Shown piece after piece: positions 1 to 41,864 of a stretch of 41,864 bases of DNA. A program made the position numbers and the translations under genes. The number at the start of each line of letters is the position of its first letter. Within the stretch, counting starts at the first letter, position 1. The DNA is taken from the NCBI GenBank assembly GCA_016281475.1, contig JAEEIS010000113.1, forward strand, positions 1 to 41,864, in the 5' to 3' direction. This DNA is from Bacteroidales bacterium. GTDB taxonomy: Bacteria; Bacteroidota; Bacteroidia; Bacteroidales; P3. The notes under the pieces were generated by a model. That model saw nothing but the letters and a program-made list of their open reading frames with translations, made no database searches and was not told the origin of the DNA.

Positions 1-32
1 AGGGTCAGTAATTTATCGGTTTTCTCTTTCAT
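1..32 (-). CDS. 5' end of an unidentified gene (runs off window)
   Basis: An ATG at 32-30 on the minus strand opens a frame that reads MKEKTDKLLT before the window ends. It lies 54 bases downstream of the ExbB/TolQ gene on the same strand, so it is probably the next gene of that transcription unit. In many Bacteroidales the ExbB gene is followed by a small hypothetical gene or by ExbD. Ten residues are too few to identify it, and even its being a real gene rests only on position and frame. Confidence 0.35.
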   Translation of the reverse strand, partial: MKEKTDKLLT

Positions 33-86
33 AATAGTTTAAGGATTTAAGTTTTTAATAAATAGGTTTGAGATTCCTTATAACTA

Positions 87-914
87 TTATTTCTTGTACT
101 TGACGAGGATGTCCATGAAGGAGATGGAACCATCTTCCATCTGGGCAACGAGGCTCTCGATTTTGGTGAGGATGTAGTTATAGAAAATCTGAAGGATGAT
201 AGCGGTGATAAGACCGAAGATGGTGGTGATAAGAGCGAGTTTCATACCGCCAGCCACAACTGTGGGGCTGATGTCACCAGCGACTTCGATATCATCGAAT
301 GCCTTGACCATACCGACGACGGTGCCGAGGAATCCGAAGGAGGGAGCCAGAGCGATGAACAGGGCAATCCAGGTCATGTTGTTCTCGAGACGGGCCATCT
401 GGACACCACCGTAGGAGGTGACGGCCTTTTCGACGTTGTCGAGGCCTTCGTTGACGCGGTCGAGGCCTTGGTAGAAGATGGAGGCCACGGGGCCACGGGT
501 GTCGCGGCAGAGGTCTTTGGCACCGTTGTAGTCGCCCTTCTGGACGTGTTCTTCAATGCCTTCGAGGAGTTTCTGCACGTTGGTGGTGGCCATGTTGAGG
601 TAGAGGATACGCTCGATGATGAGGGCCATACCGAGGATGAGGCAGAGGAGCACGGGGGTCATCCAGCCAGCACCACCCTGAATGTATTTTTCTTTCAGGA
701 CCTGGTGGAAGGACTTGGTCTCTTCGGCGGGAGCGGTGACCTGTTCGGGTTCTTCAGCGACGGGGGCTTCGGCGACGGTGCTGTCAGCGGTCTGCTCGTC
801 GACTTGTTCAGTTGCAGGCTGTGCGGCCTCGGCGGGCTGCTGAGCCATGACACCATTGAAATTGGCGAATGTCAATAGTCCAAAGATTGACATCAAAGCA
901 ATTACTTTTTTCAT
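87..914 (-). CDS. exbB: MotA/TolQ/ExbB proton channel family protein
   Basis: A 275-residue inner-membrane protein of the ExbB/TolQ family. Members form the proton-driven stator that, with ExbD/TolR, energises TonB or Tol. Visible order: a cleavable-looking signal sequence (residues 1-25, ending VMAQQ), a Pro/Ala/Glu-rich periplasmic linker (about 26-70), a first membrane helix (about 84-104, WMTPVLLCLILGMALIIERI), a cytoplasmic loop, then two long helices (about 181-207 and 223-250) with the family-typical GFLGTVVGMVKAF segment. The signal peptide plus linker extension is common in Bacteroidetes ExbB paralogues. A TAnnTTTG -7 box lies upstream. ExbB and TolQ cannot be told apart from sequence alone; an ExbD partner would lie beyond the window edge. 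Confidence 0.9.
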   Translation of the reverse strand: MKKVIALMSIFGLLTFANFNGVMAQQPAEAAQPATEQVDEQTADSTVAEAPVAEEPEQVTAPAEETKSFHQVLKEKYIQGGAGWMTPVLLCLILGMALIIERILYLNMATTNVQKLLEGIEEHVQKGDYNGAKDLCRDTRGPVASIFYQGLDRVNEGLDNVEKAVTSYGGVQMARLENNMTWIALFIALAPSFGFLGTVVGMVKAFDDIEVAGDISPTVVAGGMKLALITTIFGLITAIILQIFYNYILTKIESLVAQMEDGSISFMDILVKYKK

Positions 915-978
915 GATTTAATTTAATGTGTTAATTATTAATTAGTTAGTTTGCTTTCGTGATAGTATATTGTTTCTG

Positions 979-986
979 CAAATATA
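979..986 (-). promoter_or_regulatory. Bacteroidetes -7 box for exbB
   Basis: On the minus strand this reads TATATTTG, matching the Bacteroidetes sigma-ABfr -7 consensus TAnnTTTG, about 65 bases ahead of the exbB ATG. No clear -33 TTTG is visible at the expected distance, so the call rests on the -7 box and on its position in a short AT-rich spacer. Confidence 0.5.
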
Positions 987-1025
987 CGCTTATTTTCTGA
1001 TTTATTGAAAAAATGTTTGTTTTTT

Positions 1026-1991
1026 TTATTTTTTGCGGTCGAAAAGGGTGTCCATGAGCTGGCGCAAGGGGGCTTTTTGGGGGGCGGGGACGCGGACGGC
1101 GTCGAGGTGTTGCTGGGCGAGGTCGAATTGGTGGCGGATGGCTGTTTCGACCTGCTGACGGATGTCGAGCTGACGGTAGATGTCGAGCACGCGCTGGACC
1201 TTGGCATCGCTGTCGGCGGGGGTGGAGGAGAAGAGGGTGCGCAGTTCGGCCTGCTGTGCGGGGTCGGCGAGCTGGAGGGCGGAGAGGATGAGGTAGGTCT
1301 TTTTGTTGTCGCGGATGTCTTGTCCGGTCTGCTTGCCGAAGGTGGCGGTGTCGCCGTAGGCGTCGAGGAGGTCGTCCTGGAGCTGGAAGGCGAGGCCGAG
1401 GTGGATGCCGAATTGGTAGAGGTGGTCGATGTCGGCGGCGGGGGCGTCGGCGTAGAGGGCGCCGATTTTGAGTGCTCCGGCGAGGAGGACGGCGGTCTTG
1501 AGGCGGATCATCATCATGTAGTCGTCGATGGTGACGTGGTCGGCGGTCTCGAAGTTCATGTCGTATTGCTGGCCTTCGCAGACTTCGATGGCGGTTTGGT
1601 TGAAGCACTGAAGTATTTCTTGCAGGCGGTGGTGGGGCTGGAGGAGGAGGTGGTGCCAAGCGAGGGCGAACATGGTGTCGCCGGAGAGGATGGCGGTGTT
1701 TTCATCCCATTTGCGGTAGACGGTGGGCTGGCCGCGGCGCAGGGGCGAGCGGTCCATGAGGTCGTCGTGGAGGAGGGTGAAGTTGTGGAAGACTTCGATG
1801 CCGATGGCGGCGTGGCGGACGGTGTCGTCGCTGCCGCCGAACATGCGGTGGGCGGCGAGGAGCATGAGGGGGCGGATGCGTTTGCCGCCGAGGCGGAGGG
1901 TGTATTCGATGGGCTCGTAGAGCCGGACGGGTTCGCGCACGAAGGTTTCGGCGGCGAAGATTTGGCTGACGGTGTTGAGGAGGTTTTGCAT
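1026..1991 (-). CDS. ispA: Short-chain polyprenyl diphosphate synthase
   Basis: A 321-residue all-helical trans-isoprenyl diphosphate synthase that condenses isopentenyl diphosphate onto an allylic diphosphate. Both aspartate-rich motifs are present: DDLMD at 76-80, followed by RRGQPT, and DDLLD at 206-210 in LQDDLLDAYGD. GGKRIRP (35-41) is the usual substrate-binding segment. The residue five places before the first motif is Phe71, compatible with a short product (farnesyl or geranylgeranyl diphosphate), but chain length cannot be settled this way. The gene is 59 bases behind the BamA/TamA-like gene, at the end of an envelope operon. Its product would feed quinone and undecaprenyl-lipid synthesis. 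The symbol is a family-level assignment. Confidence 0.85.
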   Translation of the reverse strand: MQNLLNTVSQIFAAETFVREPVRLYEPIEYTLRLGGKRIRPLMLLAAHRMFGGSDDTVRHAAIGIEVFHNFTLLHDDLMDRSPLRRGQPTVYRKWDENTAILSGDTMFALAWHHLLLQPHHRLQEILQCFNQTAIEVCEGQQYDMNFETADHVTIDDYMMMIRLKTAVLLAGALKIGALYADAPAADIDHLYQFGIHLGLAFQLQDDLLDAYGDTATFGKQTGQDIRDNKKTYLILSALQLADPAQQAELRTLFSSTPADSDAKVQRVLDIYRQLDIRQQVETAIRHQFDLAQQHLDAVRVPAPQKAPLRQLMDTLFDRKK

Positions 1992-2050
1992 GGTGTTTTG
2001 GTTTGTTTAGGATTGATAGGGGGGATGGATTTGATGGAGGGGATAGTTTG

Positions 2051-4480
2051 TTAGAAGGGGTAGTTGATTCCGAAGTTGGCGACTATCTTGTCCCACGCCC
2101 AGTGGGAGGGGAGCCAGCGCGAGCCGGCGGGGTAGCCGGGGTCGTGGAGTGGCAGGGCGAGGTCGATGCGGAGGGTGACGACGGAGATGTTGGCGCGGAT
2201 GCCGATGCCGGCGTCGAGGGCGATGCCACGGAGTATTTCGGAGGGTTGGAAGTTGCCGAACATGCCGATGCCCCATTTGTCGTTCATCCACACGTTGCCC
2301 ATGTCGGCGAAGAGCGCGCCTTCGAAGATGCCGAAGAGGGGGAAGCGTTGTTCGATGTTGGCGACGAGCTGTATTTCGCCGATGCCCACGGTGAAGTCGG
2401 TTTGGCTGGTGGGGTACTGCCCGTAGCCCAGATGGCGCAGGGCCCAGCCGCGCATGGTGGTGGGACCGCCGCCGACGAACATCTTTTCGTATGGGATGTT
2501 GGAACTATGGCCGTAGGGGATGCCCAATCCTATGAGGGCGCGCAATACCAGCGTGCTGTTGTTGTTCATGTAGATGTAGCGTTTGAATTCGCCGTCGAAG
2601 CGGAAGTATTGGTAGTATTCTAGCCCCTCGTCGTCGGGGGTGCGCTCGGAGCCGTGGATGAGACGGTCGACGGCGTTGAGCAGGTTGCCGGCGGTTTCGA
2701 CGGAGAAGCGGAGGTAGTTGAAATTGGTGCGGGCGCCGATACGTTGGTTGGAGTAGGTGTATTCGTAGTGGGTGTTGAGCAGCACGTAGTCGATGGACTG
2801 GTAGATGAATTGTATGTCGGAGATGAGGTCGGTGAGGTATAGGTAGTATTCGGAACCGGAGAGTATGTGCGAGTAGGAGAGGTTGATGGGGAGAAGCTTG
2901 TGCTTGACATTGCGGTTGTGGCTCCAGGTGTAGCCGAATGAGCCCCCGTAGCGGAGCTGCTCGAGGGTGATGTCTAGGTCGGAGCCGTCGGCGTAGTATT
3001 TGGGTAGGGTGAGGTTGCGATAGAGGTAGTTGGCGTTGAGTTCGAGGAGGGTGTGGGGCTTACTGCTCTGCCACTGGATGTTTTGCCCGAAGGGCATGAG
3101 GAAGTCGGGGAGGTCGAGGGAGGTGTTGAGGCCCGACTCGAAGGAGGCGAAGGTGTTGTGGAAGTCGCGGCCAGAGGAGGCGAAGGCGTATTTGGGCAGG
3201 TCGAAGACTAGGCTGCCTTCAATGTTGAGCATTTCGGCTCCGCCGAAGAGGTTGTTGTTTTGGTAGCCCAGGGTGGTGCCCAGACCCAGGTTGCCACTGG
3301 TGATGAAGTTGCTTTCCTTGTTGGAGAAGTTGGAGGCATTGGTGAGTTCGAACGACATGCTCAGCCGGTGTCTCGGGCTGTTGAGCAGGCGTATGCGGGC
3401 GTCGAGGAGGCGGTTGGTGTCGGTGCTGTTGGGCGACTCTTCAAAGTTGATGTCGACGTATTTGAAGTTGTGGAGTCCCAGGAGCGAGTTGGTGGTGCTG
3501 GTGACGAAGCGGGGACGGTAGGTCATGCCGTTGTAGAGGAACATGGCGCGGCTGATGGTCTTGGGCGAGGGGCTTATCTTCTTGTCATATATATAGTAGA
3601 AGTTGGTGAGGCTGTGGCGCGACTGGTAGGGGTAGACGAGGGTGTCGTAGTGTTGGCTGCCGATGCCCGGCGCGGTGGAGACGTTGGGGTATATATATAT
3701 ATTGTCTATGTGGTATTTTTGTAGGGCAGGGCTGGAGGAGGAGTCGTGCGACTGGCTTTGCGGTGGGCGCACGACTACGGCGATGCTCAGCGCGCGGCTG
3801 TCGTAGGTGGTGTCGACCAGAAAGCGGATGACTTCGGGTCCTGCGAAGTAGTAGCCTTCGTTTTTCAGGTTGGCGACCAGTCGGCTCTGCTCGTCGGTCA
3901 TCTTTTGTTGGTCGTAGTAGTCGCCTACTTTCAAGAGCGATGACTCTTTCCATGTCTGCAGAAGGTCGTGGATGTCCTGCTGGCGGCAGCGGAACTCAAG
4001 GTCGTCGATTTTGCGCCGTTGGGTGGCACGGATGTTGTAGTTTACCGTTACCGACGAGGTCCCGTGATGCACGGTGTCGGTTGTCACCACCGAGTTGAAG
4101 CAGCCTTTGGTCTTCAGCAGGGTGGCCAGCTGCTGGGCGGTGCGTTGGGCGGCATTGCGGTCGTACACCACCGGCGGTTCGCCGTTGGAACGCAGCAGGT
4201 TGTTCAGCCAGTTGTCCTTGTCGGGGTCGGAGAGACAGTAGATTCGCATCAGGATGGGCATCCACAGTATCTGCCTGTTGGGCTTTTGGTGGAAATACTG
4301 CTTGGCATCGGCCAGGGCTTGCGACACCTCGGGCGTTACCGCGCTGCTGTCGGCCATGGTTACGTTGATTTGGTTGTCGTACAGCCGTTTCTGCCCGGGT
4401 TGCAGATACTTGTCGACGCTGCATCCCGTCATGCTGAGCATGGCGCAGACGAGTGTCAGTATGTGCAGGCCTTTTTTCAT
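2051..4480 (-). CDS. Lipoprotein BamA/TamA-family outer-membrane protein
   Basis: An 809-residue Omp85-superfamily protein with N-terminal POTRA-like regions and a C-terminal 16-strand barrel. Members insert or translocate proteins at the outer membrane. I start it at 4480, not at an upstream ATG (4513), because this start gives a lipoprotein signal with LSMTGC and Cys20, and leaves a 4-base gap to the waaA stop. The C-terminal third has the family-typical barrel features: PYEKMFVGGGPTTMRGW (the conserved RGW turn of barrel loop 6), then GEIQLVANIEQRFPLFG and a final strand ending GINYPF. A lipid-anchored N-terminus is unlike proteobacterial TamA but common in Bacteroidetes members. Expected location is the outer membrane. 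It is likely co-transcribed with waaA. The exact substrate is unknown. Confidence 0.85.
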   Translation of the reverse strand: MKKGLHILTLVCAMLSMTGCSVDKYLQPGQKRLYDNQINVTMADSSAVTPEVSQALADAKQYFHQKPNRQILWMPILMRIYCLSDPDKDNWLNNLLRSNGEPPVVYDRNAAQRTAQQLATLLKTKGCFNSVVTTDTVHHGTSSVTVNYNIRATQRRKIDDLEFRCRQQDIHDLLQTWKESSLLKVGDYYDQQKMTDEQSRLVANLKNEGYYFAGPEVIRFLVDTTYDSRALSIAVVVRPPQSQSHDSSSSPALQKYHIDNIYIYPNVSTAPGIGSQHYDTLVYPYQSRHSLTNFYYIYDKKISPSPKTISRAMFLYNGMTYRPRFVTSTTNSLLGLHNFKYVDINFEESPNSTDTNRLLDARIRLLNSPRHRLSMSFELTNASNFSNKESNFITSGNLGLGTTLGYQNNNLFGGAEMLNIEGSLVFDLPKYAFASSGRDFHNTFASFESGLNTSLDLPDFLMPFGQNIQWQSSKPHTLLELNANYLYRNLTLPKYYADGSDLDITLEQLRYGGSFGYTWSHNRNVKHKLLPINLSYSHILSGSEYYLYLTDLISDIQFIYQSIDYVLLNTHYEYTYSNQRIGARTNFNYLRFSVETAGNLLNAVDRLIHGSERTPDDEGLEYYQYFRFDGEFKRYIYMNNNSTLVLRALIGLGIPYGHSSNIPYEKMFVGGGPTTMRGWALRHLGYGQYPTSQTDFTVGIGEIQLVANIEQRFPLFGIFEGALFADMGNVWMNDKWGIGMFGNFQPSEILRGIALDAGIGIRANISVVTLRIDLALPLHDPGYPAGSRWLPSHWAWDKIVANFGINYPF

Positions 4481-4484
4481 GGTG

Positions 4485-5744
4485 TCAAATGTTAGGAATG
4501 CCTTTGTCGACAAGGGCCAGTATCAGTTCGGTGGCGCCCAGGTTGTGTTGCATGTATTGTGTGCACTGCTGCGAGGCGTGGCGGTAGGTCTCATCGTTGT
4601 CGAACAGCCTGTCGAGCGTGGCCTCGAGCTGCTCGTAGCGGTCGAAAGTGTAGCCGCCCTTGACGTCGATGATGTCGCAGGCCTCTTTGAACTTGTGGTA
4701 GTTGGGCCCGAACACCACGGGCTTGCCGAAGGTGACGGCCTCCAGTATGTTGTGGATGCCTGCGCCGAATCCGCCGCCGATGTAGGCCACCTGGGCGTAG
4801 CGGTAGAGCGACGAGAGCATGCCCATATTGTCGATTATCAGCACCCTCGACTGCGGGTCGGCATCGCCCATCTGCGAGTAGAACGTGCAACGCTGGCCTT
4901 TGGGCAGCGATTTTTCAATCCATTCGAGGTGGCTTTTGCCTATCACATGCGGTGCAAGGATGAGCACCAGACGGCCGTCTCGGTGTTGCAGATAGCGCAT
5001 CAGCAGCTCCTCGTCGGGCTCCCACGAACTGCCTGCCAGCAGCACGGGGTCGCCGCTGTGGAGCGAGAGGAACTGCTCCACCTTGTCGTTGCGTTTGGCT
5101 TCTTGGGCTATGGCGTGAACGCGGTCGAAACGGGTGTCGCCCGCAATAGACACGTGCCCGATGCCGTGCGACTGCAGCAGCTGTTGCGATTCCTCGTTCT
5201 GCACAAACAGGTGGGTGAAGCAGCTGCCCACCTGTCTCAGAAACCATTTCCCGTACCATTGGAAGAAATATTGCCGTGGGCGGAATATGGCGGAGAAAAT
5301 ATAGGTGGGTACGTTGCGTCGGCGCAACTGTTCGAGATAGTTGAACCAATAGTCGTATTTGGCAAAGAATGCCACCGAGGGGCGCAGCAGGTTCACGAAG
5401 CGGATGGCGTTGGCCTGGGTGTCCATGGGCAGGTAGCACACAAAATCGGCCTGGGGGTAGTCTTTCCTCACCTCGAAACCCGAGGGGGAGAAGAATGTGA
5501 CGCATATCTTGTATTCGGGATGCCGACGGCGAAACTCCTCGAGCACGGGGCGTGCCTGCTCAAATTCGCCTAGCGACGAGGCGTGGAACCATGCCGTCTT
5601 TCCGCTGCCCACAGGGGCCACCGACAGCCTCCCAAACGTCTGCCGCCATCCTGCCAGCATCTGCTTCGCCTTGGGGTTGAACAGCGACGCTATCCCGACA
5701 GCCATCGCGTAGCACCTGATTCCGAATGAATATAAATAGCGCAT
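4485..5744 (-). CDS. waaA: 3-deoxy-D-manno-octulosonic acid (Kdo) transferase
   Basis: A 419-residue GT-B glycosyltransferase that moves Kdo from CMP-Kdo onto lipid A precursor at the cytoplasmic face of the inner membrane. An N-terminal hydrophobic/amphipathic segment (about 1-20) could anchor it. The family motif WFHASSLGEFEQARP (about 52-66) contains the catalytic-type Glu. The C-terminal nucleotide-sugar domain carries AYIGGGFGAGIHNILEA and FGKPVVFGPNYHKF. Length matches the family. It lies 47 bases after an outer-membrane barrel gene and 4 bases before the lipoprotein BamA/TamA-like gene, so lipopolysaccharide core synthesis and outer-membrane biogenesis are genetically coupled here. Whether it adds one or two Kdo units cannot be read from the sequence. 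Confidence 0.93.
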   Translation of the reverse strand: MRYLYSFGIRCYAMAVGIASLFNPKAKQMLAGWRQTFGRLSVAPVGSGKTAWFHASSLGEFEQARPVLEEFRRRHPEYKICVTFFSPSGFEVRKDYPQADFVCYLPMDTQANAIRFVNLLRPSVAFFAKYDYWFNYLEQLRRRNVPTYIFSAIFRPRQYFFQWYGKWFLRQVGSCFTHLFVQNEESQQLLQSHGIGHVSIAGDTRFDRVHAIAQEAKRNDKVEQFLSLHSGDPVLLAGSSWEPDEELLMRYLQHRDGRLVLILAPHVIGKSHLEWIEKSLPKGQRCTFYSQMGDADPQSRVLIIDNMGMLSSLYRYAQVAYIGGGFGAGIHNILEAVTFGKPVVFGPNYHKFKEACDIIDVKGGYTFDRYEQLEATLDRLFDNDETYRHASQQCTQYMQHNLGATELILALVDKGIPNI

Positions 5745-5791
5745 GTTTATTGCTTGAATGTTTTGAGCCGCATTACGTGATTACGACATTA

Positions 5792-6643
5792 TTAATAATA
5801 GTAATACTCCTGCGATGCCTTGCCTTTCAGCGGGAACATCCAACAGAGCTTGATGGAGTAGACGAGGTCGAAATAGCGGTTGTTGTCCTTGCCGTGCAGA
5901 CCCAGATAGTCGTCTATCACATAGTCGCGCGTTGACCAGCTCCAGCACTGCGATATGTCGAACGACACGTAGAGGTTCAGCAAATTGGCGTTGTTGCTCA
6001 TAAACCAGTATCCTATAGACTCGGTCAGTATCGCACCCTGCCGTTGGTGGTCGTAGAGCAGGCCGTAGTCGCCCTCCACCTGGGGGGCATGCTCCAGCTC
6101 GGGGGAGAAGATGGTCTGCTGCCGCATATAACCTACGCTGAGGCGTGCCAGTATGCCCGAGTTGGGATTCTTCCTCGGAGCCACGACAAATATTTTGCCC
6201 ACGCCGCCCTGCAGGCTGAATCCGCGGTTGTAGCAGGAGACGCTCGCATCGGTGCCGTTGGCGCCGATGACGATGCTGTCGTGAGTGTATACGCTGCCCA
6301 TACGCTCCTTGCGGTAGAGCAGGTTGTTGTTGCCAAACCACACGTTGCCGTCCACCGACACCAGCCACCCGTTGCCATACTTGTAGAACGAGTTGATGCC
6401 ATAGTCCATGTAAGCTCCCGGATACAGGCTCGCCATCGTCGCCCGCTGGCTGGTCGTGCCGTCGGGGGCGGTGCCGAACGAGAACCGTTCCGAAGGCATT
6501 TTCACCCCCACGTTAAAACCCACTATGTGGCACTCCAGCGTGTCCAGTTTTGGGGCATTCTGGGCGTGTGCCGTCGCACTTGCCATCGCCATCACGGCAG
6601 TGGCAACACATAACTTGCAAAATATTTTTTCTCTGATATTCAT
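5792..6643 (-). CDS. Outer-membrane beta-barrel protein, uncharacterised
   Basis: I choose the ATG at 6643, which gives 283 residues starting MNIREKIFCKLCVATAVMAM and a signal peptide ending ATAHAQ; an upstream in-frame ATG (6697) would place 18 unneeded residues before it and overlap the promoter. The mature protein has alternating aromatic/polar strands (for example NSFYKYGNGWLVSVDGNVWF and GILARLSVGYMRQQTIF) and many Tyr/Trp, typical of a small outer-membrane barrel. No specific family could be named. It opens the operon waaA - BamA/TamA-like - polyprenyl synthase. Role unknown; location inferred as outer membrane. Confidence 0.7.
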   Translation of the reverse strand: MNIREKIFCKLCVATAVMAMASATAHAQNAPKLDTLECHIVGFNVGVKMPSERFSFGTAPDGTTSQRATMASLYPGAYMDYGINSFYKYGNGWLVSVDGNVWFGNNNLLYRKERMGSVYTHDSIVIGANGTDASVSCYNRGFSLQGGVGKIFVVAPRKNPNSGILARLSVGYMRQQTIFSPELEHAPQVEGDYGLLYDHQRQGAILTESIGYWFMSNNANLLNLYVSFDISQCWSWSTRDYVIDDYLGLHGKDNNRYFDLVYSIKLCWMFPLKGKASQEYYYY

Positions 6644-6662
6644 TAATATGATAATATTTTCG

Positions 6663-6670
6663 TAATTTTG
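6663..6670 (+). promoter_or_regulatory. -7 box for proS
   Basis: TAATTTTG fits TAnnTTTG, 92 bases before the proS ATG. The predicted transcript would begin close to a 6-bp hairpin (6671-6676 CACGCT with 6685-6690 AGCGTG). A good -33 element is not seen. Confidence 0.45.
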
Positions 6671-6701
6671 CACGCTCAAAAGCAAGCGTGATTTCAAACT
6701 G

Positions 6702-6709
6702 CAAAGATA
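6702..6709 (-). promoter_or_regulatory. -7 box for the barrel-waaA operon
   Basis: The minus strand reads TATCTTTG, a strong match to TAnnTTTG, 58 bases ahead of the barrel-protein ATG at 6643. It faces the proS -7 box at 6663-6670 on the other strand, so the two divergent transcripts would overlap by roughly 20-40 bases. Confidence 0.5.
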
Positions 6710-6762
6710 CGCAAATTATTTGATAACAACAGATTTTTAAATTTTAATTTTTAAATTATAAC

Positions 6763-8235
6763 ATGGCAAAAGATTTTGTAAAACGCTCCGAGAACTATTC
6801 CGAGTGGTACAACGAACTGGTCGTGCGTGCCGATTTGGCAGAGAATTCTGCCGTCCGTGGCTGCATGGTCATCAAGCCCTATGGCTACGCCATCTGGGAG
6901 AAGATGCAGCGCGCCCTCGACGACATGTTCAAGGCCACCGGCCATCAGAACGCATACTTCCCCCTCTTCATCCCCAAGTCGTTCCTCAGCCGTGAGGCCG
7001 AGCATGTTGAAGGCTTCGCCAAAGAGTGCGCCGTCGTCACCCACCACCGCCTGATGAACAATCCCGATGGTACGGGTGTCGTTGTCGACCCCGCCGCCCG
7101 TCTCGAGGAGGAACTCATCGTCCGCCCCACCTCCGAAACCATCATCTGGAGCACCTATAAGAACTGGATCAAGTCCTACCGCGACCTGCCCATCCTCTGC
7201 AACCAGTGGGCCAACGTGGTCCGCTGGGAGATGCGCACCCGCATGTTCCTCCGCACCGCCGAGTTTCTCTGGCAGGAAGGCCACACCGCCCACGCCACCC
7301 GCGAGGAGGCCGAAGAGGAGGCTCGCCGCATGCTCGACGTTTACGCCGACTTTGCCGAGAACTGGATGGCCGTGCCCGTGGTCAAGGGCGTGAAATCGCC
7401 CAACGAGCGTTTTGCTGGTGCCCTCGACACCTACTGCATCGAGGCCATGATGCAGGACGGCAAGGCCCTGCAGGCCGGCACCTCGCACTTCCTCGGACAG
7501 AACTTCGCCAAGGCATTCGACGTGCAATTCCTCAACCAGCAGAACCAGCTCGAATATGTGTGGGCTACCTCGTGGGGGGTCTCCACACGACTGATGGGTG
7601 CCCTTATCATGACCCACAGCGACGACAACGGCCTCGTGCTGCCGCCCAAGCTCGCGCCCATACAGGTGGCCATCGTCCCCATCTGCAAGACCAACGAGCA
7701 GCTGGCCGAGCTCGATGCCCACATCGCACCCCTCATCGATGCCCTCAAGGCCAAGGGCCTTACCGTCAAGTACGACAACCGCACCGAGTACAAACCCGGC
7801 TGGAAGTTCACCGAATACGAGTTCAAGGGTGTTCCCGTGCGCCTCGCCATCGGTCCTCGCGACCTCGAGAACGGCACCTGTGAAGTCTGCCGCCGCGACA
7901 CGCTGGAAAAAATCACCATGCCCATCGAAGGCATCGCCGACCACGTCGCCCAGCTCATGGACGAGATACAGCACAACCTCCTCAACCGCAGCCGCGACTA
8001 CCGCGAAGCCAACACCCGCCGTGTCGACACCTGGGACGAGTTCCTCGTCGAAATTGAAAAAGGCGGCTTCTTACTCTGCCATTGGGACGGCACTCCCGAG
8101 ACGGAAGAAAAAATCAAGGAGCTCACCAAGGCCACCATCCGCTGCATCCCCTACGACAGCCCCGAAGAGGAAGGCCAGTGCATCCTCACCGGCAAACCCT
8201 CCCACCGCCGCGTGATCTTTGCGAGAGCATACTAA
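6763..8235 (+). CDS. proS: Prolyl-tRNA synthetase, archaeal/eukaryal type
   Basis: A 490-residue class II aminoacyl-tRNA synthetase that charges tRNA-Pro. Class II motif 2 is visible in [20 protein letters not shown] (about 158-177) and motif 3 in [26 protein letters not shown] precedes motif 2, as in ProRS. The anticodon-binding domain starts near [11 protein letters not shown]. It lacks the bacterial-type editing insertion between motifs 2 and 3 and has the extra C-terminal domain of the archaeal/eukaryal (type 3) form, ending in the conserved C-terminal Tyr (VIFARAY). Bacteroidetes generally use this form. Its last 57 bp occur a second time, diverged, at 9047-9103 beyond a toxin-antitoxin pair. 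An intrinsic terminator follows at 8257-8291. Confidence 0.97.
8179..8235 (+). repeat. proS 3' tail, copy 1 (imperfect direct repeat)
   Basis: The last 19 codons of proS, including stop. The matching copy 2 lies at 9047-9103: 50 of 57 positions are identical and both copies encode the same peptide apart from Ile/Val and Lys/Gln. Homology starts abruptly at 8179/9047 and stops right at the stop codon. The arrangement resembles the paired attachment sites left by elements that insert at a gene's 3' end. Confidence 0.85.
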
Positions 8236-8256
8236 TAGTTCTACATAATATCGTAT

Positions 8257-8291
8257 TGCCCAGAGCACCACATGTCTCTGGGCATTTTTTT
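8257..8291 (+). terminator. Intrinsic terminator after proS
   Basis: A perfect 9-bp stem (8257-8265 TGCCCAGAG with 8276-8284 CTCTGGGCA), a 10-base loop, then TTTTTTTA. It lies 21 bases after the proS stop and separates proS from the toxin-antitoxin genes. Confidence 0.85.
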
Positions 8292-8310
8292 ATTCTTCCA
8301 TACAATAAAA

Positions 8311-8330
8311 AAGTAACTATTTCGTTACCT
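8311..8330. promoter_or_regulatory. Candidate antitoxin operator
   Basis: An inverted repeat just before the toxin ATG: GTAAC (8313-8317), six-base spacer, GTTAC (8324-8328), with partial pairing outward. Antitoxins of HigBA-type modules usually repress their own operon by binding such palindromes. The assignment rests only on symmetry and position. Confidence 0.4.
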
Positions 8331-8334
8331 GTGC

Positions 8335-8667
8335 ATGGAAAGAAAACTAATATTCTCTTCAGAATACCTAGAGTTTGAGAAACAATTAAATGCCCGAACT
8401 TTAGAAAAATTGAACTATGCGGCAACGCTCTTAGAAACGTTGCCAGTCATATCTACTCGTTTTGTCAAGAAATTGGTGAACACGGATTTCTACGAGCTTC
8501 GAGTGAAGGTGGACAATGAAGTAAGAGTGATTCTTTTTTCGGTAGACTGTGAGAATATCAACAATTCAAAAACAATAATCTTTCTCAATGGCTTTGTGAA
8601 GAAAAGCACAAAAGACTACAAAAAGGAAATAATTAAGGCTACGCAAATATTAAGGAGGTTGTTATGA
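8335..8667 (+). CDS. higB: HigB/RelE-type toxin of a type II toxin-antitoxin pair
   Basis: A 110-residue basic protein with the RelE/ParE-superfamily pattern of the HigB (phage Gp49-like) branch: an N-terminal helical region, then LVNTDFYELRVKVDNEVRVILFSV, the beta-sheet core with the conserved ELR...R motif, and IIFLNGFVKKSTKDYKKEI near the end, matching the usual hGFxKKtxktP-like block. Family members are ribosome-dependent mRNA interferases. The toxin gene precedes its antitoxin and overlaps it by 4 bases (ATGA), the order typical of HigBA. The gene is clearly AT-richer than proS, consistent with transfer. Activity has not been shown; the symbol is by family. Confidence 0.87.
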   Translation: MERKLIFSSEYLEFEKQLNARTLEKLNYAATLLETLPVISTRFVKKLVNTDFYELRVKVDNEVRVILFSVDCENINNSKTIIFLNGFVKKSTKDYKKEIIKATQILRRLL

Positions 8668-9020
8668 ATACAGAAAGACTGACATCAGAGGAACTGCAAC
8701 GTATCAGACAAACAGATTTTTCTACAAAAGAAGGTTTTGTCAATGCCGAATCCGTACTGGCAGAAAGAATTGGCGAAAAAGGGAGTGGCAGCCGCTCCGC
8801 ATTCGATGCCAAGGCTAAGGCATGGTATTATGGCGAAATATTGCGCAACCGTCGCAAAGAACTAAATCTTACGCAAAAGGAACTTGCCGAAAGCGTGGGG
8901 AAAGAACGCACTTACATCAACCGTATTGAAAAAGGAGAAACCGATATGCAGTTGTCCTCCTTCATTCAAATAGCCGAAGCGCTAGGCATCAGCCTCCGCC
9001 TTGATGTCAGCATAGCATAG
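8664..9020 (+). CDS. higA: HigA-type antitoxin, XRE-family helix-turn-helix
   Basis: A 118-residue protein whose C-terminal half is an XRE/Cro helix-turn-helix domain (about 62-112: NRRKELNLTQKELAESVGKE, then RTYINRIEKGETDMQLSSF). The N-terminal 55 residues probably bind and neutralise the toxin. Its ATG overlaps the toxin's stop codon, so translation is coupled. It likely represses its own promoter through the palindrome at 8311-8330. Base composition is AT-rich, like the toxin. Copy 2 of the proS tail begins 26 bases after its stop. Confidence 0.9.
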   Translation: MNTERLTSEELQRIRQTDFSTKEGFVNAESVLAERIGEKGSGSRSAFDAKAKAWYYGEILRNRRKELNLTQKELAESVGKERTYINRIEKGETDMQLSSFIQIAEALGISLRLDVSIA

Positions 9021-9046
9021 TTTCGCTAGCCCTAACCGAATACTAA

Positions 9047-9103
9047 TGCGTCCTCACCGGCCAGCCCTCCCACCGCCGAGTTATCTTCGCGAGAGCATAC
9101 TAG
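9047..9103 (+). pseudogene. Remnant of a second proS 3' end (copy 2)
   Basis: This 57-bp piece encodes [22 protein letters not shown], in the same frame sense as the end of ProS. It differs from copy 1 at seven positions: three are silent, one swaps TAA for TAG, and three give Ile to Val and Lys to Gln. That pattern means it came from a proS that was under selection, not from decay of a local duplicate. Upstream homology ends sharply. It is followed by its own terminator-like hairpin (9138-9164). It is best read as the displaced original proS end, or the end carried in from another strain. Confidence 0.85.
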
Positions 9104-9137
9104 CCTCGGCGAACCACCGATGGCGATAATAAACGCT

Positions 9138-9164
9138 ACGCCCGCATCCCCAAGGTGCGGGCGT
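9138..9164 (+). terminator. Hairpin behind the proS-tail remnant
   Basis: A perfect 9-bp GC-rich stem (9138-9146 ACGCCCGCA with 9156-9164 TGCGGGCGT) with a 9-base loop. The following T-run is weak. Because it follows the remnant, it may be the terminator proS had before the toxin-antitoxin cassette arrived. Confidence 0.6.
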
Positions 9165-9192
9165 CAATGTTTCATTGATAATGATGTGCATT

Positions 9193-9753
9193 TTAATGGC
9201 TAAGATGGAATTCAATAAGGAATGCTGGTATTGCTATTAAAAAAATAAATAGTGCTACGATAGCACCTGATGAGGATTGATTTAGGGGTTTTGGTCTCAG
9301 CTCTTTTATTTTTTGAATTGGAGAGGAATCTCCGCATACTTTATTATAATCCTTTGGAGAACTGACATCACATTGTGACACATTTATATCCTGTACACAT
9401 ATGATTTTATCCATGGATTCATAATCTTTAATATCAACTAGTCTGTAGGAAACCGTAAAACTCATACTATCCCCATCGGAATTACCAAAAGAATATCTTT
9501 CTTTCGTAATATAATTGTTTCCTAATGCTGTTCCATATCCGTGTTTTGGGGTATAGCATGATCCCTTAACGTATAGTTCGTTTTGGGAATTATCGGAATA
9601 TCCTTTCTTTTCGTAACCCATTTTATTGAGACATATTCCGATACTGTCCATCTCTGCACGAAAATCTGTATACTTGATTGCAGAAGTTGGGGAACACCTT
9701 GCAAATATGATTGATACAGCAATGGCGATAAATACTGTACTAAGTTTTCTCAT
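9193..9753 (-). CDS. Hypothetical lipoprotein with C-terminal membrane segment
   Basis: Starting at the ATG at 9753 gives 186 residues opening MRKLSTVFIAIAVSIIFARC, a lipoprotein signal with Cys20 as the lipidated residue. A longer reading from a TTG at 9786 would put 11 polar residues ahead of the signal and is unlikely. The middle is polar, with paired Tyr/Asp/Ser-rich strands and several Cys. Near the end GAIVALFIFLIAIPAFLIEF is a convincing transmembrane helix, unusual for a lipoprotein. I recognise no family. The gene is strongly AT-rich compared with flanking genes. It has a long structured leader (9798-9946) and a GGAGG at 9773-9777, 19 bases from the ATG. Confidence 0.65.
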   Translation of the reverse strand: MRKLSTVFIAIAVSIIFARCSPTSAIKYTDFRAEMDSIGICLNKMGYEKKGYSDNSQNELYVKGSCYTPKHGYGTALGNNYITKERYSFGNSDGDSMSFTVSYRLVDIKDYESMDKIICVQDINVSQCDVSSPKDYNKVCGDSSPIQKIKELRPKPLNQSSSGAIVALFIFLIAIPAFLIEFHLSH

Positions 9754-9797
9754 GTTTTTTCTTTTATTATGTCCTCCGCACCCCAAGAACAGTCTAC

Positions 9798-9946
9798 AAA
9801 AGAAGCGTGGTGCCGTATACCACTTCTTTGTCTGAGGGTCGTGAGAAAATACCTTGATAATGAAGATGCAGCAAACAGTCCACGCTATGCGCGCGAACCA
9901 TTATACTTCCTTGCATTATCTTGAAAATTTCTCACGTTTTCAGACA
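9798..9946 (-). ncRNA. Candidate structured leader of the lipoprotein gene
   Basis: Read on the minus strand, a long interrupted hairpin is formed by 9914-9946 and 9829-9862, with three paired blocks: TGTCTGA with TCAGACA (9829-9835/9940-9946), a 9-bp block (9840-9848/9928-9936) and GATAATG with CATTATC (9856-9862/9914-9920). A second hairpin (GTGGT with ACCAC, plus AAAGAA with TTCTTT) follows at about 9798-9828. Both sit between a -7 box at 10012-10019 and the lipoprotein ATG, so they would be part of the transcript. This could be a regulatory RNA, an attenuator or the relic of a small mobile element; the sequence alone does not decide. Confidence 0.5.
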
Positions 9947-10011
9947 CAAGAAAAGCATAACGCTTCGTATTTCAATTAATTCGGTTGCGCCGCTATCGGC
10001 TTAACCTGTTG

Positions 10012-10019
10012 CAAATATA
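10012..10019 (-). promoter_or_regulatory. -7 box for the lipoprotein gene leader
   Basis: The minus strand reads TATATTTG (TAnnTTTG). A start just downstream would give a leader of about 250 bases that contains both hairpins at 9798-9946. Confidence 0.5.
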
Positions 10020-10253
10020 CAAATTATTTTTGAATCATTACATTTTTGCTCTAAATATTTTTAGAACACACGAAATAATGTAGTTAGGTGGTGGTCATTC
10101 CCTATTAATAAGTATTGATTTAGGACTTTCGGAGAATACTTGTTCGCTGGTGAAGCGGTCATGGAGCGATGAAGAACCGAAGAAATAGCGAGGTTTGTCG
10201 GGAGTAAGGTGGGGGTAAAGTGGGGGACCGTCTATGGGGAAGTGGGGCGGGGA

Positions 10254-10961
10254 CTAGGGGTTGTTGGAGGATGTGCGTTTGAATGTGTAGCGGAGGGAGA
10301 AAAAGAGTTGGCAGTTAAAGTGGTCGAAGAGTGTGGGAAGTTCGGAGTATGCCGTTTCGTAGGTGAGGATATCGTATATGATTTCGGCGGCGACGGTGAG
10401 GCGGTCGGTGAGTGGATAGGAGGCTCCTAGGTTGAGGTCGATTTCGCTATAGTTGAATATGTTTTCGATGAGGTAGTAGGCGCTTTTGCTACTTATATCG
10501 TGGAGGTTCTCGGTGGAGAACCCAAGGCCGGTGCCCACCGTGAGGGAGAGTGGGCAGCGGGTGTGAATGACCAGTTGGGGTGCCACGCGTGCCGAGAGTG
10601 TGTGCCGTGGGATGTTCCAGTCGTAGGTTGTGCCGTCGACGGCGGTGGAGTGAAGGGTGGTGTGGTGGTAGCCGTATGTGAGGGACCATTCGGCAGCGAA
10701 GTCGGTGCGGGAGCCGTTGCGGGTTTCGTAGGTGCCGCAGATGCCGGCATTGAAGCCTAGGGCGGAGACTTGGCTGAATTCGCGCAGGAGGTGCGGGATG
10801 CTGTGTATGCCTGTGCCGACGGTGGGGCCTGCGGTGATGCCGACGGAGTGTAGGGCGTGTTTTGTCGGAGTGGGGGATGGGGCGGCTGTGCCAGCGGTTT
10901 CTTGGGCTGAGAGGGTGGCGGCAAGGCTGAGGGCAAAGGTGATGAGTATGGTTTGCTTCAT
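10254..10961 (-). CDS. Small outer-membrane beta-barrel protein
   Basis: The ATG at 10961 gives 235 residues with a clear signal peptide (MKQTILITFALSLAATLSAQ); an upstream in-frame ATG (11030) would lie inside the gcvH terminator. The mature part shows repeated amphipathic strands rich in Tyr/Thr/Gly (GSRTDFAAEWSLTYGYHH, LSLTVGTGLGFST, IDLNLGASYPLTDRLTVAAE) and ends LFFSLRYTFKRTSSNNP, the usual terminal strand of an OmpW/OmpA-like barrel. It resembles the broad outer-membrane-protein beta-barrel class, without a specific function. It stands alone, behind a strong terminator for gcvH. Confidence 0.75.
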   Translation of the reverse strand: MKQTILITFALSLAATLSAQETAGTAAPSPTPTKHALHSVGITAGPTVGTGIHSIPHLLREFSQVSALGFNAGICGTYETRNGSRTDFAAEWSLTYGYHHTTLHSTAVDGTTYDWNIPRHTLSARVAPQLVIHTRCPLSLTVGTGLGFSTENLHDISSKSAYYLIENIFNYSEIDLNLGASYPLTDRLTVAAEIIYDILTYETAYSELPTLFDHFNCQLFFSLRYTFKRTSSNNP

Positions 10962-11005
10962 GTTATGTATAGACGCAAAAATGTCCGATTTCTTACCTGT
11001 GCGGT

Positions 11006-11044
11006 AAAAAAAAAGCAGGATACTCCGCAAATGGAGCGCCCTGC
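11006..11044 (-). terminator. Intrinsic terminator after gcvH
   Basis: On the minus strand, a stem of GCAGG/CCTGC (11040-11044 with 11015-11019) and CTCC/GGAG (11033-11036 with 11023-11026) is followed by nine T residues (11014-11006). It is a textbook intrinsic terminator 32 bases beyond the gcvH stop. Confidence 0.85.
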
Positions 11045-11075
11045 TATTGATTTTCAGTTAATAACGCCTTGATGA

Positions 11076-11453
11076 TTAGGCACCGATTTTGCTGGTGTAG
11101 GCAGCAGCGTCGAGCAGACCGTCGATGTCGGCCATGTTGGCGGGCTTAATTTTGATAATCCAGCCTTCGCCGTAGGGGTCGTTGTTGATGGCGGAAGCCT
11201 CTTCGAGGGCTTCGTTGAACTCGACCACTTCGCCGGTGACGGGCATGAGCAGGTCGGCAACGGTCTTAACGGCCTCGAGGCTGCCGAAAGCAGCACCGCC
11301 GTCGATGGTGTCGCCCACGCAGTCGACATCGACAAAAACGATGTCGCCAAGCTCGTGCTGGGCGTAGTCAGTGATACCAACATAAGCAAATTCGCCTTCA
11401 ACGCGTACCCATTCGTCGTCCTGGGTGTACTTTAAATTCTGAGGAATGTTCAT
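11076..11453 (-). CDS. gcvH: Glycine cleavage system H protein
   Basis: A 125-residue lipoyl carrier protein that shuttles the aminomethyl group between the P, T and L proteins of the glycine cleavage system. The lipoylation site is Lys63 in [20 protein letters not shown], with Glu60 three residues before it as usual. The N-terminal [13 protein letters not shown] and the [17 protein letters not shown] segment are family hallmarks. Length is normal. No gcvT or gcvP is adjacent; in many Bacteroidales the system's genes are scattered. Dihydrolipoyl dehydrogenase (L protein) may be the gene at 21871-23265. A -7 box and a strong terminator make it a single-gene unit. Confidence 0.96.
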
Positions 11454-11498
11454 TGTATTATTATTTTATGTGTGATTAATATTCCGTGAAATTTTCTG

Positions 11499-11506
11499 CA
11501 AAAATA
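11499..11506 (-). promoter_or_regulatory. -7 box for gcvH
   Basis: The minus strand reads TATTTTTG, fitting TAnnTTTG, 45 bases ahead of the gcvH ATG, in an AT-rich divergent spacer shared with rho. Confidence 0.5.
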
Positions 11507-11559
11507 CATAAAAAATTTTGAAATTTGAAAATTGAAAAATGAATTTTGACAAAAAAATA

Positions 11560-11589
11560 TTGCGAAATCAATTTTTTTTTATACTTTTG
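11560..11589 (+). promoter_or_regulatory. Promoter of rho
   Basis: A -7 box TACTTTTG (11582-11589) is preceded, after 19 bases, by a TTG (11560-11562), the expected -33/-7 arrangement of Bacteroidetes vegetative promoters. Transcription would start near 11595, giving a leader of about 120 bases. Confidence 0.6.
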
Positions 11590-11602
11590 TGGTGTCAAAA
11601 AT

Positions 11603-11651
11603 CGCCTTGATGGCGTGCATTATCAAGTTTTTTGCACTTGTATTCAAGGCG
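11603..11651 (+). promoter_or_regulatory. Hairpin in the rho leader
   Basis: CGCCTTGA (11603-11610) pairs perfectly with TCAAGGCG (11644-11651), and inside it GTGCA (11615-11619) pairs with TGCAC (11633-11637). The structure occupies the predicted rho 5' leader, 62 bases before the ATG. rho genes are autoregulated by attenuation in several bacteria, so this may be a control element; that role is inferred. Confidence 0.45.
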
Positions 11652-11713
11652 TTCCGCAATTCCTTATTGAATTAATTTTTTTCTCAAAACAACTAAGAAC
11701 ATAGCTATTTTTC

Positions 11714-13843
11714 ATGTATAGCAAAGCAGAATTAGAAGCCAAGGCTCATATTGAACTTATCAATATTGCCAAAGAATTGGGCATAGCCCGCTCGTCGCGC
11801 TTCACACCCCAGGATCTTATTTATAAAATTATAGCCCTCCAGTCGGAGAATCCCAAGGCCCTGACCAAGGAGCAGGAGGAGCAGCGTAAGAACGCTGCCG
11901 CGCAGGCACCACGCCAGAAGCGTGCCCGCATCAAACCCCAGAAACTGGCAGAGTCGACGATGACCGATCCAAGCCTGCACAAGCATGTGCGCCGCACCAA
12001 CGCGGCACAGACAGTGGCCAAGAACGGTATGGGAGAGGATTCGTCGTTGGTGATAAATAGCAAGGACCTTACCGCCCCGGTGGTGATAGAGTCGGGTATC
12101 AGCATTCCCGACTTTGTGCTGCCGGAGGTGCCCACGATTCCGGATGTGGTGTCGCCTTCGGGCAGGCTGATACGCCGCCAGGCCTCGACGGGCGAACAGG
12201 CTATGGTGGAAACGCCGACAGAGCCGAGTGTCCAGACTGTGGCAGGGGATGTTAAGGAGGCTCTTGCCGAGCCAGCTCCTAAGCGTAGGGGGCGGCCGAA
12301 GAAGACGGCCGCCAAACCGGCTGTCGAGGATGCCGCGCCGAAGGCTGACGTGCAGCCCGCTGGGGCCGTCGAGCCAGCTGCCACTCCAGCGGCAAAGCCC
12401 AAGCGCAGAAAGGCCAAGGCCGCAGACGAGGCTAAGGCAGACGACAGACAGGAGGCCAAGGCTGAAGAACAGCAGGCAGCTGAAGCTAGTCAGGCGGACG
12501 CGAAGGCAGAGGCCCACGAGGAGCAGACGGCCGAGGCTGCCGAGCAGGCAGTGGCTGCCGAAACTAAGAACGAGCCTGCGGAGGCGGGCGAGCGTCGTGA
12601 GCGCTTTAACCGTTTTGCCAAAGGCCGTGGGCGCAACAATCCCGCTGGCGAGAAATTGGTTGGCGAACAGGCGGAGCATGCGGAGCAGCAGCCCAAGCCC
12701 GAGCGGAAGGTGTATCCCTTTGAGATGGACGGCGTGGTGGATGCCGAAGGGGTGTTGGAGCTGGCTCCCGACGGATTCGGTTTCCTGCGTTCGTCGGACT
12801 ACAACTATCTGGCTTCGCCCGACGATGTGTATGTCTCGGCCCAGATGGTGCACATGCTGGGGCTGAAGACTGGCGACACGGTGCGCGGCACCGTGCGTCC
12901 GCCCAAGGAGAACGACAAGTATTTCTTCCTCGTGAAGGTGAAGGAGATTAACGGATTGTCGCCCGAGCGTATTCGCGACCGTGTGCCCTTCGAGTCGCTC
13001 ACGCCGCTGTTCCCTGAGGAGAAGTTCAAACTGACGGGGCATCCGGGCGAGTCGAAGTCGACCCGCATCATCGATATGTTCACCCCCATCGGAAAGGGTC
13101 AGCGCGGACTGATCGTGGCGCAGCCTAAGACGGGTAAGACGACGCTGCTGAAGGAGGTGGCGAACGCCATTGCCTACAACCACCCTGAGGTGTACCTGAT
13201 GGTGTTGCTCATCGACGAGCGCCCCGAGGAGGTGACCGACATGCAGCGCAGCGTGAAGGCGGAAGTGATAGCCTCGACCTTCGACGAGCCTGCCGACCGC
13301 CATGTGAGGATTGCCAACATTGTGCTGGAAAAGGCCAAACGCCTGACCGAGTGCGGCCACGACGTGGTGATAGTGCTCGACTCCATCACCCGATTGGCAC
13401 GCGCCTATAACACGGTGCAGCCTGCCAGCGGCAAGGTGCTGTCGGGCGGTGTGGAGGCCAACGCCCTGCAGAAGCCCAAACGATTCTTCGGCGCGGCACG
13501 TAATATCGAGAACGGCGGCTCGCTCACCATCATCGCCACCGCCCTCACCGAGACGGGCAGCAAGATGGACGATGTCATCTTCGAGGAGTTCAAGGGTACG
13601 GGCAACATGGAGCTGCAGCTGGACCGCAAGTTGTCGAACAAGCGCATCTATCCCGCCATCGACCTGGCTGTTTCGAGCACTCGTCGCGACGACCTGCTGG
13701 TGCCCAAGAACATGCTCACCCGCATATTGGCTCTGCGCAATATCCTGACCGACATGACCTCGATAGAGTCGATGGAGTTCTTGCAGAAGAACATGGCCAA
13801 CACTAGGAGCAACGAGGAATTTCTTTTCACGATGGACAAGTAA
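11714..13843 (+). CDS. rho: Transcription termination factor Rho with long disordered insertion
   Basis: A 709-residue hexameric RNA helicase that ends transcription. Order: a Rho N-terminal helical domain (1-48, [20 protein letters not shown]), a low-complexity region of about 270 residues rich in Ala, Glu, Lys and Pro (about 55-330, including KRRGRPKK and [10 protein letters not shown]), the cold-shock RNA-binding domain (about 335-420, [14 protein letters not shown]), and the ATPase core with Walker A PKTGKTT (about 470-476), Walker [17 protein letters not shown] and the Q-loop region [20 protein letters not shown]. Escherichia coli Rho has 419 residues; the extra length is all in the insertion. 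In Bacteroides thetaiotaomicron such an insertion is reported to drive condensate formation. A promoter and hairpin precede it. Confidence 0.97.
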
Positions 13844-13854
13844 TAGAATTCGTT

Positions 13855-13896
13855 AATTCGTTAATGTGTTAATTCGTTGGTCATTGGCGCGTCAAA
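13855..13896 (+). repeat. Dispersed spacer repeat, copy 1
   Basis: An AT-rich unit containing AATTCGTTAATGTGTTAATT, followed by related sequence. A similar unit recurs at 14997-15038 on the other side of the lyase gene in the same orientation. It belongs to the filler sequence typical of spacers in this genome. Confidence 0.65.
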
Positions 13897-13938
13897 AGAC
13901 CAATACATTTACACGTTCACACATTTACACATTCAAAT

Positions 13939-14988
13939 ATGAAGCGCGGTTTTGGAAGTGACAACCATTCGGGCATCAGCCCGGAGATAATGCAGGCGAT
14001 ATCTGCCGCCAATGTGGAACATGCCATTGCATACGGCGACGATGAGTATTGCCAGCGTGTGGAAGAGTTGTTCCGTCAGACTTTTGGCGAGCAGACTAAG
14101 GTCTATTTTGTGTTCAACGGCACGGGAGCCAATGTGCTGTGCATCGATGCCATGTGCCGTTCGCACCATGCGGTGGTGTGTGCCGACACGGCGCATATCC
14201 ATGTGGACGAATGCGGTGCGCCCCAGCGCATCGTGGGGTGCAAGCTGCTCACCGTCCCCACGCCCGACGGCAAGCTGACACCCGAATTGGTCAAGACCCA
14301 GCTGCACGGCTTCGGTTTCGAGCACCACTCGCAGCCCCGCGCCATCAGCATCGCGCAGGCTACGGAGTTGGGAACCCTCTACACCCTCGATGAGATTCGC
14401 GCCCTCGCCGATTTGGCCCATTCATATAATATGTATCTGCACATGGATGGTGCCCGACTGGCGAATGCCGCCGTTGCGTTGGGCTGCACGTTCAAGGAGA
14501 TGACCACCGACTGCGGGGTCGACTGCCTTTCGTTTGGCGGCACCAAGAACGGTATGCTCATGGGCGAGAGTTGTGTGATTCTCAATCCCGCACTGGATGT
14601 GGATATGCGCTATCGGCGCAAGCAGATGTCGCAGCTTTGCAGCAAGATGCGTTTCATCGCCGCCCAGTTCGAGGCATATCTCACTGTGCGGACAGACACC
14701 GCTGTCTGCCCCTACGCGCTGTGGCGGCGCAACGCCGAGCATAGCAACCGCATGGCACAACTGCTCTATCAGGCGGTGAAGGACATAGCGGGAGTGCGCG
14801 TGATGTATCCCGTGCAGGTGAACAGCGTGTTCGTGCAGCTGCCCCACGAGGTGTGGACTGGTCTGCTCGACGACTATTTCTTCTACGACTGGGACGAGGC
14901 AAACAACGTGGTGCGCTGGATGTGCTCGTTCGACACCACCGAGGAGGATATTGCCAATTTCGTTGCCGCCCTCAAGAAGAGACTTTAG
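13939..14988 (+). CDS. ltaE: Low-specificity threonine aldolase / beta-eliminating lyase family
   Basis: A 349-residue PLP enzyme of fold type I (PF01212). Threonine aldolases cleave L-threonine or L-allo-threonine to glycine and acetaldehyde. The N-terminus (FGSDNHSGISPEIMQAI, then GDDEYCQRVEELF) matches the family. Asp170 in HMDGARLANA would hold the PLP pyridine nitrogen, and Lys203 in SFGGTKNGMLMGE would form the Schiff base. The family also contains phenylserine aldolases and beta-eliminating lyases, so substrate is not certain. The gene is flanked on both sides by copies of an AT-rich spacer repeat; it converges with the histidine kinase gene. Glycine made here could feed the glycine cleavage system. 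Confidence 0.88.
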   Translation: MKRGFGSDNHSGISPEIMQAISAANVEHAIAYGDDEYCQRVEELFRQTFGEQTKVYFVFNGTGANVLCIDAMCRSHHAVVCADTAHIHVDECGAPQRIVGCKLLTVPTPDGKLTPELVKTQLHGFGFEHHSQPRAISIAQATELGTLYTLDEIRALADLAHSYNMYLHMDGARLANAAVALGCTFKEMTTDCGVDCLSFGGTKNGMLMGESCVILNPALDVDMRYRRKQMSQLCSKMRFIAAQFEAYLTVRTDTAVCPYALWRRNAEHSNRMAQLLYQAVKDIAGVRVMYPVQVNSVFVQLPHEVWTGLLDDYFFYDWDEANNVVRWMCSFDTTEEDIANFVAALKKRL

Positions 14989-15074
14989 AATGTGTCAATT
15001 CGTTAATGTGTTAATTCGTTAGTCGCTAGCGCATCAAAGATTGGCACATTAGCACATTAACGAATTAACACATT
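14989..15074. terminator. Inverted-repeat terminator between convergent genes
   Basis: A 22-bp inverted repeat with one mismatch: 14989-15010 and 15053-15074. It fills the gap between the lyase gene (plus) and the histidine kinase gene (minus), a usual place for a two-way terminator. The left arm overlaps the second copy of the spacer repeat (14997-15038). Confidence 0.6.
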
Positions 15075-15076
15075 TG

Positions 15077-16552
15077 TCATCTGTTCAGCACGATGCGGAA
15101 CACCGTTCCCTGACCCTCGACGCTGTATTTGACAAAAATGCGGCCCTTGTGGTAGTCGCGTATGATGCGGCGCGACAGCGACAGCCCTAGGCCCCAGCCG
15201 CGCTGCTTGGTGGTGAAACCGCTGTCGAAAATCCGCTTCTGTATGGAGGGCGACATCCCGCGGCCCGTGTCGGCAAGGTCGATATAGACGTGTCGGCTGT
15301 CGGACGACACGATGACTGTAAATGTCCCCGCGCCGTCCATTGCGTCGATAGCGTTCTTGCAGATGTTCTCTATCACCCACTCAAAGAGGTAGCTGTTCAA
15401 CGGCACCACCAGCTCCTCGTCGGGGAAATTGGTGACGAACTTCACCTTGCGCGAGGCGCGGGTTTGCAGGTAGTTGATGGCGTTCTGAATGGCGGTGCAG
15501 ACATTCTCTTCTTTCAACTCCGGCACCGAGCCTATCTTCGAGAATCGGTGTGTGACGGTCTCCAGCCGCTTCAGGTCCTTGTTTATCTCGGCCGAATAGG
15601 TGGCATCGAAGGTCTTGCCTTCGAGATACTGTGTCCACGCCATCAACGACGAGATGGGCGTGCCCAGCTGGTGGGCGGTCTCCTTGGCCATGCCCACCCA
15701 TATCTTGTTCTGTTCCATGCTGTGGGCGGTGCGGAACAGAATGTAGCTGACCAGCAGCAGCACGCACAGCACAAATAGATACAGCAGCGGTACCCACCGC
15801 AGGGCCTTCAGCAGCGGTGTGCTCTCGTAGAAGAGGTAGGCGCGCTTGCCGTTGGGCAGGCGAAACTCGATGGGGTCGTTCTCCTCCTCCATCTCACACA
15901 GCTTCTCTGCCAGCCGGTCGGGGGTGGCAAACTCGCGGGCAGGGATATTGCCGCTGCCCAGCACCACGCCCTGCAGGCTGTCCACCACTAGCACAGGCAC
16001 AAACACCGAGTTGTTCGTAATCTCCGAGAGGAACGACTGGTTGAAGCCGTCCAGCACGTGGCGCAAGTCGGTGTAGACCTTCGACTCCTTGTAGTACAGC
16101 GTCATGGGCATCCCCCAGATGCGGTAGTGGAAAGGCTCGTTGTGCGAAAACTCGCGCAGTAGGTTGCCTTCCAGCCTCTGTCCTGCCAACTCGCTGGGCA
16201 CGGTGATAATCGAGTCGCTATTAGTGATGATGATAGCCGTCTCGCAGCTGTCCACGATGTAGCGCACATAGTCGAGGCTGAAGTCGGCGTCCGCGCCCAT
16301 GTCCCGCCGGTCGAATGAGCGCAGGATGTTGGTATACATCTCCATCTTGCGGTGCTCGTCGCGTGCCACGCTGGCGAAAAACTCCTCCGAGTAGTTCACC
16401 AGTTCGGCCTTCTGGCTGATGGCGTTGGCCCACAGCTTCACCTTCTCCTGTTCCGAGTGGCGTATCTGGCTCGACAGATTGTTGATTTCAAACAGGGCAA
16501 AGCCTGCCAGCAGCACGGTCACGGCGATGATTATCCATTTAGCCTTCTTCAT
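15077..16552 (-). CDS. Membrane sensor histidine kinase (orphan)
   Basis: A 491-residue two-component kinase. A membrane helix (about 5-22) is followed by an extracytoplasmic sensor region of about 230 residues with no family I recognise, then a second membrane helix (about 252-274). The H-box is AKETAHQLGTPISSLMAW with phospho-accepting His294. The ATPase domain has the N-box NICKNAIDAMDG (396-407), G1 DLADTGRGM (425-433) and G2 RGWGLGLSLS (451-460). The AHQLGTPISSL form is common among Bacteroidetes kinases. No response regulator is near. The start lies six bases after the stop of a LolC/FtsX-type permease, so the two are surely co-transcribed. Confidence 0.92.
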   Translation of the reverse strand: MKKAKWIIIAVTVLLAGFALFEINNLSSQIRHSEQEKVKLWANAISQKAELVNYSEEFFASVARDEHRKMEMYTNILRSFDRRDMGADADFSLDYVRYIVDSCETAIIITNSDSIITVPSELAGQRLEGNLLREFSHNEPFHYRIWGMPMTLYYKESKVYTDLRHVLDGFNQSFLSEITNNSVFVPVLVVDSLQGVVLGSGNIPAREFATPDRLAEKLCEMEEENDPIEFRLPNGKRAYLFYESTPLLKALRWVPLLYLFVLCVLLLVSYILFRTAHSMEQNKIWVGMAKETAHQLGTPISSLMAWTQYLEGKTFDATYSAEINKDLKRLETVTHRFSKIGSVPELKEENVCTAIQNAINYLQTRASRKVKFVTNFPDEELVVPLNSYLFEWVIENICKNAIDAMDGAGTFTVIVSSDSRHVYIDLADTGRGMSPSIQKRIFDSGFTTKQRGWGLGLSLSRRIIRDYHKGRIFVKYSVEGQGTVFRIVLNR

Positions 16553-16558
16553 GGTGTG

Positions 16559-17779
16559 TCAGTCAAATTTGATAGTTTTGGCGGGTTCGATGTGCGAGAT
16601 ATAGGCTGTGGGCAGCAGCAAAGCGAGCAGACACACTGCCAGGCTGCCCACGCTTATGGCAAGGAAAGTCGTGACGTTGAGGTCGATGGGCACATTCTCC
16701 ATCATATAGCTTGCGCTGTCCAGCTTCACCAGGTGGAACCGACTCTGCAGCCATCCCAGCAGCCATGCCGCCGCATCGCCCAGCACGATGCCTTTGGCGA
16801 TGATGGTGGCAGACTTGTAGAGGAATATCCTACGCACCGAGCGGTTGTCGGCACCCAGTGCCTTCAGGATGCCGATGGTCGAGGTCTTCTCAAAAATCAT
16901 GATGAGCAGGGCCGACACGATTGCCACCGTGCAGACCATCATCATTATGATGATAATCAGCACAATGTTGCTGTCCAGCAGGTCGAGCCATGCAAACAGG
17001 GCGGGGTTCTGCTCCACGATGGTGTGCATTGTCAGGTCGTAGCCCAGTTGCGTCAGCACCCGTTCGCCTACCTCGTCCAGCTGGCCGAAGTCGTCCACCA
17101 GCACCTCGTAGCCGCCCACCAGCGTGCTGTCCCATTCGTTCAGCCGTTGCACCTGACGCAGGTCGCCCACGATATAGTGGTCGTCGAAGTCGGCGAGGTC
17201 GGTATTATAGATGCCGCACACCTCAAATGCCCTAGCCCTGTAGCTCTCGCCTTGCCAGAAATAGGTGCGCACCTTGTCGCCTAGGGCGATGCCCAGCTTG
17301 TTGGCGATGGTTCGCGAGACGATAATCTCGTTCGACGCTTTGTCGGCAGGGAAGGAAAACAGTCTGCCCTCCACTAGGTTGGAGGCAAAAAACGTACTGT
17401 CGTAGCCACTGTCGACCCCTTTGAGGATGATGCCATGTATCTGTTCCTCGGTCTTGATCATGCCCCCCTTGTTGGCAAACAGGTTGACATGCTTCACCCC
17501 CGGAGTCTGGCGTATGCGTTCCACCTCGGGACGGTCGCTGCCGATGGGTGTCTCCTCGTAGGTGTTGCCCATGGCGTAGGAAGTCACCACCATGTGCGAC
17601 CCGAATCCCACCACCTTCTGGCGTATCTCCCCTTGGAAGCCGCGCAGGATGCTCACCGCCATCACCATCACCAGCACCCCCAGGGCGATGCTGTAGGTGG
17701 CAATGCCCACCAAGGGACCCGAAAATCCATTTCGGTCCCTTGGTAGGAAACGCCTTGCCACAAAACGTTCGAACTGCAT
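16559..17779 (-). CDS. LolC/LolE/FtsX-family ABC transporter permease
   Basis: A 406-residue inner-membrane permease. It has one N-terminal helix (about 22-47, VGIATYSIALGVLVMVMAVS), a large periplasmic domain (about 50-265), and three C-terminal helices (about 270-295, 320-345 and 365-390) with the family's loop GILKALGADNRSVRRIFLYK. This is the MacB/FtsX fold of proteins that release lipoproteins (LolC/E) or expel substrates. No ATPase gene adjoins it; a LolD-like subunit would have to be encoded elsewhere. In Bacteroidetes, members of this form act with a separate LolD, so lipoprotein release is the best guess. A spacer of AT-rich filler separates it from tpiA, and the kinase gene follows directly. 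Confidence 0.88.
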   Translation of the reverse strand: MQFERFVARRFLPRDRNGFSGPLVGIATYSIALGVLVMVMAVSILRGFQGEIRQKVVGFGSHMVVTSYAMGNTYEETPIGSDRPEVERIRQTPGVKHVNLFANKGGMIKTEEQIHGIILKGVDSGYDSTFFASNLVEGRLFSFPADKASNEIIVSRTIANKLGIALGDKVRTYFWQGESYRARAFEVCGIYNTDLADFDDHYIVGDLRQVQRLNEWDSTLVGGYEVLVDDFGQLDEVGERVLTQLGYDLTMHTIVEQNPALFAWLDLLDSNIVLIIIIMMMVCTVAIVSALLIMIFEKTSTIGILKALGADNRSVRRIFLYKSATIIAKGIVLGDAAAWLLGWLQSRFHLVKLDSASYMMENVPIDLNVTTFLAISVGSLAVCLLALLLPTAYISHIEPAKTIKFD

Positions 17780-17845
17780 GTTGTGAATTAAGAATTAAAA
17801 ATTAAAATGGGGCGGGAGCCGAATCTTAATTTTTAATTTTTTATT

Positions 17846-18607
17846 CTAAAACGCTTCCGCGATGGCGATAAAGTCGTCTGCCTTCAGCGATGCGCCGCCG
17901 ATGAGGCCGCCGTCCACGTCGGGGTTGGCAAACAGCTCCTTGGCGTTCGAGGGCTTGCAGCTGCCGCCATAGAGGATGCTGGTCTCGTCAGCCACCTCCT
18001 TGCCATATTTCTCGGCAATCAGGCCGCGGATAAAGGCATGAATCTCCTGTGCCTGTTCGGGTGTGGCGGTCTTGCCGGTGCCGATGGCCCACACGGGCTC
18101 GTAGGCGATGACGATGTCGGCAAACTGCTCGGCCGTCAGGTGGAACAAGCCGTCCTCAATCTGTCTCTTCACCACCTCAAACTGCTTGCCGGCCTCGCGC
18201 TCCTCCAGCACCTCGCCGCAGCAGACGATGGGGCTGATGTTGTGCGCCAGCAGCTGGTTCACCTTGGCGGCGACGATGGCATCGGTCTCATGATAGTAGG
18301 CGCGACGCTCGCTGTGACCCACTATGCAGTAGTCCAGCTCCATCGATTCCAGCATCTTGGCCGACACCTCGCCCGTGTAGGCACCTTCCTCCTGGTCGCT
18401 TACGTTCTGTGCGCCCACGGCGAAATAGCTGTCGTCGCCATAGTCGCTCACCATCTCCAGATAGGGGAACGGCGGGCAGATAATCACGCGAGTGTTCTGG
18501 TCAAGTGTCACCTGCTCCAGTTTGTCCATAATTGCGCTGACCAGGTCGTCAGCCTCGCTGAAAGTCTTGTTCATCTTCCAGTTTCCTGCAACAATGTGTT
18601 TTCTCAT
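17846..18607 (-). CDS. tpiA: Triosephosphate isomerase
   Basis: A 253-residue TIM-barrel enzyme of glycolysis that interconverts dihydroxyacetone phosphate and glyceraldehyde-3-phosphate. Catalytic residues are visible: Lys11 in GNWKMNK, His in IVGHSERR and Glu in [19 protein letters not shown], followed by the flexible loop. The phosphate-binding GGSCKPSN and GGLIGGASL segments close the barrel. Length is normal for the family. It lies in a minus-strand run between the thioredoxin-fold protein and the permease; spacers of 65 and 88 bases with AT-rich filler suggest separate units or loose co-transcription. Confidence 0.98.
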
Positions 18608-18695
18608 AGTATTATTATTTAAAGGTTAATGTTTTTGATTGTAGGGGCAGCCCCCTGTGTCTGCCCGAAATAAGGTTAACCGCGTCAGCCAAATT

Positions 18696-20132
18696 TTAAT
18701 TTATAATTTTTAATTCCTCATACCGCTTCAAAAATGGCAGTATCGACTTGGTGGGCAGCACCTTGTTCATAATAATGCGCCGCTCCTCGTTCAGGATGAT
18801 CATTGTCGGGGCTCCATGCACGTTGTATGCCTCCTGATAGTCGATATTCACGTTGCTGCCGCCCACGTTCACGAAGGGCAGCTTGTGGTCACGCACATAC
18901 TTCTTCCACTTCTCCACATCCGCCTCATAGCCTACCGCGTACACCTCGAAAACCTTGTTCCCTGCCGCCGACAGCGAGTCGTACAACTCCTTCAGCGTGG
19001 CGGTCTGCTCCTGACAGTGGTGGCAATCTGGGTCCCAGAACCACAATATCACGTACTTCTGCGGGAATCGGTGCGACGAAATCCAGTCCTTTGGGTCGGC
19101 CGACTGGTTGGTGTCGGCCATCCACAGCTCCGCGCCCCGCGCCCCGATGAGCGACTTCTCCAAGAACTCCGCGCTCTGCCGCTTGTTCGTTATCTCGCTC
19201 TGCGTCGCCCAGCCGCATTTGCCCGTCAGGTAGTACTGCCGCACCAGGTAGCACCACACCGCGTCCCAGCCTATGTTCTTGGTCGAGCGATAGTATCGTG
19301 GCATAATGTAGTCCATGAAGTAACGCATCATAAGCGTGTCGCCCTCAATCTTATGCAACACCATGTCGGCATACTTGCAAATCGTGTCCATTTCGGCACG
19401 ATAGAGTGCTCCGAAGAAGTAATAGTTCATCTTGTTGAACAGGTCGGGTGTATACACCAGACTGTGGTCCGTCAGGTCCACGCCGTCCCAATAATGCTCA
19501 AGATAGTAGGCCGTCTTATCGCCCACCTCTTCGGGCACCTCGGGACCGTTCATCATCTTCGTCAGCTGGACGTATCTGTACTGTTTATACTTCTCGAAAT
19601 AGGAGTCTTCAAACTCTACCATCTCTTTGGTTAGCAGCTTCATATCATTCTCAGCCTCTTCCTTTACTTTATCATCGGTCGACTTCTTCCGCTGTTCGAT
19701 GTCGCGCACCCGCTTCATTGCATCGTCCCTGCGCTTGATGTAGGCGAACATCACCTGGTTGGCCGTCGACCCTACGATGTCTTTCTCAGGGTCTGCCACC
19801 TCATGCGAAGCAGTCATGCGGATGGTAAACCGCTGGCTGCCTTCGATGGTAAAGTCTATGATGCTCTTCTTCGCATCCTTCTGCATCAGTGCGTAGATGC
19901 CTGTCTCCCACTTGCGCTTGCCCGCGAAAATATAGGTGTCGTCCTTGCCCACACGTGTGCTGTCCAATACAATAAAACGGTCGCGGTAGTGCTGCCCTAT
20001 ATACAGCACGCTGTCGTGCTCTCCCCCTTGGGGGATGACGAATCTCATATCATATTTCTGGGCATTTTTCTGTGCATTTGTCAGAGGGGCAAATGCCAAC
20101 AATAGTAGCGCGATGATTAGTTGATTTTTCAT
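18696..20132 (-). CDS. Periplasmic thioredoxin-fold protein (DUF5106/TlpA-like)
   Basis: A 478-residue secreted protein. A signal peptide (MKNQLIIALLLLAFAPLTNA) is followed by a beta-rich N-terminal domain (about 25-130) of the DUF4369/DUF5106 type seen in Bacteroidetes, a charged helical middle part (about 130-330, with a Lys/Glu-rich coiled-coil-like segment), and a C-terminal TlpA/thioredoxin domain with an active-site C370-H-H-C373 and a cis-Pro region GAPTMII. Such proteins are thought to act as periplasmic disulphide reductases. Here the CxxC is complete. Its partner substrate is unknown. Its C-terminal residues YEELKIIN are encoded in AT-rich filler, like other gene ends in this window. 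Confidence 0.85.
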   Translation of the reverse strand: MKNQLIIALLLLAFAPLTNAQKNAQKYDMRFVIPQGGEHDSVLYIGQHYRDRFIVLDSTRVGKDDTYIFAGKRKWETGIYALMQKDAKKSIIDFTIEGSQRFTIRMTASHEVADPEKDIVGSTANQVMFAYIKRRDDAMKRVRDIEQRKKSTDDKVKEEAENDMKLLTKEMVEFEDSYFEKYKQYRYVQLTKMMNGPEVPEEVGDKTAYYLEHYWDGVDLTDHSLVYTPDLFNKMNYYFFGALYRAEMDTICKYADMVLHKIEGDTLMMRYFMDYIMPRYYRSTKNIGWDAVWCYLVRQYYLTGKCGWATQSEITNKRQSAEFLEKSLIGARGAELWMADTNQSADPKDWISSHRFPQKYVILWFWDPDCHHCQEQTATLKELYDSLSAAGNKVFEVYAVGYEADVEKWKKYVRDHKLPFVNVGGSNVNIDYQEAYNVHGAPTMIILNEERRIIMNKVLPTKSILPFLKRYEELKIIN

Positions 20133-20180
20133 TATGATAACCAGTTGTTTGTTTCGTAGAATTTAAAGTGTCAGTTCAAT

Positions 20181-21386
20181 TTATTTATACTTGTCCAGAA
20201 TAAAGTCCGCCACGATGGCGAACACCATGTTGTCGACAAGGTTTTCGTTCATGTAGGCGGCAGACATGGGACATATCTGGTAGGCAACGCCAAAGCCCAT
20301 GTCCAGCAGTCCCCAATGCACCAGCCCGTCAAACCCCGTGGCGGGCTCCAGCAGCCCCTTGTTGGGAGCCTGCAGTGGCAGTCCGTCCCATACTCGCTGC
20401 CCTAGTCCGTCCTGCCCCAGCATCATTCCCCATACTGCGTTGAGTTGTAGGAAGGGGTGGGGTGCCGACCACGACAGTTCCCACAGCGGCAGCGGGGTGG
20501 TGTAGTTGAGGCACACGTGTGCGAAAACGTTGGCGGTGAATCTGTTTGGAGGTACCGTGAGGAACGTGTTTCTGAAGAAATAGGATGTGTAGGCGGTGCC
20601 CGACAGGTCGAACATGCGGCTGTAGGGAGCATCCTGTGAGGCGAAGCCCAGCTGGCCGAATACATGCAGCCCCATGTCGCCCGGGTCCGCGTCGTATTGC
20701 AGCAGCCCCCTTACATAGTAGCGCTCGTCGGGGGTGGGGGAGGCGACGCGACCCGCACTCAGGGCAAAGACGATGCCCCCATTTGCGGTCATCGCCGACT
20801 TGCCGCCCCGCCAGTCGGCACGCATTGAGGCCTCGGTAAACATTCGTCGTTCGCTAGCGTCGAAAGTGTATTCCTCATACGTATGTCGCAGACCGAACGA
20901 GAGATCCAACTCCCGGAGTGGAGTAAAGATTACAGCGAAGTCCGCCCCCCCCACCTTCACAAATCGCGAGGCGACATAGCCCGTGTTGTACGACGGGGTG
21001 AGCATCCGATAGCTGCCCAGTCCGCGCGAGGCGGCCCGTTCGAGGTCCTTGCGAATCAGTAGGCGCAGGCGCACGTCGTTCCTGCCCGGAAGTCTCAGCT
21101 GGGTGCCGAGCCCGTATTTCCACTCGCGGTCGCCGGTGCCGTATGCCACGTAGGGGGTCAGCGTCCATTGTCCGAAAACCTTGCGCTGCTGGGCGGCAGT
21201 TTCGTTGGGCGACACCCACGTAAACCCCAATTCGAAGCGGGCTTTCTCATAAAGATTATAGTTGAAGAGGCGGTCGAAACTAAGGTACAGCGCATTCGGC
21301 GCATCGTATCGGGTGAGCCTAATGCTTTGTGCCCCAACGTGCAGTGTGGGCAGAAGCAACAACGCTATAATCCACTTCTTAGACAT
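20181..21386 (-). CDS. Outer-membrane beta-barrel protein, DUF5686-like
   Basis: The ATG at 21386 gives 401 residues with a signal peptide (MSKKWIIALLLLPTLHVGAQ). An in-frame ATG further upstream would begin inside the promoter. The body is built of alternating strands (RFELGFTWVSPNE, EWKYGLGTQLRLPG, DLSFGLRHTYEEYTF) and ends with MVFAIVADFILDKYK. The last third, from NRFTANVFAHVCLNYTT to the end, resembles the C-terminal barrel of DUF5686 proteins as I recall them, but without the usual N-terminal carboxypeptidase-like domain. That similarity needs a profile search. Role unknown. Confidence 0.7.
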   Translation of the reverse strand: MSKKWIIALLLLPTLHVGAQSIRLTRYDAPNALYLSFDRLFNYNLYEKARFELGFTWVSPNETAAQQRKVFGQWTLTPYVAYGTGDREWKYGLGTQLRLPGRNDVRLRLLIRKDLERAASRGLGSYRMLTPSYNTGYVASRFVKVGGADFAVIFTPLRELDLSFGLRHTYEEYTFDASERRMFTEASMRADWRGGKSAMTANGGIVFALSAGRVASPTPDERYYVRGLLQYDADPGDMGLHVFGQLGFASQDAPYSRMFDLSGTAYTSYFFRNTFLTVPPNRFTANVFAHVCLNYTTPLPLWELSWSAPHPFLQLNAVWGMMLGQDGLGQRVWDGLPLQAPNKGLLEPATGFDGLVHWGLLDMGFGVAYQICPMSAAYMNENLVDNMVFAIVADFILDKYK

Positions 21387-21411
21387 AGTAGGTGCATGAA
21401 AATGCAATTTG

Positions 21412-21419
21412 CAAAGATA
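21412..21419 (-). promoter_or_regulatory. -7 box for the barrel-protein gene
   Basis: The minus strand reads TATCTTTG (TAnnTTTG), 25 bases before the ATG at 21386. The closeness supports the chosen start. Confidence 0.5.
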
Positions 21420-21585
21420 CGAATATTTTGTGAAATAATGATTTTTTTTTGTCAATCTTTATCGCAAGTCGTTTTTTCCTTGCCCCTGTACCCCCCTGTC
21501 ACCCTAGTGGCTCCCAGTAACTCCCAAACCATTAAAGACTCATCTTCGCTCCTTTGTCGCCCTAGCACCCCAGAATAAAGCCCCT

Positions 21586-21625
21586 ATCGGTAAGAATCGG
21601 TAAGAATCGGTAGGAATCCGTAAGG
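21586..21625 (+). repeat. Four 10-bp tandem units
   Basis: ATCGGTAAGA, ATCGGTAAGA, ATCGGTAGGA and ATCCGTAAGG follow one another. The 10-base period equals about one helical turn. It lies about 245 bases ahead of lpd. Function is unknown; it may be a protein-binding array or simple slippage. Confidence 0.75.
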
Positions 21626-21797
21626 GGGTGTGGGGCGGAATGGGGTACGGCGGGAGGGGCAAAATGTGGCGCAAGGAGTTGGGGACGAGGAGGTGAGTGG
21701 GCGTTCGACAGGGTTGTTCCATGAAGGTGGGAGGGGTGGAAAATGTTAGAAAGGTTTGTTTTTTTATATTTTTAGACGATATTTGGAAAAAAAATCG

Positions 21798-21805
21798 TAT
21801 CTTTG
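21798..21805 (+). promoter_or_regulatory. -7 box for lpd
   Basis: TATCTTTG fits TAnnTTTG. A TTTG lies at 21782-21785, closer than the usual -33 distance. The leader would be about 60 bases. Confidence 0.5.
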
Positions 21806-21870
21806 CAAATTGATATTTTGATAATTATTTATTTGAGTATATAATATAATAACTACAAATACTGAAAGAT

Positions 21871-23265
21871 ATGAACTACGACCTTATCGTTATCGGAAGC
21901 GGCCCCGGTGGCTATGTGGCTGCCGTGAAGGCTTCGCAGCTGGGAATGAAAACTGCCGTTGTGGAACGCGAGAACCTGGGCGGCATCTGCTTGAACTGGG
22001 GTTGCATACCCACCAAGGCATTGCTGAAAAGCGCGCAGGCGTTTAATTATATCAACCATGCCGCCAACTACGGCGTGGCAGCACAGCCTGCCGAGGCTGA
22101 TTTGTCGGCGATGGTGCAGCGCAGCCGCGGAGTGGCTGAGACGATGAGCAAGGGCGTGCAGTTCTTGCTGAAGAAGAACAACGTGGACGTGATTATGGGC
22201 ACCGGAAAGGTGCTGCCCGACCACAAGGTGGCTGTGACCGATGCCGAGGGCACGGTGACGGAGTATGAGGCAAAGCATATCGTCATTGCCACGGGCGCAC
22301 GCAGCAAGGTGATGCCCAGCATGCCGCAGGACGGCAAGCACATCATCGGCTACCGCGAGGCGATGACGTTGCCCTTTAAGCCTAAGAGCATGGTGGTCTG
22401 CGGCAGCGGTGCCATCGGCAGCGAGTTTGCATTCTTCTATCAGAGCATCGGCGTGCAGGTGACGCTGGTGGAGTTTATGCCTCAGATTCTGCCCAACGAG
22501 GATGAGGACACGGCGAGCCAGATCAGCCGCAGCTTCCGCAAGATGGGCATGAAGGTGATGGCGAGCGCAAGCGTGGAGAAGGTGGACATCGAAGGTGACG
22601 TGTGCCACGTGACTATCAAGGATATGAAGAAGAACGCCGAGACGGTGGTGGACTGCGACGTGGTGCTGAGCGCCGTGGGCGTGGTGACGAACTTGGAGGG
22701 CATCGGTCTGGAAGAGACGGGCATCGCCTTCGAGCGCGGCAAGATTACGGTCGACGACTACTATCAGACCAACGTGCCGGGCTATTATGCCATCGGCGAC
22801 GTGGTGCACGGGCCCGCATTGGCGCATGTGGCCAGCGCGGAGGCTATCTGCTGCGTGGAACACATTGCAGGCCACGAGCCCAAGAAGGTCAATTACAGCA
22901 ATATCCCCGGCTGCACCTACACTACGCCCGAGGTGGCCAGTGTGGGTCTGACCGAGAAGAAGGCCTTGGAGGCCGGCAAGGAGATTTTGGTTGGCAAGTT
23001 CTTCTTCAAGGCCAGCGGCAAGGCCACGGCGGCGGGCAACACCGACGGCTTTATCAAGATGGTCATCGACAAGAACACCGACGAGATATTGGGCTGCCAC
23101 ATGTGTGGCGACAATGTGACGGAGATGATTGCCAGCATCGTGGTGGCACGAGAGAACGGACTGACCGCCAAGCAGGTGGCTGGTGCCATTCATCCGCATC
23201 CGACGATGAGCGAGGCGGTGATGGAGGCCATAGAGGCGGCATATGGCTGCGCTATTCATGGATAA
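21871..23265 (+). CDS. lpd: Dihydrolipoyl dehydrogenase
   Basis: A 464-residue FAD flavoenzyme (E3/L protein) that reoxidises dihydrolipoyl groups of 2-oxoacid dehydrogenases and of GcvH with NAD+. N-terminal FAD-binding GSGPGGYVAA (9-18), redox-active disulphide in GGICLNWGCIPTKALL, NAD-binding GSGAIGSEFA (about 175-184), second FAD segment GYYAIGDVVHGPALAHVA and the C-terminal His-Glu pair in HPHPTMSEAVMEA are all present. No E1 or E2 genes adjoin it, so it is probably shared between complexes; gcvH is 10 kb away in this window. It ends in a spacer with a dispersed GC-rich repeat. Confidence 0.96.
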   Translation: MNYDLIVIGSGPGGYVAAVKASQLGMKTAVVERENLGGICLNWGCIPTKALLKSAQAFNYINHAANYGVAAQPAEADLSAMVQRSRGVAETMSKGVQFLLKKNNVDVIMGTGKVLPDHKVAVTDAEGTVTEYEAKHIVIATGARSKVMPSMPQDGKHIIGYREAMTLPFKPKSMVVCGSGAIGSEFAFFYQSIGVQVTLVEFMPQILPNEDEDTASQISRSFRKMGMKVMASASVEKVDIEGDVCHVTIKDMKKNAETVVDCDVVLSAVGVVTNLEGIGLEETGIAFERGKITVDDYYQTNVPGYYAIGDVVHGPALAHVASAEAICCVEHIAGHEPKKVNYSNIPGCTYTTPEVASVGLTEKKALEAGKEILVGKFFFKASGKATAAGNTDGFIKMVIDKNTDEILGCHMCGDNVTEMIASIVVARENGLTAKQVAGAIHPHPTMSEAVMEAIEAAYGCAIHG

Positions 23266-23407
23266 CTGAGGGGTTAGAGGTTAGAGGATATACCCTGGCT
23301 CTTCGAGCCACCCCTCTCAAGAGGGGACGGCTGACGCAGATGGATGACCTCTATTTTTCTAACGGAAAAAGCAATCAAAATATTCGGACAATTAAACACA
23401 AAAATAG

Positions 23408-24517
23408 ATGAAGATTTTTCAGAAAAGTCGCAAGACTGTTGCCAAGGGACTGACGGTGTGGGTGTCGAACCACTACTGCCCTACACTGTTCGGCATCAGA
23501 GGGCATTATGAGTCATCGTATAAGTCGGGCCAGTATGTAGAGTGCGGTTCACCGGGAACGGGTTTCTTTATCCGCACCAGCTCGAGTCATTCGTATAAGA
23601 GTTTTTGTAATGGCGAGAAGGCCAAGTTGAGACAGAATTACTGGGACATGGTGAAGGGTAAGGAGTTCTCGTTTGACAAGGAAATTACGAAAGCCAACGA
23701 GGCCCTGCGTGCCACGACCGACGAGACGAAGGCCCGCATTCTGGAGGCATACGTGAATGTGCTGCCCCTGGCCAAGGAGGCCGAGGAGGGCGAGCGCATC
23801 ATCGACGGCATCAAGGAACTGGGCCACAAGCGCCACAAGCTGACCACCTATCAGACACACGTGATTTCGAGCTACAAGTCGCGCATCGCGCGGCTGGGGC
23901 ACGATGTGCGCGACATCCAGCTGTCGATACCGAAGCTGTGCACGGAGGAGCGCTACAACCAGTTTGCCGAAGTGGTGAAGGCGTTTGTGGAGGTGGCGGC
24001 AAGCCACCGCATCTGGCATTCGAAGGACACGTATGAGGGGTTGGACAATGCTTTTGAGCAAGTCTATTTCGACCTTGGCATTTTCAATTTCATACAGGCT
24101 CCGCTGATGACCCCCATGATGCGCGACAGCATTGGGCAGTATCATTTCCTGTATCCCGATTTCTGGGTGGCAAGCCGCAGCGCGACCGATTTCGACGTGT
24201 ATAGTCTGGACAGCCTTACGTTCCTTTGCCGCGAGGTGCCTTACGAGATGATATCGAACATGGTGCTGAGCAGCTATGCCGACCTCGACGAGTCGACATC
24301 GGCGGTGCGCCACCACCGCAACTACGAGCAGTTTGGCAGCGGCCTGCTGGTGAGTCAGGACACGTCGGCGGCTACCGAGATGGAGAAGGAGCACCGTATG
24401 CGCGAACGCGTGGTGGGCGAACTGTATATCCCCGAGCTGAAGCTGCGCTACTATGTGCGCGATGTGAAGGCGTTGAAGAAGTTTGCCAATGCACTGAACA
24501 AGTACAAGGAGGGTTGA
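23408..24517 (+). CDS. Uncharacterised protein with DUF4236-like N-terminus
   Basis: A 369-residue protein without signal peptide or obvious membrane helix. The first 60 residues (MKIFQKSRKTVAKGLTVWVS, then GQYVECGSPGTGFFIRTSSS) recall DUF4236, a short domain that begins with basic residues and ends GxPGTGxxxxTS; the match is from memory and partial. Residues 60-240 are mostly helical and charged (ITKANEALRATTDETKARIL). The rest is mixed, with Tyr/Ser-rich strands and a basic C-terminus. It looks cytoplasmic. Upstream lies a spacer with a dispersed repeat; downstream is AT-rich filler and then an M23 peptidase gene. I cannot assign a function. Confidence 0.7.
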   Translation: MKIFQKSRKTVAKGLTVWVSNHYCPTLFGIRGHYESSYKSGQYVECGSPGTGFFIRTSSSHSYKSFCNGEKAKLRQNYWDMVKGKEFSFDKEITKANEALRATTDETKARILEAYVNVLPLAKEAEEGERIIDGIKELGHKRHKLTTYQTHVISSYKSRIARLGHDVRDIQLSIPKLCTEERYNQFAEVVKAFVEVAASHRIWHSKDTYEGLDNAFEQVYFDLGIFNFIQAPLMTPMMRDSIGQYHFLYPDFWVASRSATDFDVYSLDSLTFLCREVPYEMISNMVLSSYADLDESTSAVRHHRNYEQFGSGLLVSQDTSAATEMEKEHRMRERVVGELYIPELKLRYYVRDVKALKKFANALNKYKEG

Positions 24518-24647
24518 AAAATTGAGAATTGAATTTAGTGAATTATGATGAGTGAATTGTGAATTGATTTTGTGAAAGGGAATGTCCATTCACGATTCAC
24601 CGTTCACGAACTTTCAATTTTCGCTTTTCACCTTTCAATTCGAAAGG
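24518..24647 (+). repeat. AT-rich filler between two genes
   Basis: A run of near-repeats such as AATTGAGAATTGAATT, GTGAATTGTGAATTG and CTTTCAATTTTCGCTTTTCA. Related filler occurs at 25617-25636, 26549-26610 and 27683-27788. No coding capacity is likely. Confidence 0.6.
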
Positions 24648-25616
24648 ATGAAGAAGAGGTATACATACCGGTTTAACCCGCATACGCTTTCGTATGAGAG
24701 GGTGGAGGTGACATGGGGCGACAGGCTGAAACGAGTGTCGTCGACCGTGTTGCTAGGTGTGGTGTTGGGGGTGCTGTTTGCCGTGCTGGCTTACAGGCTG
24801 ATAGATTCGCCCAAGGAGAGACTGCTGAAAGAGGATATTGCCCAATATCGTCGCGAGTTGGCTACGCTCAACCGGAGTGTGGACCGCTGCAACAAGGTGC
24901 TGGCGGACATCGAGGAGCGCGACAGCGCGGTGTATAGGACCATCTTCGGCGCATCGCCTGTGGCTGAGAGCCAACGCCGTCCCTCGCCGAAGGACTACGG
25001 CAGGCTGGACGGGCACGCGGGCAGCAATCTGATTATGCTCACCTGCCAGCGTGTGGACACGTTGGAGAACAGGCTGTATGCACAGTCGGTGTCGCTGGAC
25101 GAAGTGTTCAAGATGGCGGGCACGAAACAGCAGCGAATGGCATCGATGCCAGCCATAATGCCTGTTAGGAAGAACCAGTGCAGGCTGGTGTCGGGCTTCG
25201 GCATGCGCTACCACCCGATATTGCACTACCGCCGTATGCATACGGGCGTGGACCTCACGGCACAAAGCGGCACGCCGGTCTATGCCACGGGTGACGGCCG
25301 GGTGGAACTGGCGGGTCGCGGAGCGGGCTATGGCGGCTATGGCGTGTGCATTGTGATAAATCACGGCTATGGGTTTAAGACGCTGTATGCCCACCTATCG
25401 GACGTGAAGGTGTCGACAGGACAGCGGGTGAAGCGAGGCGAGTTGATTGGCAATGTGGGCCGCACCGGATTGGCGCAGGGCTATCACCTGCACTATGAGG
25501 TGATTCAGAACGGCAACAAGGTGAACCCAGTGTACTTTTTCTTCAACGATCTGACACCTGCCGAATACGACGAGGTGATAGACGCATCGAATTTGGATAA
25601 CCAGTGCTTGAGCTAA
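24648..25616 (+). CDS. M23-family membrane metallopeptidase
   Basis: The ATG at 24648, with GAAAGG just before it, gives 322 residues; an ATG at 24582 would lie within filler. The N-terminal 25 residues are basic and cytoplasmic (MKKRYTYRFNPHTLSYERVE), then a membrane helix (about 31-52, VLLGVVLGVLFAVLAYRLI), a short coiled coil (about 60-90), and the C-terminal LytM/M23 domain with zinc ligands in HTGVDL (the preceding GFGMRYHPI supplies the first His) and HLHY. Active-type members cut peptidoglycan cross-bridges. All three motifs are complete, so it is probably active. It belongs to a plus-strand run ahead of ispH and recF. Confidence 0.9.
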   Translation: MKKRYTYRFNPHTLSYERVEVTWGDRLKRVSSTVLLGVVLGVLFAVLAYRLIDSPKERLLKEDIAQYRRELATLNRSVDRCNKVLADIEERDSAVYRTIFGASPVAESQRRPSPKDYGRLDGHAGSNLIMLTCQRVDTLENRLYAQSVSLDEVFKMAGTKQQRMASMPAIMPVRKNQCRLVSGFGMRYHPILHYRRMHTGVDLTAQSGTPVYATGDGRVELAGRGAGYGGYGVCIVINHGYGFKTLYAHLSDVKVSTGQRVKRGELIGNVGRTGLAQGYHLHYEVIQNGNKVNPVYFFFNDLTPAEYDEVIDASNLDNQCLS

Positions 25617-25682
25617 TTGAAAATTGAGAATTGGCTGGCGCACAACATATCAACGTACCATTATATCAACATATCAACGAAA

Positions 25683-26570
25683 TTGAAAGTTACGATTGAC
25701 GAAAATGCGGGATTCTGTTTCGGCGTGGTGAACGCTATCGGAACGGCAGAAGAGGAGCTGGCACACGACGGCAAGCTCTACTGTCTGGGCGATATTGTTC
25801 ACAACAGTGCCGAGGTGGAGCGGCTGCGCCAGCGCGGACTGAGGGTGATAGACCATGAGCATCTGCCAGGTCTGACAGGAGAGAAGGTGCTGATACGCGC
25901 CCACGGTGAGCCCCCCTCGACCTACGAACAGGCACGGCAACTGGGTATCAGATTGGTGGATGCCACGTGCCCGATGGTGCTGGCGTTGCAGAAACGCATA
26001 CGCAAGGGGTTTGTGGAGATGAGCCAGCGTGAGCCTAAGGGACAGGTGGTCATCTTTGGCAAACCGGGCCATGCCGAGGTGGTGGGGCTGTGCGGACAGA
26101 CGGACGGCAGTGCCATCGTGGTGAGCCGCCCAGACGATATGGAGATGGTGGATTTCGCACGTCCGATACGCCTCTTTTCGCAGACGACCCAGAGTAAGGA
26201 GGAGTATGCGCAGCTGGTGAAGAATATAGAGGCGGGTGTGGTGGCGGCGTTCGGCAGTCTGCCGGAAGGACATTTTGTGGCATACGACACGATTTGCAGC
26301 CGTGTGGCTAACCGGGCCGTGCAGCTGGAGCAGTTTGCGAAGGGGATGGATGTGGTGTTGTTTGTAAGCGGCAGGGGCAGTTCGAACGGGCATTATTTGT
26401 ATGAGTATTGCAGAAGAGTTCAGCCCAACACGAGGTTGGTGACAGATGTCGACGAGGTGGAGCCGGACTGGTTCGAGGGGGTGGAGCGCGTGGGCATCAC
26501 CGGCGCGACCAGCACGCCGCGATGGCTGATGGAGGCGGTGGCTAGAAAATTGAAAATTGAAATTCACTAA
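25683..26570 (+). CDS. ispH: 4-hydroxy-3-methylbut-2-enyl diphosphate reductase
   Basis: The last enzyme of the non-mevalonate isoprenoid pathway, an iron-sulphur protein making IPP and DMAPP. No suitable ATG exists; I choose the TTG at 25683 because it gives KVTIDENAGFCFGV with the cluster cysteines at 12 and 96, the same as in Escherichia coli, and a third at 205. A TTG at 25617 would add 22 residues coded by filler. Other motifs: IRAHGEPPS, DATCPMV, GKPGHAEVVG (His/Glu), SQTTQSKEEY, DTICSRVANR, GSSNGHYLY and TGATSTP. The last residues KLKIEIH come from filler repeat. It gives IPP for the polyprenyl synthase at 1026-1991. Confidence 0.93.
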   Translation: MKVTIDENAGFCFGVVNAIGTAEEELAHDGKLYCLGDIVHNSAEVERLRQRGLRVIDHEHLPGLTGEKVLIRAHGEPPSTYEQARQLGIRLVDATCPMVLALQKRIRKGFVEMSQREPKGQVVIFGKPGHAEVVGLCGQTDGSAIVVSRPDDMEMVDFARPIRLFSQTTQSKEEYAQLVKNIEAGVVAAFGSLPEGHFVAYDTICSRVANRAVQLEQFAKGMDVVLFVSGRGSSNGHYLYEYCRRVQPNTRLVTDVDEVEPDWFEGVERVGITGATSTPRWLMEAVARKLKIEIH

Positions 26571-26574
26571 CAAG

Positions 26575-26610
26575 ACCAAACATTTGTCGAATCACGAATC
26601 ACTAATCACT
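26575..26610 (+). repeat. Inverted repeat flanking recF, left copy
   Basis: ACCAAACATTTGTCGAATCAC (26575-26595) has a perfect 21-bp reverse complement at 27768-27788. The match continues imperfectly to about 26610. The right copy lies just past the recF gene; recF is thus bracketed by inverted copies. Confidence 0.75.
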
Positions 26611-26615
26611 AAAAA

Positions 26616-27701
26616 ATGTATCTCGCCAATTTGAAACTGAGCAACTTTAAGTCGTATGCCGACATGGAGGCCGACTTCTGCCCCAATGTGAACTGCCTGG
26701 TGGGCAACAACGGGGTGGGGAAGACGAACATGCTGGATGCCATCTATTACTTGTCGTTCAGCAAGAGTTGCTTCTCGTCGACGGATGTGCAGAATATACA
26801 TCAGAGCGAGGATTTTTTTGCCATTCATGGGTCGTATAGGATGGAGGAGGACGATGTGACGGTGTCGTGCATACTGAAGCGTGGTCAGCCTAAGCAGATG
26901 CGCTGGAACGGCAAGGTGTACAACTCGTTGGGAGAGCATATCGGACGGGTGCCGCTGGTGATGGTGTCGCCTTACGACCAGCAGATTATCATGGAGGGCA
27001 GCGAGGTGAGGAGACGTTTTGTGGACGGGGTGCTGTCGCAGACGGATAGGGGCTATCTGACCCATCTGCTGCAGTACCAACGGGCGGTGGAGCAACGCAA
27101 CAAGTTGCTGAAACAGATGTATGACGACCGCCAGTGGGATGAGGCTTCGATAGCGGTGTGGGACGAGCAGATGGTGCGCAACGGCGAGGTGCTGTATGAG
27201 GGGAGGCGTGGATTCTTGAAGGATTTCAAACCGCTGTTTGACGAGTATTTCGCGTGGATTACGAACGGGTCGGAACAGGGTACGCTGGAGTATGTGACGC
27301 GTGCTGACGTGCCACTCCGCCAGCAGCTGGAGGAGGCACGGAAGAACGACCGTTATGCGCAGTATACCACCGTGGGACCGCATAAGGATGACGTGGAACT
27401 GGCTATTGGCGGCATGGCGGTGAAACGGTTTGGGTCGCAGGGACAGCAGAAGACTTTTGTGCTGGCAATGAAGCTGGCCCAGTTTGAGTATATCTACCGG
27501 CATGGCGGGGTGAAGCCCATACTGCTGCTGGACGACGTGTTTGACAAGTTGGACATGGTGAGGGTGAAACAGCTGGTGCAGCTGGTGGGCAGCGACAGGT
27601 TCGGACAGGTGTTTCTGACCGATACGCAGCCCGGACGCGTGGAGGGCATCTTTGAGGAGATACCGCAGGTGGAACATAAGATATTGAGAATTGAAAATTA
27701 A
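26616..27701 (+). CDS. recF: DNA replication and repair protein RecF
   Basis: A 361-residue SMC-like ATPase that binds DNA gaps and helps RecO/RecR load RecA. Walker A GNNGVGKTNMLDAIYYLS (about 30-47), the ABC-type signature region FGSQGQQKTFVLAMKLAQF (about 270-290) and Walker B PILLLDDVFDKLD are present. The N-terminus YLANLKLSNFKSY is typical. It lies 45 bases after ispH, and the DciA-like gene follows after 131 bases. recF usually neighbours dnaN or dnaA; here it is in a different setting, as often in Bacteroidales. The last residues come from AT-rich filler. Inverted repeats of 21 bp lie on both sides. Confidence 0.96.
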   Translation: MYLANLKLSNFKSYADMEADFCPNVNCLVGNNGVGKTNMLDAIYYLSFSKSCFSSTDVQNIHQSEDFFAIHGSYRMEEDDVTVSCILKRGQPKQMRWNGKVYNSLGEHIGRVPLVMVSPYDQQIIMEGSEVRRRFVDGVLSQTDRGYLTHLLQYQRAVEQRNKLLKQMYDDRQWDEASIAVWDEQMVRNGEVLYEGRRGFLKDFKPLFDEYFAWITNGSEQGTLEYVTRADVPLRQQLEEARKNDRYAQYTTVGPHKDDVELAIGGMAVKRFGSQGQQKTFVLAMKLAQFEYIYRHGGVKPILLLDDVFDKLDMVRVKQLVQLVGSDRFGQVFLTDTQPGRVEGIFEEIPQVEHKILRIEN

Positions 27702-27788
27702 AATGGTGATTAGTGATTTGTGATTCGACAAATGAAAAATAAAATGGTGATTAGTGATTGGTGATTAGTGATTCGACAAATGTTTGGT
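27700..27788 (+). repeat. Repeat block behind recF, including right inverted copy
   Basis: Two near-copies of AAAATGGTGATTAGTGATT..CGACAAATG (27700-27734 and 27741-27782) stand in tandem. The second ends in the exact 21-bp inverse (27768-27788) of the sequence at 26575-26595 ahead of recF. Confidence 0.75.
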
Positions 27789-27832
27789 TTAGCCACATTA
27801 CACTTTAACCTCTAACCTCTAAACCATATAAA

Positions 27833-28120
27833 ATGTATAGTAACGAACATACACTGCAGGAGCTACTGAAGAAGGCATACCACAGGTTGGACATGGACGA
27901 CACGGCCCGTGAGATGGAGGTGGTGCGCGTGTATAGGGCTGCAGTGGGCGACTTAATTGGCAGGCTGTCGACGAGTGTGAAGTTTAAGCAAGGCGAGCTG
28001 ACTGTGCAGTTGGCTTCGGCGGCACTGAGGCAGGAACTGACCTACAGGCGGTCGTCGCTGATGGATAGGATTAACCAAATGCTGGGATACCCGGCAGTAA
28101 AAAAAATAGTATTTGTATGA
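27833..28120 (+). CDS. DUF721 / DciA-like protein
   Basis: A 95-residue protein of the DciA/DUF721 family. DciA loads the replicative helicase DnaB in bacteria that lack DnaC. The sequence has the family's KH-like helical pattern: TLQELLKKAYHRLDMDDTA, VVRVYRAAVGDLIGRLS and ALRQELTYRRSSLMDRIN. Its neighbour recF also acts on replication forks, so a replication or repair role fits. The stop overlaps the ATG of the ABC exporter by 4 bases. The short length is normal for Bacteroidetes members. Confidence 0.82.
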   Translation: MYSNEHTLQELLKKAYHRLDMDDTAREMEVVRVYRAAVGDLIGRLSTSVKFKQGELTVQLASAALRQELTYRRSSLMDRINQMLGYPAVKKIVFV

Positions 28121-29751
28121 AACAGTTGTTTAAGGCTTTGGACATGATTCGTCGCTGCCACCCGTCGTCGTTCTACTGGCGCATCTTCTATGTGGCGGTG
28201 CTGAACGTGCTGCCGCTGTTGAACCTCTTTATATTGAAGTATATGGTGGATGCGGTGACGACGGGGGAGAGTCCGGTATTTATGGGTGTGAAGTGGTCGA
28301 CGCTGGGTCTGCTGGGGTTGTTCTGCTTCTTGTTTTTGCTGAATAGGCTGGTGGGCGTTTGCAACGGTGTGAACAACGACATCATGGCGCAGCGACTGCT
28401 GGACTATATCAGCGACATCATGCAACGACAGTCGGCGGCACTGGATATGGCCTATTTCGATAATCCGGAGTATCACGACACCTACCACCGCGCCCAACAG
28501 GAGGCAGGGTTCCGCCCGTTGCGCGTGCTGGGCGAGTTTATGGCACTGTTTGGATCTATCATCACCATCACGGGCGTGGTGGCGATGCTGTGCACGGCTT
28601 CGCCTTGGATAATAGTGGTGATGGTGGTGGCGGTGATACCGTCGTTTGTGGTGAGGGTGATCAAGGCTCGTAAGATTTATGCCTTCCGTAGGAGCAACAC
28701 GCAGAACTATCGCCGCACGAGCTACTATACCGCATTGCTGGGCGGCAGGGACTATGCCAAGGAGATGCGCACCTTTGGGCTGATGCCTTATTTCAGGGAA
28801 CGCTTTGTGTCGGTGCGGCGGCAGCTGGTGGACAATCTGCTGAAGATTTCGCGCCGCATAGGCGTATATGACTCTATCTGTGCCCTCGCGGAGACGCTGG
28901 CGATGTTTTTCGTGGTGCTGTTCCTGCTGTCGAGCACGACGAGCGGGGCCATCACGGTGGGCTCGTTTGTGATGCTGTTTGAGGCTTTCCGCCGTGGGCA
29001 GACGGGTTTGAACAGCTTGGTGAGCGGCGTGACGGGACTGTATGACAACCGCCTGTTTGTGGGCAATCTGTTTGAGTTTCTCGACTTGAAGCCGACGATT
29101 GTGAACGAGAAGGATGCCTTGCCGTTTCCCGAAAAGGTGGAGACAGTGGAGTTTAGGGACATCACGTTCCGCTACCCGAAGATGGAACGCGACGTACTGA
29201 GCCATTTTTCGCTCATGGCACGTGCGGGCGAGGTGACGCAGATAGAGGGTGAGAACGGTTTCGGCAAGACGACGTTGCTGAAGCTGTTGCTGCGCCTTTA
29301 TGATACCGACCAAGGTGCGGTGCTGGTGAACGGTGTGGATGTGCGGCGGTACGACCTCAAGGGGCTGCGGCGCGGCATAGGTGCCATCTTCCAGGACTAT
29401 GTGCGTTTCTATTGCACGGCAGAGGAGAATATCATGTTTGGCGACGTGCAGCACCACGACCGCGAGCGGGTGCGGCAGGCGGCACACCTGTCGGGTGCGG
29501 ACAAGTTCATCGAGCGGCTGCCCAAGGGTTACGATACCCAGCTCGGACGCATGTTTGACGGCGGCGAGGAGCTGAGCATGGGGCAGTGGCAGCGTATCGC
29601 GTTGGCGCGACAGCTGTATAGCAACGCGCCGGTGCTGGTGTTTGACGAGCCGACGGCCTGGATGGACGTTCCCTCGCGCGACCGTTTCTACGAAACGCTG
29701 GAGATGATGAAGAAGGAAAACAAGGTAATCATTTTGATAAAGCACGTTTAA
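28117..29751 (+). CDS. ABC exporter half-transporter, ATPase domain ends at H-loop
   Basis: A 544-residue fused permease-ATPase. Six membrane helices occupy roughly residues 15-320 (FFVVLFLLSSTTSGAITVGS marks a late one). The ATPase domain has Walker A GENGFGKTT (378-386), Q-loop FQDYVRFY, signature LSMGQWQRIAL (486-496, Met in place of Gly at position 3), Walker B VLVFDEP with catalytic Glu511 and D-loop WMD. The H-loop His543 is followed by one residue and the stop codon. Family members usually carry 30-50 more residues. The GQWQ signature is like NisT-type peptide exporters. It overlaps the DciA-like gene by 4 bases. Confidence 0.88.
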   Translation: MKQLFKALDMIRRCHPSSFYWRIFYVAVLNVLPLLNLFILKYMVDAVTTGESPVFMGVKWSTLGLLGLFCFLFLLNRLVGVCNGVNNDIMAQRLLDYISDIMQRQSAALDMAYFDNPEYHDTYHRAQQEAGFRPLRVLGEFMALFGSIITITGVVAMLCTASPWIIVVMVVAVIPSFVVRVIKARKIYAFRRSNTQNYRRTSYYTALLGGRDYAKEMRTFGLMPYFRERFVSVRRQLVDNLLKISRRIGVYDSICALAETLAMFFVVLFLLSSTTSGAITVGSFVMLFEAFRRGQTGLNSLVSGVTGLYDNRLFVGNLFEFLDLKPTIVNEKDALPFPEKVETVEFRDITFRYPKMERDVLSHFSLMARAGEVTQIEGENGFGKTTLLKLLLRLYDTDQGAVLVNGVDVRRYDLKGLRRGIGAIFQDYVRFYCTAEENIMFGDVQHHDRERVRQAAHLSGADKFIERLPKGYDTQLGRMFDGGEELSMGQWQRIALARQLYSNAPVLVFDEPTAWMDVPSRDRFYETLEMMKKENKVIILIKHV

Positions 29752-29797
29752 CCTGCATAAATAACGTAATAACGATATAACGTAAAAACGAAATAAT

Positions 29798-31243
29798 ATG
29801 AACTTTACACTTGAACATATCAATCCCAAAGAATATGAAGGCAACATAGTGTTGCTGTATGGTAGCGAGGTGTCGGACCGCAGCCTGCCGCTGGGCAGAA
29901 AGGAGTTGGAAAAGCTGAAGGCAAGACGCGCGGAGGATGCGGAATCTGTTGTGGCTTTCGACCGTCTGCCATACCATATATATATAGTGAATTTCGATAG
30001 TGAGAAGCCTGCGCCGGAGGCTCAGGAGATGCTGCGTCGCGCGGCTGACAAGGTGGTAGTGATGCTCAAGGGCGACAAGCAGAACGCTGTGGCGGTGACC
30101 GGAGAGGGTGTCATCACTGAGGAGGTGGTGGCATTCATGGAGGGTTTGCGTCTGGCGGACTATAGTTTCGACCGCTATAAGAGCAAGGCTCCTAAGCATG
30201 TGGAGACGGTGGTGATTGACTCGGCTTTTCTCGCCCAAGAGGAATTGGAGCGCAACGTGCGGTTGTGGGATCACATTGAATGGTGTCGCGAGCATGTGAA
30301 CCTGCCTGTGGCGGACTTGAATGCCGAGCGTTTTGCAAAGGATCTGGAATCGAAAGCAAAGGGTCTGGGCGTAAAGTGCACGGTGTTTGACAAGCGGAAG
30401 ATTGAGTCGCTGCGCATGGGCGGACTGCTTGGGGTGAACAGGGGGAGTGTGGACGAGCCTCGTTTTGTGGTGCTGGAGTATTGCGCACCAGAGTGCAAGG
30501 GAGGAAAACCGCTGGCATTGGTGGGGAAGGGTGTGATGTATGACACTGGCGGACTGAATATCAAGCCCGATGACTATATGAGGGAGATGAAGTCGGACAT
30601 GGCTGGCGCGGCCACTATGGCGGCGGTGGTGTTTGCGGCTGCGGAGAATAGGCTGCCAGTGCATCTGGTGGCGTTGCTGCCGCTGACCGACAACCGTCCG
30701 GGTTTCAACGCCTACGCTGCTGACGACGTGCTGACTATGTATGACGGCACCACGGTGGAGGTGGTGAACACCGATGCGGAGGGACGGCTGATTTTGGCCG
30801 ATGCCATCGCATACTCTGTGGCCAACTACCAGCCCGAATTGGTTATCGACGCTGCCACGCTGACGGGTGCCGCCGTCCGGGCCATCGGCACTTATGGTAT
30901 TGCCGCCATGCAGCAGAATGCTGAGAATCCTTTCAACCTATTGCGCATTATGGGCAACCAGGTGTATGAGCGTTTGGTGGAGTTCCCGTTCTGGAAGGAG
31001 TATGATAAGCTGATAGAGTCGGATGTGGCCGATATTAAGAATTGTGGCATCGCGCAGGCGGGTACCATCACGGCGGGAAAGTTTTTGGCTCATTTTGCCA
31101 AGCAGACCCCGTATATCCATCTCGACATCGCGGGAGTGGCATTTTTCTCCAAGAAGCAGGAGTATTACTGCACTGGAGCCTCGGGTTATGGGATCAGGCT
31201 GTTGTATGCCTTCTTGCAGACTTACGAGATGGTGGGAAGATAG
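29798..31243 (+). CDS. pepA: Leucyl aminopeptidase, M17 family
   Basis: A 481-residue cytoplasmic metallo-aminopeptidase that removes N-terminal amino acids, using two metal ions. The catalytic domain (about 170-480) holds GKGVMYDTGGLNIKP (metal-binding Lys and Asp), MKSDMAGAATMAAVV (further Lys and Asp) and the signature NTDAEGRLILADAIAYS. The N-terminal domain is of the usual size. It also has a bicarbonate-site Arg in the signature. A filler spacer separates it from the exporter gene, and pdxA follows after 56 bases. Substrate range cannot be predicted precisely. Confidence 0.95.
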   Translation: MNFTLEHINPKEYEGNIVLLYGSEVSDRSLPLGRKELEKLKARRAEDAESVVAFDRLPYHIYIVNFDSEKPAPEAQEMLRRAADKVVVMLKGDKQNAVAVTGEGVITEEVVAFMEGLRLADYSFDRYKSKAPKHVETVVIDSAFLAQEELERNVRLWDHIEWCREHVNLPVADLNAERFAKDLESKAKGLGVKCTVFDKRKIESLRMGGLLGVNRGSVDEPRFVVLEYCAPECKGGKPLALVGKGVMYDTGGLNIKPDDYMREMKSDMAGAATMAAVVFAAAENRLPVHLVALLPLTDNRPGFNAYAADDVLTMYDGTTVEVVNTDAEGRLILADAIAYSVANYQPELVIDAATLTGAAVRAIGTYGIAAMQQNAENPFNLLRIMGNQVYERLVEFPFWKEYDKLIESDVADIKNCGIAQAGTITAGKFLAHFAKQTPYIHLDIAGVAFFSKKQEYYCTGASGYGIRLLYAFLQTYEMVGR

Positions 31244-31299
31244 TGGATGGATTTGGTTCAAATTAAACAGATTAACGTATAAACGATAATAGTATCATA

Positions 31300-32343
31300 A
31301 TGGAAGAAAAGAATAATAAAACACGTGTCAGAGTCGCCATATCGCAAGGCGACATCAACGGTGTTAGCTACGAGGTTATCCTCAAGACATTTAGTGACAG
31401 CCGAATGTTTGACTTCTGCACGCCAGTATTGTATGGTTCCACAAAGGTGGCATCATACCATAAGAAACTGCTTGCCCTGCATCAGGACATCGCCTTCAAC
31501 GGCATACATGATGCCAAGGAGGCTGTCGACCGCAAGTTTAATGTGGTCAATCTCACGACGGAGGAGATAAAGATTGATGTGGGCAAGCTGACGGAAGTGG
31601 CAGGAGCTCAGTCGCGCATTTCGCTCAACCGGGCCTGCGAGGATTTGAAAAACGGTCTTGTCGACGTGTTGGTCACCGCCCCCATCAGCAAGAAGAATAT
31701 CCAGTCGGCCGACTTCGACTTTCCGGGTCATACGGAGTATCTGTCGCATCAGTTTGGCTGCAGCAGCCTGATGATGATGGTGTGCGACCGTATACGTATA
31801 GGCATCGTCACCAACCATTTGGCACTAAAGGATGTGCCTGATGCATTGACCCACAACCTGCTTTACGACAAGCTGATGCTGATGAACGAGTCGCTGAAGC
31901 GCGATTTCGGCGTGCCTATGCCCAAGATTGCTGTGCTGGCCTTGGACCCCCATGCTGGCGACAACGGAGTGATTGGCGATTTCGACATGAAGATTATCAA
32001 GCCCGTCATTGAGGAGGTGCAGAAGAAGAATGTGCTGGCCTACGGTCCGTATCCTTCCGACGGCTTCTTCGGCAGCAACGAGTTCAACAAGTTCGACGGT
32101 GTGCTGGCCCTATATCACGACCAAGGCCTCATCCCGTTCAAGCTGATGTCGTTCACCGAAGGTGTCAACTTCACAGCCGGCCTGCCATACGTGCGCACGT
32201 CTCCTGCCCACGGTACAGCGTTTGATATTGCCGGTAAGGACAAGGCTAGCGAGCAATCGTTCCGCAGTGCCGTATATCTGGCTTGCAATATCCTCCGCAA
32301 TCGGAAGGAGTACGACGAACTTACTGCCGACCCCCTGCCTTAA
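31300..32343 (+). CDS. pdxA: 4-hydroxythreonine-4-phosphate dehydrogenase
   Basis: A 347-residue enzyme of the DXP-dependent vitamin B6 (pyridoxal phosphate) pathway that oxidises 4-phosphohydroxy-L-threonine. Diagnostic segments: ISQGDINGVSYEVI at the start, PISKKNIQSADFDFPGHTEYL (substrate and metal His), ALDPHAGDNGVIG (metal His) and YHDQGLIPFKLMSF (metal His), then SPAHGTAFDIAGKDKAS. Length is a little above that of the Escherichia coli enzyme (329). It precedes polA by 13 bases and may be co-transcribed with it. Its product would supply PLP for enzymes such as the aldolase in this window. Confidence 0.95.
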   Translation: MEEKNNKTRVRVAISQGDINGVSYEVILKTFSDSRMFDFCTPVLYGSTKVASYHKKLLALHQDIAFNGIHDAKEAVDRKFNVVNLTTEEIKIDVGKLTEVAGAQSRISLNRACEDLKNGLVDVLVTAPISKKNIQSADFDFPGHTEYLSHQFGCSSLMMMVCDRIRIGIVTNHLALKDVPDALTHNLLYDKLMLMNESLKRDFGVPMPKIAVLALDPHAGDNGVIGDFDMKIIKPVIEEVQKKNVLAYGPYPSDGFFGSNEFNKFDGVLALYHDQGLIPFKLMSFTEGVNFTAGLPYVRTSPAHGTAFDIAGKDKASEQSFRSAVYLACNILRNRKEYDELTADPLP

Positions 32344-32356
32344 AACCTAGTACGAA

Positions 32357-35023
32357 ATGAGCACACTCGTCAAACCATCCAAACTGGTGCTGTTCGACGG
32401 CATGGCCATGACCTATAGGGCCTACTATGCCCTCAGCGGCACCAGTCGCACCAATTCGAAGGGAATGAACACAGGTGCGGTGCTAGGGTTTACCATGACC
32501 CTATACGACCTCATCAAGAAGTTGCGTCCCACCCATATGGCCGTTGCCTTCGATTTGCAGAAACCCACTTTTCGCCATGAGATGTACACCGAATACAAGG
32601 CCAATCGCGAAGCCATGCCCGAGGCCATACAGGTGGGACTGCCGTATATACGCAAAATCATTGCTGCCTTCAACATCCCCATCCTCACATGTGAGGGCTA
32701 TGAGGCCGACGATGTCATTGGCACTGCATCGCATTGGGCAGACCAACAGGGTTTTGACGAGGTGCTGATGGTGACACCCGACAAGGATTTCGGACAACTT
32801 GTCACCAGCCATGTGCATATCTACCGGTTTGGCCGCATGGGCAAACCTGACCAGATTATGGGTGTCGACGAGGTGAAGGATAAATTTGGTGTCTGTCGCT
32901 GCGAGCAGGTGAAGGACTTGCTTGGGCTATGGGGCGACGCTTCCGACAACATCCCCGGCATCCCTGGGGTGGGGGAGAAGACCGCCAAGAAACTGATTGA
33001 CCAGTTTGGCAGTATTGAGGAAATGGTCGCACATGCCGACGAGATTAAGAACGAAAAGATTAAACGGCTGGTGCAGCAGTATGGCGAGCAGGCTCTCTTC
33101 AGCAAGCAGTTGGCAACCATCGTGCTCGATGCGCCTGTCGAACTCAGCGAGGAGGCTCTTCGTGTGAAAAAGCCCGACTATGCCACGTTGCAGGCCCTCT
33201 TTGCCGAATTGGAGTTCCGCAATCTTGCCAAGCGTATTTTCACCGACCTCTCTGTTTCCGACCCCTCCGAGGCACAACGCTTCGCGGCCGCCAACCCTGC
33301 CACATCCAAGCCTGCTGCCAAATCGTCGCAACCCACGGTGGTCCAGCCCTCATTGTTTGATTCGCCCACCGAAGACAGCAAGCCTACCCTCGAAATCAGT
33401 CAGATGGGCGATTTCCCCGAGAAGGGCGATGTGGCGATTATTGTTTCGGGTGCTACCATCGTGCTGGCATTCAGTGCAGACGAGGTGTATTCCTCGTTGG
33501 TTGGCGACATCAATGTGTCCAAGTTGCGTACGCTCCTTCAGCAGCCCGACACACTCAAGCTCTGCTACGACCTCAAGTCTATCAAATACATCCTGCGCGA
33601 ATTGGACATTCAGCTCTCGGGCGACATCTTCGATGTGCAGCTGGCACATTATCTCATTGATGCCGAAGCCCGTCATGCTTTGGAGAATATAGCCCTTGGC
33701 ACCCTCGGCACCGAGCCTTCCACCCCGCAGGAGTCTGCCGCCCTGCTGTGGCAGCTCTATCCCCTGTTGGCAGCACAGCTGGCCGATGCCAATCTGAACC
33801 GTCTGTATGCCGAGGTCGAACTTCCTTTGGTCGACGTGCTTATCAGCATGGAGGAGGAGGGGGTGCGCATCGATGTCGATGCGCTCCGCGACTACTCCAG
33901 CCATCTTTCTGCCGAGCGCGACCAATTGGAGCAGTCCATCTACTCGCTGGCTGGCACTACGTTTAACATCTCGTCGACTAAGCAGTTGGGTGAGGTTCTT
34001 TACGAGCGGCTCAAGGTAACTGACAAGCCGCCACGCACTGCCACCAAACAGTATTCCACCGCCGAGGATGTGCTCGTCAAGCTCAAGGACAAGCACCCTA
34101 TCATTGAGCAGATTCTCGAATATCGCTCTCTTACCAAGCTCATCGGCACCTACCTCGACAGCTTCCCCAAGCTTATCAACCCCACCACTCATCGTCTCCA
34201 CACCGTCTACAACCAGACAGTTACAGCCACTGGCCGTCTTTCCAGTAGCAATCCCAACCTGCAGAATATCCCCATTCGCACCGAGCGTGGGCGCGAGATA
34301 CGTCGCGCTTTCGTGGCTCGTGACGACAATTACATACTCCTCGCTGCCGACTATTCGCAAATAGAGCTCCGCATCATCGCCTCCCTTGCCAACGACCGCC
34401 ACATGATTGACGCTTTCGCCAACCACTACGACATCCATGCCGCCACTGCCGCAAAAATCTACGGCATCCCTATGGACGAGGTGTCGAAAGACCTCCGTCG
34501 CAACGCCAAGTCGGTGAATTTCGGCATCATCTATGGCATTAGTGCCTTCGGACTCAGCGAGCAGCTGGGCATTCCGCGCAAGGAGGCCTCTGCCCTCATA
34601 GATGAATACTTTACCCAGTACCCAGACATCAAGCACTATATCGACACCAACATCGCCTTTGCCCGCGAGCACGGCTACGCCCAGACTCTCCTGGGTCGCC
34701 GTCGCTACCTTGCCGACATCAACTCTCGCAATGCCTCTGCCCGCAACTTTGCTGAGCGCAACGCTGTCAATATGCCCATCCAAGGCACATCGGCCGATAT
34801 GATTAAAATTGCTATGATTCGCATCTATCAGGAGTTCCAACGCCTGGGTCTGAAGTCGAAGATGATACTCCAGGTCCACGACGAATTGGTCTTCGACTGC
34901 TACAAACCCGAGGAACAGCAGGTGCGTGCCATTGTCGAGGATGCCATGCTCAATGCCCTTCCGCTCTCCATACCCATCGAGGTAGGAATCGATGTCGGCC
35001 CCGACTGGCTCTCCGCCCACTAA
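32357..35023 (+). CDS. polA: DNA polymerase I with degenerate 3'-5' exonuclease domain
   Basis: An 888-residue family A polymerase for Okazaki-fragment processing and repair. The 5' nuclease domain (1-about 300) is complete: DGMAMTYRAYYAL, GYEADDVIG, VTPDKDFGQLV and GDASDNIPGIPGVGEKTAKKL. Residues about 345-500 match the proofreading domain in position, but the exo I DxE motif is replaced (GDVAIIVSGATIVLAFS) and the late exo motif is not evident. Polymerase motif A ADYSQIELR (about 663-671), motif B RRNAKSVNFGIIYG (about 714-727) and motif C VHDELVF (about 840-846) are intact. It is shorter than E. coli PolI (928). A loss of proofreading is inferred. Confidence 0.95.
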   Translation: MSTLVKPSKLVLFDGMAMTYRAYYALSGTSRTNSKGMNTGAVLGFTMTLYDLIKKLRPTHMAVAFDLQKPTFRHEMYTEYKANREAMPEAIQVGLPYIRKIIAAFNIPILTCEGYEADDVIGTASHWADQQGFDEVLMVTPDKDFGQLVTSHVHIYRFGRMGKPDQIMGVDEVKDKFGVCRCEQVKDLLGLWGDASDNIPGIPGVGEKTAKKLIDQFGSIEEMVAHADEIKNEKIKRLVQQYGEQALFSKQLATIVLDAPVELSEEALRVKKPDYATLQALFAELEFRNLAKRIFTDLSVSDPSEAQRFAAANPATSKPAAKSSQPTVVQPSLFDSPTEDSKPTLEISQMGDFPEKGDVAIIVSGATIVLAFSADEVYSSLVGDINVSKLRTLLQQPDTLKLCYDLKSIKYILRELDIQLSGDIFDVQLAHYLIDAEARHALENIALGTLGTEPSTPQESAALLWQLYPLLAAQLADANLNRLYAEVELPLVDVLISMEEEGVRIDVDALRDYSSHLSAERDQLEQSIYSLAGTTFNISSTKQLGEVLYERLKVTDKPPRTATKQYSTAEDVLVKLKDKHPIIEQILEYRSLTKLIGTYLDSFPKLINPTTHRLHTVYNQTVTATGRLSSSNPNLQNIPIRTERGREIRRAFVARDDNYILLAADYSQIELRIIASLANDRHMIDAFANHYDIHAATAAKIYGIPMDEVSKDLRRNAKSVNFGIIYGISAFGLSEQLGIPRKEASALIDEYFTQYPDIKHYIDTNIAFAREHGYAQTLLGRRRYLADINSRNASARNFAERNAVNMPIQGTSADMIKIAMIRIYQEFQRLGLKSKMILQVHDELVFDCYKPEEQQVRAIVEDAMLNALPLSIPIEVGIDVGPDWLSAH

Positions 35024-35060
35024 CAACAAGTAACAAATAGAAACAAAAAACATTAATAAA

Positions 35061-35834
35061 ATGAAAAAGCTAATATCCCTATTTCTCTTTGCGGCGATGG
35101 TTTCCGCGACACTATTTGCACAGACCGACACCAAACCCGACTTCTCGTCGGTATGTTCTTCTGGCCAAGTAATTTATTACAAAGTGGTCGACTACGGCGA
35201 GGTGAACGTGTGGTACAACAGCGACTACCCCGAGGTGCTGGGTGGTTTCGTCGTCATTCCCCGTTCCGTGCGTCACGACGGACAGAACTATGTCGTCACC
35301 GGTATTGCCGACGAGGCCTTTGCCAACTGCATCCGCATCCAAGGCATGGAGTTGCCCACCACTATGTTTTTCATTGGTGAGCGTGCCTTCTATCGTTGCA
35401 CCGACCTCCGTTTCATCTTTATGCCCAAGACACTCACCTATATTGGTGCCAGTGCTTTCGAAGGTTGCACCGCCCTGCTCGACGTGGTCATGCCTAACTC
35501 TGTCACTGAGATGGGTGCCTACGCCTTCAAGGACTGCTCCAATGTGCGCCATTTTGTCATCTCCCATGGCTTGGAGGAAATACCCGAAGGGGCATTCCTC
35601 AACTGCAGTTCTGTCACCGACTACCTCATTCCGGCTTCTATCACCACCCTCGGCTGCCACGCCTTCGATGGTTATGACAAGCTGAAGAGCGTCACCTTCT
35701 TTGGCCCCGTGCCGCCCACACCCGACTGCGAGCCCGCCTTTGGTCGCGAAATCCCCATCACCGTCATGGGCAAGCACTTCGCCGCCTATAAGGCTTCCTA
35801 CATCTGGGGGCAGTACACCATCCAGGCGATGTAA
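35061..35834 (+). CDS. Secreted BspA-like leucine-rich-repeat protein
   Basis: A 257-residue protein with a signal peptide (MKKLISLFLFAAMVSATLFA). About five copies of the BspA-type leucine-rich repeat (LRR_5) run from residue 75 to 215, with the pattern IGERAFYRCTDLRFIFMPKT and IGASAFEGCTALLDVVMPNS, about 23 residues each. The C-terminal 40 residues are the usual ending with AYKASYIWGQYTIQAM. BspA-like proteins bind host or bacterial surface proteins in several Bacteroidetes and protists. No C-terminal sorting domain is visible, so it may be periplasmic or released. It is followed after 13 bases by another secreted protein gene. Confidence 0.87.
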   Translation: MKKLISLFLFAAMVSATLFAQTDTKPDFSSVCSSGQVIYYKVVDYGEVNVWYNSDYPEVLGGFVVIPRSVRHDGQNYVVTGIADEAFANCIRIQGMELPTTMFFIGERAFYRCTDLRFIFMPKTLTYIGASAFEGCTALLDVVMPNSVTEMGAYAFKDCSNVRHFVISHGLEEIPEGAFLNCSSVTDYLIPASITTLGCHAFDGYDKLKSVTFFGPVPPTPDCEPAFGREIPITVMGKHFAAYKASYIWGQYTIQAM

Positions 35835-35847
35835 AATTCTTTTTAAT

Positions 35848-36621
35848 ATGAAAGAAACGAGACTTCTCGTACAAATTGCTTTGCTACTATCATTTGTTGT
35901 TGTGGGTTGTGGGAAAGACCCACAAGGACATAACAGCAACGACAACGAGGAAGAAAGTAGCATCGGCATCGGTCTTTTCTCAGTCAGTGATACCAGCCAA
36001 GTGACATTTGCACCAGGCAACCTTGCTGAAGGTGGACGCAGTTTCGTTGACAATCAGTATCAATTAGGAGGATATTTTGGTTGGGGCTCTGGCAACCATC
36101 CTAGTGACACGTCTACAGACTATCGCGACTATCTCGAATTCCACGATTGGGGCGACTACATAGAAGGAGGTTGGCGTACGCTGACTTATGACGAGTGGCA
36201 CTATATTATTTTTGAGAGGGAAGCTTCACGCGAGAAAGTAGCTGCAGGCTGTGTCATAAGCATGAAGGATACCATGACCGGCTTGATTCTTTTGCCCGAC
36301 AACTGGAACCAGCCCGACGGGTGCCAATTCTGGCCAGGTATGTACGGGTATGAACGTAACCAGTATTCTCTGGAGCAGTGGCAGCAAATGGAAAAGGCAG
36401 GTGCTGTCTTTTTACGTGCTGGAGGCTATCGTTGGGGGAGCACTGTATACTATATAGACAGATGGGAGTTGACTCACGGCAACTATTGGCTCTCTACCCA
36501 ATACGATGAGGATGACGCACACTACATCTATTTCATTGCCAACCTCGACAACGTATTGCCTACGCCTATTACCAATCTTGCCGCAGGTATGCAGGTGCGT
36601 CTAGTTCGGAATGTAAATTAA
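35848..36621 (+). CDS. Lipoprotein of Bacteroidales FSVS-domain type
   Basis: The ATG at 35848 gives 257 residues with a lipoprotein signal (MKETRLLVQIALLLSFVVVG, Cys21). An open frame upstream to 35701 overlaps the preceding gene and is discarded. The body begins GLFSVSDTSQVTFAPGNL and continues with QYQLGGYFGWGSGNHP, WRTLTYDEWHYIIFER, GLILLPDNW, AGAVFLRAGGYRWG and YWLSTQYDEDDAHYIYF. This order is the pattern of a large, uncharacterised group of Bacteroidales surface proteins that recall C-type-lectin-like or formylglycine-enzyme folds. Its function is unknown. It forms a pair with the leucine-rich-repeat gene and ends at a perfect 15-bp hairpin. Confidence 0.72.
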   Translation: MKETRLLVQIALLLSFVVVGCGKDPQGHNSNDNEEESSIGIGLFSVSDTSQVTFAPGNLAEGGRSFVDNQYQLGGYFGWGSGNHPSDTSTDYRDYLEFHDWGDYIEGGWRTLTYDEWHYIIFEREASREKVAAGCVISMKDTMTGLILLPDNWNQPDGCQFWPGMYGYERNQYSLEQWQQMEKAGAVFLRAGGYRWGSTVYYIDRWELTHGNYWLSTQYDEDDAHYIYFIANLDNVLPTPITNLAAGMQVRLVRNVN

Positions 36622-36700
36622 GGGACAAAGGAATATTATAGTCTTTCTTCTGTCCTTTATACAACTTGTTGGTTCAGTTCATAATACCATTTAATAAATG

Positions 36701-36733
36701 ATTTCGCAAAATGCGTAACGCATTTTGCGAAAT
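36701..36733. terminator. Perfect 15-bp hairpin between convergent genes
   Basis: ATTTCGCAAAATGCG (36701-36715), a 3-base loop, and its exact complement (36719-36733). It serves the plus-strand lipoprotein gene and probably hutH from the other side. The flanks are AT-rich, not a clean T-run. Confidence 0.75.
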
Positions 36734-36734
36734 A

Positions 36735-36766
36735 AAATAGGAGGCACTCACTATGGTGGTGCCTCC
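36735..36766 (-). terminator. Terminator after hutH
   Basis: On the minus strand GGAGGCAC/GTGCCTCC arms (36740-36747 and 36759-36766) with an 11-base loop are followed by TATTTTATTT. It lies 36 bases past the hutH stop. Confidence 0.75.
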
Positions 36767-36802
36767 CGCAATATGAAAAAAATAGAAAGGGGGGTCAGAT
36801 TA

Positions 36803-38302
36803 CTAGTCAAGCTTCATCTCCTGCAGGAAACGGACGCTTGCATGAATGTGTTTGTACATGATTTGGTCAATGTCGACAAAGTTCACGCACTTGCGATAGT
36901 CCTCAACCAACTTCTCGATGAAAAGGCTGCTCTTCAGGCCTTCCTGATGGCGGAAGTCGAGGGCCTGGGCTGCGTCGAACAGCTCGATAGCCATCACACG
37001 CTCCGTGTTCTCAGCCACGCGGTAGCACTTCGTGGCGGCGTTGGCACCCATGCTCACCAGGTCCTCCTGGTTCTGGCTGCTGGGGATGCTGTCCACGCTG
37101 CTGGGCGTGCACAGCTGCTTGCTCTGGCTCACGATTGAGGCCGCGGCATACTGCGGAATCATAAAGCCACTGTTCAGGCCGGGCTTGGCAACGAGGAAGC
37201 TGGGCAGTCCGCGTTTGGCATCGATAAGCTGGTAGGTGCGGCGCTCACTGATGCTGCCGAGTTCGGACAGGGCAATGGCCAGGAAGTCCAACACCATGGC
37301 CATCGGCTCGCCGTGGAAGTGGCCGCCACTGATAATCATGTCCTCGTCGGGCAGGACGATGGGATTGTCGGTAGTGGAGTTGATTTCGGTCTCAACCACC
37401 GATGCGACATAGGCGATGGTGTCCTTGGCGGCACCGTGCACCTGCGGAGCGCAGCGGAAGCTGTAGGGGTCCTGCACATGCTCCTTGTGGCGGCAGATAA
37501 TCTCGCTCCCTTCGGTGAAACGGCGCACGTTGGCGGCAGTCTCCAATTGACCCTTGTGCGGGCGCACCATGTGCAGGCTCTCGTAGAAAGGCTCGATGCG
37601 TCCATCGAAAGCGTCGAGGCTCAACGACAGTAGCATGTCGGCCTGCAGGCTGAGACGCTGTGCTTTCAGGATGCACCACACGGCGTAGCTGCTCATAAAC
37701 TGAGTGCCGTTCAACAGGGCCAGGCCCTCCTTGCTCTGCAACTCGATGGGCTGCCAGCCCTTCTCGGCATACACTTCCTTCACATCGCAGCGACGGCCCT
37801 TGTAGTACACGTCGCCCATGCCCAGGATGGCAGGCAGCATCAGGTTGGCCAACGGGCAGAGGTCGCCGCTGGCACCGAGACTGCCCTGCTGGTACACTAC
37901 CGGCAGCACATCCTCGTTGTAGCAGTCCACCAACCGTTGCACCGTCTGCAGCTGTGCTCCGCTGTAGCCGAAGCAGAAGTTTTGCGCCTTCAGCAGCAAC
38001 ATCAGTTTCACCACCTCTTGTGGCACCTCGTCGCCCACGCCGCAGGCGTGGCTCATCACCAGGTTCTTCTGCAGTTGGCTCAGCTGCTCTTTGCTGATGG
38101 ATATGTTGCACAGCGAGCCGAATCCGGTGGTCACACCGTAGATGGGCACCTTCTGGGTCTCCATCTTGCGGTTGATATAGTCGCGGCACTTCTGGATGCG
38201 TGCTTTGGCCTCGTCGCTCAGGGCGAGGGTCATTTTGTTGTCGATGATTTCCTTTACGCGGGCTATCGTAAGCCGCTCGTCGGGGTTGATATAGTGTATC
38301 AT
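36803..38302 (-). CDS. hutH: Histidine ammonia-lyase (or related MIO lyase)
   Basis: A 499-residue enzyme of the aromatic amino acid ammonia-lyase family that deaminates histidine to urocanate. The self-forming MIO cofactor comes from Ala144-Ser145-Gly146 in GSLGASGDLCPLANL. Other blocks: YGVTTGFGSL, NGTQFMSSYAVW, QDPYSFRCAPQVHGA and TDNPIV. These fit HutH; phenylalanine or tyrosine lyases have similar motifs, so substrate is probable, not proven. The other hut genes are not adjacent, so histidine breakdown is not encoded as an operon here. It starts at ATG 38302, with a spacer of GC-rich filler before it, and ends at a strong terminator. Confidence 0.9.
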   Translation of the reverse strand: MIHYINPDERLTIARVKEIIDNKMTLALSDEAKARIQKCRDYINRKMETQKVPIYGVTTGFGSLCNISISKEQLSQLQKNLVMSHACGVGDEVPQEVVKLMLLLKAQNFCFGYSGAQLQTVQRLVDCYNEDVLPVVYQQGSLGASGDLCPLANLMLPAILGMGDVYYKGRRCDVKEVYAEKGWQPIELQSKEGLALLNGTQFMSSYAVWCILKAQRLSLQADMLLSLSLDAFDGRIEPFYESLHMVRPHKGQLETAANVRRFTEGSEIICRHKEHVQDPYSFRCAPQVHGAAKDTIAYVASVVETEINSTTDNPIVLPDEDMIISGGHFHGEPMAMVLDFLAIALSELGSISERRTYQLIDAKRGLPSFLVAKPGLNSGFMIPQYAAASIVSQSKQLCTPSSVDSIPSSQNQEDLVSMGANAATKCYRVAENTERVMAIELFDAAQALDFRHQEGLKSSLFIEKLVEDYRKCVNFVDIDQIMYKHIHASVRFLQEMKLD

Positions 38303-38424
38303 AAGGTTTAATTGTTTTGTATGGGGGTTGAATGTTGGGCCTTACTCGGTTGCGACAGCTGTCCCCTCTTTAACGGGATGCCACGCAAGTGGCGGGGAAT
38401 GTGGTTCAACCTTCAATTTCCAAC

Positions 38425-39249
38425 TTATTTCTCAATCTGTGCATGGGCTTTCTTGGCGATGTCGTCGTCGACAAGTATGCGGCCGCAGTGCTCGCAGACG
38501 ATCACCTTCTTGTGCATCTTGATTTCGCTCTGACGCTGCGGGGGAATCTTGCTGAAGCAGCCGCCACACGCATCGCGGTCGATGGTCACCACGGCAAGGC
38601 CGTTGCGGGCCTGCTGGCGGATGCGCTTGTAGCCGGTCAGGTAGCGCTCGTCGATATACTGCTCCATCTCCTTCGACTTCTCCAGCAGGCGCACCTCGTC
38701 CTTCTTGGTCTCCTCGATGATACCGTCGAGCTCGTCCTTCTTTGACTTGAGCTCGTCCTGATGGTCGCGAATGAGACGCTCGGCAGCCTCGATGTGCTGC
38801 TTCAGTTCGGCTATCTTCTTGTTGGCATCGCTGTTGCGGCGGTCGCAGAGCTGTATCTCGAGTTGCTGAAACTCTATCTCCTTGTTGATGGCCTCAAATT
38901 CGCGGCTGTTGCGCACATTGCCCTGCTGCTTCTCATACTTCTTAATCATGGCTTTGTGGTTCTCCACCTCCTCGTTGCGCTTGCTGATGTTGGCGTTTTG
39001 CTCGGCAATGCAACCCTTGAAGTTGTCGATGCGGGTCTGCAGGCCGGCAATCTCGTCTTCGAGGTCCTGGATGGCTTGCGGCAGTTCGCCACGAATGATT
39101 TGGATTTTGTCGATTTCCGAATCGACAAGCTGTAGGGTGTAGAGGGCCACGAGGCGGCGCTCGATGGCGACATCAACGTCTAACACGGGGTGGGCGGTCT
39201 CCACTACAGACTGCTCTTCGATTTCGGGGGTAGTGACTTTCTTCGGCAT
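38425..39249 (-). CDS. Coiled-coil protein with C4 zinc ribbon (CT398-like)
   Basis: A 274-residue soluble protein. Residues about 45-200 form a long, Glu/Lys-rich coiled coil (for example EIAGLQTRIDNFKGCIAEQN). The C-terminal zinc ribbon has Cys228-x2-Cys231 and Cys252-x2-Cys255 (CGGCFSKIPP, then CEHCGRIL). This is the zf-RING_7 or C4-type group found beside Nif3-like genes in many Bacteroidetes, and similar to Chlamydia CT398, which has been linked to sigma-54 and secretion proteins. Here it follows the Nif3-like gene by 42 bases, reflecting the usual pair. Function is otherwise unknown. Confidence 0.87.
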   Translation of the reverse strand: MPKKVTTPEIEEQSVVETAHPVLDVDVAIERRLVALYTLQLVDSEIDKIQIIRGELPQAIQDLEDEIAGLQTRIDNFKGCIAEQNANISKRNEEVENHKAMIKKYEKQQGNVRNSREFEAINKEIEFQQLEIQLCDRRNSDANKKIAELKQHIEAAERLIRDHQDELKSKKDELDGIIEETKKDEVRLLEKSKEMEQYIDERYLTGYKRIRQQARNGLAVVTIDRDACGGCFSKIPPQRQSEIKMHKKVIVCEHCGRILVDDDIAKKAHAQIEK

Positions 39250-39291
39250 ATCAATAAATGGTGTATCTTAATTTATATTTTTGTTTGTCAG

Positions 39292-40080
39292 TTAGATATA
39301 GTTTACGAAGCTCTTTCCTCGCTCGCTGATAAAACATGCAAAATTACTAAATTTTTTTGATATAATAGAATAAATTAATTCTTTGCTGAACTGTTCGCTC
39401 TCGAAATGCCCGATGTCGGCCAGCGTGATGCGCCCGTCGGCATGCTGGAAATCGTGGTACTTCATGTCGCCCGTCAGGTATACGTCGGCGTGCTGGCGTA
39501 CGGCATCGTCGATAAGAAAACTGCCCGCGCCCCCACAGATGGCCACACGGCTGACCGACGGACTGACAATATGGCTTGTGCGCAGCAGTGGCAGGCCCAG
39601 GCACACCTTCACCTGCTCCAGAAAGGCCCCCGTGGGCATCGGGTAGGGGAGGGAGCCCACCATGCCTGCGCCCACCTCGGGCGACGGCTGACCTTCCATC
39701 TGTCGCAATATCTGACAATCTGTCAGCCCCAGCACCTGTGCCAAAATGCCATTCACTCCGTTTTTCAGGTTGTCGAGATTGGTGTGTGCGGCATACACTG
39801 CTATGCCGTTTTGTATCAGTTTGATGATGTGTCGTCCCGTGGCATCGGCAGGGGTGATGCGTTTCACGCCGCCGAATATCATCGGGTGGTGCGTGACAAT
39901 CAGGTTCGCGCCCCGTTCGATGGCTTCGTCGATTACTTCGTCGGTCACGTCCAGTGCCACCATCGCCCCGCGGCACTCCGCCTCGGGGTCGCCCAAGAGG
40001 AACCCAGCGTTGTCGTATTTCTCCTGATACTCAGGATGTAGTTCGGCATCCAGATACTCAATGATAGTCGCTATGGTCAT
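39292..40080 (-). CDS. Nif3-like dinuclear metal-binding protein
   Basis: A 262-residue protein of the Nif3/YbgI (DUF34) family, toroidal hexamers with a two-metal centre. Metal ligands are visible in LIVTHHPMIFGG (His), VYAAHTNLDN (His, Asp) and LADIGHFESEQFSKEL (His, Glu). Many Bacteroidales members are about 365 residues because a PII-like domain is inserted; this one is of the short YbgI type (E. coli 247). The role is not settled; GTP cyclohydrolase-like and metal-chaperone activities have been proposed. It is co-transcribed with the zinc-ribbon gene behind it. Start is ATG 40080 with the N-terminus MTIATIIEYLDAELHPEYQE. Confidence 0.93.
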   Translation of the reverse strand: MTIATIIEYLDAELHPEYQEKYDNAGFLLGDPEAECRGAMVALDVTDEVIDEAIERGANLIVTHHPMIFGGVKRITPADATGRHIIKLIQNGIAVYAAHTNLDNLKNGVNGILAQVLGLTDCQILRQMEGQPSPEVGAGMVGSLPYPMPTGAFLEQVKVCLGLPLLRTSHIVSPSVSRVAICGGAGSFLIDDAVRQHADVYLTGDMKYHDFQHADGRITLADIGHFESEQFSKELIYSIISKKFSNFACFISERGKSFVNYI

Positions 40081-40362
40081 GTGCTTGTATTATTTTTCGT
40101 TTGTGTCCCAATAACGAGTGTCCTCCCTTTTTATTGTGCCATGCCCGCCCTATTTTTATGCGCCATTCTCCCACCCCTGCCATTTTTTCCTCTTTTGCCC
40201 CTCCTTCCCCCCGCCTGACTCCCGACTTCGTCCGATGTATCAAGGATTCATCATCTGTCCTTTTTCGCTATATGAGCGAAGAAGTGTTGCTTTTGAGTTT
40301 TTAAGCCTTGGTTTTTAGGAGGATGCCAGAGGGGGTGGTTGGCGAGTTCCGTTGTGTGGCAC

Positions 40363-40375
40363 TGACATTTTGTCA
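40363..40375. promoter_or_regulatory. Palindrome TGACA-TTT-TGTCA upstream of groES
   Basis: A perfect inverted repeat with a 3-base centre, about 36 bases ahead of the sigma-54-like box. A second, TGCCA-TT-TGGCA, lies at 40392-40403 and overlaps that box. These could be activator or repressor sites for heat-shock control; the regulator is unknown. Confidence 0.5.
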
Positions 40376-40398
40376 TTAGCATGACGCGATATGCCATT

Positions 40399-40414
40399 TG
40401 GCACACAATGTGCT
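40399..40414 (+). promoter_or_regulatory. Sigma-54-like promoter of groES
   Basis: TGGCAC-ACAAT-GTGCT: a -24 TGGCAC followed, at the exact 12-base GG-to-GC spacing, by GTGCT, one base off the TTGCW -12 consensus. A start near 40425 would give a leader of about 38 bases to the groES ATG. Sequence match only. Confidence 0.5.
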
Positions 40415-40462
40415 ATTATAGCAACGTCAATTTGTATAACAAAAACTAAAAAATACAGTATT

Positions 40463-40732
40463 ATGAACATTCAACCTTTAGCAGACCGCGTTCTGATTCA
40501 GCCCGCCGAGGCCGAGCAGAGAACCGCATCAGGTATCATCATCCCCGACACCGCAAAAGAGAAGCCCCAAAGAGGCAAGGTGCTTGCCGTTGGCAAGGGT
40601 ACCAAGGACCATGAGATGACCGTCAAGGTGGGCGACAACGTCCTCTATGGCAAGTACAGCGGCACCGAGATTGACATCGACGGCACCAAGTACATGATTA
40701 TGAAAGAAAGCGACATCTACGCAATTATCTAA
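40463..40732 (+). CDS. groES: Co-chaperonin GroES
   Basis: An 89-residue lid protein of the GroEL chamber. The ATG at 40463 gives the typical start [20 protein letters not shown]; an upstream ATG at 40391 would lie inside the promoter palindrome. The mobile loop [20 protein letters not shown] and the roof-region [20 protein letters not shown] are standard. Length is slightly below E. coli GroES (97). groEL follows after 90 bases, a spacer that holds GTCCGAC repeats. The pair is expected to be heat-inducible. Confidence 0.97.
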
Positions 40733-40816
40733 AAAAACATTTGTCGGTCGTGTCCGACTAGTCTGAACACTCCGGCCAGTCCGACTCGTCCGACCCTAAA
40801 ATTAAGAAAGGAATAA

Positions 40817-41864
<1,048 letters not shown>

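Follow-up and report, generated by a model that had tools for sequence, protein, structure and literature searches.

A toxin-antitoxin pair between two diverged copies of the proS end in a Bacteroidales genome: a probable scar of homologous insertion

A HigBA-type toxin-antitoxin (TA) pair lies between the intact end of proS and a second, diverged copy of this end in a stretch of Bacteroidales DNA of 41,864 nucleotides (hereafter the window; Table 1). We propose that this layout results from the homologous insertion of a foreign gene end together with its cargo, by which the gene was restored and the resident end was left as an orphan; we assign this explanation a probability of about 0.6. The incoming DNA, from another lineage, would have brought the TA pair together with a proS 3' end and the 3' region behind it, and homologous recombination within the proS end would have joined it to the chromosome. 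The gene would have been kept whole by the incoming end, and the resident end would have been cut at an arbitrary point, leaving the orphan of 57 bp ahead of the resident 3' region. The insertion would require no recombinase of its own.

Table 1. Features around the proS end, in coordinates of the window
Feature	Position	Strand	Basis
proS (ProRS, TIGR00408 proS_fam_I), 490 aa, intact	6763..8235	+	profile match
Copy 1 of the proS end, part of the working gene	8179..8235	+	repeat comparison
3' region 1 with hairpin 8257-8284; type not seen behind proS in nearest relatives	8236..8300	+	
TA operator-like palindrome GTAACTATTTCGTTAC ahead of the toxin	8313..8328	+	sequence scan
Toxin, Gp49/HigB type, 110 aa	8335..8667	+	Pfam match
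Antitoxin, HTH_3, 118 aa	8664..9020	+	Pfam match
Linker ending in ATACTAA (part of the 8-base repeat)	9021..9046	+	
Copy 2, orphan proS end, 57 bp	9047..9103	+	repeat and relative comparison
3' region 2 with hairpin 9139-9163; resident flank, of a type that adjoins proS in several relatives	9104..9165	+	

The recurrence of the last 57 bp of proS, first noticed in a first-pass annotation of the letters, is confirmed by an ungapped match of 50/57 between copy 1 and copy 2, in which the longest identical run is 14 bp. This repeat far exceeds chance, because relatives' own proS tails, sought downstream in 80 of their loci, reached at most 31/57 (32/57 on the other strand) and the best match among 60 shuffles of the window tail was 29/57 over 4 kb. 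The 8-base repeat ATACTAAT is likewise present at 8229-8236 and 9040-9047, as reported before. The copies differ by four silent codons, one of them the stop (TAA/TAG), and by two conservative changes (I/V and K/Q), which agrees with the earlier description of the differences as mostly silent or conservative. The V and Q of the changed codons are also found in proS genes of relatives. The first-pass annotation had furthermore given each copy a terminator of its own. A hairpin indeed follows each copy, with -17.3 kcal/mol (z -5.5) and a subsequent T run after copy 1, and within a fold of -27.5 kcal/mol (z -4.3) after copy 2; however, the second hairpin has no clean T run and a simple terminator scan called neither. 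The G+C content is 40% in the insert (8236-9046, 811 bp) compared to 60.5% in proS, and 63.9% in copy 2 and the 3' region behind it.

The assignment of the genes between the copies to a HigBA-type pair is supported by Pfam, with 32.7 bits for the toxin (cut-off 23.9) and 52.8 bits for the HTH_3 antitoxin (cut-off 23); the toxin matched none of the NCBIfam models. A predicted Gp49/HigB-type toxin gene that precedes an HTH antitoxin gene, the two overlapping in ATGA, identifies the pair by its sequence. The palindrome ahead of the toxin is likely the antitoxin-binding site or operator, and the same or a similar palindrome occurs in 9 of 18 scanned TA loci, the window counted. Relatives of the antitoxin were found in 63 plasmid and 12 phage records, every one less than 60% identical, and a scan of viral contigs for the toxin returned a single fragment of 19 residues. 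The insert contains the TA pair only, in agreement with the earlier statement that the cassette of some 810 bases holds no integrase. No recombinase was found with Pfam in 20 of the 45 window ORFs of at least 230 aa and in six ORFs around proS; most of the remaining ORFs of that size overlap scanned ORFs on the opposite strand.

Comparison with relatives indicates which side of the layout is resident. The proS end and 3' region of one relative, G045, align with window 9047-9164 (78%) and then continue into gcvH-rho as in the window, and they show no alignment to window 8236-8334. The same region is aligned similarly by G050 (77%) and G017 (73%). Furthermore, window 8236-8300 has no counterpart in G045 or in other relatives that lack the pair. 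As the G045-type locus is continuous through the side of copy 2, we infer that 8236-9046 was inserted and displaced the resident end, which is now copy 2; the window thus looks like a G045-type locus carrying this insert. The empty site in G045 supports the earlier idea of an insertion behind proS that kept the gene end whole, and proS runs straight into sequence resembling that after 9104 in G045, also in G050 and G017, as the first-pass annotation had anticipated. That annotation had taken copy 2 for the incoming part. Since copy 2 adjoins the resident 3' region, the newcomer is more likely the end in copy 1 with the 3' region behind it.

To detect second proS ends in relatives, we used 94 loci (91 from the genus and three from the wider family) that contain the proS end and at least 0.5 kb beyond it; 84 of these extend at least 3 kb beyond. 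Within the genus, 114 of 120 genomes have a ProRS match (E 0.001), including weak or partial ones. Cargo followed by a second proS end was detected in three of the 94 loci. G014 (L151) contains a related pair (82% DNA identity), followed by 27 bp of proS that begin one base past the antitoxin stop and by a 3' region; here both sides bear a relative-like 3' region, with mixed scores. In G099 (L153), a lipoprotein-like gene (named by eye) precedes a proS end of 15 bp and its 3' region, and this copy 2 side bears the relatives' type of 3' region, as in the window (e.g. 31.5 vs 19.5, against G050). In G077 (L226), an ATPase-like gene (also by eye) on the opposite strand precedes a proS end of 38 bp and its 3' region, and the copies agree at 93/95 positions of the aligned stretch. 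The last two loci thus contain other cargo between proS tails, which had been foreseen. The displaced ends, stop included, measure 57, 27, 15 and 38 bp in the window, G014, G099 and G077, respectively. The count excludes four loci with a score of 14.5-16 in which the stop is not covered (L152, L168, L174 and L245) and one with a simple repeat adjoining proS (L178). Further afield, a gapped search up to 3 kb in 79 of 80 loci detected no second proS end covering the stop; in L004, one alignment was obtained 96-118 bp upstream of the stop, and seven of the 80 loci (L001-L007) come from genomes that the sampling of the genus and its close surroundings also contains. ProRS matches are split near the C-terminus in L168 (G081) and in G013:C45, possibly by a frameshift, and an array that appears CRISPR-like by eye lies just past the second proS end in G077.

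The scar appears to recur, as judged from second gene ends, at a few other genes with other cargo in related bacteria. Six of 474 non-proS genes reach the same second-end score and three were retained after inspection. In G112, the second end of a 555-codon ORF lies beyond a 205-codon ORF. In G076 and G103 (L214 and L230), the second end belongs to an ispD-like gene and the cargo is a protein of 363 aa, Fic-like by eye; the second end in L230 was retained with only 27 bp and an altered stop. Three candidates were dropped: one in L162; a low-complexity ORF of the window; and an 856-aa ORF in L151, for which the alignment ends before the stop and whose repeat we take to be a shared C-terminal domain. 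The excess of proS (4/95) over other genes (3/474; Fisher p 0.017) speaks against our explanation; with all six candidates kept (6/474), p is 0.068.

Direct repeats (score of at least 24) also flank 7 of 29 related TA pairs located elsewhere than behind proS (8 with L253). Among the controls, they occur at 7 of 1500 random placements and at 3 of 583 placements behind ORFs; the random controls were drawn from proS-downstream loci, whose genomes mostly differ from those of the TA loci, and the L214 scar itself accounts for some of their hits. The count leaves out L253, whose coding repeats presumably resemble WD40; L254, L256 and L267, which are second loci of counted pairs; and the short L276. 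Clear gene ends or a hairpin are present in just three of the seven repeat-flanked pairs, namely coding gene ends in G501 (from a convergent gene) and G539 and a hairpin in G564, the others being of no assigned type or repeats. At L265, a 38-codon C-terminal piece of a convergent gene is repeated across the TA pair with 7/7 differences silent. For ParE loci, flanking repeats were found in 2 of 23 at a score of at least 24 and in 5 of 23 at a score of 16 (best of three placements), with 7 of 30 loci left out for short flanks. The ParE rate is not significantly lower than that of the TA family (p 0.27, or 0.16 with L253); therefore, no specificity of the scar for this TA family is demonstrated.

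The differences between the duplicated ends carry information on their origin. Eight duplicated coding ends have 19 differences, of which 2, 0 and 17 fall on codon positions 1, 2 and 3, corresponding to 15 silent and three changed codons. Even under an expectation of 55% (a value chosen here), 17/19 at third positions has p ~0.0015; thus, the copies look diverged as working genes. Since fewer third-position changes are expected from a decaying local copy, the bias favours joined ends that come from different lineages. The earlier claim that the second copy derives from a functional proS of another lineage is hence supported as to divergence between working genes, but with the direction reversed. 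The third-position argument leans mostly on G501 (7 changes, with 7/7 of its differences silent) and on the window (5), and the remaining pairs contribute 5/5. The bias bears on a local origin, in which a staggered break or a template switch inserted the pair, the gene end is a long target duplication and copy 2 drifted afterwards. Such an event could explain the near-identical copies in G077 and a 49/49 repeat around the TA pair in L266. It would also fit the greater divergence of copy 2, which is the more distant of the two copies for 13 of 18 relatives, as distant as copy 1 for four and the nearer for one; this pattern is also expected from the drift of a dead copy and counts against the joining of two lineages. 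In view of the third-position bias, we nonetheless regard a local event as unlikely.

The ancestry of proS and of the pair further constrains homologous insertion as we propose it. Overall, the nearest relatives of the window proS are G045 and G121 (90% DNA identity), with other genomes nearer in some middle segments; over the last 300 bp it clearly belongs to the G045/G121 type. The donor would therefore be close kin, or the crossover would lie in the last few dozen bases. A test for a hybrid gene, which is weak at 90% identity, detected no breakpoint to another lineage in the window proS, and 3' region 1 was unmatched behind proS in the 94 loci, except for alignments through it in the TA-carrying G014 and G120; both results weigh against our explanation.

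In four genomes, those of the window, G014, G120 and G119, the pair immediately follows the proS terminator. That G120, whose contig stops 1.8 kb past proS, and G119, where most of the toxin gene is gone, carry it without a second proS end is a further point against homologous insertion. The shared position would be readily explained by a single ancestral entry behind proS, followed by vertical descent and precise losses by recombination between the repeats, and the TA region and proS of G014 are indeed similarly diverged (82% and 85%). However, the pair is scattered over the proS tree and the nearest sisters of its carriers lack it. In this tree the window groups with G045 and G121 (weakly, 92/61) and then with G120 (98/96), G014 groups with G050, and G119 with G017. 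The TA tree conflicts with it by grouping the window with G014 (91/92), but the alternative of window with G120 is not rejected (AU p 0.109). A single entry thus seems improbable to us.

The first-pass annotation had proposed that proS serves as the attachment site of a minimal mobile cassette. In its full form, this explanation posits a site-specific element, minimal or surviving as a remnant, for which the proS 3' end serves as attachment site and is restored, with a recombinase from elsewhere in the genome. A whole gene with a displaced fragment is the classic layout of such elements, and the empty site in G045 and the other cargo at the same place behind proS agree with it. Furthermore, tyrosine recombinases are present on other contigs of the six relatives searched. 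By contrast, Phage_integrase was found on the proS contig of none of these six, the repeats are imperfect, the same scar occurs at other genes, and the displaced ends start at different points, which erosion of longer ends could explain in part. Variable starts, imperfect repeats and proS contigs without integrase leave a fixed attachment site unsupported, and we consider the element quite improbable. Together with the several genes and cargoes, these observations point to homologous recombination at gene ends, so that ordinary DNA recombination seems a more likely source of the scar than a dedicated mobile element. A special role of the C-terminal Tyr, suggested earlier, is not needed for this explanation.

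Homologous insertion could have proceeded by one crossover of a circularised piece, or from a linear piece by one homologous side and one non-homologous join. Uptake of DNA is possible, as a ComEC-type competence domain is present in 7/7 relatives. As described for an E. coli lacZ construct (PMC3240628), 56 of 60 clones yielded the PCR product that marks duplication of the lacZ end (14 sequenced, 109-950 bp), and the passages on it attribute the duplication to a single crossover of a circular molecule. According to the same passages, the one-sided route would be expected to delete, which makes us lean towards the circular variant as the only one to fit directly by this precedent. Once inserted, the pair may be retained, since its loss through recombination between the repeats would free the toxin. 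It is also conceivable, if doubtful, that TA pairs flanked by gene ends are recombinase-free mobile cassettes, which recombination between the two gene ends would excise as small circles; with one gene end as homology arm, a single crossover would bring them into this gene in another cell, and addiction would protect them from loss.

Several known systems resemble the layout in part. As in single-crossover and homology-facilitated illegitimate recombination, in the parts of PMC3240628 that describe them, a small non-replicating DNA would join at a homologous gene end with a duplication of variable length and no dedicated recombinase; unlike that laboratory lacZ construct, the case here arose in nature, the TA pair lies behind a housekeeping gene and the copies have diverged. 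The sections on T6SS loci in PMC5361080 propose a one-sided displacement akin to homology-facilitated illegitimate recombination. T6SS effector-immunity displacement and orphan Rhs ends, as presented there and in the corresponding sections of PMC11751169, share with the window a conserved upstream anchor and an old remnant downstream, whereas their remnant is an immunity gene or toxin domain and ours the end of an unrelated housekeeping gene. For genomic islands in tRNA genes, the Islander description (PMC4383910) similarly has a regenerated target gene and a displaced fragment marking the ends; in contrast to the islands it describes, we found no integrase, no fixed crossover, imperfect repeats and a cargo of 0.8 kb. 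The chromosomal ccdAB of E. coli, between folA and apaH, is likewise a TA pair between two core genes with an empty site in many other strains. Unlike in the window, no end of folA or apaH is duplicated in 5/5 folA-apaH loci, of which three contain ccdAB and the other two a ccdA-like piece with other cargo, and the scar is therefore not general to TA insertions. Among the matches listed from one open-access library, none is named as a TA pair enclosed by duplicated ends of a housekeeping gene.

For most small accessory genes of bacterial chromosomes, no vehicle is visible. Where a neighbouring gene has a second, diverged end, this readable scar would allow arrivals of single genes or TA pairs by plain homologous recombination to be counted, and it warns against labelling such layouts as integrase sites.

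Lastly, we note some observations on the surrounding sequence. The linker resembles a worn proS end of the G045 type (TTCGCTAG ... ATACTAA), a score that 42 of 3000 shuffles equalled against a target picked after the fact; it may possibly be a remnant of another proS end, as a trace of an earlier insertion. The orphan end in G014 likewise begins right after the antitoxin stop. An intergenic repeat of ~280 bp at 9757-10035 is matched in 36 of 41 genus genomes, often several times, with some matches covering only ~25 bp at its end; Rfam gave no match to it or elsewhere in window 8000-11700. The stretch between proS and gcvH (window 8236-11075) varies from ~0.9 to 6 kb and in content among the eight relatives in which gcvH was located, and by this comparison appears to be an insertion hotspot.
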